A stretch of 64,000 nucleotides of DNA from an uncultured Pseudomonadota bacterium (GTDB lineage Bacteria > Myxococcota_A > UBA796 > SXON01). Positions 1-64,000 of the stretch are shown here, piece after piece. The notes under the pieces were generated by a model. It had not been told where the DNA came from. It did no database searches and worked only from the letters and a program-made list of their open reading frames with translations. The stretch lies in NCBI GenBank assembly GCA_903891165.1, contig CAITDR010000566.1, positions 21,519 to 85,518 on the forward strand. The letters run 5' to 3'. Numbering within the stretch: position 1 is the stretch's first letter; each line of letters opens with the position of its first letter. Made by a program: the position numbers and the translations under genes.

Positions 1-26
1 GAAGCAGGCCTGAAGGAGACGGTGGC

Positions 27-944
27 ATGGTTTCGATCCTCCTGTTTATGAGCTGTCTGGAGCGGGTCACTGGGGAGGATATTCCTCTGGATCCACGTTT
101 TGCTGCAAGTGGTGCTGCCGACGGTGAGGGCGGTGCGCCGACCACCGGCGGGGGGGCAGGAGAGGGGCAGCCCAACGCCACCGAAGGGCAGCCTACGCCG
201 GCTCCTCCGGCGGGTGATGGTAAACCCACGGGTCCCAATCCCATGGGAGAAGCTCCCTACCGGGATGTAAGTGGAGAAAAGTATACCCTTTCCGGAACGG
301 TGATCGCCACCGACCCCTCGCCGGTGCGTATCGACGTCTGCGAGCCCGATGTGGCTGCGCAGGGCGGTATCAAGCGGGTCGGGGCGGTGAACCTGGGATC
401 TGGGCCGGGTCCCTTCAGCTTCGAGGTACCCACCGAGGTGGAGAGCCTGATCCTCCAGGCCTTCCAGGATCCGCAGAAGGATGGCCCCTCCGAGCAGGAT
501 CCCTACGCTGAGCTGAAGCTGCAGCTGAATGGCTCGGCGCCCGCCCCGGTGGAGCTACGCCTCGAAGTGGGCGCTCGAGGCCGGGCTTCCGGCAGTCCTC
601 AGCCCTCTGCAGGGGCCGGGGGGGATGGCCTCAATTTCCCGGAGGGGCCCAAGGTGGCAATTTCCGGCGAGATCCTCGGTGCCACCTCCCCCAACGTGAT
701 CATCGACGTGTTCCGGCTGGATGCCACCAGTGGCGCGGGGCGCACCTATGCGGGGAAAATCCGACCGGTAGATGGGAAATTTTCCGCAGACTTCCCGGTG
801 GACTACGGTGCGATCGAGCTGGAAGCCTACCAGGATTTGACGGGAGACAGTCGCACCGCGGACGATATTGCAGCGCCCTATTCGCAAAATCCGGTTAGCA
901 TCGGCTCGGTTCCGGTACCCGACATCAAAATTCAATTTCCTTGA
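27..944 (+). CDS. putative lipoprotein, unknown function
   Basis: ORF with short hydrophobic N-terminus and lipobox-like MVSILLFMSC, then a Gly/Pro/Thr-rich linker and two similar beta-rich segments. Confidence 0.7.
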   Translation: MVSILLFMSCLERVTGEDIPLDPRFAASGAADGEGGAPTTGGGAGEGQPNATEGQPTPAPPAGDGKPTGPNPMGEAPYRDVSGEKYTLSGTVIATDPSPVRIDVCEPDVAAQGGIKRVGAVNLGSGPGPFSFEVPTEVESLILQAFQDPQKDGPSEQDPYAELKLQLNGSAPAPVELRLEVGARGRASGSPQPSAGAGGDGLNFPEGPKVAISGEILGATSPNVIIDVFRLDATSGAGRTYAGKIRPVDGKFSADFPVDYGAIELEAYQDLTGDSRTADDIAAPYSQNPVSIGSVPVPDIKIQFP

Positions 945-951
945 GGGTGTG

Positions 952-1305
952 ATGGCCGAAGAGCATGCGATGACCTGGGGCGAGAGCCCGTCTTCCAACG
1001 ACAAGATGCTTTCGACGGTGGCCTGGCTGTTTCCGGGGCCCATCGTGGCCGTCATCATCTACCTGATGTACCAGGATAAGTCGAAGTTCATCAAATACCA
1101 CGCCACCCAGTCCCTGATTCTCTTGGGGATCACCTGGATTTTGGGTGTAGTGATCCTCCCGGTGCTCACGACCATCACCTGCGGCCTGGGCGGAGTTCTC
1201 TACGCACCCCTGGCCTGTGCCTACGCCATCAACATCTATGGCGCCTACCTGTCCTGGACAGGTCAATGGACGGGGCTGCCGGGGATTGCCAACTACGGGC
1301 GCTGA
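952..1305 (+). CDS. DUF4870-like small membrane protein
   Basis: Internal ATG of ORF 868..1305; MLSTVAWLFPGPIVAVIIYLMYQDKSKFIKYHATQSLIL is typical of the DUF4870 family. Confidence 0.7.
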   Translation: MAEEHAMTWGESPSSNDKMLSTVAWLFPGPIVAVIIYLMYQDKSKFIKYHATQSLILLGITWILGVVILPVLTTITCGLGGVLYAPLACAYAINIYGAYLSWTGQWTGLPGIANYGR

Positions 1306-1388
1306 AGGCTCCTTCCGAATGCTCAGGGAGGGTGCAATTTGAAACGGCGCCGCTTCTGGTGTATACCCAGAAGTCGCGCGGAGGCGCC

Positions 1389-3002
1389 ATGTTGGGCATT
1401 CTTCTCAGCTTTTCTCCGGTAATGGCGTCGACACTGGACGCACGGGGCGATCTTGTCTTCTCGGAATTTATGGCTGACACCAGTGCGGGTGGTCAGGTAC
1501 CCGAGTATTACGGTGAGTGGTTTGAGGTGTACAACAACTCAGGCGCCACTCAGGATCTCGCCGGGGTGTCCTTCCAGGTCAGCACCAACGGCGGCCAGGA
1601 CTGGAACAGTTTTGTAGTCCAGGGTACACTTCTGGTGGGTGCCTACGACTACGTCGTCTTCGGGGTCAGCAAGAACCAGGACAGCGCCGTGGCCAAGTGG
1701 AATGGCAACATTCCGGTGGACTACGAGTATAAGTTCTTCGATGTCAGTGTTCCTACCTACCGTTTTGACCTGTCCGCCCCTCAGAGCTGGGTACAGGTCT
1801 ACAACGAAGACGGCGCGGTGATGCTGGACGAGGTGAAGTGGGATCCCTCCTGGGGTGCCATTGGCGACAATGCCTTGTCGGTGGCGGACAATACACTGTC
1901 GGTGGAATGGGCCAATGACTTTGCGGTCAACTGGTGCCTCTCGGACACGCTGATCCAGCCCTCGGGTCTCAAAGGGACGCCGGGCGTGCAGAATGGCGTC
2001 ACCAATGCCTTCTATTGCGCCGCGAGTCCCGGACTCGATGCCGACGGGGATGGCTGGTCCCCTGCCCAGGGCGACTGCAAAGACGACCACGCGGATGTAT
2101 ATCCGGGCGCTGTCGACGCGGGGACGGGAGACCGCTTCAACACCGACGACGACTGTGATGGCGTGCGCGACGACGGCGAGACCGATGACGACGGGGATGG
2201 CTACTCCGAAGTCGGCGGCGACTGCGACGACGAAGACTCCACCACCTACCCCGGCGTACAGGAGATTGTGGACGGGGAGGACGACGACTGCAACGGTTGC
2301 ATCGACGATATCGACGACGACGGAGATAGCTTTTCCGAGTGTCCCGCCATGGTGGACCTGGACGGCGATGGCATCGCGGATGATCCCTGGTACGACTGCG
2401 ACGATGCCAACGCCAACATCAATCCTCGGGAAGCTGACATCCCGTACAATGCCGTGGACGAAGACTGCAGCGGGTTGACCGGCATTCTCGGTGCTCCCTT
2501 TAACCCTGAGGACCTCTGCGACGTGGACGAAGATGGCTTCGGTTCGGTCACGGCGGTCAATCCCAACTACTGCGAAGATCCGCAAAATGTCACCGACTGC
2601 GACGACATCAACCCCGCCATCCACCCGGGTGTAGTAGAGGATCCCGACGACGGTCTGGACAATGATTGCGACGGAGTCATCGATATTCCCGATAGGGATG
2701 AGGATGGCTACACCGAGGATATGGGAGATTGTATGGACATCTCCCAGGCCGACCTGGAAGGGGTTGACGATGCCGCCGCCATCTACGAGCTGGCCCGGTC
2801 GGTGCATCCCGATGCCGACGAGGTCTGCGGGGATCTGGTGGACAACGACTGCAACGGCTTTGCGGACGACCTGCCCTCCTGCCAAAACCCTGCTGCCTAC
2901 GGCATTTTGAGTGGTGGCGGCCTCTGTGCGGTGGCTCCCGACGCGATGCCCGGTTTGGGACTGCTGGTAGGGCTGCTTTTGATCTCTCGTCGGCGCTCCT
3001 GA
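1389..3002 (+). CDS. secreted protein with lamin-tail-like domain, DxDxDGD metal-binding repeats (MopRG-type) and C-terminal TM plus basic sorting-like tail
   Basis: VFSEFMADTS..GEWFEVYNNS (LTD-like); repeated DxDGDGxxxxxGDCDDxDxxxxPGA; ends MPGLGLLVGLLLISRRRS. Confidence 0.8.
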   Translation: MLGILLSFSPVMASTLDARGDLVFSEFMADTSAGGQVPEYYGEWFEVYNNSGATQDLAGVSFQVSTNGGQDWNSFVVQGTLLVGAYDYVVFGVSKNQDSAVAKWNGNIPVDYEYKFFDVSVPTYRFDLSAPQSWVQVYNEDGAVMLDEVKWDPSWGAIGDNALSVADNTLSVEWANDFAVNWCLSDTLIQPSGLKGTPGVQNGVTNAFYCAASPGLDADGDGWSPAQGDCKDDHADVYPGAVDAGTGDRFNTDDDCDGVRDDGETDDDGDGYSEVGGDCDDEDSTTYPGVQEIVDGEDDDCNGCIDDIDDDGDSFSECPAMVDLDGDGIADDPWYDCDDANANINPREADIPYNAVDEDCSGLTGILGAPFNPEDLCDVDEDGFGSVTAVNPNYCEDPQNVTDCDDINPAIHPGVVEDPDDGLDNDCDGVIDIPDRDEDGYTEDMGDCMDISQADLEGVDDAAAIYELARSVHPDADEVCGDLVDNDCNGFADDLPSCQNPAAYGILSGGGLCAVAPDAMPGLGLLVGLLLISRRRS

Positions 3003-3014
3003 GGGAAGAAGAAC

Positions 3015-4838
3015 ATGTTGCTGGCGCTGCTCACCCTCTCCACCTCCGCCTTCGCCCAGAATGCCGAGGATCTGACTATCGACTTCGAGCTGTTCCGTCC
3101 GCAAGCGGACAGCTACGGCTACTCGGTCATCCAGGGAGCCACCACCCTCTCCAACCTGCAATTGGGCGCGGGCTTCTGGATCAACTACGAAAATGATCCG
3201 GTTGTACTTCGCGATGCGGCGGGGAACCGCCTATCGGTGGGGGGCGGCGACGCCTCCAAGGACAGCGGCGACGGCTTTGTGGAACATCGGATCACCGCCA
3301 ACATCCAGGCGGGCATGGGCTTCACGCGCTATGCCAGCTTGAGTGTGGATCTTCCGCTGGTGGTCTCTCAGCAGGCCTGGACCACGGATGCGCTGAACGA
3401 TCCGACCGTGGACCCGTTGCTCGGGCCGTCGGCCGGTCTCGGCGACATTCGCTTGATCCCCAAAGTTGCCATCCTGGACCGCGACAAATTCCCCATCGGC
3501 CTTGCCATTGTGGTGCCGGTAGGTCTGCCCACGGGGGGGGCCTCGGGTTTCCTGGGGGAGAAAAACGTCACCCTGGCCCCCACGGTGGCGGTGGAGTGGT
3601 CCAACGCCTCCATCCGTAGCAAAGACTACATGATTCGCGCGGCGGCCAACGTCGGCTATCTGGTGCGCACGAACGAAGCGCGGGTACGCGATACGCGGCT
3701 GGGAAGTTCTGTAATGTACGGATTGGGGGTGGGTGTACACCCCATTACGCCCTTGGAGATCAACCTGGAATTCCACGGGCAGTCCTATGGCGGGCGTGCC
3801 TCGCAGAATCCGGCTGAGCTGTTGCTGGGTGCGAAGATTTTTGCGGGAGAGGTGGTGGTGGTCAACGTCGGTGGTGGGCTCGGCCTGCTCTCCGGCGTCG
3901 GTTCTCCCGACGCACGTGTGTATGCGGGACTACAGTTCATTCCGAATTTCGATCCGGCCATGCGTGACTCTGATGGGGACGACATCACCGATGGCACCGA
4001 CGGCTGTCCCAAGGACCAGGAGGATATGGACGGCTACCAGGATACCGATGGTTGCCCCGAGCTGGACAACGATGCCGACGGTCGCGAGGATGCCGTGGAC
4101 AAGTGCCCCGACGATCCCGAGGACGACGACGGCTACATGGACAACGATGGCTGTCCCGATGCCGACAACGACAAAGATGGCGTAGGCGACGACATGGACC
4201 GCTGTCCGGACGAGGCGGAGATCGTCAACAACTACATGGACGAGGACGGCTGCCCGGACAGCAGCGATACCGACGGCGACGGCTATGCCGACGACGTGGA
4301 TCGCTGTCCCTATGACGCCGAGGATAAGGACAAGTTTGAAGACCAGGATGGCTGCCCCGAGTTGGACAACGACGGCGACGCAATTCCCGACGCCGTGGAT
4401 CAGTGCCCCAACCAGCGTGAGGTCTACAACAACGTCACCGATGAAGATGGCTGTCCCGACGACTCCTCCCGTGTTGTGGTGGAGGCAAGCCAGATTCGCA
4501 TCAACGATGTGATCTTCTTTGATGCGGGCAAGGCGACGATCCAGCAGCGCAGCTACGATCTGCTCAATGAGATCGCGGCGGTGGTGGTGGCGCACCCGGA
4601 GATCAAAAAAATCCGCGTGGAAGGCCATACGGACTCCGATGGCAACGATCTTGCCAACCTCAAGCTCTCGCAGGCGCGTGCCGAGTCGGTACGGGCCTAC
4701 CTGGTCAGCAAGGGGGTCGAGGCCGAGCGCCTGGATCCTGCGGGCTTCGGCGAAGCGCGGCCCATCGCCGACAACAAGAGCAGCGATGGAAAAGCGAAAA
4801 ACCGGCGTGTAGAGTTCGTGATCGTCGAACGTCAGTAG
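3015..4838 (+). CDS. OmpA-family outer membrane protein with thrombospondin type-3-like repeats
   Basis: Signal peptide, beta-barrel-like N-half, DxDGDGxxDxxDxCPxxxED repeats, C-terminal OmpA/MotB domain (IRVEGHTDSDGNDLANLKLSQARAESVRAYLVSKGV). Confidence 0.88.
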   Translation: MLLALLTLSTSAFAQNAEDLTIDFELFRPQADSYGYSVIQGATTLSNLQLGAGFWINYENDPVVLRDAAGNRLSVGGGDASKDSGDGFVEHRITANIQAGMGFTRYASLSVDLPLVVSQQAWTTDALNDPTVDPLLGPSAGLGDIRLIPKVAILDRDKFPIGLAIVVPVGLPTGGASGFLGEKNVTLAPTVAVEWSNASIRSKDYMIRAAANVGYLVRTNEARVRDTRLGSSVMYGLGVGVHPITPLEINLEFHGQSYGGRASQNPAELLLGAKIFAGEVVVVNVGGGLGLLSGVGSPDARVYAGLQFIPNFDPAMRDSDGDDITDGTDGCPKDQEDMDGYQDTDGCPELDNDADGREDAVDKCPDDPEDDDGYMDNDGCPDADNDKDGVGDDMDRCPDEAEIVNNYMDEDGCPDSSDTDGDGYADDVDRCPYDAEDKDKFEDQDGCPELDNDGDAIPDAVDQCPNQREVYNNVTDEDGCPDDSSRVVVEASQIRINDVIFFDAGKATIQQRSYDLLNEIAAVVVAHPEIKKIRVEGHTDSDGNDLANLKLSQARAESVRAYLVSKGVEAERLDPAGFGEARPIADNKSSDGKAKNRRVEFVIVERQ

Positions 4839-4911
4839 TTTTGCAAGGGGATGTCCGCGCCAGCGGCCCGCCAAAGGCGCGGATCGCCCCCTTCTGGGAT
4901 AGACTGCGATT

Positions 4912-7029
4912 ATGCTGGGAATGATCAGTCTGGTTCTGGGCGGGGGCACTGCTTTTCTGGGCGATACCCCCCTCTACGCCGGGGAAAAGAACGCGATCCA
5001 CCTGTACTATGTGGTCGGCCCCGAGGGCATGGCCGTCGGGGATCAGATCCGCATTCTTGATCCGGTCTTCCACGGGGTCCGCTGGAATCGCTGGGGGAAC
5101 CTTCTGCTGGATCCGACAGCCTGTACGCCGGCAAAGGAACAGGATTTCTCCGATCCCGAGGCGTCGCGCGGGCTGATTTCCGTCGCCACCGACGGCAGCG
5201 CTCAGCTCCTTCTGGGCCGCACGGTCTCGGTCGACGGCGGTAGCTCGCTGGTAAATGCCTACACCCTGGTGGAGCTGGTCGATGGTCAGCTGCAGCCGGG
5301 GGAGGTGATCGAGGTGATCCTGGGGGACAACCGCGAGAATTCTGACTGCGGCCAGCAGCTTCCCGGCCACGCCTGGCGTCAGGTCAGCCTTGTGGTGGAT
5401 GAGCAGCTGGGGGGCGGGGGATGGCTTCCGCTGGCGGAAAGCCCCACTTTTGACATCCTCCCGCTGCCGGAGCTGGTGCGGCTCTCTGTCTATGTGCCCT
5501 CACAGGTGCAGGTGGGGCAGCCGTTTACGGTGAAAGTGTCACCCATGGATCGGCGTGGGAACCCGCTGCGCACCTGGACGGGGCGGGTGGAGCTGAGCGC
5601 GGACTATGGGGGAGGTAGTTGGACCTTTGGACCGGATGATCAGGGTTTTCACGACTTTTCTGTCCGTATTGACAGCCCCGGTGTCCACCGCATCTCTCTG
5701 AGTGCGGATTCCCTCTCTGGTCGCTCCAACCCAGTGGAAGTAGTGGAGGAACTTCCTCCTCTTCGGACATTTTGGGGAGACCTTCATGTACACCAGGGTC
5801 ACGACTATTTGGAGGATGGGGAGTCTATCGACGAGAACATCTTCTATGCCCGCGACATCGTAGGTCTGGATTTTGTTACTGAGGCGATGAAGGCCGATCC
5901 GGACTGCCTGGAAAGTGTGGCCCTCTGGGAGCACCTGAAAGAGCAATGTCGTACCCAGAGTGTGGACGACCAATTTATCTATTTTCAAGGTTTTGAGTGG
6001 ATGGGAACCCACTTCGATAACCAGACGGGCCACCACAATTTTTATGTGGACAGCTGTGAAGTGGACCGCCCCGCCTACGCCAGCGATGAGACGACGGGGG
6101 GCATCGACGACTTCGGCACCGGTGGGGGGCCCTATGAGTGGGCAGAGACGATGGCCCAGCAGGGTTTTCGCACGGTGATCGTGCCGCATGCCACCCGCTA
6201 CACCACCTTTGCCTGGACCGGCGACTCCATCAACAACACCTATCGCCGCGCCGCCGAAGTGTACTCGGGCTGGGGGATCTCCATCGAGCCCTTCGGCCAG
6301 CGCGGCAGCGTGGTGGACGGCCTGAATTCGGGAAATCGGATGGGCTTTCTTGCTGCATCCGACAGCCACAATGGCTGGGCCACCAACCCGGTAGCGGAAT
6401 ACGACAATACGCCGGGTGTAGCTGCATTTCTGGCCCCCCGCCTGGGCCGAAGTGAGCTGATGGACGCCCTGCAGGCGCGACGCAGCTACGCCACGACGGG
6501 CGCACGGATCTTGATGCACGCCACCATCCAGGATGGAGGCGAGGAAGTTTTGATGGGCAGTCAGTACATGGCGCAGGCACCGACCTTATTCTGGGAGGCC
6601 CACGGGACCGACGTGATCGGGTTGGTGCGGGTGGTAGCCTTGCCCATCGAGGAGGATGCCGAGGCGGTGGAGGTCTGCCGGGTCAATCCGGGCACGGAAG
6701 ATGCAAGTGGAAGCTGCGAAATCCCTTGGGATGGCACGCAGGAAACGGCGGTATGGGTGCAGCTGACCCAGGAAGACGGCCAGCAGGCCTGGGCCTCGCC
6801 CTGGTGGCTGTCGGTGGACTGCAAAGGGGAGGGGGTCACCGATCCCCTGGGCCGCTGTGCGCCCGTGGACTCGGCGCCGGAGAGCGGAGCTGTTGATTCA
6901 ACCCCCAAGGATAGCAAACCAGAAGCTCCTGATCCCCGCTGTGGCTGCGGAGAGGGTTCGGCGTTGTTGCTGGTTGCCCTGGGGTGGGGATGGAGGAAGA
7001 GAAGGAAAGTAGCGGATAAGTCAGCGTGA
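4912..7029 (+). CDS. DUF3604-type (PHP-like) secreted protein with C-terminal sorting-like tail
   Basis: FWGDLHVHQGHDYLEDGESIDENIFYARDIVGLDFVTEA, GFLAASDSHNG; C-terminal CGCGEGSALLLVALGWGWRKRRK. Confidence 0.75.
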   Translation: MLGMISLVLGGGTAFLGDTPLYAGEKNAIHLYYVVGPEGMAVGDQIRILDPVFHGVRWNRWGNLLLDPTACTPAKEQDFSDPEASRGLISVATDGSAQLLLGRTVSVDGGSSLVNAYTLVELVDGQLQPGEVIEVILGDNRENSDCGQQLPGHAWRQVSLVVDEQLGGGGWLPLAESPTFDILPLPELVRLSVYVPSQVQVGQPFTVKVSPMDRRGNPLRTWTGRVELSADYGGGSWTFGPDDQGFHDFSVRIDSPGVHRISLSADSLSGRSNPVEVVEELPPLRTFWGDLHVHQGHDYLEDGESIDENIFYARDIVGLDFVTEAMKADPDCLESVALWEHLKEQCRTQSVDDQFIYFQGFEWMGTHFDNQTGHHNFYVDSCEVDRPAYASDETTGGIDDFGTGGGPYEWAETMAQQGFRTVIVPHATRYTTFAWTGDSINNTYRRAAEVYSGWGISIEPFGQRGSVVDGLNSGNRMGFLAASDSHNGWATNPVAEYDNTPGVAAFLAPRLGRSELMDALQARRSYATTGARILMHATIQDGGEEVLMGSQYMAQAPTLFWEAHGTDVIGLVRVVALPIEEDAEAVEVCRVNPGTEDASGSCEIPWDGTQETAVWVQLTQEDGQQAWASPWWLSVDCKGEGVTDPLGRCAPVDSAPESGAVDSTPKDSKPEAPDPRCGCGEGSALLLVALGWGWRKRRKVADKSA

Positions 7030-7046
7030 CTCATTCCAGAGTCACG
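7025..7046. repeat. 22-bp interrupted palindrome CGTGACTC-ATTCCA-GAGTCACG (copy A)
   Basis: Read directly; lies between convergent ORFs and contains the TGA stop of 4912..7029. Confidence 0.9.
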
Positions 7047-7053
7047 TCGTAAG

Positions 7054-8574
7054 CTATCGAAACACGGTAACCCGGTAGGCGCCGCTCACCGCCCCTTCTT
7101 TCAAAAAGGGTGCTTCGGCTACCGCAAGGCGCAGGCCCTCCGGGGCATAGGCAGGCCGGAAGAAGGCCGGACCTTCCGTGGGGCAGAGAGCGCGGATAGT
7201 TCCGCTTTCACGCTCCAGAACCACGGCACCGTACAGATCGGTGCGGGTGTCGGTGGAGCGGGCGCCCGCCGCGGCCAGCAGCTCCCGCCCGTCGGGGGAG
7301 GGGAGCAGGCCGACCAGGGCGTGGTCCAGCTGGCGGCTCCAGAGCTTTTTGCCGTCCCGGTCGTAGGCGTGGACGCTGTTCTGGGCCGGGTGTGCCGCGG
7401 GGGGGCGGGCCATGGGGTCGCTGCTGCCGAAGGGGATGGTGGTCTCTGTGGTGAGGAGATAGCTGTTGTCCTGGTACAAGGTTGCAAAACCTACACCAGC
7501 GGCGATGGGTACTCCTTTACTTAGCTGCGGTACACCCGGACTGAGCACCGCCACATCCTGCCCGTCGCGGTCCAGCAGAAAAGCCCGACCGTCCCCGAGC
7601 CCGGCCACCAGCCGATCCTGGCCCAGCCCCAGGCCCTCCCAGATGAAGACGCTCTGGAAATAGGGCTTCAAGACGTCAAAACGACGACCCCAGCGCATGC
7701 CCAGCGGATCCAGAGAGAACAGTGCGATGCCCCCAATGGGCAGCCCGGCGGGGTCCGGTCCGTCGGCAGAGCGGGAAATGGAGACCAGCAATTGAGAGCC
7801 AGAGACCACGGGATGGAGCATCACCGCATCGGCAGGGCCGGAAGGTGGCCAGGCTTCCAGAAGCTCACCGTCGGCGCGCAGGTGGTAGAGGCGGGACCGG
7901 TTCTGGCGGCCCTTGCCCGCGGGCGTCCATCCGTGGGCACCGACCACCAACAGGCTTTGATCCTCCAAAAGCTGGAGGCTGTAGACACCGGGCAGGTTGT
8001 AGACGCCGTAGGCATCCTCCGGCGGAGGCATGGGGCTGCTCTCCAGATCCTCGGCCAACCGCCGGCTCCATTTTTGTTCGAGGCTGGTCGAATCCAAGGC
8101 GACGACCATCGCATCTGGAGACTGCTCGCCGTAGTAGAGCGTCTGGCCATCCGCACTCCACAAGAGCTGCTTCACCATGCCCTCGGACAGCTTCTTCTCC
8201 ACCAGGGGCTTTCCGTTCCAACCATCCACAATCCGCAGCAGACCTCCAAAACTACCAATGGCGAGGCGCTGCCCGTCGGGCGAAAAGGCCAGGGCGGCGT
8301 CGGGAGCGGGGGCGCCCAGCGACACCAGGCGACTCTGGTCCTCCAGGGTGACCTGGAAAATCGGCCGACAATCTGCCATTAGCGGCGTGGGCAGGCCTTT
8401 GAGCGCGGGGATCTGCTCCCAGGGGCCTTCGGCCAAAACCCGACCATCTGCAAGGATCTTCCCCGGATTCCCGGCGGGGAGTAGGGCACCGTCGCGCAAG
8501 AAGATGGGATCGGCCGCAGGCGGAGGGGGGAGGGGAGCATCCTCCGTACATGCCCAGAGCAACAACAGCATCAT
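7054..8574 (-). CDS. beta-propeller (WD40/PQQ-like) lipoprotein
   Basis: MMLLLLWACTED lipobox; repeated blade-like segments (ALAFSPDGQRLAIGSFGGLLRIVDGWNG; LLWSADGQTLYYGEQSPDAMVVALDS). Confidence 0.7.
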   Translation of the reverse strand: MMLLLLWACTEDAPLPPPPAADPIFLRDGALLPAGNPGKILADGRVLAEGPWEQIPALKGLPTPLMADCRPIFQVTLEDQSRLVSLGAPAPDAALAFSPDGQRLAIGSFGGLLRIVDGWNGKPLVEKKLSEGMVKQLLWSADGQTLYYGEQSPDAMVVALDSTSLEQKWSRRLAEDLESSPMPPPEDAYGVYNLPGVYSLQLLEDQSLLVVGAHGWTPAGKGRQNRSRLYHLRADGELLEAWPPSGPADAVMLHPVVSGSQLLVSISRSADGPDPAGLPIGGIALFSLDPLGMRWGRRFDVLKPYFQSVFIWEGLGLGQDRLVAGLGDGRAFLLDRDGQDVAVLSPGVPQLSKGVPIAAGVGFATLYQDNSYLLTTETTIPFGSSDPMARPPAAHPAQNSVHAYDRDGKKLWSRQLDHALVGLLPSPDGRELLAAAGARSTDTRTDLYGAVVLERESGTIRALCPTEGPAFFRPAYAPEGLRLAVAEAPFLKEGAVSGAYRVTVFR

Positions 8575-8834
8575 GGAAGCTCCCATAGCAGAAAAATATC
8601 GTCGCAAGGCAGATTGTCCAGGCGCCCGAGTCTGCAGGCCGAGGTCTGGTCCAGACGCGCCAGCTCCCAGCTCCAGGTGGCGCAGGCATTTTTGAAGTCT
8701 GCCCGGTTGGTGTAGCCCATCGATGCGCTCCATTCCGGACCTTCGGAGCCTACACAGGCGGCGAAAAAATCTTCGGCCGCCGTGCAGTAGTCGGCACAGG
8801 GGTCCGGTGCACATGCCAGAAAAATCAACGCCAT
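8571..8834 (-). CDS. small Cys-rich lipoprotein
   Basis: MALIFLACAPDPCADYCTAAEDFFAACVG; overlaps both neighbours (ATGA with the gene below, 10 bp with the gene above); six Cys besides the lipobox Cys. Confidence 0.6.
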   Translation of the reverse strand: MALIFLACAPDPCADYCTAAEDFFAACVGSEGPEWSASMGYTNRADFKNACATWSWELARLDQTSACRLGRLDNLPCDDIFLLWELP

Positions 8835-9907
8835 GCCAGACTGCTCGGTGGGAGGGCGGTCACCAGCGGCTCGGCAGCATGGCAGGTGGCGGGATCCAAG
8901 GCCACCACCCCCTCCGTGCTGCTGCCGGTGCCAAAGCCGGGACGGATCGCCAACCACAAAAGCCCGTCGGGCCCAAAAGTGGCGTCCGAAACATAGAGGT
9001 TGCCACCCAGGGACTGACTCCGCGTACCGTCGGTCGCGACGCAAGACACATCCCACTGGTAGCCATCGTCGGAGATGACCACCCGGGAGCCGTCTTCCTC
9101 ACTACTTACAAAACCCAGGTTTGCGCCGTAGTCCTCCTCCCTCAAGAGCGGCTCACTCAGCGTGTCGGTGGCGGTGGTGAAGGACTGCACCCAGCCATCC
9201 AGCTCCACCTGCGCGCTGCCCTCGCCAAAGTAGTTGCCGCCGCCAATCAGGAATTGGCCGGGATGGCGGGAGTCCGGGTAGATGCTGGCATTCGGGCTGA
9301 CCTCCCAGTCGGCGATCACCTCCCAGGAGCTGCAGTCCACTTTCAGGAGCCGCCCCAAGCTTTCCGCACGATAGCTGGCGTTCAAGCGGTTCAAAGAAAC
9401 ATAGAGGAAGCCCTCCGGGGAGAGGTAGAGGTCGTCGGCCTCGGGCTCGCCGTCACCATCGTCCCAGGGGCTCAGATCCACCTGACCGGCGGGCTGGCCG
9501 GAAAGACTGTAGAGAGTAAGATAGTTGGCTTCATACAGCGCCACCACGACGCGGTCACCGCAAAAGACCACATCCTGGGGGTTGGTGGCATCACCGGTGC
9601 TGAACTCAGCCTCGGGGCTGCCCAGATCGTCGCCATACATACGCACTGTGTTTTCAGAGGAGCGCCCCAGAACAAACAATTTCCCGTCGGCGGCGGCCAC
9701 GGCGTTGTCGGCAGAGGTCAACAGCACACTGTCGCTCAACTGCCCGGTCCCGTCGTCCCAGAGCGCGAGCGCGCCGGTCTGGTAGTCGGTGGTCGCGATG
9801 GCCAGCTGTGCACCGGCGACCGGACCGCTGTCGTCCTCGGTGGGTGTTTTGGTGGAGTCAGAGTCCGGAACCTTGGGGATACAGGCCAGGAAAGACAGAA
9901 GGATCAT
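8825..9907 (-). CDS. beta-propeller lipoprotein, candidate BtuG-like partner of BtuB
   Basis: MILLSFLAC lipobox, YncE/SMP-30-like repeated strands (VAAADGKLFVLGRSSENTVRMYG; LYLSPEGFLYVSLNRLNAS); start overlaps the btuB stop. Confidence 0.65.
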   Translation of the reverse strand: MILLSFLACIPKVPDSDSTKTPTEDDSGPVAGAQLAIATTDYQTGALALWDDGTGQLSDSVLLTSADNAVAAADGKLFVLGRSSENTVRMYGDDLGSPEAEFSTGDATNPQDVVFCGDRVVVALYEANYLTLYSLSGQPAGQVDLSPWDDGDGEPEADDLYLSPEGFLYVSLNRLNASYRAESLGRLLKVDCSSWEVIADWEVSPNASIYPDSRHPGQFLIGGGNYFGEGSAQVELDGWVQSFTTATDTLSEPLLREEDYGANLGFVSSEEDGSRVVISDDGYQWDVSCVATDGTRSQSLGGNLYVSDATFGPDGLLWLAIRPGFGTGSSTEGVVALDPATCHAAEPLVTALPPSSLAWR

Positions 9908-11916
9908 TGGACACTCCGCCCGGTCCAGCGCAGCCCCACCAGGATGGTGCGACCGGGCAGCGGAAAACCGGTGAAATCAGTAAGGGGCTTTACAATCTCA
10001 GGGGACGGTGTGGGACTCAGGGGGTCCCGCGGTACGGCCATCCCACGCACGTCCAGCAGGTTCAGAATTTCCACCTCGAAGGTTGGCATTCCCGGAGCGG
10101 GCTGGCTCTGCAATGCCAGCCCGTGGAGGGGGCGGGGGGCGCTGCGCTGGTAGTTGGCGGGGTCCAGCCAGCTCGCACTGGTCCACGAAAAAGTGTATGT
10201 GAACCTGATCTTTTCTTCCCAGTTCAGGCCCAGGGACTGCGAAAAATCCAGGTCCGGCAGGCCGGGAAGGCTGCGGTTGGCATAGGTGGGGTCGGTCTGC
10301 AGGTTGCGGCTCTGCATCCAGGTCAGGCTGCTTTGGCCCTGGATCCACGGGGAAAAACCGGCCGTCAGGCTCAGCTCCACCGCGCGGATCCAGCCCTGGC
10401 CGATGTTCTGCGCCTGCTGGGTCTGCTGCGAATTCTGCACATAGACGATCAGGTTTTCCGCCCGATTTTCCGACCAGCTTCCGTCTACGGTCAGCCAGGC
10501 CTTTGGCCCGCAGAACTCCGTTCGGAAGCCCAGATCCCAAGCGGTGCCCTGCTCTGGCAGCAGCCGTGTATTCCCGACGATATTCCCCCGGTCCCCGAAA
10601 AGCTCCGAAAAATCCGGCGGACGGAGGTAGCGCCCCACATTGCCCTTCAGGCTCAGCCAAGGAGTCGGGCGTAGCAATAGCCCCATACGTGGAGTGAAGA
10701 CCAGGCTTTGATCCGTACCTTCGGGCGCTACCGGGCTGTCGGAATAGGGTACTTCCCCCAGAAGACGCGCGTCCAGCCACTCACCCTGGACCACCGGAAA
10801 AATGCCGATCTTCCCCTTCCAAAGCCTCAGATCGGCTGCCAAGGCCGCAGCACCCACAAAGCGACTGCGGGTGCCGTCCGCCTCCTCGATCAGCCGGTCA
10901 TAGGGTCGGTAGCTGTCCGCCCGCAGCCGCAGGTTGGCCGTCGCGATCAGCGAGGGCGACACCAGCCCCTTCGCCAGCAATTGCCCACCCAAAGTCTGCG
11001 ACTGGTCGCGACTCCACTGGGCGCCCACCCCGACCTCTCCCGACCGATCATTGAGCTGATCCTGGCGATACACCCACCAGAGATCCGGCTGCAGGCGGAA
11101 CAGGCCCAGCCGCTGGTCGTAGCGCAGGGCCAGCAAATTTCGGTCGGAGGAGAAGGTGGCGTTGATAGCCGGATTTGCGGCGTCACCGGGGAGTTGCTGG
11201 TGGCTGCTGCTGAAGGAATCCAGCAGGCTGAGCGTAAAATTAGGTTTTTCCAGCCGCAGCCGCCCCAGGGTGGAGAGGCGCCGGGTGGCGTTGTGGCTGC
11301 GTGTGCGCATCCGGTCGTCGGCGAGGTTGAACTCGGTGCCCCGGTCGTCAAACCAGCGCCAGTCGCCTTGGGTGGAGAGCCCGTCCACCGAAAGCAGAGC
11401 GTCTACCGGTCCTTTCTGCCCCGCCCACAGCCCTTCTGCATGCAGGCTGTCAAAGGAGCCCACACTCAGGCGCAGGCTCGGCGGGGGCGGAGACTCGGCG
11501 GTGACCAGGTTCACCACCCCTCCCATGGCCGCCGATCCGAAGTCAACCGGGGCGTTCCCCCTCCACAATTCTACACGGGCGAAGCTGAAGGCGGGCAGCT
11601 CGCTCAGGTCCACCACCGAAGCCCCGTCGGGGTTCAGCGGCAGCCCATCCAGAAAAATCTCTACATGCCGCAGGGAGCTTCCCCGGACGCTGAGCGCCGT
11701 AAAGCTGCCCAATCCGCCCAGGCGACGCACCTGCGTCCCGCTGGCCTGGGCCAGCACACTCCCCAGGTCCTGGCCCGGCGGCAGGGTGGGCCCCAGGCCC
11801 AGCACCGTCACCGCTCCGGCGGTCTGCCCTGGATCGGGCCCGGCCGCCTGCACCACAACTTCGTCGCCCGGCTCAGCCGGGGCGGCGATTGCAGCGAAGA
11901 TCCAGAACAGGTGCAC
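9904..11916 (-). CDS. btuB: TonB-dependent vitamin B12 (cobalamin) receptor
   Basis: Plug domain (VLGLGPTLPPGQDLGSVLAQASGTQVRRLGGLGSFTALSVRGSSLRHVEIFLDGLPLNPDG) and barrel; preceded by a cobalamin riboswitch. Confidence 0.85.
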   Translation of the reverse strand: MHLFWIFAAIAAPAEPGDEVVVQAAGPDPGQTAGAVTVLGLGPTLPPGQDLGSVLAQASGTQVRRLGGLGSFTALSVRGSSLRHVEIFLDGLPLNPDGASVVDLSELPAFSFARVELWRGNAPVDFGSAAMGGVVNLVTAESPPPPSLRLSVGSFDSLHAEGLWAGQKGPVDALLSVDGLSTQGDWRWFDDRGTEFNLADDRMRTRSHNATRRLSTLGRLRLEKPNFTLSLLDSFSSSHQQLPGDAANPAINATFSSDRNLLALRYDQRLGLFRLQPDLWWVYRQDQLNDRSGEVGVGAQWSRDQSQTLGGQLLAKGLVSPSLIATANLRLRADSYRPYDRLIEEADGTRSRFVGAAALAADLRLWKGKIGIFPVVQGEWLDARLLGEVPYSDSPVAPEGTDQSLVFTPRMGLLLRPTPWLSLKGNVGRYLRPPDFSELFGDRGNIVGNTRLLPEQGTAWDLGFRTEFCGPKAWLTVDGSWSENRAENLIVYVQNSQQTQQAQNIGQGWIRAVELSLTAGFSPWIQGQSSLTWMQSRNLQTDPTYANRSLPGLPDLDFSQSLGLNWEEKIRFTYTFSWTSASWLDPANYQRSAPRPLHGLALQSQPAPGMPTFEVEILNLLDVRGMAVPRDPLSPTPSPEIVKPLTDFTGFPLPGRTILVGLRWTGRSVQ

Positions 11917-11955
11917 AGGCTCTCAGGCGGAAAGAGAGCGTACACCAGGGGCGCA

Positions 11956-12175
11956 CACTGTCCTCCCCGACAGTGGGTTAATGAGCCTTAAAGGCCGGTC
12001 TCCTGGCTTCCGGATCAACCGTCTCTCCGTTCCCTTCCCGGCCGAAGCCAGTGGGGGGTGTTCAAAAACACCCAGGCGGAGGACGTACCCGGCTACAGTG
12101 GCGGGGGCCGCGCCGGATTTTAACCGGCTTCCCGTTTCACCCGCGCCGAAACGCGGGCACCTTCAAGGTACAGAG
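11956..12175 (-). ncRNA. cobalamin riboswitch (AdoCbl/B12 element) including downstream P13-like hairpin
   Basis: Minus strand reads GGGAAGCCGGTTAAAATCCGGCGCGGCCCCCGCCACTGTAGCCGGG...GAAGCCAGTGGG...CCGGAAGCCAGGAGACCGGCC; hairpin CACTGTC-GGGGAG-GACAGTG at 11956..11975. Confidence 0.93.
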
Positions 12176-12284
12176 GGCATGCAAAGAGCATTTGAGGTCT
12201 ATGCCTGCAGACTGCTCCTGTCAAAAGGCAAGGGCCTGCCTGCGGCCCTTCCTCCACGTCCTGTAGCCCTTCCCGCAGCCTTCC

Positions 12285-13124
12285 TCAGTTCGTCGCTTCC
12301 ACCGTCAGCGCCACCCGGTCTTCGATGGTGCTGCTCTTGAAGTAGCGGTTGTCATACCACTGGTAGTCATTGATCCCGAAGTACATCGTGCCATTTTCGG
12401 GCGCGGTGTAGGTCAGCTCTGCACCGGCGGGCATGATCACCTCCACCCCGGCATCGGTCACAAATTTGACCAGCAACGTACCCGCAAAACAACGCTCGTG
12501 CGCGTTGCAGGGGTACTGAGGATCCGATGCGATCACCGCAGGATCTCCGTCCACCGTGATCCAGGGACCGTTCTCTACCACGCGGTATTTGTCCTGGGTG
12601 GCGCTGACCCGTACTTTGTTCCCCTTGCACATATGGATTGGTTGCTGCCAGCCCACACCCACATCCAGGTAGTTGAACAGCTGCCCGCCGAAGGGCTTGG
12701 TGCAGTCCCCTTTGGTGAGGGCCGGGGGCAGGGCACGAAGGTAGCTCACCCAGGGCTCCAGGTCCCCGCTCCGGCGGAAGGCCTTACACTGCTCCAGGTT
12801 GCCCTGGGCCACGCTGTCGATCATGGTGGGCTTGGAGAGCAGAACGTTCTCCAGATCCTCGATGATCCGGGAGTCGATGACGATGTTCTCGTCCTTCCCG
12901 CCGGTCCATTGGTTCTTGAGTTCGGTCAGGATTGCACCACGCTCCATACGACGATCTCCCTCGTTCATCGCCGAGAGATCCTTCGGGAAGTAGCAGTCTC
13001 CACTCCAACCTTCTTCGCGCGCCCAGCCCACGGGGGGAGGGGGAGGGGCCTTGGGCTTCTTGGCCTCGGCCATCGACGCCATCAGCAGAACGGTCAGCAT
13101 GATAAACCTCGTTTCAAAGTACAA
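12285..13124 (-). CDS. secreted protein, unknown function (start could be 13100)
   Basis: Signal-like MLTVLLMASMAEAKKPKAPPPPP; coding-biased ORF. Confidence 0.65.
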   Translation of the reverse strand: MYFETRFIMLTVLLMASMAEAKKPKAPPPPPVGWAREEGWSGDCYFPKDLSAMNEGDRRMERGAILTELKNQWTGGKDENIVIDSRIIEDLENVLLSKPTMIDSVAQGNLEQCKAFRRSGDLEPWVSYLRALPPALTKGDCTKPFGGQLFNYLDVGVGWQQPIHMCKGNKVRVSATQDKYRVVENGPWITVDGDPAVIASDPQYPCNAHERCFAGTLLVKFVTDAGVEVIMPAGAELTYTAPENGTMYFGINDYQWYDNRYFKSSTIEDRVALTVEATN

Positions 13125-14253
13125 TCTGGTCTTCGTCGATCCGCTTCAGCTTGACACCGCTGAAGCTCTTTTCTACGGCCTTCAGCTCCTCGTCCACCCA
13201 GGCCTTGAAGGCGGCGGCATCTTTGAAAGGAGCGGGGGAGCTGCGATATTCCACCTTACCGGTGCCCTTGCAGCGGGAGGCCGTGCCCAGGTTGAAGTGG
13301 GTCTCCACCGAGGGCTTGACCCGCTCCTGCACCTGGTCGGGCCAGCTACGGCCGGGCTCGGCGATCTGGGCAACGTGGACTTCCACCTTTACATCCCCGT
13401 TTTTGCAGGTCGCGCTGTCCACGACGATCAGGCCATAGAGCAGGGTCCCGTTGGCCTGAGCCACCGTCTTGTAGCGAATTCCCGCCAGGGCGTCGGCCTC
13501 GGCCTCGGCACCCCAGCCGCCCAGGGTGATACGCGCCTGGTTGACGGCCTGCTCGGGAAGACGAGGAGCCAGCTCTACAATTGCGGCGATCGCAGCCCTG
13601 CGGGCCTCGGCATCGCTGCCCGCGGCATCGGCAAAGGCGCTGACCACGTTGGTGGCCACTTCGGGATCGGTCTCCTTCTCCAGCATAGAACGCAGGAAGG
13701 GAATTGCGTTCTTCCCCAGGTTCTGCGAGAAGATTCCCAGGATGCTGTAGTAGCGGGCACGATCGGCGCCGCGTGTGGCCAGGGCTGCCCGCAGCAGCTC
13801 CTGAACGCCCGGATCCCGGCACGAAGCGAGGCCGGTATACCAGCCCTCGGCCCAGAATTTATCGCCGACTTCCTTGGCAGTTCCCGTAAAGAAGGCGGGC
13901 ACACCGGTCTTGTCGCAGGAGGCGCCGAGCATCTTGATGGCCGAGCTGCGCTCGTCCGGCTCGCGGGTCAGTACCCAACTACGCACGGCCTCGGGAGCGC
14001 CGATAGAAATCGCTGCGATCAACGCTGCATCTCCGCCTTCCCCGCTCAGGATCTTCTTGAAGGCGGTGGGTGCAAAAGCCTTGGCAGCCGCCGGGTCACA
14101 GGCTGCCATTTCCGCAAAAACCTTGCCCGAGCCAGCAGGACTGGCGGCGTCGAAGCTGGCGGTGAGCGCCTTCATGTCACAGGTGGCGGCATGGGCACTC
14201 AAAAGCAGGGACAAGAGCATGACAACTCCGCAGGAAATCGCAATGTAGCGCAT
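13114..14253 (-). CDS. secreted HEAT-repeat-like protein
   Basis: N-terminal signal peptide; alpha-helical repeats (AALIAAISIGAPEAVRSWVLTREPDERSSAIKMLGA); overlaps the next gene. Confidence 0.65.
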   Translation of the reverse strand: MRYIAISCGVVMLLSLLLSAHAATCDMKALTASFDAASPAGSGKVFAEMAACDPAAAKAFAPTAFKKILSGEGGDAALIAAISIGAPEAVRSWVLTREPDERSSAIKMLGASCDKTGVPAFFTGTAKEVGDKFWAEGWYTGLASCRDPGVQELLRAALATRGADRARYYSILGIFSQNLGKNAIPFLRSMLEKETDPEVATNVVSAFADAAGSDAEARRAAIAAIVELAPRLPEQAVNQARITLGGWGAEAEADALAGIRYKTVAQANGTLLYGLIVVDSATCKNGDVKVEVHVAQIAEPGRSWPDQVQERVKPSVETHFNLGTASRCKGTGKVEYRSSPAPFKDAAAFKAWVDEELKAVEKSFSGVKLKRIDEDQIVL

Positions 14254-14308
14254 CGAGAGCTACAGCGCCCGGCTCCCTTCTGCGCCCCGAGCAGGCTACA
14301 ATAGCTCC

Positions 14309-14749
14309 GTGTCTGAACCCGCAGCGCTCCCCGATCTTCCCCGCCTCGTCCGGCTGATCAAGCTGACCTTGGCGTTTAATGTGTTTTTATTGATCTCAAA
14401 TGCAGGAACGCTCTACGCGCTCCTGGTCTTTGTGATCAACGAGCCCGCCGATGTGGCGGGGGTGGACCCCTTCGAAAAGGATACCCCGGAGGACCCGGCG
14501 GACAAGGAAAAGGCGGATCCCCGCCAGGAGATGAAGGAGTTCTTTGATCGCTGTACCGATCTGCTGGACCGGGCGGCGCGCAAACATGGGGGCAACCCCA
14601 CCGATGTCATTCCCAGCCGGGAGATGATGGAAAAGGCGATTGAAACCCGTACGATTCACTCCGACGAGAGCCAGGAGGTGATGCAGAAGCTGCGGGAAGG
14701 TTTCGACTACTACAACCTGGACTGGCCTGCGGTGATTCCGGAGCGTTGA
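14309..14749 (+). CDS. small protein with one predicted TM segment, unknown function (GTG start)
   Basis: LTLAFNVFLLISNAGTLYALLVFVINEP TM; TACAAT box 6 nt before GTG. Confidence 0.65.
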   Translation: MSEPAALPDLPRLVRLIKLTLAFNVFLLISNAGTLYALLVFVINEPADVAGVDPFEKDTPEDPADKEKADPRQEMKEFFDRCTDLLDRAARKHGGNPTDVIPSREMMEKAIETRTIHSDESQEVMQKLREGFDYYNLDWPAVIPER

Positions 14750-16023
14750 TGTATCTATTTTTGTCCATCGCACTGGCGCAGAGTCCCGGGGATGGCCTGC
14801 TTCCCACCCCACCGGATCAGGGAACCCTGGTTCCTCCTTCGGAAACTGAGGGGCACCCCAACATGGCCCCAGCGGGAGAGCCCGGAAACCCGGCCCTGGC
14901 CGTGCAGGGGGAGCCCGGTGGCCCGCCCATGCCCGACGGCACGGCGTTGGCGCCTTCGGAGCGGCGGCCGATGGTGGTGCGCCTGGAGGATCCCTATTCC
15001 CGCTTCGTCGGGACCCCTGTGGTGAAAATCCAGCAGGGAAGCCAGGCAATCACCTATGACCTGATAGACACCGGCACCGGCCCGGACGCCCGTGCCGGAG
15101 ACCACCTTTTTGCGGCCTTGGCATCGGTGGATCCCAACGCGCCCTTTGAGCTTTCGCTCTATGCAGACAAAGCCGAAGGGGATCCGGTAAAAAGTGGGCA
15201 GGTTACGCTGGATTCTGCTGAAAAATCCCTACAAGCGGTGTTCCGTATGGGCGCCGGGGGCGTGGAGATCGATACCCGACCCGATCCGCCGCCGCTGGAC
15301 GCGCCGCCCGAAGATCCCAGCCTTCAGGCTCCCGATAAGCCCAAAGTGGACGGTCCCCAGGCACCCGAGCCCGACCACACACCGCTGGTGGGTGCGCGTA
15401 AGGTAACCGAAGAAGCCCCTTTTCAGCTCAATTTTTTGCTGCTTGGTGCGGTGGTTCTGGGGCTGGCGGGCCTGTGGTGGGGCCTGCGCCGGTGGATGGC
15501 CTGGCGCCTGCTTCTGGCCCCCGCATCGCGACCGATGCAGTTGTTTGGTGTGGTTTTACCGGTGAAGGGGGCGGTAGCCTGGGTTGTGCCTGATGATCTG
15601 GTGGAGGAGGTGATGGCCAGCGTGGTGGAGGAGCTGGCGACCCAGGCGGGTGTGCTGCTGTTGGCGCGGCGGGCGGCCGAGGGGCTGCGCTGTGGGCATG
15701 TATGGCAACTTCGCAGGTTGCGGCCCGAACCGGGACAGGTCGTGCGTGCCTGCAAGGTGGCGGGCGCGCGGGTGCTGGTGCTGGAGGGCCCCGAGGCCAT
15801 TGAGGCGCCCCTGGCCGACGAAGGCCCGGCCGCGGTGGTGGAGGAGCTGGTGCCTCTGCTGCGGGTGCCCGCACTGGTGATTCTGCGTCCGAACGAACCC
15901 ATTCCCAAGGGAGTGGAAGTAACTCCATTTCTTCGATCGGGAGAGGAGCTGGTGGGCGGAGGAAAGAGTCTGGTGCGGCAGGACGGGCGCTGGCGGGTGG
16001 CGGCACTCAGCGAGACACAATGA
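14749..16023 (+). CDS. exported membrane protein, unknown function
   Basis: TGATG overlap with upstream gene; MYLFLSIALAQ short signal; TM FQLNFLLLGAVVLGLAGLWWGLRRW. Confidence 0.65.
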   Translation: MYLFLSIALAQSPGDGLLPTPPDQGTLVPPSETEGHPNMAPAGEPGNPALAVQGEPGGPPMPDGTALAPSERRPMVVRLEDPYSRFVGTPVVKIQQGSQAITYDLIDTGTGPDARAGDHLFAALASVDPNAPFELSLYADKAEGDPVKSGQVTLDSAEKSLQAVFRMGAGGVEIDTRPDPPPLDAPPEDPSLQAPDKPKVDGPQAPEPDHTPLVGARKVTEEAPFQLNFLLLGAVVLGLAGLWWGLRRWMAWRLLLAPASRPMQLFGVVLPVKGAVAWVVPDDLVEEVMASVVEELATQAGVLLLARRAAEGLRCGHVWQLRRLRPEPGQVVRACKVAGARVLVLEGPEAIEAPLADEGPAAVVEELVPLLRVPALVILRPNEPIPKGVEVTPFLRSGEELVGGGKSLVRQDGRWRVAALSETQ

Positions 16024-16898
16024 GCCTTTCGCAGCGGCTCTATTTTGTGCGGGGGGTGATGCGTGCGGTGCGGCGTGGCGACATGTTTCCCGCATCGGGG
16101 CGGGTGGCCGCGCAGGCCGCACCGGGGGGGAGCGAAGATCCCGTGGCCCCTCCGGCGGGAAATGAGATCAACGCGCTGGGTGTCAGCCGACATCGCTTCC
16201 CAATGGCCGGGTTGAAGGAAGAGATCTCGGTGCTCCACCTGTCGGACGTACATCTTCGCGAAGCCGACGATAATCTGCAGAAGCTGGTGGCCTTGATCGG
16301 CACCCTGTCCCCCGATCTGCTTGTGTTGACCGGCGACATCCTGATGCGCGGCTGGAAGGACGCGGCCGTGGATCTTTTTCTGAAAAGTCTGCCCAAGGCG
16401 CGGCTGGGAAGCTACGCCGTGATGGGCAATTGGGAGTACTGGGCGGGGGCACCCGAACGATTCTGGGAGGCGACGCTGGCCCGCTACGGGATCAAGCTGC
16501 TCTACAACCAGAGTGTGGACCTCGGCGCCCTGCAGATCGTGGGTACCGACGACTGGTTGGCGGGGATTCCCGACGTGGATCGCAGTTTTTCAAAAGTTGA
16601 CCCGTCAAGACCTGTGCTGGTTCTGACGCACTCTCCAGGTATTTTCCCGCAGGTGATCCGGCCGGGGGTGCGGCTGGTGCTGGCCGGGCACACCCACGGC
16701 GGCCAGGTGCGCTTGCCGGGTGTGGGTCCCCTTTTTCTGCCGAAGGGCAGCGGGGACTACCCCTGGGCCTGGTACCAGCAGGAGGGCGTCTGGCTTTTTG
16801 TCAACCGTGGTATAGGCTGGAGTGTGGCGCCGGTGCGGTGGCGGGCTCCCCCTGAGCTGGCCTGGATCACGCTCTTGGCCGATCCCGCCGCCCTGTAG
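16020..16898 (+). CDS. metallophosphoesterase (YkuE-like calcineurin fold)
   Basis: VLHLSDVHLRE, LLVLTGDI, GNWEYW, LVLTHSPG, LVLAGHTHGGQVRLP motifs. Confidence 0.88.
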   Translation: MSLSQRLYFVRGVMRAVRRGDMFPASGRVAAQAAPGGSEDPVAPPAGNEINALGVSRHRFPMAGLKEEISVLHLSDVHLREADDNLQKLVALIGTLSPDLLVLTGDILMRGWKDAAVDLFLKSLPKARLGSYAVMGNWEYWAGAPERFWEATLARYGIKLLYNQSVDLGALQIVGTDDWLAGIPDVDRSFSKVDPSRPVLVLTHSPGIFPQVIRPGVRLVLAGHTHGGQVRLPGVGPLFLPKGSGDYPWAWYQQEGVWLFVNRGIGWSVAPVRWRAPPELAWITLLADPAAL

Positions 16899-17002
16899 CC
16901 CTGGCCCATCGCCCCACACCGCGAAGCAGGCTACCAGTCCGGCGCCTTTCCCGGCTTGTGCTTGCCCCCCGGCGAAGCCTTCTATATCCTACGAGCAAAG
17001 CC

Positions 17003-18253
17003 ATGTACTTCGGCCGTATTCCCCGCTTCAGTCCCAGCTTCTCCCCCAAAGAGACCCTGCTCTCCGCCAAGGCGCTCCTCCGTGCGGAGCCGGACGCAGC
17101 CAAAGTACGGCAGTTCGAGGAGCACTTCGCAAGCTTCATCGGTGCAAAATACGCGGTGATGGTGCCCTCGGCTCGCTACGCCTTCTACCTGCTGCTGGAG
17201 GCCATGGGCATCGGGGAGGGCGACGAGGTGGTGATCCCCGGGCTCACCTATTTTGCCATTCCCGCCATCGGGGCTTTGCGAGGGGTACGGCCGGTTTTTG
17301 CCGATGTCGGCCTCTCCAGCCACGTACTCGATCCCGCTGCTTTTGAGGCCGCGATCACCCCGCGCACCCGCGCCGTGGTGCCCACCCACCTCTACGGCAC
17401 CCCCTGCGACATGGATGCCATCCGGGCCATCGCCAAAAAGCACCACATCATCGTGATCGAAGACTGCGCGCAGAGCACGGGTGCCCGGTACAAGGGTGCG
17501 CGGGTGGGCAGCCTGGGCGATGCCGCCTACTATACTTTTGGGCTTACCAAGAACATTACCACGCTGTCCGGTGCGATGATCACCACCGACCGTGCGGATG
17601 TAGCTGAGCACGCACGGCGCACCATCGACGCCACCACTCCGGCCGACAATCGTCGCAACGTCAAAGAGGCTGCCGTCGGAACGGCGATGATGTTTGCGAC
17701 CCATCCCTACATCTACCCCTGGACACTGCATCCGGTGATCCAGCTCGGGAATATGCTGGGAAAAGACCCTATCCACGAGCCTTTTGGCGAACCCGAGCTG
17801 CGCTACGACACGCTGCCCGGCTCCTTCGCCCACAGCCGCCCCCGCGCGATGCAGGCGGCCGTTGGGATCACCCAATTGCAGCGGATCGAAGAGCTGAATG
17901 GCGCACGTATCCGCAACGGGCGCTGGCTGGACGAACACCTTGCGCATGTGGGGGGCATCACCCTGCCTAGCTACCCCGACGGCGCCGAGCCCATCTACAT
18001 GAGCTTTGTGATCCACCACCCCCGTCGGGATGCGCTGATGACCGCACTGCGGAAAAGGGGCATCGACACCACCACCGGCTATATGAACGATTGCTCCGAT
18101 CATCCTCTGTTCTCTGAGTTCCGGCGCCCCTGTGCCAACGCTGCGGTCATCAAGGCGGAGCAGCTCCATCTGCCGGTACACCCGCGGATGGACCAGAAAG
18201 ATCTGGAGCACCTTGCCGAGTCCCTGCGCTCGGCGATCCGGGAAGTGGGATGA
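17003..18253 (+). CDS. DegT/DnrJ/EryC1/StrS family PLP-dependent aminotransferase
   Basis: AVMVPSARYAFYLLLEAMGIGEGDEVVIPGLTYFAIPAIGALRGVRPVFADV; IEDCAQSTGARYKGARVGSLGDAAYYTFGLTKNITTLSGAMITT. Confidence 0.85.
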   Translation: MYFGRIPRFSPSFSPKETLLSAKALLRAEPDAAKVRQFEEHFASFIGAKYAVMVPSARYAFYLLLEAMGIGEGDEVVIPGLTYFAIPAIGALRGVRPVFADVGLSSHVLDPAAFEAAITPRTRAVVPTHLYGTPCDMDAIRAIAKKHHIIVIEDCAQSTGARYKGARVGSLGDAAYYTFGLTKNITTLSGAMITTDRADVAEHARRTIDATTPADNRRNVKEAAVGTAMMFATHPYIYPWTLHPVIQLGNMLGKDPIHEPFGEPELRYDTLPGSFAHSRPRAMQAAVGITQLQRIEELNGARIRNGRWLDEHLAHVGGITLPSYPDGAEPIYMSFVIHHPRRDALMTALRKRGIDTTTGYMNDCSDHPLFSEFRRPCANAAVIKAEQLHLPVHPRMDQKDLEHLAESLRSAIREVG

Positions 18254-19284
18254 AAGCAGCCTCCCTGGCCAAAATGAGCCTTGGAGCTGCCCGGTACCGG
18301 TTGACGGGGCATCGGGTGCCCCTGCATGTGCTTCTTACGGTGACCCACCAATGCAACGCCCTGTGTGCCTACTGTGCGGTCCCGCTCCAGCGGGTGCAGG
18401 AGCTGAGTACGGAGGAGTGGGGGGATATCCTGGATCGTCTGGCCCGACGGGGTACAACACGGGTGAGTATCGGCGGTGGGGAGCCGCTGACCCGCGCCGA
18501 TATTGGCATGCTGATCGACCGTTGCCACAGCCACGGCATGTGGACCAGCATGGAGAGCAATGGGCACCTGGTGCCGCAGCGTATCGGGGAGCTGAAAAAC
18601 CTGCGGCAATTGGTGCTTAGCCTGGACGGTCGGCCCGCCAACCACGACCAGCTGCGCGAGCATGGCTCCTACAAAAAGGTGTTGCAGGCCATCGAAGTGG
18701 CGAGGGCGGCCGGGATCGAGGTGTGGACGCTGACCGCGCTCACCCGTCGGAATATTGACGATGTTGGCTTTATCTTGGATCAGGCCGAAGCCCTCGGATT
18801 TACTGCCAATTTCCAGGTACTCCAGGGTGACTGTTCTCCCTACGGAAAGGGCGGGGAGCGGCTGCGTGCCGATCAGGCCGAGACGCAGCGGGTGTTGCGC
18901 GAGCTGTTGGAGGCCCGGCTTGCAGGAAGACCCGTTGGAATCAGTGAAAAGACGCTGCGCTATCTCTTGACCTGGCAAGATTTTCGGAAGACCACGGACT
19001 CCACGCCGCACGAGGATCTGCACTGCCTCGCCGGGCAGCTCTACTGCGCCATTGATGCCGACGGAACGCTGTCGCCCTGCACCCTTCAGGTGGGCAGTTT
19101 TGGCGGAAAAAACATCCGAGAAGTGGGTTTCGACGCCGCCTTTGACACGTTGCGGGACAATCCCTGCGCCGCCTGCACATCGTCCGCCCTGACCGAATAT
19201 AATTACCTCTACAACCTCAACCTTCCCGCACTGGTCGAGTACGCTCGCGCCCGGCGGTGGAGAGAGGAACGGAAGGTCGCATGA
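18250..19284 (+). CDS. radical SAM protein with C-terminal SPASM-like Cys cluster
   Basis: THQCNALCAYCAV (CxxxCxxC), SIGGGEPLTR; C-terminal CLAGQLYCAIDADGTLSPC..CAAC. Confidence 0.85.
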   Translation: MKAASLAKMSLGAARYRLTGHRVPLHVLLTVTHQCNALCAYCAVPLQRVQELSTEEWGDILDRLARRGTTRVSIGGGEPLTRADIGMLIDRCHSHGMWTSMESNGHLVPQRIGELKNLRQLVLSLDGRPANHDQLREHGSYKKVLQAIEVARAAGIEVWTLTALTRRNIDDVGFILDQAEALGFTANFQVLQGDCSPYGKGGERLRADQAETQRVLRELLEARLAGRPVGISEKTLRYLLTWQDFRKTTDSTPHEDLHCLAGQLYCAIDADGTLSPCTLQVGSFGGKNIREVGFDAAFDTLRDNPCAACTSSALTEYNYLYNLNLPALVEYARARRWREERKVA

Positions 19285-20453
19285 AGCTGAATCCGCTGGG
19301 CTATGCCCGAATTGCCGAAGCCTTCGTCACCCGAAAAGTGCCGGTGTACGCCCACTATGGGATTACCCATCGCTGCAACCTGACCTGCAAGATGTGCGGA
19401 ATCTGGCGCTACGGGAACAAAAAAGAAGAGCTGTCGCTGGCGCAGATCGGGAAGATGGCCGAGCGGATGGCGCGGTTGGGGGTGGTGCAGGTCTCCATCG
19501 GTGGCGGAGAGCCCTTTGCCTCCGAACACCTCGAAGAAGCGGCAAAACTCTTCGTGGACACCGGTCTGAACGTGCGGGTGCTCACCAACGGGGTGGGGCT
19601 TGCGCCGGGTCGCTTGGAGAAGTGTGTACAGTACGGTGTAAAAAACTTCTCGATTTCCCTGGACTCCCTCTATCCGGCACGCTTCGACTATATCTGTGAG
19701 TACGAAGGATCGTGGAAGGAAGCGGTACGGACGATGACGCAGGTGAGCGGGCTGCTCAAAGACAGCGGTGGACTGCCGACGATCAACTGCGTAGTCTCCA
19801 ACTTAAACCTCGAAGAACTGCCAGACATGGTGCGCTTTGCGGAGGCCATCGGCTTCCACATCTCCTTCCTGCCGGTGGAGCTGCTGCCGGATCCGAAGGC
19901 GGGCGTGCGCAATTGGGAGGCGCGCTTCATCCGGTATAGGCCGGAAATGGGCTTGAATACCCAGGATACACCGGATGCGGTGCGGAAGCGTGTGGATGAG
20001 GCTTACGACAAGATTATCGCCCTGAAGAAGGCGGGCGGGCCGATCCTGAACAGCACGCCGTACCTGGAAGCAAGCCGGATGTATCTGAAAACCGGCCGCT
20101 TTCCTGCCGAAGGCTGTGATGCCGGTCGTCTGTACTTCTCGGTAGCCCCCAACGGGAGCTTCACCGCCTGCCACCGCACCGAGCAGCAGCACATCTCCTT
20201 CCTGGACGACAACTTCGAAGCCTACTATCAATCCGGCGAATTTGAGAAAAAACGCCTGCTCGAAGTGGGGGGCTGCGAGGGCTGCATGCGTGCATGTTGG
20301 ATCGACACCAGCTTCATGTTCCGCACCTTTGAAGGCTTTTTTGAGACGGCCAAGATGTCCGCCTTCCCCAAAAAGCCCAACAGCATGAACTGGGAGCAGG
20401 CCCGTGGTTGGGCACGGGAAGAAGCCATCTCCATCGTACCCCAAGCGGTGTGA
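19281..20453 (+). CDS. radical SAM protein with C-terminal SPASM-like Cys cluster
   Basis: THRCNLTCKMCGIW (CxxxCxxC), SIGGGEPF; C-terminal CDAGRLYFSVAPNGSFTACHRT..CEGCMRACW; ATGA overlap with previous gene. Confidence 0.85.
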   Translation: MKLNPLGYARIAEAFVTRKVPVYAHYGITHRCNLTCKMCGIWRYGNKKEELSLAQIGKMAERMARLGVVQVSIGGGEPFASEHLEEAAKLFVDTGLNVRVLTNGVGLAPGRLEKCVQYGVKNFSISLDSLYPARFDYICEYEGSWKEAVRTMTQVSGLLKDSGGLPTINCVVSNLNLEELPDMVRFAEAIGFHISFLPVELLPDPKAGVRNWEARFIRYRPEMGLNTQDTPDAVRKRVDEAYDKIIALKKAGGPILNSTPYLEASRMYLKTGRFPAEGCDAGRLYFSVAPNGSFTACHRTEQQHISFLDDNFEAYYQSGEFEKKRLLEVGGCEGCMRACWIDTSFMFRTFEGFFETAKMSAFPKKPNSMNWEQARGWAREEAISIVPQAV

Positions 20454-20458
20454 CGACG

Positions 20459-20478
20459 CTGAATGAGGCCTCATTCAG
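20459..20478. repeat. 20-bp perfect palindrome CTGAATGAGGCCTCATTCAG between convergent genes
   Basis: Read directly, 6 bp after the stop of 19281..20453. Confidence 0.85.
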
Positions 20479-20569
20479 TAAAAAGGCAAAGGACAGGTAG
20501 ATAAGCCGCCAGTCACAACACCACTCCGGGCCGGTGCGCCCAAGCGCGCAGCGGCCTTTGGGATGGCGT

Positions 20570-21919
20570 TCAGCCGCGACAGAGCCAGAGGTGCGGCGTA
20601 CTACAGACCCCGTCGTACCAGAGCCCATCCTCGCCGAGGTACACGCAGTCCTCGCCCCCATTCGCATCGTCGGGCTGGCCAGGAGCCCAGGCGGTGCCGC
20701 CCGGTGCCGCCCCATCCCAGCGGCGAAAATCCGCCTCCACCGCCCGATCATCCAGGCCCAGCCAGGCACCGGCGTAGCCCGCGGTGACCAACCAGGTAAG
20801 CTCTGCCTCATCCTCCCCCCCCACCGGCTGGTAGCCAAAAGTGGCGCAGGAAGCGGCCAGATTTTCGCCTGTGCCCAGATCGCAGGCCAGGTAGGGCTGG
20901 CTCCCCCGATGCTGGACGGCACAGGGGCAGCCCTCTTCGTCGGCAAGGCCAGAGCAATTGTTGTCGCGGGCGTCGCAGCGTTCTGTTGCACCTGGGAAGG
21001 TGGCCGCATCGGCGTCGTCGCAGTCCACCTCGGCGGAAAATCCGTCTCCATCCCCATCCTGGTCGTCATCACCGGAGCAGTCCGCGTCAATCCCATCGTA
21101 AGGCAGATCCGCTGCACCGGGGAAGATCACGTCGGAGGCCAGCAGTTGGTAGCCGGGGTTGGGCTCAGGGACCGAGTCGGGATCGTCGGCGCAGTCCCCG
21201 TCGGCCACCCCGTCGGGAAGGGGAACCCCCGCCAGTGCGGAATAGCCGGCCACCCACCAGCCATCTCCATCCTGGTCTCCATCGTTGCCGTCGCAGTCCT
21301 GGTCGATGCCGTCGTACCAGATTTCGGCGCGGCCGGGGGCGACTTGCGGGTCGGTATCGTTGCAGTCCTCCGGGACGTCGGTGCCGTCTCCATCGGCATC
21401 GTTGTCGGAATTTCCCGCGCAGTCGGCGTCGGTGCCATCGTAAGGCAGATCGATGGCTCCAGGAAAAACGGCAGCCGGACCGAGGGCGGCGGGGTCGGGC
21501 CAGCGATCCTCCGGGCTGTCGTAGCAGTCGGTCCCGCCCCAGGCCGCGGCGGCCACCCCGTCGCCATCCGCGTCATCGTCGTTTTGACCGTCACAATTGG
21601 CGTCCACACCGTCGTAGGGTCGCTCTGGGGCGCCAGGGTACACCTCCTGCCCCAAAAGAGGAGGAAATCCCTCCCGAGCACCTGCTACCGGTCCGGGATC
21701 ATCGGCGCAGTCCTCGGCGCCCCAGCCATCTCCGTCTCGGTCGGCATCATTCCCGTCACAATTCTGATCGACACCGTCGTACCACTGCTCCTCAGCGCCT
21801 GGGTGAATTGCACTTAGTGAATCGTCACAATCTCCCATTTTCGCCGTCCAGCCATCCCCATCTGCGTCCACGAAGGACCAGTGGGATCCGCAGGCCAGGG
21901 CAAGCAGCATGGGCAGCAT
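20570..21919 (-). CDS. lipoprotein with DxDxDGD (MopRG-type) repeats and C-terminal C-type lectin-like domain
   Basis: MLPMLLALAC; repeated PGAxExWYDGVDQNCDGNDADRDGDGW; C-terminal WLGLDDRAVEADFRRWDG..WAPGQPDDANGGEDCVYLGEDGLWYDGVCSTPHLWLCRG. Confidence 0.82.
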   Translation of the reverse strand: MLPMLLALACGSHWSFVDADGDGWTAKMGDCDDSLSAIHPGAEEQWYDGVDQNCDGNDADRDGDGWGAEDCADDPGPVAGAREGFPPLLGQEVYPGAPERPYDGVDANCDGQNDDDADGDGVAAAAWGGTDCYDSPEDRWPDPAALGPAAVFPGAIDLPYDGTDADCAGNSDNDADGDGTDVPEDCNDTDPQVAPGRAEIWYDGIDQDCDGNDGDQDGDGWWVAGYSALAGVPLPDGVADGDCADDPDSVPEPNPGYQLLASDVIFPGAADLPYDGIDADCSGDDDQDGDGDGFSAEVDCDDADAATFPGATERCDARDNNCSGLADEEGCPCAVQHRGSQPYLACDLGTGENLAASCATFGYQPVGGEDEAELTWLVTAGYAGAWLGLDDRAVEADFRRWDGAAPGGTAWAPGQPDDANGGEDCVYLGEDGLWYDGVCSTPHLWLCRG

Positions 21920-21931
21920 CGGACTATACTA
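21920..21931. promoter_or_regulatory. candidate divergent promoter with one symmetric -10 (TATACT on +, TAGTAT on -)
   Basis: GGACTATACTATG; minus-strand TAGTAT is exactly 6 nt from the ATG at 21919; + ORF starts at 21931 or GTG 21982. Confidence 0.5.
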
Positions 21932-23634
21932 TGCTTGATGGGGTCTTCCCGCTATGGGAAGCTTCCATCGTAGAGGGCAGCGTGAACGGCGGCAGAAGCT
22001 ACAAAGTCACGGAGCTTTTGGGGCGAGGCGCCTTCGGGGCGGTGTACCTTGCGGACACGGTGGGAGCAGGTCTGCCCAAAAAAGTGGCAGTCAAGGTCCT
22101 GAATCCGGATCGTGCCGTGAGCTCAGAGCTGGTGGGGCGCCTGCGCGACGAGGCGCGGATGTTGTCGCTGATCCACCACCGTGCAATTGTGCGTGTGGAC
22201 GATCTGGTGCAGCTCAATGGCCAGTGGTCGGTGATTATGGAGTATGTGGAGGGGGTGGATCTGGGCGTGCTGCTCCGAAAAGGTCCGGTTCCTCCTCGGG
22301 CAACGCTGGCCATCGTTGCCGAAGTGGCCGGTGCCCTGCATGCTGCCTACAACCAGACCGGTCCCGACGGCAGTGCGCTGCACCTCGTACATCGTGACAT
22401 CAAGCCCAGCAATGTGCGGGTCACCGCTGCGGGTGAAGTAAAGCTCCTCGATTTTGGCGTAGCCCGCGCAGAATTCTCCGATCGTGAGGTGGGGACCACC
22501 CATGCCACCTTCGGTACACTTTCCTATATGTCACCCGAGCGTTTTAAGGGCGAAGATACCCACGCGGGCGATATGTATGCCGTGGGCATCATGCTCTTTG
22601 AGCTTCTGACCGGCCTTCGCCCTGGCGCCAGTGCTGCTGATCCCGAGCGTACACCGCCGGGAAAAACGCTGAGGCCTCAGTGGGAGTGGATCGAGCAGCT
22701 CAGCGCGCCGCTGCATGAGCTGATCTCGGACCTTCTCTCTCCCGACCCCACACGGCGCCCCATCGGCAAGGAATGTGCGCGTACGCTGGACCGAATCCGT
22801 GGCCATATCGCCGGGGACACCCTCGAAGATTGGTGCGAAAAGGTGGTGCCCGGGATGGTGCAAAGCAGCCGGATGCCACCGGACGGTACGGCGGGCACCT
22901 TGCTGGTGGAAAAAGGCCCGGCGGCGGCCGCCCGCCCCAGTGCGAGCAGCCCCCTGCGTATGGTGGGGGTGGCCGGTGCGGCGGCGGTGGTGCTTGTGGT
23001 TGGTGGAATCTGGGGAATCAGCCAGCTGGAGCGGCCCTCGAAGGGGGGCTCTGCACCGGTGGCTGCGCCCGCTCCGGCGCCTGTGGTCGCCCCGGCTCCG
23101 TCCCCTGCACCGACACCCGTGGCGGCTCCGTCTCCTGCACCGACGCCCGCTCCGGTGGCAGCACCTGCTCCCGCCCCGGTGGCCGTCCCCGCCCCAACTT
23201 CTCCCAGCCTCGCTCCGGCGCCCGAGAAGGCTCCGGCGCCCGTAGCAGCGCCGGCCCCTGCCAAGGCACCCGCTCCGGGCGCTGCGCCCGCTCCCGCCAA
23301 AGCACCGGCGCCCGTGGCAGCACCCGCGCCTGCCCCCGCCAAGGCCCCCGCTCCCGTGGCGGCGCCTGCCCCGGCGCCTGAGCCCGCCCCCGCGCCCGCC
23401 CCGGCGCCCGCCGCTGCCAACGGCAAGATCCTGGTCACCGGCGAGGTGAGCAGCGCAAAAGTGGTGGGTGCCACAGGCAGCTTCTCGCCGGGTAGTGTGC
23501 CACCCGGACTCTACACCGTCAGCATCACGCTCACCGATGGCACCCAGACCGCAGTGAGAAATGTGGTGGTAGATGCCGGTGGAAGTGTGAGTATCACCTG
23601 CAAAGTAGCCTTCGGTGGCTGCAAGAAGCAGTAG
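21931..23634 (+). CDS. Ser/Thr protein kinase with TM and long Pro/Ala linker (alternative start GTG 21982)
   Basis: ELLGRGAFGAVYLADTVG, VHRDIKPSNV, LLDFGVARAE, APE-like MSPERFKGE; TM VGVAGAAAVVLVVGGIWGI; then (PAPA)n and a beta domain. Confidence 0.9.
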   Translation: MLDGVFPLWEASIVEGSVNGGRSYKVTELLGRGAFGAVYLADTVGAGLPKKVAVKVLNPDRAVSSELVGRLRDEARMLSLIHHRAIVRVDDLVQLNGQWSVIMEYVEGVDLGVLLRKGPVPPRATLAIVAEVAGALHAAYNQTGPDGSALHLVHRDIKPSNVRVTAAGEVKLLDFGVARAEFSDREVGTTHATFGTLSYMSPERFKGEDTHAGDMYAVGIMLFELLTGLRPGASAADPERTPPGKTLRPQWEWIEQLSAPLHELISDLLSPDPTRRPIGKECARTLDRIRGHIAGDTLEDWCEKVVPGMVQSSRMPPDGTAGTLLVEKGPAAAARPSASSPLRMVGVAGAAAVVLVVGGIWGISQLERPSKGGSAPVAAPAPAPVVAPAPSPAPTPVAAPSPAPTPAPVAAPAPAPVAVPAPTSPSLAPAPEKAPAPVAAPAPAKAPAPGAAPAPAKAPAPVAAPAPAPAKAPAPVAAPAPAPEPAPAPAPAPAAANGKILVTGEVSSAKVVGATGSFSPGSVPPGLYTVSITLTDGTQTAVRNVVVDAGGSVSITCKVAFGGCKKQ

Positions 23635-23760
23635 GGAAGGCGAGCGGGGCTCCAGGTGTATTCGCCCCAGCCAGTCTCCCTGTTCCGCCGGAGGTGGCCT
23701 TTCCGGTCTGCAAAATTGCGCGGAATGTGGTAGAACCCAGCCCCGACCCTTGAGGTATTC

Positions 23761-24807
23761 ATGCGTGTTGCTCACCTGCTGATGATTCCCCTTTTTGCCG
23801 CTGTGATGTTGATCCTTTCGCCCGCTCAGGCGCAGCAGGCGGCCTATGTGCTGAAGATTGCATCGGTGGCGCCGGATGGATCCCCTTGGGCGGAGGGCCT
23901 GAAGGAGTTCAAGACCCAGGCGGAGCGTCTCGCGGGCGGAAAATTGCAGGTGAAGCTGTTTATCGGCGGGGTCCTCGGCGATGAAAACGAGACGGTGCTC
24001 CAGACGCAGCGCGGCCAGATCCAGGGTGTGGGTGCATCCACCGGTGCACTGGCCTCGCTGGTGCCCGACCTGTCGGTGATGGAGCTGCCCTTCCTCTTCA
24101 ACAATGCCAAGGAGGCAGACCACGTTCTGGACAATGTGGTCTTCAAGAGCTCGGAAGCGGCTTTCCAGAGCAAGGGCCTGGTCCTGGGCTTCTGGAGCGA
24201 AAATGGCTTCCGCTGCTTCGGCAGCTCTTTTGGGCCGATCAAGACCCCGGCCGACATGAAGGGCCGCAAGATGCGCAGCCAGGAAAACCCGGTCCACATC
24301 GAGATGTACAAGGCTTTTGGGGCCACCCCGGTGCCCATTCCCACCACCGAGGTGCTCACCTCGCTGCAGACCGGCGTGGTCGAGGGCTATGACAACACGC
24401 CGCTCTTCGCCTTTGCCGCCCAGTGGACCAGCGGAACCAAGTACTTCAGCGTGACCCGGCATATGTATCAGCCCGCGGCCATCGTCTACAACAAGACTTG
24501 GTTTGACGCCCTGCCTGCCGATGTCAAGACGGCGCTGCTTTCCGCGCGGGTGTTGCAGCCCGGCCAGACGGTGCCGCTGACCCAGAAGCTGCGCGACGAG
24601 ATCCGGGCGATGGATCCTATCCTTCTGGAGAACCTGAAGTCGATGAAGATCCAGGTCTACCAGCCGACCGCGACCGATCTGGCGGCCTTCCAGGCGCCTG
24701 CAAAGGTGGCCCGTGACACCTACATGTCCACCAAGGCATCGTCGGGAGAGAAGACCATGTACGCCCAGATCGAAGCCGGCCTCAAGGCCTACCGCAGCAG
24801 CCACTGA
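23761..24807 (+). CDS. dctP: TRAP transporter substrate-binding protein (DctP family)
   Basis: YVLKIASVAPDGSPWAEGLKEFKTQAERLAGGKLQVKLFIGGVLGDE; adjacent DctQ/DctM genes. Confidence 0.88.
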   Translation: MRVAHLLMIPLFAAVMLILSPAQAQQAAYVLKIASVAPDGSPWAEGLKEFKTQAERLAGGKLQVKLFIGGVLGDENETVLQTQRGQIQGVGASTGALASLVPDLSVMELPFLFNNAKEADHVLDNVVFKSSEAAFQSKGLVLGFWSENGFRCFGSSFGPIKTPADMKGRKMRSQENPVHIEMYKAFGATPVPIPTTEVLTSLQTGVVEGYDNTPLFAFAAQWTSGTKYFSVTRHMYQPAAIVYNKTWFDALPADVKTALLSARVLQPGQTVPLTQKLRDEIRAMDPILLENLKSMKIQVYQPTATDLAAFQAPAKVARDTYMSTKASSGEKTMYAQIEAGLKAYRSSH

Positions 24808-25574
24808 TGTTGTCGCAATTCGACGAGCTTCTGTACCGCATCGAAAAGGTGGCGGTGTGGGTGATCCTGCTGGGGATGGGGTTGGTCATGTTCCTGGCGG
24901 TTTCCCATCGGGCCGCTGGCGCCATGTCCACCCCACACTCAGCGCCGACCTTTTTGTTGGACTTTGTGGGAGAGGCGGGCTGGCCTTGGCTGGCGCCGGT
25001 GCTGGTGGCGGCGGTACTCTCGGCGGTCTGCGGGGCGGCCTTGGCCACCCGGGGCAGCAAGAATGCCCTGGTCGGTGGGATTGGCCTTGGGGTGGTGCTC
25101 ACTGCGCTGGGCAAACTCTTTGGCGTCGTGATGCCCAATGGCATCGTGCAGGCTCAGCCCATGGCACTGTCCCTTTTGTTATGGCTGTCCCTTCTGGGCG
25201 CCTCTCTGGCGGCGCATGATCGTCGGCACCTGTCGCTCGATATCGGGAGCAAGATCTGGCCAGAAGCACTGCGCCCGAAGGTGGCAGCGGTCGGCCATTT
25301 CCTTTCCGCCATTTTTTGTGTGGTACTGCTGGTGCTGGCCCTGCGCTCGGTGCAGGACCATTTTCATACCTGGAACACCAGCGAGGGGGCCGCGGGGGTG
25401 ATCTCCGGGACGGCAATTCCCAAGTGGTTTGCGTCGGCCGCCATTCCCTATGGCACCTTTGCGCTGGCCTTTCGCTTCTTCCTGGAGGCGTGGCGCACCT
25501 GGAGAGGGGAGCTGAAGGAAGACGGCGACGACACGCTCCGCCAGCTCGGTATTCAGACGGAGGAAGGATCATGA
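24807..25574 (+). CDS. dctQ: TRAP transporter small permease (DctQ-like)
   Basis: Multiple TMs; HDRRHLSLDIGSKIWPE; overlaps neighbours. Confidence 0.75.
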   Translation: MLSQFDELLYRIEKVAVWVILLGMGLVMFLAVSHRAAGAMSTPHSAPTFLLDFVGEAGWPWLAPVLVAAVLSAVCGAALATRGSKNALVGGIGLGVVLTALGKLFGVVMPNGIVQAQPMALSLLLWLSLLGASLAAHDRRHLSLDIGSKIWPEALRPKVAAVGHFLSAIFCVVLLVLALRSVQDHFHTWNTSEGAAGVISGTAIPKWFASAAIPYGTFALAFRFFLEAWRTWRGELKEDGDDTLRQLGIQTEEGS

Positions 25575-27178
25575 GCGGCCTGCTCTTTATTGCGGCGTTG
25601 GTCGCCCTTCTTGCGCTCGGACCCCGCCTTTTTGTGGTGGTGGGCGTGTCGACCGCGCTGTGTTTCCTGCTCTTCACCGACTACACCGATGCGGTGATCC
25701 AGCTCGATCGGATCGTGACCAAAATGGAGAGCCTGACGACCAAAAACGTCTTTCTCTCTATTCCTTTTTTCATCTCTGCGGGATCGATCATGACCCGTGG
25801 GGGCATCGCCAAGCGCCTGACCGACTTTGCGGGCGCGCTTGTGGGGTGGTTGCCCGGCGGTCTGGCGGTGGCGTCCATTGTGGCCTGTATCGTTTTTGCG
25901 GCGATCTCCGGCTCTTCTCCGGTAACGCTGGTGGCCGTCGGTGCGGTTATGTATCCGGCACTACTGAAAAATGGCTACCCGTCGCGCTTTTCGGTGGGCC
26001 TGATCACCTCGGCCGGTAGCCTGGGCTGCATGATCCCGCCCGCCATCACCATGCTGATCTACTCGATCTGTGTGGACTCCTCGGATGCCAAGGTCAATCC
26101 TTCTGATCTCTTCTTCGCCGGGTTGATGCCTGCCTTGCTCATCGCCGGGATGCTCGCGGTCTATGCGGTGTGGGTGGGCATGTCGGTCCCCGGCTCGCGG
26201 AAGCCCTTTGATGGGGCCGAGCTATGGAGCAGCTTCAAAGCAGCTTCCTGGTCGTTGACTCTGCCCGCGATCGTGCTGGGTGGCATTTACGGGGGGGTGT
26301 TCACCCCCACCGAGGCGGGTGCGGTGGCCTTTGCGGCGTCGCTCCTGATCTCCTGCTCGGTCCATGGCGATGTGCCTTGGTCCAAAGTGCCCTCCATCCT
26401 CGTGGAAGCGGCAACACTCATCGGGAGCCTGGTACTGATTGTGGTGCTGGCCTTTGGCCTGAATGACTTCCTGGCTGAGGTGGAGGCCCCCGAGGTGATC
26501 CGCTCCTGGGTCGAGGATGCCCACCTGAGTGCCTTCGAGTTTATGTTGGTGGTGAATGTTATCCTGATCGTGCTGGGCGCGCTCATGGACAGCATCTCCG
26601 CGACGCTGGTCTTTGCACCCATCCTGGCGCCCGTGGCGATCAACCACTACGGCATCGACCCCATCCACTTCGGTGTGGTTTTTGTTGTGAACATGGAGAT
26701 CGGCTACATCGCACCGCCGGTGGCCACCAACCTCTTTGTGGCCTCGGCGATCTTCCGCCAGCCCTTCGCCGAGGTGGCCCGTGCGATCCTGCCCACCCTG
26801 GGCATCATCTGTGGTGCCCTGGTGGTTTTGATGTATCTCCCGGTCTTTTCCACGGGCCCCTTGAACCTGCGGAACGGCGAAGCGGTCTACGAGAGCTTCC
26901 CCTGGGATGGGAAGAAAGAAGTGGAGGTGGTAACGCCGGAAGCCACACCCACCACCGAGCCGGGTCGGGTCCTGACCATGCAGGAGATGATGGAAAAGGC
27001 CAAGCAGGATGCTGCGGCCCCCGCGACGCCCGAGCCGGGTCGGGTGTTGACGATGCAGGAGATGATGGAACAGGCGAAGAAAAATGCGGCGCAGCAGCAG
27101 GCCACGGAGCCGGTGCCTTCAGAGCCGCAGCCTGCTCCGCAAGATCCTGCCACTCCTCCTACGGAAGCGCCCAAGTAG
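25571..27178 (+). CDS. dctM: TRAP transporter large permease (DctM) with repeat-bearing C-terminal tail
   Basis: IPFFISAGSIMTRGGIAKRLTDFAGALVGWLPGGLAVASIVACIVFAAISGSSPVTLVAVG; internal ATG of the longer ORF 25316..27178. Confidence 0.88.
   Translation: MSGLLFIAALVALLALGPRLFVVVGVSTALCFLLFTDYTDAVIQLDRIVTKMESLTTKNVFLSIPFFISAGSIMTRGGIAKRLTDFAGALVGWLPGGLAVASIVACIVFAAISGSSPVTLVAVGAVMYPALLKNGYPSRFSVGLITSAGSLGCMIPPAITMLIYSICVDSSDAKVNPSDLFFAGLMPALLIAGMLAVYAVWVGMSVPGSRKPFDGAELWSSFKAASWSLTLPAIVLGGIYGGVFTPTEAGAVAFAASLLISCSVHGDVPWSKVPSILVEAATLIGSLVLIVVLAFGLNDFLAEVEAPEVIRSWVEDAHLSAFEFMLVVNVILIVLGALMDSISATLVFAPILAPVAINHYGIDPIHFGVVFVVNMEIGYIAPPVATNLFVASAIFRQPFAEVARAILPTLGIICGALVVLMYLPVFSTGPLNLRNGEAVYESFPWDGKKEVEVVTPEATPTTEPGRVLTMQEMMEKAKQDAAAPATPEPGRVLTMQEMMEQAKKNAAQQQATEPVPSEPQPAPQDPATPPTEAPK
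26957..27106 (+). repeat. two 75-bp in-frame tandem repeats in dctM (EPGRVLTMQEMMEKAKQDAAAPATP / EPGRVLTMQEMMEQAKKNAAQQQAT)
   Basis: Direct reading of DNA and protein; period 75 nt. Confidence 0.9.
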
Positions 27179-27217
27179 GGGCTGCTGTTCCGCAGGCCGG
27201 TGTCGCAGGGGTGCCGA

Positions 27218-27239
27218 CGTGACTCTGTTGTGAGTCACG
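27218..27239. repeat. 22-bp interrupted palindrome CGTGACTC-TGTTGT-GAGTCACG (copy B)
   Basis: Read directly between convergent dctM and 27361..28779. Confidence 0.9.
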
Positions 27240-27274
27240 CTTTCGGGGAGTCCCGTGGAGGGCAGACCGCCAAC

Positions 27275-27314
27275 AAAAAGGCGCCTGCCCCGCTTGGGGG
27301 GCACGCGCCTTTGT
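27275..27314. terminator. bidirectional intrinsic terminator-like hairpin
   Basis: AAAAAGGCGC-CT-GCCCC-gctt-GGGGG-CAC-GCGCCTTTGTG between convergent genes. Confidence 0.75.
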
Positions 27315-27360
27315 GGGTGTGGACAACGCAGGGCTTATTCCCACCCTGCTCCGGCCGACC

Positions 27361-28779
27361 TTACAGCGGGGTGATGATGCCGGAGGGCCACTCGATCTCG
27401 GCGTAGGGAGCGTAGATATCCTCGCCGACAGCGCTGCGGGTGTCGGTCCACACCAGGATACCGCCCAGGTAGATGTTCAAGGTCACGTCGTTTGCGGGCT
27501 GGTACACGGAGCCCGGATAGTCATGGACGTAGACGGTAAACACGCCATTCTGGGGCGACTGGATGTTGATGTTCTCCGGGCCCACACCGGGAATGTCGTC
27601 CAGGTCCAGGTGCGGGTTGTCGGTCTGGTCACCCCGCACACCCCAGTCCAGCCCGCCCAGCGTACAATTGCCGTAGTAGCAGTCGGATGTGGTGACCAAG
27701 GTCCCGCCGGGTGCGACGAGGTGCAGATCCTGGTCGTCGCCCGAGTGCTGCCAGAACATCTCGATCCAAAGGTCCGAGCTGGCTTCCGCGGTCAGCGTAA
27801 CTTCGCAAGGTTCGGAGCGTACATTCTGGGAGTTCACCACCACCAGCTCGGCCACATAGTCGCCGACCACATCGGGCGTAAAGCCGCGCCGGGTGGGCTG
27901 CGAGGAGTTGCCGGGCATCACCGCGGCGGATCCGTTCGGAATGGAGGTAAAGCTCCAATTGTACTGGGTAATCGGCAGGCCCTGTGGGTCGTAGGAGCCC
28001 GCACCGTTGAAGGTGGCGGAGTCGTAGATGGCGGAGACCGGGTTCGGACTGACAGTACACTCGGCGATGGGCTGGCTGGCCGAGGAGGCATAGAGGGGCA
28101 CGTCCACATAGCCGTCCGGGTCGTTGCTCTCGATGGTGATCTTGTCCTCGAAGCTGCCAAAGTCGGTAGGCGCGGCAGACACGTCGATGCTGGTCTGCTC
28201 CCCCGGCTGCAGGACGATCGGCAGCGTGTAGGTCACGCCGAAGGGCAAAAGTGGCTGGCTGATGTTGGAAATTTCAAGCGGAGCACCGCCGACATTTTCC
28301 AGTTCTACGATCAGGATCTCGGTCTCCCCCGGCGTCACGTTGCCAAAATCGACGGAGGTGGGGGTGACCACAAGGTCGGGATAGGCCTCTCCGCCCAACA
28401 ATTCAACGGCAACCACGGCATTCTGCGCGTCGTCGCTTTTGACCACCGCCTGGCCCATGTCGGCCTCGGACTCAGGCGAGTAGGTGACCTGTACGTCGAA
28501 AGACTTTTCGGGAGCCAGCTCCCGGCTTTTGTCGTTCTGCGAGGTGATGGTGAAGGCCGCACTGGACTGAATCTCGATGGGCTCCACCTGCAGGTAGCCA
28601 TCGCCGATGTTGGTCACCGTGAAGCTCTGCACGGCCAGCTCTCCAGCCGCCAACCCACCGAATTCCAAACGATTCGGGCTGACCTCGATCATTCCCTCGC
28701 CGAATACGGCTTCGTCGTATTTACTCAGGTTGTAGTCCTGGCATGCAGCAAGGAGGAGCAGGGGGAGCACACGACGCAT
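27361..28779 (-). CDS. lipoprotein with choice-of-anchor-D/ASH-like Ig repeats
   Basis: MRRVLPLLLLAACQDYN; VSPNRLEFGGLAAGELAVQSFTVTNIGDGYLQVEPIEIQSSAAFTI; VTPTSVDFGNVTPGETEILIVELENVGGAPLEISNI. Confidence 0.8.
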   Translation of the reverse strand: MRRVLPLLLLAACQDYNLSKYDEAVFGEGMIEVSPNRLEFGGLAAGELAVQSFTVTNIGDGYLQVEPIEIQSSAAFTITSQNDKSRELAPEKSFDVQVTYSPESEADMGQAVVKSDDAQNAVVAVELLGGEAYPDLVVTPTSVDFGNVTPGETEILIVELENVGGAPLEISNISQPLLPFGVTYTLPIVLQPGEQTSIDVSAAPTDFGSFEDKITIESNDPDGYVDVPLYASSASQPIAECTVSPNPVSAIYDSATFNGAGSYDPQGLPITQYNWSFTSIPNGSAAVMPGNSSQPTRRGFTPDVVGDYVAELVVVNSQNVRSEPCEVTLTAEASSDLWIEMFWQHSGDDQDLHLVAPGGTLVTTSDCYYGNCTLGGLDWGVRGDQTDNPHLDLDDIPGVGPENINIQSPQNGVFTVYVHDYPGSVYQPANDVTLNIYLGGILVWTDTRSAVGEDIYAPYAEIEWPSGIITPL

Positions 28780-28878
28780 AGGTACACCTCAGGAGGATCG
28801 GACGGCCATCGGACCGTACGGGCTATCGAACATCATACAGCATGCGGAGTGCTTTGCCTACACTCCAACGATCATGTC

Positions 28879-29607
28879 TTATTGAGCGGCGACGACGGAG
28901 CAAAGAGGGTTCGCAGAACCTGGGCTTCCGTGATCCCCGGCGCCGTAGCTGTCCACCGCGAGGCACCACGCGCTCAGGTCGTCGTTGGTGGTGGCGCTCA
29001 GGCTCTGCCCGGACAGGCTGTTGCTGAAACCTTTGCTATCCGGCCAGGTGGGACCGTCCAAGTAATTGACCCGATCAATTTCGGTAGATCCTGACAGAAT
29101 GACGATCTCGTCGTCGTCATTGCCCAGGCTGAATCCACTGTACACATAGGTAAGCGCTACACCACCATTGGTGGTCGCGTCGTTGTTCAGCCCCAGCACC
29201 GCGTACTCGCCGGCGGCGAGGTTGATGCCGTTGCTGACCGTAAATGTGTCGGTGCCATCGTCTTTGAAGACCAGCCCTTTCAGGCCGATTTCCCGGTTGC
29301 TGGCATTGTAGACTTCAAACCACTCACCCACTTCGTCGGCCACCACAAAGGTGTTCTTCATAAATTCGGTGATCACCAGCTCGCCCACACCGGGGGGATC
29401 GGCGTCGGCATCGCTGTCGGTGTCTGCATCGGTATCGCTGTCGGTGTCGCTGTCGGTGTCCGAGTCGGTATCGGAGTCGGTGTCCGTATCGGTGTCGGTA
29501 TCCGTATCGGTGTCCGTCTCGGAGTCCACTTTCGACTCCGCTGCGGACTCAGGATCGGTGTCCTTCAGGGTGGGGGGACAGGCAACCAGCAACAGTACAG
29601 AGATCAT
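28879..29607 (-). CDS. lipoprotein with (D-T/S)n linker and lamin-tail-like domain
   Basis: MISVLLLVACPPT; ETDTDTDTDTDTDTDSDTDSD...; GELVITEFMKNTFVVADEVGEWFEVYNASNREIGLKGLVF. Confidence 0.8.
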   Translation of the reverse strand: MISVLLLVACPPTLKDTDPESAAESKVDSETDTDTDTDTDTDTDSDTDSDTDSDTDSDTDADTDSDADADPPGVGELVITEFMKNTFVVADEVGEWFEVYNASNREIGLKGLVFKDDGTDTFTVSNGINLAAGEYAVLGLNNDATTNGGVALTYVYSGFSLGNDDDEIVILSGSTEIDRVNYLDGPTWPDSKGFSNSLSGQSLSATTNDDLSAWCLAVDSYGAGDHGSPGSANPLCSVVAAQ

Positions 29608-29671
29608 GAGAGCGCCCTCCAGGCCCGCCGGGGCTATCCTTCCCGGCGGTGGAGTGCAATTCGCCGGTCTC

Positions 29672-30340
29672 TCAGACGGCGGGGTGCCGGCTCTGCGCCT
29701 GGACCCGGGGCGATTTCTGGAGGTCCAGGGTGTAGGTGATCATGTCCTTTCCGTAGAAGCGGAAGCGATGTGCCTCTTGAAAGTCCCAGCTTTGAAGTTG
29801 GCGATTGGCGCCTTCGTTGTCCACCTCTGTACTCACTTTGACATGCGTACAACCACGTGCCAAAAGCTCGTCGAACAGCACCTTGTTGATGTGTCCGCTC
29901 ACCCGTTTCCCGCGTAGATCGGCGACAAAGGTGCAGAACAGGCTCTCGGCTTTGACCTCAGCCGCGCCCGCTTTGCCCATGTAGCGGGCGGTCTCGGCCA
30001 AAGGACGCAGTACCCACGGGCGTCGGATCAGGCCCAGAAGGGCAGCTGGACCCAAGAAGATCGCCCGACGCTTCATCAGGTCGTTGTACAGGGCGCTGGT
30101 GTCGATGGTCCCGGCGATGAAGCCTTTGACCTCCAGATCCTCCACATAGACAAAGCCCAGGAAAAAAGGAGAGTCTACCAGGGCTTTGTACAGCTCCTGA
30201 AGAAAGGGCATGCCCAGCTGGGCCCATAGGCTCTTGCCCATGGCCGCCAGGTGCAGCTCGGCGACCCGCGGGGCGTCGCGAAATTGCATAGGGCGGATGC
30301 GGCGCATCACCTCGGGATCCACGTCAAAAGGTCGGCTCAA
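29672..30340 (-). CDS. GNAT-family N-acetyltransferase
   Basis: IRPMQFRDAPRVAELHLAAMGKSLWAQLGMPFLQELYKAL...FVADLRGKRVSGHINKVLFDELLARGCTHVKVSTEVDNEGANRQLQSWDFQEAHRFRFYGKDMITYTLDL; ATGA overlap with 30337..31056. Confidence 0.7.
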   Translation of the reverse strand: MSRPFDVDPEVMRRIRPMQFRDAPRVAELHLAAMGKSLWAQLGMPFLQELYKALVDSPFFLGFVYVEDLEVKGFIAGTIDTSALYNDLMKRRAIFLGPAALLGLIRRPWVLRPLAETARYMGKAGAAEVKAESLFCTFVADLRGKRVSGHINKVLFDELLARGCTHVKVSTEVDNEGANRQLQSWDFQEAHRFRFYGKDMITYTLDLQKSPRVQAQSRHPAV

Positions 30341-31056
30341 GAGGGTTTGCGCTCCTTCTTCAGGGTTTCCAGAAAGGCAGACTGGCTGATGGCCCGGTGC
30401 TGGGCGGCCAGGAAGTTCCCGATGGCATCTTCAAAGGGGGTTTCGTAGGCTTCCAACATCAACCTGCGACTCAGGGCCGCAGCCACCGGCTGGTAGGGAC
30501 GGAGCTGTTTCAGCCAGCTTACGACGCCCTGGTCCAAATTTTCGTCTACGTGGTCCACGAGCCCGAGCCGTTCGGCCTCCCGTGCGGGGAGATGTTCGCC
30601 GGTCAGGGCGAGGCGCCGGGCGCGTCCCAGGCCGATAAATTTTCCAAGCCGCCACGTAGACATGCCGGGAAGGAAGCCGAGCTTGATTTCCGGGAGTGCG
30701 AAGGTAGCGTCGGGAGAGCAGATGCGGATGTCGAAGGCCAGCGCCAGCTGCAGCCCGCCACCATGGCAGGGACCGTCCAGTGCGGCGAGGGTGAGTTTTT
30801 CCAGGCTTTCAAAGCGGTGGACCAGCTTCTCCCATTTATTGAAGCCGTGGATGTCCAGGGCTTCTTTGGGGTCGAAGTCGCCAAAGTCGATACCTTCGGA
30901 GTGTCCGCGCAGGAGTAACAACTGGACGGAAGACTGATCTTCCAGGTAGTCACAGACCTTTTCCAGCTCCCGGATCTGCCGCACGTTGATTCGGGGCCGG
31001 ATCAACTCCAGGGTCCCGACATCATCCGCTTCGCTGTAGCGCAAGGTTTCATACAT
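30337..31056 (-). CDS. enoyl-CoA hydratase/isomerase family protein (DpgB/DpgD-like by context)
   Basis: LAALDGPCHGGGLQLALAFDIRICSPDATFALPEIKLGFLPGMSTWRLGKFIGLGRARRLALTGEHLPAREAERLGLVDHV. Confidence 0.85.
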   Translation of the reverse strand: MYETLRYSEADDVGTLELIRPRINVRQIRELEKVCDYLEDQSSVQLLLLRGHSEGIDFGDFDPKEALDIHGFNKWEKLVHRFESLEKLTLAALDGPCHGGGLQLALAFDIRICSPDATFALPEIKLGFLPGMSTWRLGKFIGLGRARRLALTGEHLPAREAERLGLVDHVDENLDQGVVSWLKQLRPYQPVAAALSRRLMLEAYETPFEDAIGNFLAAQHRAISQSAFLETLKKERKPS

Positions 31057-31070
31057 CGCTGCTGTCTAAC

Positions 31071-32129
31071 CTACCAGCGGACCAGCGCGGTCTCGATCTG
31101 CGAGCCGGGCCCCATGGTCATCAGGATGCCGTAGTCTCCACGACGTACCCGCCCCTCTTCCATCAGCCTTCGATAGCTGAAGAGGAAGGAGCCCGACGAC
31201 AAGTTGCCGTAGTCCCGTAAAATGGAGTGTGTATGCCGTACATCCCAGTCGGTAATGCCCAGGTTGTACTTGATGGCGTCCACCACTTTTTTGCCACCGG
31301 AGTGGACAATCCAGTGGGAAATATTCCGCTTCTTCAGGCCAAAGCGAGCCAACAAACGTCCTACCGGTCGTGGTGCATTGGCGCCGACCACGTAGGGGAT
31401 GTCGCGGTCGAGGAAGAAGCTGTATTTTCCGTGTTCGTCGTCCCAATCAAAGCGCATGGCGTCGATGGCTGCGGGAATCATCTGGCTTTCAAAGCCTAAA
31501 ATCTTGGGGGCAAACATCGGCTCGTCTTTTTCTTCCGCCCGCACCAACAACGCCGCCGAGCCATCCCCAAAAAGGCTGTTGACGATGGCCGTTCGCATGG
31601 TCCCGTCAAAAACATAGGCAGCTGAGCAGACTTCTACACAGACCAGCAGCGCATTTTTCCCCGGGTTGGCCATGGCCCAGGAGCTGACCACATTCAGCCC
31701 GTTCAACCCCGCATTACAGCCCATCCCCACCACGTCCACGCGGGCGCATTCCGGACGTAGTCCCACACTTTTGATGAGGATCGCCGTGAGTCCGGGGGTG
31801 AGCCAGCCGGTGGAAGTGAGGCAGCAAATGAAGTCAATATTTTCGGGTTGAAGCTGCGCCTTTTCCAGACATGCGCGGATGGCGGCCCCGCCGATTTCGA
31901 TCGCACCGTTCCGGTGTTTCTTCAGAAGCTGGCCTTGCGTCTCCTCCGGGGTGCCGTCGGGGCCGGCTTCGGGCAGGTACAGGTGCCGCGTGCGGATATG
32001 CGACGACGTGAACAGGCTGCGGATTCGGGGATCATCCACGCGAAAACGCTGCAGCAGCTCCTCTTGCGGGTAGCGCCCCGGAGGGTTTGCAGTGCCGAGT
32101 GCGATCAGCCGGGGGCGGGTATCCAGCAT
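31071..32129 (-). CDS. dpgA: type III polyketide synthase, DpgA-like (3,5-dihydroxyphenylacetyl-CoA synthase family)
   Basis: VGMGCNAGLNGLNVVSSWAMANPGKNALLVCVEVCSAAYVFDGTMRTAIVNSLFGDGSAALLV; DAMRFDWDDEHGKYSFFLDRDIPYVVG; HWIVHSGGKKVVDAIKYNLGI; RDYGNLSSGSFLFSYRRLMEEG..GDYGILMTMGPGSQIETALVRW. Confidence 0.85.
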   Translation of the reverse strand: MLDTRPRLIALGTANPPGRYPQEELLQRFRVDDPRIRSLFTSSHIRTRHLYLPEAGPDGTPEETQGQLLKKHRNGAIEIGGAAIRACLEKAQLQPENIDFICCLTSTGWLTPGLTAILIKSVGLRPECARVDVVGMGCNAGLNGLNVVSSWAMANPGKNALLVCVEVCSAAYVFDGTMRTAIVNSLFGDGSAALLVRAEEKDEPMFAPKILGFESQMIPAAIDAMRFDWDDEHGKYSFFLDRDIPYVVGANAPRPVGRLLARFGLKKRNISHWIVHSGGKKVVDAIKYNLGITDWDVRHTHSILRDYGNLSSGSFLFSYRRLMEEGRVRRGDYGILMTMGPGSQIETALVRW

Positions 32130-32242
32130 TTTTCAAGCGTAGCCTATTCCATCCCGTTTCGCCCTTGGCAAGGCGCTTCTGGTAGCCGTGCTCGCCTTGC
32201 GGAACCCCGCCCTCTTGGGGCATAGTGAGGCTGGGAGAAAGA

Positions 32243-34525
32243 ATGCGCACCTGGATTATCCTGAGCCTTCTGGTGGGTTGTACTGACGGAAGCAGCAAAG
32301 ACAGCAGCGGCGATGCGGATCGCGATCACGATGGCTACACCAGCGACGACTGTGAGGAGGGGAATCCCGACGTCAACCCCGGTGCAGTGGAGATCTACTA
32401 CGACGGGGTGGATCAAAACTGCGACCGTCTCTCCGACTTTGATCAGGATCAGGATGGCGAGGACAGCTTGGACTACGGCGGTCCCGATTGCGACGATACC
32501 GACGCTACCGTGAATACCTCGGCAGAGGAAATTCCAGACGATAAGGACAATAACTGTGATGGATCTACAGGAAGTATCACCGTCGCCCTGACCGAGGTGA
32601 TGACCGACCCCGAGGCGGTAGACGACAGCGTCGGCAAGTGGATTGAGCTGTACAACTATGGCGACACCGCTGTCGATCTGGCCGGTTGGTACCTGTTGAA
32701 TGCCCGTATGGAACAGGCCCACTTGGAAGGTCTGGTCATCGAGCCCGGCGAACGACGCATCCTGGGAGCCTCGGCTGACTCCACCACCAACGGCGGGGCC
32801 CCGGTCAGCTGGACCTGGACGGCCCCCTTCGACATCTATGCCCTGGACAGCTTGAGCCTGGAATCGCCCACCGGAGCGGTGGCTTTCAGTCTGGACTGGC
32901 GCCTGCCCGGCTACCCCTCTGCGCCGGGGACGGCCCTGGCACTTTCGGGGGGGCACGATCCGGCGACCCAGTCTGAGCCGGGAGACTGGTGCCTGGCTGC
33001 CTCACCCTATGGCGCGGGGGACCTGGGCTCTCCTGGGGTGGCCAACGAGGTTTGTGTGGGCTCCGATCCCGACGGGGACGGCTACTCCGCGGCCGACGGG
33101 GACTGCGACGAGAGCCGGCCGGATGCCTACCCGGGTGCCCCCGAGCAGGCCAATGGGCGGGACGACGATTGTGACGGGATCATCGACAACCTTGCCATCT
33201 CGGATGTTGCCCAGATCTACTGGACCGGTGGGCCCGGGGACCGCCTGGGCACCAGCCTGGGCCTGGGAGATGTACGCGGGGATACACTTGCAGAGCCGCT
33301 GATGGGTTCTGAGCTGACCGGAGGTGGTTTGGGTGCGGTGCGCGGCGTGATCCTGTCGGCAGGAAGCTGGGGGGATGCGGACTTTGTCTCCCTGGTCGGT
33401 GGGGTCGCCGGGGCGCGGGTGGGGGCGGTGAGTCCGGAGTCTGGAGACCAGGATGGAGACGGCATCGTCGATCTGGTCGGAGCGGGCGTGGATCCAAGTG
33501 GAGCACGCACGGCGATGGTTCTGATCATGATTCCCGGGGGGAGCTTTCTGGCCGGTGAAAAATCCATGGGATCGGGGGTGATCAACCTTGCGGGGGCCAG
33601 CGGAACCAGCTCGGCCCGGGTCTACTCGGCGCTTGATCTGGATGGCGACGGTCTGGACGATATTCTCTATGGGGATCCTACCTCCTCTTTACCCACCTAC
33701 CAGGCAGGCAAGGCGTCGCTGATCTATACGGCTGACATCCAGGGCTCCTCGATCAACGGGGCATCCTTTGTATCAGAAGTCACCGGAAATCATGGCAACG
33801 ACTTTGTCGGCATGGGCCTGGGTGGCGCAGATGTCAATGGCGATGGCTATGACGACGCTTTTGTAGGTACACCAGGGGATGAGCCGGATGAGAGCTACGT
33901 GGACTCCGGATCCTGGACCATCTATGCGGGGGGCGCCGCCTCGGCCGACGGCAGCCTGGGGGCGGGCGCACTTGCCCGGATCACCGCGGCGGAAAACCGC
34001 ACGGGTATAGGCTGGGGGACACCGACCTTCGCCGATCTGGATGGAGATGGAAGTCAGGATCTGGCCTTTGGTGGCTATGGATCGGACCGCGTGTGGGTGT
34101 ACCTGGACAGCAGCTTCTCCGGCGGAGCCACCTATGACGTGGCCACCAGCGCATCTTTTGTAATCACGGGTACCGATAATTTCGGTTTTTCGGTGAGTGC
34201 GGGAGACTACAACAAGGACGGGATCGGCGATCTGGCCGTGGGTGCGCCTGCGGTAGATGGCAACACCCCCGGTCCGGGCTGGGAGCTGGTGCCGGGTACG
34301 GCGGCAGGGTCCGCCTACTTTTTCCTGGGGCCGGTGGCGGCCGGGGACCAGGCGGCGGCCAGCGCCGTGGTGACGGGGAGTCCGGGCGACCTTTTCGGGG
34401 CGGTGATGTCGGTCTCGGAGAAGGTGACCAGTGATGACTTCGCAGATGTGCTGATTGGAGCGCCGAATGCTGGAAGTGGTGGCGAGGGAACGGTCTACCT
34501 GTACAGCGGGCGCCCCACGAACTGA
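32243..34525 (+). CDS. lipoprotein with MopRG-type repeats, lamin-tail-like domain and FG-GAP/integrin-alpha-like repeats
   Basis: MRTWIILSLLVGCTDG; DRDHDGYTSDDCEEGNPDVNPGAVEIYYDGVDQNCD; FG-GAP-like GLDDILYGDP, DVNGDGYDDAFVGTPG, GFSVSAGDYNKDGIGDLAVGAPAVDG. Confidence 0.85.
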   Translation: MRTWIILSLLVGCTDGSSKDSSGDADRDHDGYTSDDCEEGNPDVNPGAVEIYYDGVDQNCDRLSDFDQDQDGEDSLDYGGPDCDDTDATVNTSAEEIPDDKDNNCDGSTGSITVALTEVMTDPEAVDDSVGKWIELYNYGDTAVDLAGWYLLNARMEQAHLEGLVIEPGERRILGASADSTTNGGAPVSWTWTAPFDIYALDSLSLESPTGAVAFSLDWRLPGYPSAPGTALALSGGHDPATQSEPGDWCLAASPYGAGDLGSPGVANEVCVGSDPDGDGYSAADGDCDESRPDAYPGAPEQANGRDDDCDGIIDNLAISDVAQIYWTGGPGDRLGTSLGLGDVRGDTLAEPLMGSELTGGGLGAVRGVILSAGSWGDADFVSLVGGVAGARVGAVSPESGDQDGDGIVDLVGAGVDPSGARTAMVLIMIPGGSFLAGEKSMGSGVINLAGASGTSSARVYSALDLDGDGLDDILYGDPTSSLPTYQAGKASLIYTADIQGSSINGASFVSEVTGNHGNDFVGMGLGGADVNGDGYDDAFVGTPGDEPDESYVDSGSWTIYAGGAASADGSLGAGALARITAAENRTGIGWGTPTFADLDGDGSQDLAFGGYGSDRVWVYLDSSFSGGATYDVATSASFVITGTDNFGFSVSAGDYNKDGIGDLAVGAPAVDGNTPGPGWELVPGTAAGSAYFFLGPVAAGDQAAASAVVTGSPGDLFGAVMSVSEKVTSDDFADVLIGAPNAGSGGEGTVYLYSGRPTN

Positions 34526-34538
34526 ATAGACAGCGCGC

Positions 34539-35441
34539 ATGCACCCGATCCTTTTTGAGATCCCCACCTCCTTCGGAAAGTTGCCCTTTCCGGTCTACGG
34601 GCTGATGCTCACCCTGGGGGTGCTTGCAGCCTCCTTGATCGGGCACTATCGATCCAGTCGGATCGGCCTCAATCCGGATCGGATGGCGGTGATCTACCTG
34701 ATCTGCGTGACGTCGGGCGTGGCGGGCGCCCGGCTCCTGCACTTTATGATGGCCTCCGACTCGGCGGAGTTCTGGCACAACCCGCTGATCTACTTCAACC
34801 CTGGAAAGGGAGGGCTTGCCATCTATGGGGGCTTGATCGGTGGCTTTTTCTCGGTGATGGTCTATTGCCGCCGCAAGGGGATGTCGTTTTGGAAGGTGGC
34901 GGATGTGATGGGCCCGGCCGTGATCGTCGGGCTGGCTTTCGGGCGTATCGGCTGCTTTTTTGCAGGCTGTTGCCACGGAAAATCCTGTGAGCTGCCTGCA
35001 GATGTGTCCACCCTCTACGAGGGCAGCGGTGGACATATCTGGCTTTCTTTTACCTTTCCGTACATGCTGGTGCAGACGGCCCATGGAGTGGGTGTGAACG
35101 GGGTGCCGGTCTACCCCACACAGCTTTGGGAGCATTTGGCGGCGATGCTCATCTTCCTAATCTCCAGTGTCTCTTTCCGCTATCGCAAGTTTGATGGTCA
35201 GGCGATTGCGACGGTCATGCTGCTGTACGGCCTCTGGCGGCCCATCAACGAGTCCATGCGCGGCGACGACATCCGCGGACTCTACTTTGGCGTGCTGACC
35301 ACCTCCCAGCTGATCTCCATCCCCGTGGTGTTGGGGGCGCTCCTGCTCATCGCAACCCGCTGGAACAAGGGTGTAGCCCCCGAGGTGGAATACCAGCCCT
35401 TCAAAGCCAATGAGGATCTCGGTCCGGCGCCTCGGCTCTGA
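34539..35441 (+). CDS. lgt: prolipoprotein diacylglyceryl transferase
   Basis: MHPILFEIPTSFGKLPFPVYGLMLTLGVLAA; GGLAIYGGLIGG; FGRIGCFFAGCCHGK; YPTQLWEHLAAM. Confidence 0.92.
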   Translation: MHPILFEIPTSFGKLPFPVYGLMLTLGVLAASLIGHYRSSRIGLNPDRMAVIYLICVTSGVAGARLLHFMMASDSAEFWHNPLIYFNPGKGGLAIYGGLIGGFFSVMVYCRRKGMSFWKVADVMGPAVIVGLAFGRIGCFFAGCCHGKSCELPADVSTLYEGSGGHIWLSFTFPYMLVQTAHGVGVNGVPVYPTQLWEHLAAMLIFLISSVSFRYRKFDGQAIATVMLLYGLWRPINESMRGDDIRGLYFGVLTTSQLISIPVVLGALLLIATRWNKGVAPEVEYQPFKANEDLGPAPRL

Positions 35442-35448
35442 GCCCAGG

Positions 35449-37029
35449 ATGAGGAAGAGCATCGGGATTGCGGGGCTGATCTGGAGTGCCAGCCTGCTGG
35501 CATCGCGGGTGATCGGGCTGGTGCGGGAGCGGGTGCTGGGCACCACCCTGGGGGTGGGCGGGGAGGCCGATGTCTACCAGGCCGCCTTCCGGGTACCCGA
35601 TCTGATCAACTATCTGGTTGCCGGTGGTGCGCTCTCCATTGTGTTTATTCCCCTCTTCACTGCACATTTGGAGCGGGGTGATGAGGCCCGCGCTTGGCGT
35701 AGTTTTTCGATCCTGGCCAACTTTCTGGTTGGGGCGCTGGGTAGCCTGGTGCTGGTGGGTTTGGTGGCGATGCCCTGGCTGGTTGGCCTGCTGGCTCCTG
35801 GTTTTTCAGCGGAGCAGCTTGCACAGCTGACCCACCTTTCGCGGATTGTGCTGCCCGCGCAGATCTTCCACCTTTTAGGGGGGCTTTTGAGTGCGGCGCT
35901 TCTCTCCAAAGAGCGGCACGCGGTTCCGGCGCTCGCACCACTTTTGTATACGGGCGCGATCATCGCCGGGGGATTGTGGACGGGCACCGCCGAGGGTTTT
36001 GCCTGGGGGGTTTTGGTGGGCGCCATCCTCGGACCCTTTGGATTGCCGCTGTGGGCATGCCTGCGGGAAGGGCTGCGCTGGCAGTTGGTCTTTGATCCTC
36101 GGGATCCCGACTTTCGCGCCTACCTCCTCCGCTCGCTCCCCATCATGTTGGGCTGGTCTATCGTCGGGATGGACGAGACGGTCGTCACCTATTTTGCCTC
36201 CTCCTTCACCGAAGGTTCGGTAGCTATTTTGGGCTATGCCCGCACCTTGATGAAGGTGCCCATGGGCGTCTTTGGGATGGCCATGGGCATCGCTGCCTAT
36301 CCCACGCTCACGCGCCTCTGTGCGGAAGAAAAAACTGGGGAAGCCTGGAAGATTCTTGCACGGGCATCGCGACAGGTTTTGGTGCTTGCTTTGGGCTCGC
36401 AGGTGCTCTTGACGGTGGCCGGTCCAGAGCTGGGGGCACTGGTCTATTCAGCACGGAAGATTCAGGAGGATCAACTTGCTGAACTCGGGCTCTGCTTGGG
36501 CGTGTTTTCGCTGGCCCTGGGGGCATGGACGGTACAGACGCTGCTGGCGCGTGGCTTCTATGCGCGTGGGAAAACCTGGCTTCCTACCTGGCTGGGATTT
36601 GGGGTGCTGCTGATAGCGCTGCCGGTCTATGCCGGGCTGGCTCGTTTTGGCAGTGTGGGGCTGGCCATGGCTTCGTCGTTGGGAATCACCGCGTACACCC
36701 TGCTTTTGGGCGTGGTGCTGTGGTGGCAGATGGGTCGGCAGCCGGGGAGGGGAGATGCAGGAGGGGTGGAGGATGCGGGCTTTGGCCTGTTTTTTGTGAG
36801 GGCCATCCTCGCCACGGGGGTGGGCATTGGCGGGGGGCTGTGGGTGGCCGGGCTGCTACCGGCGGTGGGCGGCGGTGCGGCGGCGCTGATCGGGCGGATC
36901 GTCGTGATCGGCGGCGTGGGCGGTGGGCTTTTTGTGGGGCTCGGGCTGCTGCTGGGCATCGCCGAGCTGCGGGAAGTGCTGGGAAAAGTGCTGCGTCGTC
37001 TGCCGGGGATTGGCAGACGTTTTGCGTGA
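35449..37029 (+). CDS. murJ: MurJ/MviN-type lipid II flippase
   Basis: ASLLASRVIGLVRERVLGTTLGVGGEADVYQAAFRVPDLINYLVAGGALSIVFIPLFT; about 14 TM segments. Confidence 0.9.
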   Translation: MRKSIGIAGLIWSASLLASRVIGLVRERVLGTTLGVGGEADVYQAAFRVPDLINYLVAGGALSIVFIPLFTAHLERGDEARAWRSFSILANFLVGALGSLVLVGLVAMPWLVGLLAPGFSAEQLAQLTHLSRIVLPAQIFHLLGGLLSAALLSKERHAVPALAPLLYTGAIIAGGLWTGTAEGFAWGVLVGAILGPFGLPLWACLREGLRWQLVFDPRDPDFRAYLLRSLPIMLGWSIVGMDETVVTYFASSFTEGSVAILGYARTLMKVPMGVFGMAMGIAAYPTLTRLCAEEKTGEAWKILARASRQVLVLALGSQVLLTVAGPELGALVYSARKIQEDQLAELGLCLGVFSLALGAWTVQTLLARGFYARGKTWLPTWLGFGVLLIALPVYAGLARFGSVGLAMASSLGITAYTLLLGVVLWWQMGRQPGRGDAGGVEDAGFGLFFVRAILATGVGIGGGLWVAGLLPAVGGGAAALIGRIVVIGGVGGGLFVGLGLLLGIAELREVLGKVLRRLPGIGRRFA

Positions 37030-37030
37030 T

Positions 37031-37064
37031 TCGACCAACGGTCGAAAAATCGACCGACGGTCGA
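37031..37064. promoter_or_regulatory. two tandem 15-bp dyads TCGACCAACGGTCGA-AAAA-TCGACCGACGGTCGA (19-bp period)
   Basis: Read directly; lies between murJ and the FabL-like SDR gene. Confidence 0.6.
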
Positions 37065-37131
37065 AGACGGAAAAATTCCTGGATGCAGCAGGGGAGGGGT
37101 GCGGATAAGGGGCCACAGCTCAGAGGCCTGT

Positions 37132-37842
37132 ATGCGCAACATCCTGATCACCGGCGCTTCCCGTGGAATTGGCGCTGCCATCGCCCGGGAATTGGCCGCA
37201 CCTGGTACCCGAATCCTGGTGAACTACCTTCAAAATGAGGCTGCAGCGCGAACGGTCGTGGCAGCGGTAGAGGCCGCCGGTGCCGAGGCGGTGTTGATCC
37301 AAGGGGATGTACGGTCCGAGGCCGATCTCAAGCGGATGGCGGAGCTGGCCGGACCCTTGGATGTGCTGGTACACAATGCCGCCGTCGGCGCGCTCAAGGC
37401 CTGGGACAAGATCCGCACCCCCCAGTGGGATCTGACCTTGGAAAGCTCTCTTCGGCCCTTCTGGCTACTCACCCGGCTGTGTACCCTCAAGCCCGATGCC
37501 AACGTGATCGGTATTTCCAGCTTGGGAAGTCGTCGCTATATCCCTGGCTATGTGGCGATGGGTGTCGCAAAAGCGGGGGTGGAGGCTCTCACCCGACAGC
37601 TCGCGGTGGAGCTGGCCCCCATCCGTGTGAACACCATCTGTGCGGGGCTCGTGGATACCGACGCATTACGCTACCTGCCTGAAGGCAAAAAAATGGTGGA
37701 AGAAACCGCAAAGTTGACCCCGTTGGGTCGTATCGGTCTGCCTGAAGATGTTGCCCAGGCGGTCTCCCTTTTCCTGGACCCCCGGGCGCACTGGATCACT
37801 GGTCAAGTGATCGTGGTGGATGGCGGTTTTTCGGTGCTCTGA
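37132..37842 (+). CDS. short-chain dehydrogenase, FabL-like enoyl-ACP reductase candidate
   Basis: ITGASRGIGAAIARELA; SSLGSRRYIPGYVAMGVAKAGVEALTRQLAVELAPIRVNTICAGLVDTDALRYLP matches the FabL active-site pattern better than FabG. Confidence 0.75.
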   Translation: MRNILITGASRGIGAAIARELAAPGTRILVNYLQNEAAARTVVAAVEAAGAEAVLIQGDVRSEADLKRMAELAGPLDVLVHNAAVGALKAWDKIRTPQWDLTLESSLRPFWLLTRLCTLKPDANVIGISSLGSRRYIPGYVAMGVAKAGVEALTRQLAVELAPIRVNTICAGLVDTDALRYLPEGKKMVEETAKLTPLGRIGLPEDVAQAVSLFLDPRAHWITGQVIVVDGGFSVL

Positions 37843-37887
37843 GCGCCAGACACTCCCCGGCCGGGCTGCGGTGATTAGGTTGCTCGG

Positions 37888-38418
37888 ATGAGTCAGGAAC
37901 GGTTCAGGTGGGAAGTGGATCCGGAGGCGGTCGATGCCTCTTTCCGGGCGCTGCAACGTCGGGCACGCGAGCTTTTTGATCAGGGCCGCTACACACGGGT
38001 GCGGTTGCGCTACAAAGGAAAGCAGCTTGGCGGCGATTTCCCTCTGGGTGCACTGCTAGCGATGGAAGGGGTGGGCCTGCTGTTGGCCAGTCCGATCTAT
38101 GTGTTGGTGGCGAACCTGGGGGTGAAGGCCTTTATCGAGGTGGAGTTTATCCACGAGGCTGAGGACCGCATCAAAGAGGGTTTGGAAGCTTTCAACGCGG
38201 GAGAGGTGGATGCGGCGGAGGCCAAATACCGCGAGGCATTGACCATGCGTCCCGACGATCCGGCGGCGCTGTATGCCCTTGGTGTGCTCCTGCGGGTGAC
38301 TGGACGGAGAGAGGAGGCGATGAGCTGCCTGGAGAAGGTGGCGGCCACAGAGAACCCCGACCGGGCCAAAGCGGCAGAAGCCCTTGAAAAAATGAAGCGA
38401 GGCCTGCGCACCCTCTGA
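37888..38418 (+). CDS. small protein with DUF4342-like membrane segment and C-terminal TPRs
   Basis: TRVRLRYKGKQLGGDFPLGALLAMEGVGLLLASPIYVLV; EGLEAFNAGEVDAAEAKYREALTMRPDDPAALYALGVLLRVTGRREEAMSCLEK. Confidence 0.65.
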   Translation: MSQERFRWEVDPEAVDASFRALQRRARELFDQGRYTRVRLRYKGKQLGGDFPLGALLAMEGVGLLLASPIYVLVANLGVKAFIEVEFIHEAEDRIKEGLEAFNAGEVDAAEAKYREALTMRPDDPAALYALGVLLRVTGRREEAMSCLEKVAATENPDRAKAAEALEKMKRGLRTL

Positions 38419-38544
38419 GGGCTTTGCAAGAGCGCGTCAAGATCCGTCGCTGCTTTGGACCCTTGAAGCCGGACAGGTTAGCCGTCCCCCCGATTGGCAG
38501 CCTTCGCTGCCCCCAGGTCTGCTGCGAGAAGGTGCAGGATTGCT

Positions 38545-39459
38545 ATGATCGACGTACACAAGTTGACGAAGCGCTATGGCGGCACCACTGCGGTGCATGA
38601 TGTGAGCTTCTCCGTTGCCAAAGGCGAAGTGGTGGGTTTTCTGGGCCCCAACGGCGCCGGTAAAACCACCACCATGCGGGTGATCTCCGGCTCGCTGGGT
38701 GCCTCTACGGGGTCGGTGAAGGTCGGCGGCTTTGATGTCGCCGAAAATCCCCGGGCGGTGCAGACCATGTTGGGCTACGCACCTGAAAATCCGCCGGTTT
38801 ACGGCGGGATGGTGGTGCGGGACTACATCCGCTTTGCCGCCGAGCTGAAAGGGGTCGCGGATCCCAAAAAAGCTACGGACATGGCGCTCTCCCGGGTGGG
38901 GCTCGGCTCGGTGGCGCATCGGCTCATCGACAACCTCTCCAAGGGCTACCGGCAGCGGGTGGGTCTGGCGCAGGCGCTGGTCCACTCGCCTTCCGTGCTT
39001 GTGCTGGACGAGCCGACCTCCGGCCTGGATCCTGCACAACGGGTGGAGATCCGCAAGCTGATCGAGGATCTGGCTGCCGGTGAACGGACGGTCATCCTGT
39101 CCACCCATGTGCTCGCCGAGATCGAAGCGCTGTGCCAGCGGGTGATCATCATCAACAAAGGCCGGGTGGTGGCGCAGGATAGCCTCGCCAACCTGGGCCA
39201 GATGGGTGGCACGGTGCGGGTGGACGTGGCTCGGATTCCCGAGGGGCTGATGGCCGAACTTCAGGCCATTCCCGGCGTTGCTTCTGTAGAAGCCAACCCC
39301 AAGGGCTTCATCGTGCGCGGGGACCGCGATCTGCGCGAGGATGTGGCCCGGATCTGTGTGCCCCACGGGCTCTTGGAGCTTAACGGCCGCCAACGCCTCG
39401 AAGATATCTACCTCTCCTACACCATGGGCGGTCGCCCTGCCCTGGAGAACCACGCATGA
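38545..39459 (+). CDS. ABC transporter ATP-binding protein (GldA-like)
   Basis: Walker A GPNGAGKTTT, signature LSKGYRQRVGLAQ, Walker B SVLVLDEPTSGLDP. Confidence 0.92.
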   Translation: MIDVHKLTKRYGGTTAVHDVSFSVAKGEVVGFLGPNGAGKTTTMRVISGSLGASTGSVKVGGFDVAENPRAVQTMLGYAPENPPVYGGMVVRDYIRFAAELKGVADPKKATDMALSRVGLGSVAHRLIDNLSKGYRQRVGLAQALVHSPSVLVLDEPTSGLDPAQRVEIRKLIEDLAAGERTVILSTHVLAEIEALCQRVIIINKGRVVAQDSLANLGQMGGTVRVDVARIPEGLMAELQAIPGVASVEANPKGFIVRGDRDLREDVARICVPHGLLELNGRQRLEDIYLSYTMGGRPALENHA

Positions 39460-40226
39460 ACGGGGCTATTGCAATCCTGAAGCGGGAAACCAGCGCCTAC
39501 TTCACTACGGCCATCGGCTGGATGCTGCTGTTAATGTTTATCTTCATCTTCGGCTTCTTCTTTGCCCTTTCGGTCACTGCCTTTATGGACTACTCCCAGC
39601 AGGCGGCCTTCAACCCCATGGCGGCGGAGGGGTTGAACGTCAACGCCTTTGTGGTCCAGGGTGTCTTCGGGAACATGGCGGTGGTCATGCTCCTGGTGTC
39701 GCCGGGCATGGTCATGCGGCTGTTGGCCGAAGATCGGAAGCAGAAGTCCATGGAGCTGCTGTTGACCAGCCCCATCGCCTCTTGGGAAATCGTGCTGGGC
39801 AAATTCCTTGGATCGATGGCTTTTGTCGTAGCCATGTTGTTGGCAACCACACCCTACATCGCGATGTTGTACACCTGGGGTGAGCCGGACAGCGGCGTGC
39901 TGATGGCCAACTACATCGCATTGTTGGCTTTGTCGGCACTGCTCATCTCGGTCAACCTCTTTCTGTCCTCTTTCACAGAAAACCAGGTGGTTGCCTTTGT
40001 GGTGGGCTTTGGTTTCAACCTGATCTTCTGGGTTGTGGGCTGGGCCGGAGACATGGCGCCGGCGGGTGCCATCCAGGCGGTGTTGCAGACGGCGGCCTTC
40101 GGCTCTCACTACACCGAGATGATCAAGGGTCTGATTCGGATCCAGGACATCGTCTACTTCTTGACCTTCATCGGCTTCTCCCTGCTGGCGACGACCCAGC
40201 GGGTCGAAGCGCTGCGGTGGCGCTGA
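39456..40226 (+). CDS. ABC transporter permease (ABC-2 type, GldF-like)
   Basis: Polytopic; SPGMVMRLLAEDRKQKSMELLLTSPIASWEIVLGKFLGSM. Confidence 0.88.
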   Translation: MNGAIAILKRETSAYFTTAIGWMLLLMFIFIFGFFFALSVTAFMDYSQQAAFNPMAAEGLNVNAFVVQGVFGNMAVVMLLVSPGMVMRLLAEDRKQKSMELLLTSPIASWEIVLGKFLGSMAFVVAMLLATTPYIAMLYTWGEPDSGVLMANYIALLALSALLISVNLFLSSFTENQVVAFVVGFGFNLIFWVVGWAGDMAPAGAIQAVLQTAAFGSHYTEMIKGLIRIQDIVYFLTFIGFSLLATTQRVEALRWR

Positions 40227-41866
40227 TGCGTTGGATCGGCTGGTTCTTTATCCTTCTTGGGATCATCCTCCTGATGGGCTTCGGCGTGGCCGCCGGCTTT
40301 CTGGAGGGCGATCTGCCTCTACTGGCCAAAGTGGCGGGCGGCGCTGGTGCGGCGCTGGTGGTGATCGGTCTGTACGGACAGCGTGAGTTTTTCACTCAGC
40401 TCTCCGAGGACCAGACCACAGGTCGCTCCATCAATGCCATTGTTGCAACCGCACTTGCGGCCTCCATTCTGGTGGTGGCCAACGTGGCCGCTCACGATGC
40501 CAAATGGCGCTGGGATGCGACGAAAAACAAACAGTATACCCTCTCCCAGCAGAGCATCGACCTTGTCGCAAAGCTGGATCGTCAGGTAGCCGTACAGGCC
40601 TTCTTCAACAAGGGTTCTCCCGAGGAGAAAAGCTTTAAGGATCTGGTGGAGCAGTACGCCGAGCACTCCACGCTGTTGAAGGTCGAATACCACGACCCCA
40701 ACGAGGAGCCGCTCTTGGCCGAGCAGATGAAGCTGGTTTCCGACCAGGGCACCGTGGTGCTGAAGTCGGGTGAAAAAGAGCAGCGCATCGAGATGGGTTT
40801 TGATGAATCCGCGATCACCAACGCGCTGGTGCGGGTGACCTCGGACAAGCAGCACAACATCTGTGTGGTGGCGGGTCATGGGGAAATGGACCCCAACGAC
40901 AGCTCCTCCCCGTCGGGCCTGGGTTTTGCGAAGGACAAGCTCGCGGCTCAGAACTATAGCGTCACGACGGTGACCCTGACCGCTTCGGCTCCCTCGCCCG
41001 CCACCTGTGAAGTGGTGATCTTGGGGGCGCCGCAGACCGAAGTGTTGCCCGAAGAACTGGACCGTCTGGCACAGTATGTAGCAGCGGGTGGCTCGCTGAT
41101 TGCCATGCTTGATCCCACGGTTCCCGCCGGGACCGTCAACGACTTCGCCCGCTATGGCTTCAAGCCCGGCGCCGATGTGGTGGTGGAGGCGGACCCCTAC
41201 CGGATCGTGCAGAACAATCCCTTCGGGTTGATCATCGACCAGTCCTCCTACGAGGCCCACCCGCTCACCGAAAAGCTGAAGGGCAACTCCATCCTCTTCC
41301 TTTCCCGCTCTATCGACGTCGGTGTGGCGGTTCCGGGGGTCGAGGTAAAAGTGCTGGCGCGTGCTTCGGAATCCTCCTGGGGCGAGACCGATCTGCAGGA
41401 TCCCAACGGACAGGTGGAACCCACCCCCGGAAAGGATCTCGTCGGGAAGGTGCCCCTGTTTGCCGTGGCGGAAGTTCAGGATCCCAGCGGAATCCGCACT
41501 GTCACCACGGTGACCGAGCCGCTGACCGCGGAAGGTCTGCCCGCCGCCCCGGTGGTGCCCGCCGCCCCCACCTCCCCACCTCCCGCTCCTAAGGCGGGCG
41601 GCAAAGTGGTGGCCTTTGGCGACGCGGACTTCGCAAGCAACCAGATGTTTGCCAACGGTCTGAACCAGGACCTTCTGCTGAACACGGTCGCGTGGATGGT
41701 GGGCGAAGAAGCACAGATGTCCATCCGCTCCAACGAAGCGGCAAAGGGACGGCTGGAGATGTCCACCGTGGGTCTGCTGCTGATGTGGCTGATCTCGGTG
41801 TTGGTGATGCCGGGTGTGATGGTGATGGGTGCGATTGCCACCTGGGTCTACCGCCGCCGCCTGTGA
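40226..41866 (+). CDS. GldG/ABC_transp_aux-type auxiliary transporter protein
   Basis: TMs at both ends; AKWRWDATKNKQYTLSQQSIDLVAKLDRQVAVQAFFNKGSPEEK; ICVVAGHGEMDPNDSSSPSGLGFAKDKLAAQNYSV. Confidence 0.85.
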   Translation: MRWIGWFFILLGIILLMGFGVAAGFLEGDLPLLAKVAGGAGAALVVIGLYGQREFFTQLSEDQTTGRSINAIVATALAASILVVANVAAHDAKWRWDATKNKQYTLSQQSIDLVAKLDRQVAVQAFFNKGSPEEKSFKDLVEQYAEHSTLLKVEYHDPNEEPLLAEQMKLVSDQGTVVLKSGEKEQRIEMGFDESAITNALVRVTSDKQHNICVVAGHGEMDPNDSSSPSGLGFAKDKLAAQNYSVTTVTLTASAPSPATCEVVILGAPQTEVLPEELDRLAQYVAAGGSLIAMLDPTVPAGTVNDFARYGFKPGADVVVEADPYRIVQNNPFGLIIDQSSYEAHPLTEKLKGNSILFLSRSIDVGVAVPGVEVKVLARASESSWGETDLQDPNGQVEPTPGKDLVGKVPLFAVAEVQDPSGIRTVTTVTEPLTAEGLPAAPVVPAAPTSPPPAPKAGGKVVAFGDADFASNQMFANGLNQDLLLNTVAWMVGEEAQMSIRSNEAAKGRLEMSTVGLLLMWLISVLVMPGVMVMGAIATWVYRRRL

Positions 41867-41895
41867 TTCTGTAGCCTGCCTAGCAGAATTTGGAT

Positions 41896-41931
41896 GGGGA
41901 GCCCCTCGGATGGAGGGGCTCTTCCCGTTTT
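41896..41931 (+). terminator. terminator-like hairpin after Gld-like ABC operon
   Basis: GGGGAGCCCCTC-ggatg-GAGGGGCTCTTCCC followed by GTTTT. Confidence 0.55.
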
Positions 41932-42002
41932 GGGGGTGCCCCCGTGATAGGAGGTCGGGCGGGGCGGGCCAATGGGTTGCCGTACCCTGCAGAGAGGCCC
42001 CT

Positions 42003-42461
42003 ATGAGTGCAGCAGAGATCATCGAGCTTTCCGTCGGAATTGAGCTGGAATGTGCCGGGCTGTATGAGGTTTTTGCCAAGAACTTCCAGGGGCGCGCCGA
42101 GCTGGTGTACTTCTGGAAGCTCTACGCGGAGGCCGAGCGCTACCATGCGGCCAGCATCCGTATCCACCAGGCCACCTTCACCGGCGAAGGTCAGGCCGCT
42201 CCGGCAGCCGACCTGGATGCCGCGCGCGCCTTCCTGGGCGAGCTGCGTGCCCTACGTGCCCGCTACGAAAAGGAGCCCGCTACCGTGGCCGAGGCGCTGA
42301 AGGCTGCCCGGATGGTGGAGGAGCGCAGCGAGGAGATGCATGGGCGTACCCAGTTCTTCGCCAGCAACCCCGATCTGCACGAGCTGTTTGTGCAGATGGC
42401 AGAAGAGGACCGAGCACACCGCGAGCTGCTGACCACCGCCGAGCGTAGATTCGGCGCCTGA
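42003..42461 (+). CDS. ferritin/rubrerythrin-like four-helix protein (tentative)
   Basis: Helical; IELSVGIELECAGLYEVFAKNFQGRAELVYFWKLYAEAERYHAASIRIHQ ... EEDRAHRELLTTAERRF. Confidence 0.55.
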   Translation: MSAAEIIELSVGIELECAGLYEVFAKNFQGRAELVYFWKLYAEAERYHAASIRIHQATFTGEGQAAPAADLDAARAFLGELRALRARYEKEPATVAEALKAARMVEERSEEMHGRTQFFASNPDLHELFVQMAEEDRAHRELLTTAERRFGA

Positions 42462-42527
42462 GCACGACATCGGTGTCCCGCTGGCCCCTTTTCTGGAGGG
42501 TGCTACGCTACAACCGGGGATAGAACC

Positions 42528-43052
42528 ATGTGGCTGAGCCTGTTTTGGATGGCCTGCACCGGGGGAGGGGAGAGCGGCGCGGAGGACAGCGCCGACACCG
42601 GCCCCTGTGCTGGAGCGGCGCTGGTGGAGATCGGCGACGGCACCGACCCCTTTGTGCCCCTCTTGGACGGTGGGGCGGTCACCATGGTGCATGGTCCGCA
42701 GGGGGGCTGGCATATGTTGGCGGGCGTACGCGTCAGCCATACCGACGATATCGTCTCGATCCACTACACCATCGAGACGGTGCCGGATCGGGTGTCGGTC
42801 TCCGACAACAGCTACAGGGTGCAGCTGCGGGACGAGGGAAACTGCCAGGGTACCTATTGGAATATGTACGGCTACCTGGACGCCTCGGAGCTGGCTGTGG
42901 GGGAGCTGGATACCCCGCCTGAGCTGCTGTGTGGCGCGACGCTGGAGCTGACCATTGCGGTGGAAGATGGGGACGGGAAGGGGGCGGAGGCCAGCCTGCA
43001 GGTGACGGCCGCTGCCGATCCGTTGGACCAATGCGGGCCGCCGGAAGGCTGA
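42528..43052 (+). CDS. putative lipoprotein
   Basis: MWLSLFWMACTGGGESGAEDSADTG. Confidence 0.65.
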   Translation: MWLSLFWMACTGGGESGAEDSADTGPCAGAALVEIGDGTDPFVPLLDGGAVTMVHGPQGGWHMLAGVRVSHTDDIVSIHYTIETVPDRVSVSDNSYRVQLRDEGNCQGTYWNMYGYLDASELAVGELDTPPELLCGATLELTIAVEDGDGKGAEASLQVTAAADPLDQCGPPEG

Positions 43053-43558
43053 TGTGGACGGAGCCCCGCTATGTGGAAGGGCTGCGTCTCTTTTCCGAAG
43101 GACACTGGTTTGAAGCCCACGAAGTGCTGGAGCTTTTTTGGAAGGAGCAGTCTGCGGGCCCAGACCGTCAATTTCTTCAGGGTCTGATCCAGCTGGCGGT
43201 CTCCCTGGAGCACTGGCGCCGGGGGAACCCCAGGAGTGCATGGGGGCAGTGGGAGAAGGCCAGGATGAAGCTGGAGCCTTTGCCCTCACCCTACGGTGGC
43301 CTGGATCTGGCACGCCTTTTGCGGGATTTTGCGGCCTACTACGAGGAGGTAGAGCTGGAGAGCTGGTTGGAAGCGGAGCTTCCCCCGGTGAGGAGGCTGG
43401 ACCTGCAAGCGCCGGTGCCGATGTACCACGAAGACGGCGCCGGTGCCGCCGAAGGGACACCCTGCACGGCGATGCCGCAAATCCGTGAGATCCCCCCCGC
43501 GCAGGCGACGGCAGAGGCGATAGAGGGAGAGGGTGCGTCCCTTTTACCTCCCCGGTAG
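43052..43558 (+). CDS. DUF309 family protein
   Basis: YVEGLRLFSEGHWFEAHEVLELFWKEQSAGPDRQFLQGLIQLAVSLEHWRRGN; TGATG overlap with previous gene. Confidence 0.8.
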   Translation: MWTEPRYVEGLRLFSEGHWFEAHEVLELFWKEQSAGPDRQFLQGLIQLAVSLEHWRRGNPRSAWGQWEKARMKLEPLPSPYGGLDLARLLRDFAAYYEEVELESWLEAELPPVRRLDLQAPVPMYHEDGAGAAEGTPCTAMPQIREIPPAQATAEAIEGEGASLLPPR

Positions 43559-44582
43559 CTACCTTGTATTGGAGCTTACCAATGTGTGCAGCCTCGCCTG
43601 CCTGCACTGCACCGTGTCCGAGGAGGGGCATCCGCATCATCACAAAAATGGTTATATATCATTTTCGTTGATTCGCGAAGTATTCGCAGACCTCGCCCGG
43701 CACGGGGGTCGTTTTGACACCCTCATCCTGTTTTGGCTGGGCGAGCCGCTCCTGCACCCCGCCTTCCTGGAGATCTACCAGGAATCCATCCGGGCAGCCG
43801 TGGATTTTCGGCTGTTTGGCAAGGTAGAGGTGCATAGCAACGCCACCCACTTGCGGCCGGGGCTGGTCCCGGCCCTGCTGAACCGTGCGCAGCTCCCGCA
43901 GGTCTGGCACTTTTCGCTGGACGCCAACAGTCCGGCGGTCTATCAGCGGGTGAAGGGTCTCCAGCGCTTCGACAAAGTGGTTGAAAATATTGATTTTTTT
44001 CTGGAGGAGAAAGCGGCACGCCAGGCGCGCTGGCCGCGTACCGTCTTTCAATTTATTGTGTCCGACCGCAACGTCTCCGAAGCTCTGAACTTCCGCGATC
44101 GTTGGCTTTCCCGCTGCAAAACCCTGAGGCTCCCGGCAAGGGTGGCCCTTCAAAAGGTGCCCGAGGGGGAAGAGGCCGTGGTCTTCTTCCGGCAGCTGGA
44201 CTGCCCGACGGCGGAGGAGCAACAGCTTCAAAATAGGGTTTTTGGGCAGGTGGCGCAGCTGCTGGGGCATGCCCCGCCGAAGCTGGATACAAAAATATCC
44301 GAGGATAACCAGGGTATCTGCGGCTGCTTCTGGAAGAGCCCGGTGGTAAGCTGGCAGGGAGAGCTGACCACCTGCACCCGCGACAACCGCCTGGAAAATC
44401 GGCTGGGAAGTCTGGTTCAACATGGATTTTCGGAGCTGTGGTGGGGGCCCAAGCAGGCAGCGCGACGCCGGGCCGTCGCCAGGGCAGACTACAGCAGCCT
44501 GCCACCCTGCAAAAGCTGCTTCATTCCCAAGTCTTCCAACTACTCCGACGTCACTGCGGCGGAGATCGGAGCCCTCCTTTGA
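43533..44582 (+). CDS. radical SAM/SPASM-like protein
   Basis: TNVCSLACLHCTV (CxxxCxxC); LFWLGEPLLHP; C-terminal ICGCFWKSPVVSWQGELTTCTRDNR..PCKSC. Confidence 0.82.
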   Translation: MRPFYLPGSYLVLELTNVCSLACLHCTVSEEGHPHHHKNGYISFSLIREVFADLARHGGRFDTLILFWLGEPLLHPAFLEIYQESIRAAVDFRLFGKVEVHSNATHLRPGLVPALLNRAQLPQVWHFSLDANSPAVYQRVKGLQRFDKVVENIDFFLEEKAARQARWPRTVFQFIVSDRNVSEALNFRDRWLSRCKTLRLPARVALQKVPEGEEAVVFFRQLDCPTAEEQQLQNRVFGQVAQLLGHAPPKLDTKISEDNQGICGCFWKSPVVSWQGELTTCTRDNRLENRLGSLVQHGFSELWWGPKQAARRRAVARADYSSLPPCKSCFIPKSSNYSDVTAAEIGALL

Positions 44583-45574
44583 TCGGCGAGCGTGCCCTGC
44601 AGCGGCTGGGTCTGGTGCCGGCCCCGGGTCTGCCCACCCAGGTACACCTCTCGGTGACCGATCGCTGCTTTTTGCCATGTCTGCATTGTGACATCTACAA
44701 AAATAAAACCGAGGATCTGCCTGAGCAGGCCTGGGCGGACACCATCGACCGGTTGGCACGCTGGCTGGGCCCAGCCTCCATCAACTTTGTGGGCGGCGAA
44801 CCCCTGCTTCGGAAGGACCTGGAGCGGCTGATGGGGCGGGCCACCCGCCTGGGCTTTACGGTAAGCTTTAATACCAATGGCTGGCTGCTGACCGATGCGC
44901 GTGCCGCAGCGCTTGCCGACGCGGGCGTCAGCATCGCCTATGTGTCGATGGATGGCATCCATCCTGCAACCGTGGATCACAGCCGGGGCCGCGCGGGCTC
45001 GCTTCAAAAGGCGATGGAGGCCGCGGATCGGCTGGAGCGCCATCGTCAGCCGCGGGTGGTCGTCGCCTGTGTGCTCCACGGTAAAAATGCGGCCGAGATC
45101 CCCGAGTTGCTGCGCTGGTGTAATGACAAAGGCCGCGAGCTGGTGGTGCAGCCGCTTTACCAGAGCTTCGGGGAAAACGCCCACCAGCCGGGCTGGTGGC
45201 GGCACTCTCCCCTCTGGCCCACGGCTGAGGAGCTGCCGCTCATCGACCGGGCCCTGGATGTGCTCGCCGAGGAACGGGCCAGCCACGGGAAGGTCTGCAA
45301 CACCGTGGTGCAGCTCCAGGCCTTCAAAAAACACTTCCGGCTTCCCGACATCTACAATGGACAGGTCTGTAAGGCAGGCTACAGCGACATCGCCTTTGAT
45401 CCTGCCGGAAACATCCGCCTCTGCTACTTCCTGGAGCCGGTAGGGAACATCGCGCAGGATGAGCCCGAGCAGCTCTGGAACAGCCTGCGCGCCATGCGTC
45501 GTCGGCATGAGGTGAGTCGCTGTCCTCGCGCCTGTAACCTGCTCAACTGTAATTTTGAACGCGGAGAGGGTTGA
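44579..45574 (+). CDS. radical SAM/SPASM domain protein (TTG start proposed)
   Basis: TDRCFLPCLHCDIYKN, NFVGGEPLLRKDLERLM; C-terminal VCKAGYSDIAFDPAGNIRLCYF..CPRACNLLNC. Confidence 0.82.
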   Translation: MIGERALQRLGLVPAPGLPTQVHLSVTDRCFLPCLHCDIYKNKTEDLPEQAWADTIDRLARWLGPASINFVGGEPLLRKDLERLMGRATRLGFTVSFNTNGWLLTDARAAALADAGVSIAYVSMDGIHPATVDHSRGRAGSLQKAMEAADRLERHRQPRVVVACVLHGKNAAEIPELLRWCNDKGRELVVQPLYQSFGENAHQPGWWRHSPLWPTAEELPLIDRALDVLAEERASHGKVCNTVVQLQAFKKHFRLPDIYNGQVCKAGYSDIAFDPAGNIRLCYFLEPVGNIAQDEPEQLWNSLRAMRRRHEVSRCPRACNLLNCNFERGEG

Positions 45575-45575
45575 G

Positions 45576-46085
45576 ATGTTTTTGGCTCCGGAAACCCTGG
45601 AAGCGGCCTTTGCCGAAGCCCGCCGCTGCTGGCCGCGGGAAGCCTGCGGCATCGTGCTGGGACGACCAGGGCAGCCGGAGAGCAGCTACTTCGTCGCCTT
45701 TGAAAACCTGCAGGATCGTCTACATGCGGCGGATCCTGCCTCTTTTCCAAGGGATGCCCGTACAGCATACACCATGGATGCCCTGCGCCTGGAGCGCACC
45801 GTGGATGCGGCGGTCGCAGGTGGGGAGAAGCTCATCGCCATCCTGCACTCTCATCCGCAGCATCCAAGCTACTTTTCTCAAACGGATCGTGCTGCTGCCT
45901 GTCCGTTTGGTTTTCCCACCTATCCGGATACACACCAGATCGTGATCTCCGTCTACGATCGGGTCGTGCACGATCTCAAGGCTTTTTCCTGGGACGGTGC
46001 CGACTGGCAGGAAGAGGTAGTCCACGGGCTCCCTCCGCTTCCCGGTCCCCCTGCAGGAGCGGCGCCCCTACAAGAGGGTGTATGA
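45576..46085 (+). CDS. JAMM/MPN+ metalloprotease (Mec+/Rri1-like)
   Basis: EACGIVLG plus perfect JAMM motif HSHPQHPSYFSQTD (HxHx7Sx2D). Confidence 0.82.
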   Translation: MFLAPETLEAAFAEARRCWPREACGIVLGRPGQPESSYFVAFENLQDRLHAADPASFPRDARTAYTMDALRLERTVDAAVAGGEKLIAILHSHPQHPSYFSQTDRAAACPFGFPTYPDTHQIVISVYDRVVHDLKAFSWDGADWQEEVVHGLPPLPGPPAGAAPLQEGV

Positions 46086-46459
46086 ACCGCTGGTTGCTGC
46101 TGCGGATTGTGCTGTTGAGTGCGGCGATGGTCTGGGCCATCTACAGCATCGGGGAGAGCCCGTCGGTAGATCTGCTGGCCGAGGTTCCCGTTCAGCTCTC
46201 TCCGCCCGCCGCGCGCCCTCCGGTTACGATGGGAAACATGGAGCAACTGACGACGGTTCTGGAGCGGCAGGCCTTGGCAGCAGCCGCGTGTGGGCGCCGG
46301 GGAACCCTTCAGCTCAATTTCGGAAAGGGCGGCTTAGAGGCAGCAACCTGGCTGGGCGATGACCTGGGCGATGCACGTGCCTGTGTGGAGCAGGCGCTCT
46401 GGGCCGGGAGCTGGCCAGGGCTTGAACATCCGCTGCAGCTGGACTGGCCGCTCCAGTAG
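46082..46459 (+). CDS. membrane-anchored small protein, unknown function
   Basis: N-terminal TM MNRWLLLRIVLLSAAMVWAIYSI; ATGA overlap with JAMM gene. Confidence 0.6.
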   Translation: MNRWLLLRIVLLSAAMVWAIYSIGESPSVDLLAEVPVQLSPPAARPPVTMGNMEQLTTVLERQALAAAACGRRGTLQLNFGKGGLEAATWLGDDLGDARACVEQALWAGSWPGLEHPLQLDWPLQ

Positions 46460-46493
46460 CCTCTCGGCCGGAGCTATTCCGCCGAAAGACGGC

Positions 46494-46525
46494 AAAAAAA
46501 TACCCGGCCGAAGCCGGGTACTTTG
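46494..46525. terminator. bidirectional intrinsic terminator
   Basis: AAAAAAATACCCGGC-CGAA-GCCGGGTACTTTGT between convergent genes. Confidence 0.8.
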
Positions 46526-46543
46526 TGTCTCCCGAAGGGAAGA

Positions 46544-46879
46544 CTAGAACAGACCGCCCATACGGCCGGCGATCGCGAAGGAGAAGAGCACCAGGGTCTC
46601 GGTGAAGACCAGGGCGATCATCATGGGGGTGAACAGGTTGCCGGCGGCGGCGGGGTTGCGGGCCATCCCTTCCAGGGCGGCCGAGGCGGTGCGGCCCTGA
46701 CCCAGACCACCACCGAGGGCGGCCAGACCGATGGTGAGGCCGGCGCCGACGCCCAGACCCCAGTTGGAGCCGGCGAGGCCGGTCGCCACGGCCGCTGCGG
46801 GATCAGCAGCGAGGGCCACACCGGTGGTGAGGGCGAAGAGGGCGGCAGTGCGGGTGACGTTAGAAAGAACCGTCTTCAT
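46544..46879 (-). CDS. atpE: ATP synthase F0 subunit c
   Basis: [58 protein letters not shown]. Confidence 0.92.
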
Positions 46880-46897
46880 GAGACCTCCGAGGATTGT

Positions 46898-47767
46898 TCA
46901 GTGATGACCGTCAGCTTCGTGATGTTCGCCATGAGGGACGGACATGCTGACGTAGATCGTGGAAAGCAGTGCGAACACAAAGGCCTGCATGAAACAGACC
47001 AGAAGACCAAGGAAGAAGAGCGGAATCGGCATGATGACCTGGCCGGCCACCCCCAGGAAACCCTCTCCGATGGTGCGGGCGATACTCTGGAGCAGATGGT
47101 CCACCGCCATGTTCACGGTGAGCCGGAAGGCCAGAGAGAGAGGCCGGATGCAGAGGGACAGAGTCTCCAGTGCAAAGAACACGGGGGCAAGTACCAGGAT
47201 CGGGCCGGCGAGGTGCTTGAAGTAGCCGACGGGGTCCCTGGACAGGCCAGCGTAGTTGAAGGTGAGGAAGCTCACCAGGCCCAGCGCGAGGTTGCTGGAC
47301 ATATTCCCCGTGGGAACTTCAAAGAAGGGGATGAAGGACATCAGGTTGGAGAACAGGATGTACGTGAAGAAGGATGCGATCAGTGGGAAGAAGTTCTTCG
47401 TTTCTTTGTCGCCGAGTACACCGTGCACCACGTTGTACATCCCTTCGGTGATCATCTCGCCCATCGTGCGGAAGCTCAGCCCTTCGTCCGGCAGGTATTT
47501 GTCGGTACCGGCACGCTGTTTGGCGCGCTCCAGGCCCATCCGGGCCAACACCGCAAAACCCAGGACCACGATGACCATAAACCAAGCGGCGGGAATGAAC
47601 TGCGCATCCCCCGGGTGGGCCAACCCCAGAGCCTGACCGATGCTGCTGTCCGCACCGAAGTTGGGGATCTGCTCCATCCACGAAAATCCGCCGCTGATTT
47701 GGGGGATTCCTTTGCCCACCGCAACCGCGCCCACCATTTTCAGAGCAGCAACCAGAATTGTGTTCAT
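46898..47767 (-). CDS. atpB: ATP synthase F0 subunit a
   Basis: IRPLSLAFRLTVNMAVDH with conserved Arg; FFPLIASFFTYILFSNLMSFIPFF. Confidence 0.92.
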   Translation of the reverse strand: MNTILVAALKMVGAVAVGKGIPQISGGFSWMEQIPNFGADSSIGQALGLAHPGDAQFIPAAWFMVIVVLGFAVLARMGLERAKQRAGTDKYLPDEGLSFRTMGEMITEGMYNVVHGVLGDKETKNFFPLIASFFTYILFSNLMSFIPFFEVPTGNMSSNLALGLVSFLTFNYAGLSRDPVGYFKHLAGPILVLAPVFFALETLSLCIRPLSLAFRLTVNMAVDHLLQSIARTIGEGFLGVAGQVIMPIPLFFLGLLVCFMQAFVFALLSTIYVSMSVPHGEHHEADGHH

Positions 47768-48159
47768 CGGATCTCCTCAGCCACAGGGGTCGGGCGCCAT
47801 TCCCGCACCGAAAGCAGGGTCCGGGCCAGCAGTCCTAAAAACAAGGAACCGTAGCCCACAAGCACCGGAAGCACCGGAAGCATCGACAGAAGCACATAGC
47901 AGAGCATCAGGACGGCCATGGTCTGGAGTCCCAGCCGACCCATCACCGAGCCGTCCCAGGCACCGTCCACCACCCACACCATGCCGCGTACGCTACCCAC
48001 CGCCAACAGCACCCCGGCGGCCACCCCAAAGCAGGTGAGCGGCTGACCCGAGAGGAAGGACAGACCTACCACCGCAGTTCCAGCCAAAGCAACATCACGA
48101 ACGATCACGGTCGGAGCCGGGATCTTCGGGTGGCTGGGCAGGATCGGGAGGGAGGACAT
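47764..48159 (-). CDS. ATP synthase subunit I-like small membrane protein
   Basis: Four hydrophobic segments, overlaps atpB, lies between AtpZ-like gene and atpB. Confidence 0.55.
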   Translation of the reverse strand: MSSLPILPSHPKIPAPTVIVRDVALAGTAVVGLSFLSGQPLTCFGVAAGVLLAVGSVRGMVWVVDGAWDGSVMGRLGLQTMAVLMLCYVLLSMLPVLPVLVGYGSLFLGLLARTLLSVREWRPTPVAEEIR

Positions 48160-48364
48160 CTGGACTGTTCCGAAGGGAGCGCAACAAGGACCATGTACCC
48201 AGCATCATCCCGCCGAAGGCGAGGACAAGGAGGAGGAGCGGCCCGGAGCCCAGCCACCGGTCCAGGAAGTAGCCGAGGACCATTCCGCCCAGCGTGAAGC
48301 CGCTGAACTGGGAGCCCAGAGCGATTGCCTGGCCCGCACGCCGTAGAAGCGCCGGTTCCACCAC
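48095..48364 (-). CDS. AtpZ/AtpI-like F0F1 ATPase accessory protein
   Basis: GSQFSGFTLGGMVLGYFLDRWLGSGPLLLLVLAFGGMMLGTWSLLR. Confidence 0.72.
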   Translation of the reverse strand: MVEPALLRRAGQAIALGSQFSGFTLGGMVLGYFLDRWLGSGPLLLLVLAFGGMMLGTWSLLRSLRNSPDVLPPDPAQPPEDPGSDRDRS

Positions 48365-48490
48365 CCTTCACCTCATCCCTTGCGGGTTCTGCTGGAAAGA
48401 AACGGAAGGGAGACCCTTCCGGGGGGCGCTGTCTAACGGATCCCCGTTGCCCTGGCAAGGTGTGTGGCGGAAAGCCGCTGGCTTTCCCGC

Positions 48491-49399
48491 TCAACCACCC
48501 GCGATTGCGGAGCTGGGCGCAAAGAAAAGAACCGCCACCGCCAGGAACAGGTAGATCAAGCAGGTGAGCAGAAGGGGACGGTCACGCAGCAGGGTCTCGT
48601 CCGGTGCACTGCCCTCTCCCTTCTGATCCATCAGGTAGATATAGCGGAAAACACCGTAGAGTACGCAGGGCAGGGTGAGCAGCAGCCAGGGACTTTTGGG
48701 CGATCCCAGCACCGTGTAGAGGGTGTAGCTGAGGATGGTCCCCGAGGTGGTGATCGCCTGGAATTCCTGGAGCATCGCCGGGCTGTACTGAGCCAGCGCT
48801 TTGCGTGTACCCGGTACCCTTCCCTCCAGAAGAGCCAGCTCTCCCCTCCGTTTATTAAATCCAAGGAACAATGCGAAGAAGGCGGTACACACCAGCAGCC
48901 AGGGACTGATCACCACTGAAATGGCCACGGCTCCCGCAACCGCCCGCCAGATATAGCAGGCTGCCAGAAACATCACGTCCAGGATCACGTAGTGCTTGAA
49001 GAAGGTTGAGTAGGAGATAGTGGTAACAAAATACAGGAGGGAGACCAGACAAAACAGAGGGCTGATCGCATAGGAAATGCCCAGCGCCGTCGTGATTGCG
49101 ATTCCCATCACCACCCATGCGCCTTGGCTGCCCAGATCTCCAGCCGCAAGGGGGCGGAAACGTTTGCTGGGATGCTTCCGGTCGGCTTCCACGTCCCGCA
49201 GATCATTGTAGATGTAGCCGGTAGAGGAGAGCAGGCAGAAGGCCCAGAAGGCCACAAAGGCCTGGCTCAGATGGGCAAGGTCACTCCACTGGGAACTGAA
49301 GATAAGCGCAGCAAAAAGGAGGACGTTTTTTATCCATTGCTTCGGCCGCATAGCGACGAAAATGGCACGGGGCAGGGAGCGACGCGGGGGGGCCTGCAC
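48491..49399 (-). CDS. UbiA-family prenyltransferase (decaprenyl-phosphate phosphoribosyltransferase-like)
   Basis: MRPKQWIKNVLLFAALIFS; STGYIYNDLRDVEADRKHPSKRFRPLAAG; LGFNKRRGELALLEG. Confidence 0.82.
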   Translation of the reverse strand: MQAPPRRSLPRAIFVAMRPKQWIKNVLLFAALIFSSQWSDLAHLSQAFVAFWAFCLLSSTGYIYNDLRDVEADRKHPSKRFRPLAAGDLGSQGAWVVMGIAITTALGISYAISPLFCLVSLLYFVTTISYSTFFKHYVILDVMFLAACYIWRAVAGAVAISVVISPWLLVCTAFFALFLGFNKRRGELALLEGRVPGTRKALAQYSPAMLQEFQAITTSGTILSYTLYTVLGSPKSPWLLLTLPCVLYGVFRYIYLMDQKGEGSAPDETLLRDRPLLLTCLIYLFLAVAVLFFAPSSAIAGG

Positions 49400-49408
49400 A
49401 AAAAACTC

Positions 49409-51034
49409 CTACTTCTTCGGCTGCAGCGCTACGGGGTTGAAGCTGATCACCCGCAGCTCGTTGTAGTTCAGGTTCACCTTGGCCTCAATCGGCGTCATTC
49501 CAGCGGGTTCAACCTTTAGAATGGTCTCTACTCCGGGGTTTACCGTGGTCTCTATCGGTGAGCTGCCGGTGAGCAGATTTCCATTTACATAAACCTGGGT
49601 GTTGGCGGGCACATGGATCTGGAGCACGGGCGCCCGCTGTACCAGGGTGGGATCCACCCGCTGCAGCCAAGTGGCCAGCACCGCACCACCCGCCAGACCC
49701 GAAACAAGCACCGTCGCCACCACCACAAGGTAGACAAAGTGGATGTAGGCAGGGGTCCGGTAGACCAGGCGGCTCTTGGGCTCTCCCCGCGGCATCGCCG
49801 GGGCCGCCGGAGCAGGAGGCAGCGCGGCAGGCTGGGCTGACGGCCGGATCACCGTCTGGATCTCTCCCCAGTCGGCGGCCCGTGGGGCCTGGCGGATCAG
49901 GGTGGCCTCATCCAGGCCGGTCGAGGGATCGGGCAGTGTCGTAAAGGCAGGCTGGTTCCCCGAGTTTTCGGGAGGCCGGGCTTCGTCCAGCTGCAGCTCT
50001 TCGGTATCCTTTTCTTTTTTCAGGTCCAGCTCGGGGAGCAGCTCCTTCAAAAAGCGGGCAAGCTGCCCGGCATTGGTCATAAAGCCAACGTCGTGGCAGA
50101 AACGATCCAGTGCCTCCTTGAACTGAGTCGCACTCTGGTAGCGGTGTTTGGGTTCCACCGCAAGCGAGGTGAGTACGATCTGGTCCAACATTGGCGGGAT
50201 ATCGCCATTTACCGAGCTGGGTAGGTTGAAGCTACCGCGGCGGACGGCTTCGATGGTGGCCAGCTCCGAGCCCTTTCGGAAGGGGTGGCGGTTGGTCAGC
50301 AGCTGGTACAGCACCACCCCCACCGAGAACAGGTCGGAGCGGGCATCCACGCCGCGTGCGCTGGCCTGCTCCGGGCTCATGTAGTCAAAACGGCCCTTGA
50401 TCACCCCCGATTGGGTCTGGAGGGCCTTTACCGATGCTTTGGCGATTCCAAAATCGGTAATCTTTACTTCGCCTTGCAGGCTTAAAAGGATGTTGGCGGG
50501 TGAAACATCGCGATGGACAATATTCAGGGGCACCGGCTCACCATCGCGCATGGCTTGGCGCGTATGGGCGTATTCCAGGCCTTTGAGCATCTCAATCACG
50601 ACGTAGATGCCCAAGGACACCGGAAGGGTGATGCCCCGCTCGGCGCAGCGGGTCAGAAGCTGACCCAGATCCCGACCGTTCACATACTCCATTGCGATGT
50701 AGTATTGCGAATCTACCTTTCCAAAATCCAGAATCTGCACGATGTTGGCATGGTTCAACAGGCCAGCCACCCGCGCTTCGTCGGAGAGCATATCCACAAA
50801 TTCGGGATTTTCCGTCAGGTGTGGCAGGATACGCTTGATTGCAAAAGACCGGTGGAAACCCCCGATTCCTTCAAGGCGCGCCTTGAATACCTCTGCCATG
50901 CCGCCGGACGCAATCCGTTCAAGAATCTGATATTTCCCGAATCGCTGGGCTTCGGCCACGCTCACCTGCCTGGGGGGAGGAACCTGAGGCTGTAACCAGT
51001 TGCCAGCCTCGGGAACAGTAACTCTGCATTCCAT
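49409..51034 (-). CDS. Ser/Thr protein kinase with TM and C-terminal PEGA-like domain
   Basis: ILERIASGGMAEVFKARLEG, VHRDVSPANILLSLQGEVKITDFGIAKA; TM YLVVVATVLVSGLAGGAVLATWL; VYVNGNLLTGSSPIETTVNPGVETILKVEPAG. Confidence 0.9.
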   Translation of the reverse strand: MECRVTVPEAGNWLQPQVPPPRQVSVAEAQRFGKYQILERIASGGMAEVFKARLEGIGGFHRSFAIKRILPHLTENPEFVDMLSDEARVAGLLNHANIVQILDFGKVDSQYYIAMEYVNGRDLGQLLTRCAERGITLPVSLGIYVVIEMLKGLEYAHTRQAMRDGEPVPLNIVHRDVSPANILLSLQGEVKITDFGIAKASVKALQTQSGVIKGRFDYMSPEQASARGVDARSDLFSVGVVLYQLLTNRHPFRKGSELATIEAVRRGSFNLPSSVNGDIPPMLDQIVLTSLAVEPKHRYQSATQFKEALDRFCHDVGFMTNAGQLARFLKELLPELDLKKEKDTEELQLDEARPPENSGNQPAFTTLPDPSTGLDEATLIRQAPRAADWGEIQTVIRPSAQPAALPPAPAAPAMPRGEPKSRLVYRTPAYIHFVYLVVVATVLVSGLAGGAVLATWLQRVDPTLVQRAPVLQIHVPANTQVYVNGNLLTGSSPIETTVNPGVETILKVEPAGMTPIEAKVNLNYNELRVISFNPVALQPKK

Positions 51035-51058
51035 GTTTAGAAAGCATGGTATTATCTA

Positions 51059-51064
51059 TATAAT
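51059..51064 (+). promoter_or_regulatory. candidate -10 TATAAT in AT-rich divergent intergenic island
   Basis: TATAAT in GGTATTATCTATATAATTGCAAATTT; AT-rich island between 51034 (-) and 51314 (+). Confidence 0.5.
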
Positions 51065-51162
51065 TGCAAATTTATCTCGGATGCGCTGCGGACGTGGTCC
51101 GAGAAGTGCGAAAAATTTTTCGCGCCCGTGGTTGCATTTTATTACCACTGGAGTAGATACCG

Positions 51163-51298
51163 GCCCGCTTCGGCGGGCTCCGTGGAGAACGTCCTACCGA
51201 CCCTGGTCCCGCGCCCGGAAGGCGCGTCCGATGGAATTCTGGAGAAATTTTCCCTGGAGGCATTCGCCTCCGCCGTCCCAGCGCCGGTTTTCACCGGC
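51163..51298 (+). other. array of four 6-bp hairpins in 5' leader of 51314..51910
   Basis: GCCCGC-TTCG-GCGGGC (51163-51178), CGCGCC-CGGAA-GGCGCG (51210-51226), GGAGGC-ATTC-GCCTCC (51256-51271), GCCGGT-TTTC-ACCGGC (51283-51298). Confidence 0.8.
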
Positions 51299-51313
51299 CT
51301 AAAGAGGTTCAAT

Positions 51314-51910
51314 ATGCTCGCTTCTCTCATTCTCGCCCTGGTTGCCTGCTCCCCCACCCCCGACGCCATCAAGTTCGAAGGCGATACCAACGTCAAGGTG
51401 GCCTCCACCGACGCGGTGCCCGTGCTCAAGGTGTCCGTGATGGACAAGGAGAAGAAGGCCATCACCCCCGCTCCCGAGCTCACCTGGACCGTGACCCCCG
51501 CTGACTGCGCCAAGCTCGCTGGCACCAACGTGCAGCCCGTCAAGGATGCAGGCTCCTGCACCGCCAAGGTCGAAGCCATGGTGAAGGGTACCCAGGTCAA
51601 GGGTTCCTATAACTTCACCGTCGCCATCCCCAACATGATCGAAGTTGCCGGCTACACCCCCGGTACCAAGATCGAAATGGGCAAGGATGCCGCCATGACC
51701 GCGACCGTGAAGGCCGATGCCGAAGTGGTTGCCGACGCCAAGGTGACCTGGACCACCTCTGCCGACACCGTCGCCAAGGTGGACGAGACCGGCAAGGTGA
51801 CCGGCGTTGCCGAAGGCAAGGCCACCATCACCGCCACCTCCGGCAAGGCCACCGCTTCCGTGGAAGTGGAAGTTGGGCCTGCGGGCGCCGTCGCGGCCGT
51901 CCCCCAGTGA
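51314..51910 (+). CDS. lipoprotein with BIG2-like Ig domain, strongly biased codons
   Basis: RBS-like AAGAGG then MLASLILALVACSPTP; AKVTWTTSADTVAKVDETGKVTGVAEGKATITATSGKATASVEVEV is BIG2-like. Confidence 0.82.
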   Translation: MLASLILALVACSPTPDAIKFEGDTNVKVASTDAVPVLKVSVMDKEKKAITPAPELTWTVTPADCAKLAGTNVQPVKDAGSCTAKVEAMVKGTQVKGSYNFTVAIPNMIEVAGYTPGTKIEMGKDAAMTATVKADAEVVADAKVTWTTSADTVAKVDETGKVTGVAEGKATITATSGKATASVEVEVGPAGAVAAVPQ

Positions 51911-51920
51911 GCTGGTGATT

Positions 51921-51950
51921 CGGGAGGCCTTCCTTCGGGGAGGCCTTCCG
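51921..51950 (+). other. 13-bp stem with UUCG tetraloop just before terminator
   Basis: CGGGAGGCCTTCC-TTCG-GGGAGGCCTTCCG. Confidence 0.75.
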
Positions 51951-51954
51951 GCTC

Positions 51955-51988
51955 AATAAAAAACCCGCCGAAAGGCGGGTTTTTTATT
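51955..51988. terminator. bidirectional intrinsic terminator
   Basis: AATAAAAAACCCGCC-GAAA-GGCGGGTTTTTTATT, perfect 15-bp stem between convergent genes. Confidence 0.93.
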
Positions 51989-52004
51989 GCCTATCGCCTA
52001 TGTA

Positions 52005-52766
52005 CTACTCAAAACGATAGCTGGCGTGCGGCGCGAAGACGTGGGTCTCCAGCCCCGCGTGCAGGAGGCGATCGCGGGTGGGGGTCACCAGCTCAATCGG
52101 CATGCCCAAGCGTTTGCGCTCGGTGTTCACCAACTCAGCAAGAAGGATCTTTTTAGGCTTGAACAAGGGCAACATGCGCACCACTGCATCCGCCTCGCCG
52201 TTGGGAACCCCGCAGATCACCCAGTCGGCACCACCGTAGGCTGCCACCGCGGCCTCCAGCCAGCTCTCGGGGGTCTCCCGGTGCAGGCTCAGATCCAGAT
52301 GCAGCATCCGCGATTGATCTTCAAAGGTCAAACAGGTGATCTGGGGATCTGCCGTCGGCAGGCGGCTACGACTGGCGAGCTGGCGCACCGCGGTGGCGGG
52401 CCCCATCCGCAGCAGATCGCCCACCGAGCTGGTGCTGCGCTGCGGGCTGTAGGGGGTAGCGACGATCTGCACGCCGTCCACCTCCTGGGGGGCGCTGCTG
52501 CCCTCGACGGTGCCAGCTTCGCGTAGCCAGGACAAAATGCCCTCAGAGGCGATCACCGTAGGTTTTACGCCTGCTTTGGCCGCCTCCCAGGTGCCCTTGA
52601 CCCGGTCGGCACCGGGGTTGGTCAGCACCACGATGTTGTCGGTGCTGGGGCGTTCGGTGGGATCGATCAGGATCCAGCGACCCTTTCGCTCGATCCGCAG
52701 CGAGGCATTGCCGTTGTGCAGGATGCGCAGCCGGTAGGGATAGTCGTAGTGAATCCGTTCTTTCAT
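52005..52766 (-). CDS. metallo-beta-lactamase-fold-like protein (degenerate motifs), tentative
   Basis: LRILHNGNASLRIERKGRWILIDPTERPSTDNIVVLTNPGADRV resembles the N-terminus of MBL-fold hydrolases but lacks HxHxDH. Confidence 0.45.
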   Translation of the reverse strand: MKERIHYDYPYRLRILHNGNASLRIERKGRWILIDPTERPSTDNIVVLTNPGADRVKGTWEAAKAGVKPTVIASEGILSWLREAGTVEGSSAPQEVDGVQIVATPYSPQRSTSSVGDLLRMGPATAVRQLASRSRLPTADPQITCLTFEDQSRMLHLDLSLHRETPESWLEAAVAAYGGADWVICGVPNGEADAVVRMLPLFKPKKILLAELVNTERKRLGMPIELVTPTRDRLLHAGLETHVFAPHASYRFE

Positions 52767-53947
52767 GTCAGTACCTCGGCGACAGCCGCCATCGCAAGCT
52801 CAATTTCTTCGTCGGTGATCACAAGGGGAGGAGCAAAGCGGATCACCTGTCCATGGGTGTCCTTACAAAGCACCCCGCGCTTCATCAGCTCCAGACAGTA
52901 GCCACGGGCGGGCCCGGCCTCTACAAACAGCTCCACCCCGATCAAAAGTCCCTTTCCACGAACTTCTTTCACCTTGGGGCTCTTCAGGGCTTCCAGCCGC
53001 TGCCGGAACAGGGCACCCCGCAACGCCGCCTGCTCCGCAAGTCCCTCCTCCTCCAGCACCTGCAAGGCGGCCAGGCCCACCGCGGCCGCCAGCGGGTTGC
53101 CACCGAAGGTGGAGCCGTGGTCACCGGGCGTGAACATGGCCATCAGTGCATCGTCCGCACAGAAAGCACTCACCGGGTACAGCCCGCCGCCCAGCGCCTT
53201 GCCTACGGCGATGCAGTCGGGGCGAATATCCTCGTGCTGGAAAGCCCACATTTTTCCGGTGCGCCCCAGACCGGTCTGGATCTCGTCCAGAAAGAGCAAC
53301 ACGTTGTGCCGGTCGCAGATCTGGCGTAGCGCACGCAGGTAGCCGACCGGAGGCTCCACAACCCCAGCTTCGCCCTGGATCGGCTCCACATGCACGGCCA
53401 CCGTGTTTGGGGTGATCGCGGCCTCGATGGCGGCGGCATCACCGTAGGGTACCACCACAAAACCGGGGGTGAAGGGGCCAAAACCGTCGCGGTACTGGGT
53501 CTCGGTGGAGTAGGAGATGATGGTGATGGTGCGGCCGTGGAAGTTATCGGTCACCACGATAATCTCAGCTTTATCCTTTGGAACTCCCTTGACCTTGTAG
53601 CCCCACTTCCGAACGGCCTTCAGCCCCGTTTCTACGGCTTCCGCGCCCGAATTCATGGGAAGCGCGCGCGAAAAACCGCTTATTTCCGACAGTTTCTGAA
53701 GGAAGGGGCCGAGCTGGTCGTTGTGGAAGGCCCGCGAGGTCAGCGTTACCCGATCCAGCTGCGCCTTCATGGCCTCCACTATCTTCGGATGGCGATGACC
53801 ATGGTTCAAGGCGGAATAGCTGGAGAGCATATCCAGGTAGCGGCGCCCGTGGTCGTCCCAGACCCAGACCCCTTCCCCCCGCACCAGCGTCACCGGCAGG
53901 GGATGGTAGTTGTGGGCGCCAAAACGTTCGACCTGTTCCACGGACAT
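52763..53947 (-). CDS. rocD: ornithine--oxo-acid aminotransferase
   Basis: GAHNYHPLPVTLVRGEGVWVWDDHGRRYLDMLSSYSALNHGHRHPKI; MNSGAEAVETGLKAVRKWGY; LDEIQTGLGRTGKMWAFQHEDIRPD. Confidence 0.92.
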   Translation of the reverse strand: MSVEQVERFGAHNYHPLPVTLVRGEGVWVWDDHGRRYLDMLSSYSALNHGHRHPKIVEAMKAQLDRVTLTSRAFHNDQLGPFLQKLSEISGFSRALPMNSGAEAVETGLKAVRKWGYKVKGVPKDKAEIIVVTDNFHGRTITIISYSTETQYRDGFGPFTPGFVVVPYGDAAAIEAAITPNTVAVHVEPIQGEAGVVEPPVGYLRALRQICDRHNVLLFLDEIQTGLGRTGKMWAFQHEDIRPDCIAVGKALGGGLYPVSAFCADDALMAMFTPGDHGSTFGGNPLAAAVGLAALQVLEEEGLAEQAALRGALFRQRLEALKSPKVKEVRGKGLLIGVELFVEAGPARGYCLELMKRGVLCKDTHGQVIRFAPPLVITDEEIELAMAAVAEVLT

Positions 53948-54061
53948 GAAAAACCCCCATAGAGGACTAACCCGTCCATCCGCACCCCGAAGGAAGGCTT
54001 TTGCAGCCGGTGGGCAGGCTCACGCCTGGAGCGTCGGCCCGCGGAGTGCTACCATGCGGCC

Positions 54062-54988
54062 ATGCTGATTTTTTTGATCGCCTGCGGCTCGGAACCTGAC
54101 TCGTCGGAGAGTTCCGACGCAACGGATTCTACACCCGATCTCTGCGACGTAAAATCGTCCGGGAATCTGAGTTTTCCGGCGGATGACGGCCCGCACGCCG
54201 GGAGCCCCGAGGAGCGATGGTCGTGGGCGGGACGGGTCAAAGATGGCGGAGATCATGCCTATAGGCTGAGTCTGGAGTTTTTTTCCGCCAATGGTCGGAC
54301 CGGGGCGGTGGCCACCCTGCTTTCAGAGGAGGATCTGGCACGTGCCTCGCAGGTGGAGGACGAGGGAAGTGTGGCGTCTACCGGTGGTTTTGTTCTGGAG
54401 GCAGGAGAGGTCTCGGCGCTGGGCGGGGAGGGGAGGGATGTGCTGAGTGCACAGGTCGATACCTGGTCCTGGGAGCTGGTGGTGGCCGAGCGGAAGCAGG
54501 TGATCATCCATCAGGAAACAGCCAAATGGACGGGCTATTCCCGTCCGCGGATGAGTGCGCACGGCCAGATTCTGGGCGCAACCGGAGCGCGTTTGGAGGT
54601 GGAGGGGGAGCTGTGGTTTGAGCATGTTTGGGGGGGAGGCTCTGGTCCCGAGCAGCGGGTACAACTTTCCTTGGAAGATGGTCGGGATTTTCGCGTATTG
54701 TCGGATGGGGGCCAGACCCTGGTACAGGGGCAGGGGGCGGATTGTGCCGACCTCGATCCCGGAGAAGCTACCTGGGTGGCCGATCTTTCCTGGGGAAGTC
54801 CGCAGACCGGCTGCACTTGGCCGGTGGCGGGAACGGTGGAGGTTGGGACAGAGGCCTGGGGGCTGGCGCCGCTGCTTCAGGATCAGGAAATTCTCGGTGT
54901 GGGGGAGGCTCGTTGGTGGGGGGCCATGGCGGTCAGTGGATCCGGTCCGGGTACGGCCTTCCTTCGGGCCTCTGGCGGCTGTCCCTGA
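54062..54988 (+). CDS. putative lipoprotein, unknown function
   Basis: MLIFLIACGSEPDSSESSDATDST; no upstream in-frame start in the ORF track; TACCAT box 6 nt before ATG. Confidence 0.7.
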   Translation: MLIFLIACGSEPDSSESSDATDSTPDLCDVKSSGNLSFPADDGPHAGSPEERWSWAGRVKDGGDHAYRLSLEFFSANGRTGAVATLLSEEDLARASQVEDEGSVASTGGFVLEAGEVSALGGEGRDVLSAQVDTWSWELVVAERKQVIIHQETAKWTGYSRPRMSAHGQILGATGARLEVEGELWFEHVWGGGSGPEQRVQLSLEDGRDFRVLSDGGQTLVQGQGADCADLDPGEATWVADLSWGSPQTGCTWPVAGTVEVGTEAWGLAPLLQDQEILGVGEARWWGAMAVSGSGPGTAFLRASGGCP

Positions 54989-55066
54989 TTGTGTATTGTG
55001 GCTGGGTCTGGAAAAGGGGCGCAAAAAGAGATAGCATGGGGGGCCACCCTGGTGGCGGAGGCCCTC

Positions 55067-56422
55067 ATGCGGCGTAGTTCATTGTTTTTGTTTACAGCGG
55101 CGCTGGCGACGGCGGCGGTTGCCCAGGCGGCCACCACGCTGAGCCCCGAGCTGAAGTTCGAGAAGTACATCCTTCCCAATGGTCTGGAAGTCCTGCTCTC
55201 CGAAGACCACCGCCTGCCGCTGGTTTCGGTAAACCTCTGGTACAACGTGGGTGCGGGCTCTGAGGTGGCCGGAAGATCCGGCTTTGCCCACCTCTTTGAG
55301 CACATCATGTTCCAGGGCAGCCGGAATGTAGCCGAGGATACATTCTTCCCCATGCTGGAAAAAGCGGGCGCGCCCCTGGTGAATGGTACCACCGACTTCG
55401 ACCGCACCAACTACTTCGAGACGGTACCCTCCAACCAGCTGGATCTGGCCCTGTGGTTGGAGAGCGACCGCATGGGTTTTCTGTTGGATACGCTCACGCA
55501 GGAGCGCTTGGACAACCAGCGCGCGGTGGTGCGGAAAGAGCGCCAGCAATCTGTAGAAAACGTGCCCTACGTGCCAGGTGAGGAGCGCCTCTTTCAGCTG
55601 CTCTTCCCCGATCCTCATCCCTACTACGGCTTTGTCATCGGCTCGCACAAAGACTTGGAAGCGGCGACGCTGGACGATGTGAAGGGATTTTTCAACAGCT
55701 ACTACTTGCCGAATAACGCGTCGCTGGCCATTGTGGGGGACTACGACCCGGCCACCATCAAGGCCAAGGTGGAGAAGTACTTCGGCTCGATCAAGGCGGG
55801 TGCGGAGCCGCCGCCGGTTGGGGAGCGCACCCAGCCGATCACGGCGGAGCGTCGCGATGTGGTGAAGGACGAAGTAGAGCTTCCCCGCGTCTATTTCGCA
55901 TGGGTGGGGCCGCGGATCTTCAAGGATGGCGATGCGGAGATGACGTTGGCCGCCCAGATCCTCGGGGCGAGCAAGGTGGGGCGCCTGGAGCAGGCGCTGG
56001 TAATCCAGCAACCCATTGCGCAGGAAGTGCTGGTAGCCTGGTATCCCCAGGTTCAAGGTTCGATCCTGGAAGTCTCCGTCACTGGCAGGCCGGGCCAGAC
56101 CGCAGAGAGTCTGGAGGCGGCTTCCTGGCCGGTGATCGAGGCCATGCGCAGCACACCGGTGACTGCGGATGAGCTGATGATGGCACGGCGAACCTGGGAA
56201 TCTTCGCGTCTCCGTGGTCTGGAGCAGCTGGGTGGCTTCGGCGGGCGGGCAGACGTGCTGAACCAGTACAACCTTCTGGCCGGCGATCCCGGCTATCTTC
56301 CCAAAGATTTTGCCCGCTTTGCGGCGGTGACCGTGGACTCCCTGATGAAGGTCTATGCAGAGACCGTGAAGAAGGAGAGCCGCGTGGTGGTTCATGTTGT
56401 TCCGGTTGGAGGTGAGAAATGA
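55067..56422 (+). CDS. M16 family zinc metallopeptidase (catalytic subunit)
   Basis: HLFEHIMFQG (HxxEH); signal peptide MRRSSLFLFTAALATAAVAQA. Confidence 0.9.
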   Translation: MRRSSLFLFTAALATAAVAQAATTLSPELKFEKYILPNGLEVLLSEDHRLPLVSVNLWYNVGAGSEVAGRSGFAHLFEHIMFQGSRNVAEDTFFPMLEKAGAPLVNGTTDFDRTNYFETVPSNQLDLALWLESDRMGFLLDTLTQERLDNQRAVVRKERQQSVENVPYVPGEERLFQLLFPDPHPYYGFVIGSHKDLEAATLDDVKGFFNSYYLPNNASLAIVGDYDPATIKAKVEKYFGSIKAGAEPPPVGERTQPITAERRDVVKDEVELPRVYFAWVGPRIFKDGDAEMTLAAQILGASKVGRLEQALVIQQPIAQEVLVAWYPQVQGSILEVSVTGRPGQTAESLEAASWPVIEAMRSTPVTADELMMARRTWESSRLRGLEQLGGFGGRADVLNQYNLLAGDPGYLPKDFARFAAVTVDSLMKVYAETVKKESRVVVHVVPVGGEK

Positions 56423-57942
56423 AGCGCTTTCTCCTGGGTTTGGTAGTCTTCGGGTTGCTCGCCGTTCCGACGGCCGAGGCCGGAAAAAAGAAGCCCGCTC
56501 CGCCCCCGGTGGTGGCCGCCACTCCTCCGCCTCCCCCCCCCGATCCGGAAGCCTGGCGCGCCACCCCGCCCGCCGCTACCCCGGAGCGTCCCTGGAATGC
56601 CCCCGTCCCGGACGTGATCCAGCTTTCGAATGGTGTACCGGTCTATTTCCTCAAAAATGATGCGCTCCCGCTGGTGACGGTGCGTCTGCATATGGATCTG
56701 GGCCGCGAAAACAACCCCGCTGGCAAGGCCGGTCTGGGGGCCTTGGTTGCCAACCTGCTGGATGAAGGCACCAAAAACCGCGATGCCTCCGGCATTGCGG
56801 CGGCGGCGTTGGGCTTGGGGGCCGAGTTGTCGGTGACCGCGGGTGCTGAGGGCATTGACCTTTCCCTGAATGCACTCACCGGAGAAGCCCTTGGTCCTTC
56901 CTTGGATCTTCTCGCTGAGGTCGCTTTGGCGCCTGCGTTCCGCAGTGCCGACTTCAAGCGGGTGCAGGCCGAGGTACTCGCCGATCTGGCGGCCAACCGC
57001 TCCAACCCGCGTTCCGTCGCCAGTGAGGTCATGCTCCAACAGGTGTTTGGGCCGGATCATCCCTATGGCTACCCGGTCGGGGGGACCACCACGTCGATCG
57101 CGGGCCTGAAGCCGGGGGACGTCAAAAAGTACTACAAGGACTGGTGGCAGGCGGGTAGCGCTGCCCTGGTCGTCGTGGGCGCCGTGGATCAGGAGACCAT
57201 CGTGCGCGAGCTGGAAGCCCGCTTTGGGGGCTGGAAGCGCAAAGCCATCCAGGAGCCCGCTTTGATAGCACCGGCGACGCTGTTGAAGACCAGAGTGGTT
57301 TTTGTCGAGTCTCCGGGCTCGGTGCAGTCCATGCTGTTGGTGGCCACCCCCGGGGTGGCTCGGAATGCGCCGGACTGGCACGCCGCCAACGTGGCGGGCA
57401 CCTGGGTGGCGGGAATGTTCTCCTCGCCCATGAACATGGTGCTGCGCGAGGAAAGAGGCTGGTCCTACGGTGCCTATGGAGGCTTCACTGAGGCGCGCGA
57501 CTACGGTCTTTTTGCGGTGCGCAGCTCGGTGCAGGCCGACAAGACCGCCCCGGCCGTGGCCGAGGTGCTGCGGGTGCTTGGCGAGGCGGCCTCCAAGCCC
57601 CCCTCCGAGGAGATGCTGAACCTCTCCAAGGACAACCTGCGTAAATCTCTGGCCGGCTCTTTCGACACCAACGCGACCACTGCGGCCTCGCTGGCGGCGA
57701 TCCCCACCTACACCCTCGGAGCGACCGCTTGGCGCGACTTCGACCGCCAAGTCGAGGTGATCAACGCAGCCCGGGTGGCATCGATGGCGGGGCGCTGGTT
57801 CCGTCCCGAGCGCCAGCTGATTGTTGTTGTGGGGCCACGGACGGTAAAGGCTACGGACGCCAGCGGCGCCCAGATCGATGTGGATGTGGTGAAAGAGCTC
57901 CAGGCGCTGGGCTACGAGTACGTAGAAGTCAAGCCTGAATAG
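56419..57942 (+). CDS. M16 family peptidase-like protein lacking HxxEH (non-catalytic partner)
   Basis: VPVYFLKNDALPLVTVRLHMDLGRENNPAGKAGLGALVANLLDEGTKNRDA; overlaps catalytic gene. Confidence 0.88.
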   Translation: MKRFLLGLVVFGLLAVPTAEAGKKKPAPPPVVAATPPPPPPDPEAWRATPPAATPERPWNAPVPDVIQLSNGVPVYFLKNDALPLVTVRLHMDLGRENNPAGKAGLGALVANLLDEGTKNRDASGIAAAALGLGAELSVTAGAEGIDLSLNALTGEALGPSLDLLAEVALAPAFRSADFKRVQAEVLADLAANRSNPRSVASEVMLQQVFGPDHPYGYPVGGTTTSIAGLKPGDVKKYYKDWWQAGSAALVVVGAVDQETIVRELEARFGGWKRKAIQEPALIAPATLLKTRVVFVESPGSVQSMLLVATPGVARNAPDWHAANVAGTWVAGMFSSPMNMVLREERGWSYGAYGGFTEARDYGLFAVRSSVQADKTAPAVAEVLRVLGEAASKPPSEEMLNLSKDNLRKSLAGSFDTNATTAASLAAIPTYTLGATAWRDFDRQVEVINAARVASMAGRWFRPERQLIVVVGPRTVKATDASGAQIDVDVVKELQALGYEYVEVKPE

Positions 57943-57955
57943 CTGGTTTCTGGGA

Positions 57956-57977
57956 CGTGACTCTGAACAGAGTCACG
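57956..57977. repeat. 22-bp interrupted palindrome CGTGACTC-TGAACA-GAGTCACG (copy C)
   Basis: Read directly; includes the TGA stop of psd; between convergent genes. Confidence 0.9.
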
Positions 57978-58791
57978 TCCGCAGTGCAATACACTCGCCC
58001 AATCGCACCGGTTGCTCTTTCTGTACGGTCCACTGTAAAGATCCGCGCGGAAAGATCAGCACCACGGTGGAGCCCATCTCAAAGCGGCCGATCTCGGCGC
58101 AGCGGCCCAGCTCCATGGAAAAATCGGCCTCCCGTGCGGGAGCGTCGTCATTCGTGAGCCAGTCGGCAAAAACCACCCGCATCCTCCCCACGCCGAAGGC
58201 GCCCACCATCACCAGGGCATAGCTACCCAGGTCGGATTGAATGGTAGAGGTCAGACGCTCATTTTTAGCAAAAAGCCCGTCGATCTTGCGGGTGGCGGCT
58301 GGGAAGACCGGCCAGAGCTGGCCAGGACTGTAGCGGGCGTGAACAACGCGCCCCTCCCGAGGGACATGCACGCGGTGGTAGTCGCGGGGCGACAGGTAGA
58401 TCACCGCGTACGGGCAGCCCTCCCAGTCTCCACCCCCCAGCATCTCGGAGGCCGAAAAGCTCTGGCGTTCCGATTGTGGAATTTTGTCACCCTGCACCAG
58501 CCCCACCGCGTAGATTTTGCCGTCCACCGGGCTGACGATCGCCTCTGGGCGCGGGTCCACAGGGCGGACGCCCGGCCGCAGGGCGCGTACAAAAAACTCC
58601 CCGAGCGAAGGATAGTCTTCTAACTTTCCCTCACATTCTTCCAGGTTTACTTTATACCAGGCCACATAGCGGCGCAGGATGAAGTGCTGCAGCGCTCCAC
58701 CAAAGCGGGTGCGGTTGATCCGCCCCATCCAGCGGCTGAGCAACTTTTTGGGGAGCACGGAAAGCGTGCTGATGATCAGAGCGTCCTTCAT
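57973..58791 (-). CDS. psd: phosphatidylserine decarboxylase proenzyme
   Basis: SPVDGKIYAVG, YLSPRDYHRVHVPREG, FEMGSTVVLIFPRG (cleavage motif xGST). Confidence 0.92.
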   Translation of the reverse strand: MKDALIISTLSVLPKKLLSRWMGRINRTRFGGALQHFILRRYVAWYKVNLEECEGKLEDYPSLGEFFVRALRPGVRPVDPRPEAIVSPVDGKIYAVGLVQGDKIPQSERQSFSASEMLGGGDWEGCPYAVIYLSPRDYHRVHVPREGRVVHARYSPGQLWPVFPAATRKIDGLFAKNERLTSTIQSDLGSYALVMVGAFGVGRMRVVFADWLTNDDAPAREADFSMELGRCAEIGRFEMGSTVVLIFPRGSLQWTVQKEQPVRLGECIALRT

Positions 58792-58799
58792 GAACCGTG

Positions 58800-58810
58800 A
58801 TTAGCATATT
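58800..58810. promoter_or_regulatory. candidate divergent promoter with overlapping -10s (TAGCAT +, TATGCT -)
   Basis: ATTAGCATATT in the 24-bp gap between divergent starts 58791 and 58816. Confidence 0.5.
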
Positions 58811-58815
58811 GCGCT

Positions 58816-59832
58816 ATGCCTTTGTGGATTCTTGAGGTCATCCTGTACGCGGTCGCTCTCGGCGTGGTGGGCATTTTTGCCGCCTGGCAGCTGGGAAAGT
58901 GGACCGGTCGCCGCGTGCTGAGTGCGGCGAAAAAAGGCCAGAAGGTGCTGCCCGGGCCGGTCACTCAGCCTTTCAAGGCGGGGAAAGTCGCAAAAACGAC
59001 ACCAGGAGAGGACCTTCTCGCCTACCCCCAGAAGCTGGAGGGATTGGAGCGCCAGCTGGAGGAGCGCCTGGAGCTGCTTGGGCAACAGGAGCGGGTGGTG
59101 GAGGCGCGGGGCGACGAGCTTCGGGTAAAGGGAGGCCGTGACGAATTAACGATGAAGTACCGGGAGGATCTGGAGCTGCTGCGCCAGCGCAGCCGCTCGA
59201 TGCGGCGGGTCCTGGGCAAGGTATGGAAGACGCGTAGTATCCTTTTGCTTCGGGCACATCTGGCCGAGACGGCTCGGCAAAAGCCCAGTTTTTCAGCACT
59301 GCCAGAGCCCGGTGCCAAGCCGACGCCGGCCCAGCTTCAGCGTGCCACCGGCTCCTTCTATACGGCCGCCGCGTCGGTCCGCAGCTACCTGGATGCCGTC
59401 GTGGAGCGTCGCCGTTGGCTGGCCGGAATCCTTCCTGAAACACCTGTTCTTGCTTCGCTGGACGACGCCGACCATCAGGCCGTGGCGGAGGAGCTCGCCG
59501 CCACCGAGCAGTCCTATGCGGTGCTGCTGGAGCAGATGGATCGTCTGGCGGACAACCTGACCTATCTGGGGGACCACTACGCGACGGTTGCGGCGGTGGT
59601 GGAGGGGCCGGACAGTCGGGTGCCGGAGGCCAGTGCCGCCCGGATGTTGGAAGAGGTGGAGCGGGCCATCGACTCGGTGGAGCGCCTTGCGCACGCCGTG
59701 GACCCGGGCATGGTGGATGCGGCGGTGGATCACCTCTCTCGGGACATCACGCGGCTGGAGCAGGCGGGCCAGGAGGTCAGCGCCGAGGCTGAGGCCAGCC
59801 TGGAGGTGGAAGCCTTGCTGAAGCAGTCCTGA
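58816..59832 (+). CDS. membrane-anchored coiled-coil protein, unknown function
   Basis: N-terminal TM ILEVILYAVALGVVGIFAAWQLG then helical, charged. Confidence 0.65.
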   Translation: MPLWILEVILYAVALGVVGIFAAWQLGKWTGRRVLSAAKKGQKVLPGPVTQPFKAGKVAKTTPGEDLLAYPQKLEGLERQLEERLELLGQQERVVEARGDELRVKGGRDELTMKYREDLELLRQRSRSMRRVLGKVWKTRSILLLRAHLAETARQKPSFSALPEPGAKPTPAQLQRATGSFYTAAASVRSYLDAVVERRRWLAGILPETPVLASLDDADHQAVAEELAATEQSYAVLLEQMDRLADNLTYLGDHYATVAAVVEGPDSRVPEASAARMLEEVERAIDSVERLAHAVDPGMVDAAVDHLSRDITRLEQAGQEVSAEAEASLEVEALLKQS

Positions 59833-59877
59833 GGGCTCAGGATGTGGGTGCGCCTGAAAATGCGCTACGTTGTGGGA

Positions 59878-60852
59878 ATGCGCCAGCCTCGGCTACTCCT
59901 TGTGGTTCTGTTGACCGCCTGTACAGGCACCTCAGGCGAAAGTTCCGGGAAGAACGATAGCCCGGGAGGCGACTCCGACGCGGAAGAAGCACAGCTCCGC
60001 TTTGTGCTCTCTACGGGGGAGGAGGTCTGGCTGGCGGGCTACGACCCCTCGGCCGAGGACCCGGTGGGTGCGGTGGGCTGGACGGTGTCCGTGGCGGAGG
60101 CAACCGCCGGTTTCCGCTTGGATCCACCGGATGTAGCTATGTTACAGCCCTTGGATCCGGCCGCGCCGGACATGCTGGCGATGCCGATGGTTCCGGCACT
60201 GATCGAGGGCGGCATGGTGGTGGGCATCGGCGAACATCGGCCCACCTGGATCCAGGGCACCATCCCCGACAACTATGCGGAAATGGGTGTGAAGCAGGGC
60301 TGGAACGCCATCTATATTGATCCCAGCCACCAGATTATCGTCACCGACCCACTCCAAATGCCGCTTTCCGACAACCTTCGGCTCCAGCAGAGCCTGAGTC
60401 TGGAAGGAGGCAGCCAGGGGCCAGCCGCCGCCCAGTTGGCGCTGCTGGCACACGAGGGTCTGCAAGGGGATGTCCTGGGTGCCCTGGCGGAGACCGCTCT
60501 GGGCGGTGGCTGGAACATCTCTCTGTCTTCGGCGCCCGAGGCCGGGATCTTCAGGAACGACCCGGCGATGGGCGCCGTGGCCACCCTGGTTCCGACGGGC
60601 TATGACGATGTGGACGGCACCGGCTCCTGGAGCGCGGGGGATGTGGCGCAACACGGGGCCTGCTACCAGGGAAAGCCGGCGTGGGCGCTCTACCTGCAGC
60701 CTCAGGAGGATGTGGGAGTTGCGCTGGAGCGCTTTCGCCGCCACTTGCGGGACGGCTGGAATGTCCAGATCGGCTTGGAGAGTGAGCCGGAGGGCCTTGC
60801 GGACGGGAGCCCGCTTGATGCTGCCTACACTTGTCCGCTCCCCTCCCTCTGA
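59878..60852 (+). CDS. putative lipoprotein, unknown function
   Basis: MRQPRLLLVVLLTACTGTSGESS; TACGTT 6 nt before ATG favours this start over 59842. Confidence 0.7.
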   Translation: MRQPRLLLVVLLTACTGTSGESSGKNDSPGGDSDAEEAQLRFVLSTGEEVWLAGYDPSAEDPVGAVGWTVSVAEATAGFRLDPPDVAMLQPLDPAAPDMLAMPMVPALIEGGMVVGIGEHRPTWIQGTIPDNYAEMGVKQGWNAIYIDPSHQIIVTDPLQMPLSDNLRLQQSLSLEGGSQGPAAAQLALLAHEGLQGDVLGALAETALGGGWNISLSSAPEAGIFRNDPAMGAVATLVPTGYDDVDGTGSWSAGDVAQHGACYQGKPAWALYLQPQEDVGVALERFRRHLRDGWNVQIGLESEPEGLADGSPLDAAYTCPLPSL

Positions 60853-60862
60853 AAGGTGGTTC

Positions 60863-61726
60863 ATGCGTTATTTTCTCTTTTTCCTCGGGGCATGCACCGG
60901 AACAGCCAAGGACTCCGAGCCGGCCCCCGACGATTCCTCTATCGTCGGGAGCACCGATTGTACCGACGGCGGAAGTGTGTACTTGGTGACCGAAGATGGC
61001 ACCGTGGTGGACCTGAGTCCGGAAGCGGCCATGGGTACCGCCGCTGCGCCTGCGGTCGTCACGCTGACGAACCCCGGCACCGTCCACGTGTGCCCGGGAA
61101 CCTGGTACCTGGCCTTTTTGGTGAAGACCGCCAACATGGCCTTTGTGGGCGAAGGGGATGCCGAGCGCCCGGTGCTATCCGGTGGTGGTAGCGTAGTCGT
61201 AATTGATATTCCGACCAATGAAGCATCTGTTTCGGTTACCGGACTGGATATCACCGCAGGAAAGGGCTGTGTGGGTTCCGCCATCCGGGCGGCTTCCGTT
61301 TCTGAGTGCAGTCGCGACGGGATCAGCCCCGTCGCGGTTCACCTGGAGCTTTCCGGAGTCAACATTTTCGGAAATCACTATGACGTGGGAGGGGGAGCCG
61401 TCGGAATCACCCACGGGGGCAGTCTGGTAATGGAAAATACGGTGATATCGGAAAATGAGGGACATGGAGTCTATGCCCAGGAAGCCAGCGTGGCCTGCAC
61501 CGGGACTCCGTCCGACCGTTCAGGGAGTTGGGGAAATACGAAATATGGTATTTGGACAGAGTTTCTGGATACCGAAGAACACACAACCACTTCGAGCGGA
61601 TGTGACTTTGGCGAGGGTGCCGAAGACAACGGCTTCGAAGACGTGATGTTCAACCACGACCTGGGCTTTAAGTACGGCGACGACGCCACCTTCTCGTGTA
61701 GCACCCTGACGCAGACCTGTTTGTAG
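60863..61726 (+). CDS. putative lipoprotein, right-handed beta-helix-like
   Basis: MRYFLFFLGACTGTAKDSEPAPDDSS; SVSVTGLDITAGKGCVGSAI...LSGVNIFGNHYDVGGGAVGITHGGSLVMENTVISENEGHGVYA. Confidence 0.7.
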   Translation: MRYFLFFLGACTGTAKDSEPAPDDSSIVGSTDCTDGGSVYLVTEDGTVVDLSPEAAMGTAAAPAVVTLTNPGTVHVCPGTWYLAFLVKTANMAFVGEGDAERPVLSGGGSVVVIDIPTNEASVSVTGLDITAGKGCVGSAIRAASVSECSRDGISPVAVHLELSGVNIFGNHYDVGGGAVGITHGGSLVMENTVISENEGHGVYAQEASVACTGTPSDRSGSWGNTKYGIWTEFLDTEEHTTTSSGCDFGEGAEDNGFEDVMFNHDLGFKYGDDATFSCSTLTQTCL

Positions 61727-61739
61727 GACGCGGCGGTAC

Positions 61740-62708
61740 CTAGCCCGGCGGGGGGTGGGCACCGTCGCAGCCGATGGCCTGCTCCAGCGGCCAAGCCAAG
61801 CCCATGAGGACGCACATTTCGTTGGGGAAGGCAAGTGTGGTATCCGTGTCGTTGTACCAGTCACATTGCCCGTAGAGCCGATCACTGGCCTTCACCTCCA
61901 GCCCTTCGCCGGGGAACATAAGAATTTGGGGGGCATAACGCCAATCCTCATTCCATACCGGAACATCGTACACCACTTCCGCTTCTTCCACCGGCTGGTC
62001 GTCTCCGAGGGTCGCACCAAAAATCGAGCGCCCGGTACCGTGCATGTGACCGGCCATACTGAGGATGTGCAGGTCGTGGTTCCAGCTGCAGTCAAAAGAA
62101 ATGCTGGTGGCCTCGTGGGGGGGGAGGCTGAAGCCGGTGTGGTTGAAAGTGTAGCTTCCCACCCAGTCCTCCACGTTCTCGACGGGGATCGTTTTGCCCC
62201 AGGCCAGATCCCGCACCAGGATGGGATCGGCGGAAGAGTTGATGTAGTGGGATTGGAGCATCCACCTCTGCCCCTCGAGGATTTTTACGGCTTTGCCCTC
62301 GGGAAGAGTCATTCTCCCATGCCCCGGCTCTACCACCTCGTTTCCGGCAATGAGGGGTTTGGTACCGGACATTACCGTCTGGTCCTCGCCAGTACCACAC
62401 TGCAGCCAGGTGCCGTCGGGGGCGTCGGAGGAGTCCTCCTGTACTTGTGTGAGCACGGCATGGTGGCCAAAGCCCGGTGACTGAAGGAACTCGTAAAAGT
62501 TAACGCCGACGGTTGGTCCTTCCCATGTTCCCCAATAGCAAAACATAAGCTGCTCGTTGGGAGGTACCAGGTAGTCGGGGCTTTGGATAAGAAAGTCCGC
62601 GTCCTTCGCTTCCGCGGGGTCCGTGCGGAGGTCGCGGATATTGTCAGCCTCCGACTCTGGGCTGTCGCTGGTTGTGCCCGCCGTACACGCGAGGAGGATG
62701 AGTACCAT
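61740..62708 (-). CDS. lipoprotein resembling copper type II ascorbate-dependent monooxygenase (PHM/DBM fold)
   Basis: MVLILLACTAG; GFGHHAVLTQ, LQSHYINSSADP, HDLHILSMAGHMHGTGRS histidine/metal motifs. Confidence 0.7.
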   Translation of the reverse strand: MVLILLACTAGTTSDSPESEADNIRDLRTDPAEAKDADFLIQSPDYLVPPNEQLMFCYWGTWEGPTVGVNFYEFLQSPGFGHHAVLTQVQEDSSDAPDGTWLQCGTGEDQTVMSGTKPLIAGNEVVEPGHGRMTLPEGKAVKILEGQRWMLQSHYINSSADPILVRDLAWGKTIPVENVEDWVGSYTFNHTGFSLPPHEATSISFDCSWNHDLHILSMAGHMHGTGRSIFGATLGDDQPVEEAEVVYDVPVWNEDWRYAPQILMFPGEGLEVKASDRLYGQCDWYNDTDTTLAFPNEMCVLMGLAWPLEQAIGCDGAHPPPG

Positions 62709-62852
62709 CGCTACAATCTACCATGGGGAACCCGGAACGATCCAGGGGAGAGAATACCGATGTCCCACCCTCGGACGTGCCTTCCGGAATCCACACGCTT
62801 CCGGGCCCCCCTCCCTCCCATCTCCGTCTGATCTGCGGTAAGCTACGACACC

Positions 62853-63506
62853 ATGGCCCGTATCGAAAAACGCGATGTCAGCTTGAATGCCCAGCTCGAC
62901 GAGATGGAGCATCGGATCAGCCTGCTTAAGATGCAGTATGAAAAATACTTCACCGGTCTGGAGAAGATAGAGCCGCTGAAGGATCGGGAGGCGCTCAAGC
63001 GTGAGGTGCGAGATCTTTTGTCTGATCCGATGAAGAATCCGGCCCAGCGCTTCCGCTTTCAGCAGATCAAAGCTCGGCTTCAGAGTTATGAGCTGTACTG
63101 GACCCGAAATCTGGTGCAGATGGAGCGTGGGACACATCCAAAAATGAAGTTCCGGGCCGACCTTAAGCTGCCGAAGCCAGGCGACGCTGTGCCTGAGGCG
63201 GCGGTCGAGCCGCTGATGAGTGCGGAGCAGGAGGAGGTACTCCGGCGCCGTCAAGAGCTTCAGGAGCGCGAAGAGCGTGCGTACAAGATGGTCTTTGACA
63301 AGTATATCGAAGCGCGTGGCAAGTGTGGCCAGAGCACCGACCTCTCCTTCGACACCATGCGCACCGTCCTTCGCCAGCAGGTGCGCCAGATCAAGTCTAC
63401 CTTCGGGGTTGAAAGCGTGAAGTTCAAGATTTCGGTGGAGGATGGCAAAGCCAAGGTCAAGGCGGTGCCGGTGCAGCAGGATGGCACCCCGAAGGCAGCA
63501 AGCTAA
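62853..63506 (+). CDS. MXAN_5187 C-terminal-domain-like protein
   Basis: LDEMEHRISLLKMQYEKYFTGLEKIEPLKDREALKREVRDLLSDPMKNPAQRFRFQQIKARLQSYELYWTRNLVQMERGTHP. Confidence 0.7.
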   Translation: MARIEKRDVSLNAQLDEMEHRISLLKMQYEKYFTGLEKIEPLKDREALKREVRDLLSDPMKNPAQRFRFQQIKARLQSYELYWTRNLVQMERGTHPKMKFRADLKLPKPGDAVPEAAVEPLMSAEQEEVLRRRQELQEREERAYKMVFDKYIEARGKCGQSTDLSFDTMRTVLRQQVRQIKSTFGVESVKFKISVEDGKAKVKAVPVQQDGTPKAAS

Positions 63507-63958
63507 TGGACGCGTTGAAGCAGGCTTTATCGGGCGCCTTGGGGATAGCGCCTCCGCCTCCGCCTCCGCAGAGTCCTCTGCCCGATCCAATGTCTTCTCC
63601 CTGGGTTTCTCAGCTCCGGCTGCTTCGTGCGCAGATCCCCGCAGATCCCAGCCTGGGCCAGCTTCGGCAACGTTCGGATGCCCTGGTCAAAGAGCTGAAG
63701 AAGGCAGGAAGAAATCGGGATGCTTCGGAGCTGCAGAAGCTGCGGGAGGATTTTGAGAAGGCCCGCGACAAGGCCGCTTGGGGCGAGATTAAGGGCCTTT
63801 TTGAGCGCATGGAGCTGCCTGATCGCGCCTATCGGGCCTTGAAGCAGGCGGAAAACCTGGACTCGGTGGCGGTGTTGGGCCGCCTGGAGAAAAAGGGGGA
63901 GAGCCTGAAGGGGGCGGGTGCGGATCGTGTCCGGGACACACTCTTGGGGAAGAGCTGA
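63506..63958 (+). CDS. conserved hypothetical helical protein
   Basis: Start overlaps the previous stop; coding-like composition; helical charged C-half. Confidence 0.6.
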   Translation: MDALKQALSGALGIAPPPPPPQSPLPDPMSSPWVSQLRLLRAQIPADPSLGQLRQRSDALVKELKKAGRNRDASELQKLREDFEKARDKAAWGEIKGLFERMELPDRAYRALKQAENLDSVAVLGRLEKKGESLKGAGADRVRDTLLGKS

Positions 63959-64000
63959 TGTGGTATACTGGTGGGGAGGTGCATATGCGCGAGAGGAATC

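Follow-up and report, generated by a model that had tools for sequence, protein, structure and literature searches.

The window (the whole stretch of 64,000 nucleotides that was analysed) carries an operon in which an arrangement like the BtuB-BtuG pair of Bacteroidetes occurs in another phylum, Myxococcota, with putative new subunits. The reading that best explains the whole is a riboswitch-controlled operon for corrinoid (B12) acquisition, with the propeller lipoprotein P2 as a lid on a BtuB-like receptor (P1), the lipoproteins P3 and P4 as accessory components, and an inner-membrane step carried out by a further protein, P5, with an ECF-type transporter. We put the probability of this reading at roughly 0.8.

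Features of the putative corrinoid acquisition operon (positions in the window)
Feature	Position	Strand	Basis
Cobalamin riboswitch aptamer	11976..12179	-	RF00174, full-length match, 127.3 bits, E 1.3e-31
P1, BtuB-like TonB-dependent receptor, 670 aa	9904..11916	-	Pfam Plug + TonB_dep_Rec
P2, acidic BtuG-like propeller lipoprotein (360 aa, pI ~4)	8825..9907	-	AF2, Foldseek, profile
P3, small six-cysteine helical lipoprotein, 87 aa	8571..8834	-	24 aligned, AF2
P4, WD40/PQQ-type propeller lipoprotein, 506 aa	7054..8574	-	Profile vs WD40 structures

The aptamer is one of three RF00174 copies in the genome and is separated by 59 nt from the GTG start codon of P1. All consecutive genes overlap (P1/P2 by 4 nt, P2/P3 by 10 nt and P3/P4 by 4 nt), and the N-termini of P2, P3 and P4 each have a short lipoprotein signal with a lipobox (LSFLAC, IFLAC and LLWAC, respectively). 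In the original prediction, a minus-strand cobalamin riboswitch had been read from the DNA 5' of a TonB-dependent receptor gene, with three lipoprotein genes overlapping one after another behind it, and both the Rfam and Pfam matches and the re-examined coordinates, overlaps and lipoboxes agree with it. P1, P2, P3 and P4 are all conserved as proteins in related genomes. As the gene at 4912..7029 is on the opposite strand, the operon ends with P4. RNA folding past the riboswitch gave a stability that was not above that of shuffled sequences (z -1.1), and therefore no switching mechanism is claimed. Beyond the operon, the products of window positions 1332-3002 and 3015-4838 are rich in Asp-containing DxDxDG-type repeats and the latter has an OmpA-like C-terminus, based on reading the translations by eye.

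P1 has both domains of a TonB-dependent receptor (Plug, E 1.6e-13; barrel, E 1.6e-23). Its closest NCBIfam models are MxcH, a myxochelin receptor (E 2e-31), and BtuB TIGR01779 (E 3.5e-24), and in both cases the score falls far short of the curated cut-off (for the BtuB equivalog model, 85 bits where 600 are required). Among PDB sequences, the top match is 9gbc, a receptor-DUF4374 pair, and E. coli BtuB structures are among the best matches (E ~1e-13 across the plug).

P2 had been predicted to be a beta-propeller, and its AlphaFold (AF2) model, computed from the window protein with 21 homologs, bears this out: it is all beta with approximately 26 strands (pLDDT 86.5, pTM 0.85). A Foldseek search of the PDB with this model gave 1,240 matches with E ≤ 0.001, the best 15 of which are all Bacteroides BtuG or BtuB-BtuG structures (BtuG1, BtuG2 and BtuG3), most of them solved with B12. 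For these 15, the TM scores are 0.39-0.76 by target length and the identity is 13-14%. When a profile of 39 P2 homologs was run against all PDB chains, BtuG proteins were the only matches below E 0.001 (best 1.5e-5), ahead of other propellers. The relationship is visible only via profile or structure: as a single sequence, P2 matched nothing in Pfam, NCBIfam or the PDB sequences (phmmer), a single-protein scan of the genome contigs found no relative, so that profiles were needed, and the 39 homologs gave only stray matches in Pfam. Cys9 of P2, the predicted site of lipidation, is invariant across these homologs. The profile similarity suggests that P2 is a distant homolog of BtuG, beyond the mere analogy first proposed, and fold, profile and context all support counting it as a putative BtuG proper.

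The pocket of BtuG2 includes Trp194, Trp272 and Tyr316 (PMC10404256). In an alignment of the P2 profile with BtuG2, which is remote enough that single columns are untrustworthy, P2 lacks conserved counterparts of Trp194 and Trp272, and a conserved Tyr of P2 is one column off Tyr316. Because the two BtuG2 pocket tryptophans are not kept, the same binding mode is not claimed for P2, and its mode of B12 binding may differ from that of BtuG2. The tether of P2 is more acidic than those of P4 and the other lipoproteins of the loci (median net acid 8 versus 5, p 0.007). Surface-exported lipoproteins of Bacteroidetes have an acidic tether, and going by that pattern the P2 tether is weakly suggestive of surface export.

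A P2 homolog was identified in 55 of the 58 genomes of the window's order and, following a phylum-wide profile search, in 158 of 379 genomes of the phylum, which the titles of matching contigs (L095, L098) assign to Myxococcota. Genes were predicted with a codon-model script at 60 loci around P2 homologs, followed by an Rfam scan; linkage was then counted at the 54 loci (the window included) where 2.3 kb or more of sequence precedes P2. A TonB receptor on the same strand lies directly upstream of P2 at 47 of these loci and no receptor is adjacent at the other seven, while a same-strand cobalamin riboswitch is found within 4.5 kb upstream at 41 of 54. The P1-P2 junction is overlapping in 23 of 51 cases, and in 22 the overlap measures exactly 4 nt. 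As the window genome has only about 11 TonB receptors in total, chance linkage of this extent is negligible. Twenty of the P2 loci examined are from outside the window's order, and most of these are also from outside its class. Here the receptor is directly upstream in 14 of 20, and a receptor or riboswitch is nearby in L142, L146, L149 and L150; the linkage also holds for distant homologs from outside the class (L141, L143-L145, L147, L148, L151 and L154). The predicted synteny of btuB with a propeller gene is thus found across the phylum and, together with a fold and profile nearest to BtuG, it upholds the suggestion of a BtuG-like protein outside Bacteroidetes.

Some of these loci have features of their own. 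At L042, the operon runs on into CbiP and CbiB, and at L145 into BtuC- and BtuD-like genes and CbiR, a cobamide-remodelling phosphodiesterase (L145:6445-7257, above the family cut-off) that thus lies in a BtuB-P2-BtuCD operon. Divergent second P2 paralogs are found at L062:3261-4520, where the ECF gene of that cluster immediately precedes the paralog, and at L053:6452-7714, away from any TonB receptor. L064 (G010:C215) has two mirror-image copies of the operon, an arrangement that resembles an assembly artefact. Four MAG contigs that bear a Myxococcota-type operon (L078, L080, L083 and L099) have titles naming Klebsiella pneumoniae or Bifidobacterium breve, and these titles look mislabelled.

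The two remaining lipoproteins are more narrowly distributed. P3, which had been singled out as a tiny Cys-rich component, proved to be a conserved family present in most loci of the window's order. It has seven cysteines: one for lipidation and six others that, like one Trp, do not vary among 24 homologs. Its AF2 model is helical (pLDDT 87) and gave no match in a fold search against the PDB. P4 shares 38-55% identity with 17 relatives, occurs mainly in the window's own family and is found chiefly where P5 and ECF genes are. A profile of the family finds WD40 propellers with a best E of 1e-27, the matches falling mostly within profile positions ~60-176, and by this profile P4 is classed as a WD40-type propeller. 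The profile thus supports the proposed second propeller-like lipoprotein, of a type different from BtuG.

In relatives of the window genome, P4 is followed by P5 and then by an ECF-type ATPase-ATPase-CbiQ module, with matches to PF00005 (CbiO-type ATPases), PF02361 (CbiQ) and ECF ATPase models. P5 is a conserved protein of ~570 aa with a lipoprotein start, an N-terminal lipoprotein domain of ~350 aa and several C-terminal transmembrane segments. It matched none of the S-component families, and a weak DUF5862 match was seen in one member only; topology and neighbours point to P5 as a putative S-component. Gene order is permuted at L072 (P4-P5-ATPase-CbiQ-BtuB-P2-P3), with the genes still together. 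The window genome has P5 and the ATPases at C155:2404-5465 and CbiQ at C155:20032-20835. Loss of the ECF genes from this genome was considered and rejected, as they lie on C155, with ~14.5 kb between CbiQ and the ATPases. An Rfam scan found no riboswitch at the C155 ECF genes.

A search for a BtuC-family (FecCD) permease found none in the window genome and was positive in 13 of 14 control genomes; as the window genome is 84% complete, this absence is not final. When FecCD was counted only at E < 1e-40 across the 58 relatives, 30 had P5 only, 12 had FecCD only, 10 had both and six had neither (Fisher p 0.004), and the six genomes without either are all <90% complete. FecCD proteins also serve siderophores. 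For this reason, and because related genomes are not independent, the pattern speaks for a P5-ECF route in place of BtuCD without establishing it.

A mechanism may be proposed on this basis. Going by the riboswitch only, expression would be controlled by B12, with low B12 permitting synthesis of the BtuB-like receptor and the three lipoproteins. Lipid-anchored P2 would most likely be positioned over BtuB at the cell surface, where it would capture corrinoids and pass them to BtuB; we infer this role, and with it B12 binding, surface exposure and complex formation with BtuB, because of the fold of P2, its relationship to BtuG and its linkage. P3 and P4 would be accessory subunits that probably stabilise or extend the capture complex or take the corrinoid on the periplasmic side. 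Transport from the periplasm to the cytoplasm would most likely be carried out by an ECF transporter made up of P5, two CbiO-type ATPase domains and CbiQ instead of by BtuCDF, a route proposed because of the operon structure and the complementary distribution of P5 and FecCD. Whether all of these parts make up an undescribed and complete outer-to-inner-membrane corrinoid machine of Myxococcota (BtuB, a BtuG-family lid, P3 and P4 as stable subunits, and, in place of BtuF and BtuC, an ECF transporter in which P5 joins the S-component to a lipid-anchored periplasmic capture domain) is a more tentative matter, and we would give it slightly worse than even odds.

The orientation of the lipoproteins is not fixed by the sequence here, and P2 and P4 might both face the periplasm, taking B12 after BtuB to the inner-membrane ECF transporter and replacing BtuF, with no surface lid. 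The lack of a detected FecCD permease in the window genome and the co-occurrence of P4 mainly with P5 and ECF genes are in keeping with such an arrangement, and P4 as a periplasm-facing relay is quite possible. For P2, however, the nearest relative is the surface protein BtuG, homologs are found also in genomes that have FecCD, and the tether is more acidic than in P4 and the other lipoproteins, as in Bacteroidetes surface export. We therefore consider a purely periplasmic relay to be unlikely.

It is less likely again that the receptor and propeller import another ligand, such as a cobalt chelate or metallophore, in the manner of XusAB with xenosiderophores. P1 resembles siderophore receptors too, the 9gbc receptor-DUF4374 pair tops its PDB sequence matches, and XusB propellers are among the weaker fold matches of P2, but BtuG outranks XusB in both the fold and the profile searches, corrinoid salvage genes are among the neighbours, and cobalamin riboswitches lie upstream at most loci (41/54). 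A still smaller probability is assigned to P2 being a generic propeller with no kinship to BtuG, similar in shape through convergence and in the operon by happenstance. Propellers match easily and the structural identity is just 13-14%; against this, two independent methods place BtuG on top, over many other propellers, and the btuB linkage is phylum-wide.

The other two cobalamin riboswitches of the window genome also precede lipoprotein genes. The second (G000:C76:375-555) is followed by a lipoprotein (L076:514-1842) that matches nothing in Pfam and consists of a ~109-aa unit repeated three times, and this repeat is found in the P2 or riboswitch loci L041, L065, L047, L146 and L157 as well. 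The third (G000:C626:10160-10292) is followed by a lipoprotein (L077:6377-7090) with a weak relationship to the LIC_13355 family (NF033170), homologs of which are found in at least 10 P2/B12 loci, with the L041 copy above the family cut-off. The LIC_13355 family has been studied in Leptospira for its binding activities; it may be B12-related.

BtuG homologs were previously found exclusively in Bacteroidetes using BlastP (PMC6143338), and the divergence of P2 would explain why BlastP missed BtuG in Myxococcota. Among the papers searched, none describes BtuG in Myxococcota, and the search turned up only a DUF4465 paper. Crowding in the gut had been discussed as the condition to which the origin of BtuG was a response. 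With a BtuG-like protein tied to BtuB across Myxococcota, including MAGs with lake titles, this gut-competition idea becomes testable, and BtuG must be either older in origin or have been transferred from one phylum to another. Several lipoprotein families also join the list of likely B12-related proteins. As many Gram-negative B12 auxotrophs have BtuB and lack BtuCDF (PMC6072759), the operon offers candidates for the missing B12 transport steps.

Among known systems, ECF-CbrT and the solitary S-component-like BtuM, which was also found via co-localisation with btuB (PMC6072759), share ECF ATPases, CbiQ and an S-component-like membrane partner with the system described here, while P5 differs in its N-terminal lipoprotein domain and in matching no known S-component family. 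The E. coli BtuB-BtuF-BtuCD system similarly has a TonB-dependent B12 receptor and riboswitch control, but it has no surface lipoprotein, and the window genome has no detected FecCD/BtuC permease. XusA/XusB also pairs a TonB receptor with a surface propeller lipoprotein (DUF4374); its ligand, however, is a siderophore, and P2 matches it more weakly than BtuG. The B12-binding lipoproteins BtuH and BtuJ1/J2 (DUF4465) are likewise accessory and riboswitch-controlled, and Pfam DUF4465 was matched neither by P2-P4 nor by the two other riboswitch-linked lipoproteins of the genome. BtuG is a seven-bladed beta-propeller that binds B12 with femtomolar affinity and forms a stable complex with BtuB. BtuG/BtuB of Bacteroides thetaiotaomicron (8BMX, 8BLW, 8P97, 8P98; PMC10404256, PMC6143338) has the same lipid-anchored propeller beside a TonB-dependent BtuB and a cobalamin riboswitch, and is nearest to P2 in both solved fold and profile. 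It differs in belonging to another phylum, in its low identity to P2 (~13-14%) and in its key pocket aromatics (of BtuG2), which are not conserved in P2; in addition, the Myxococcota system has P3 and P4 as conserved extra, putative subunits, and in the window's family its partner would be an ECF transporter rather than BtuFCD.
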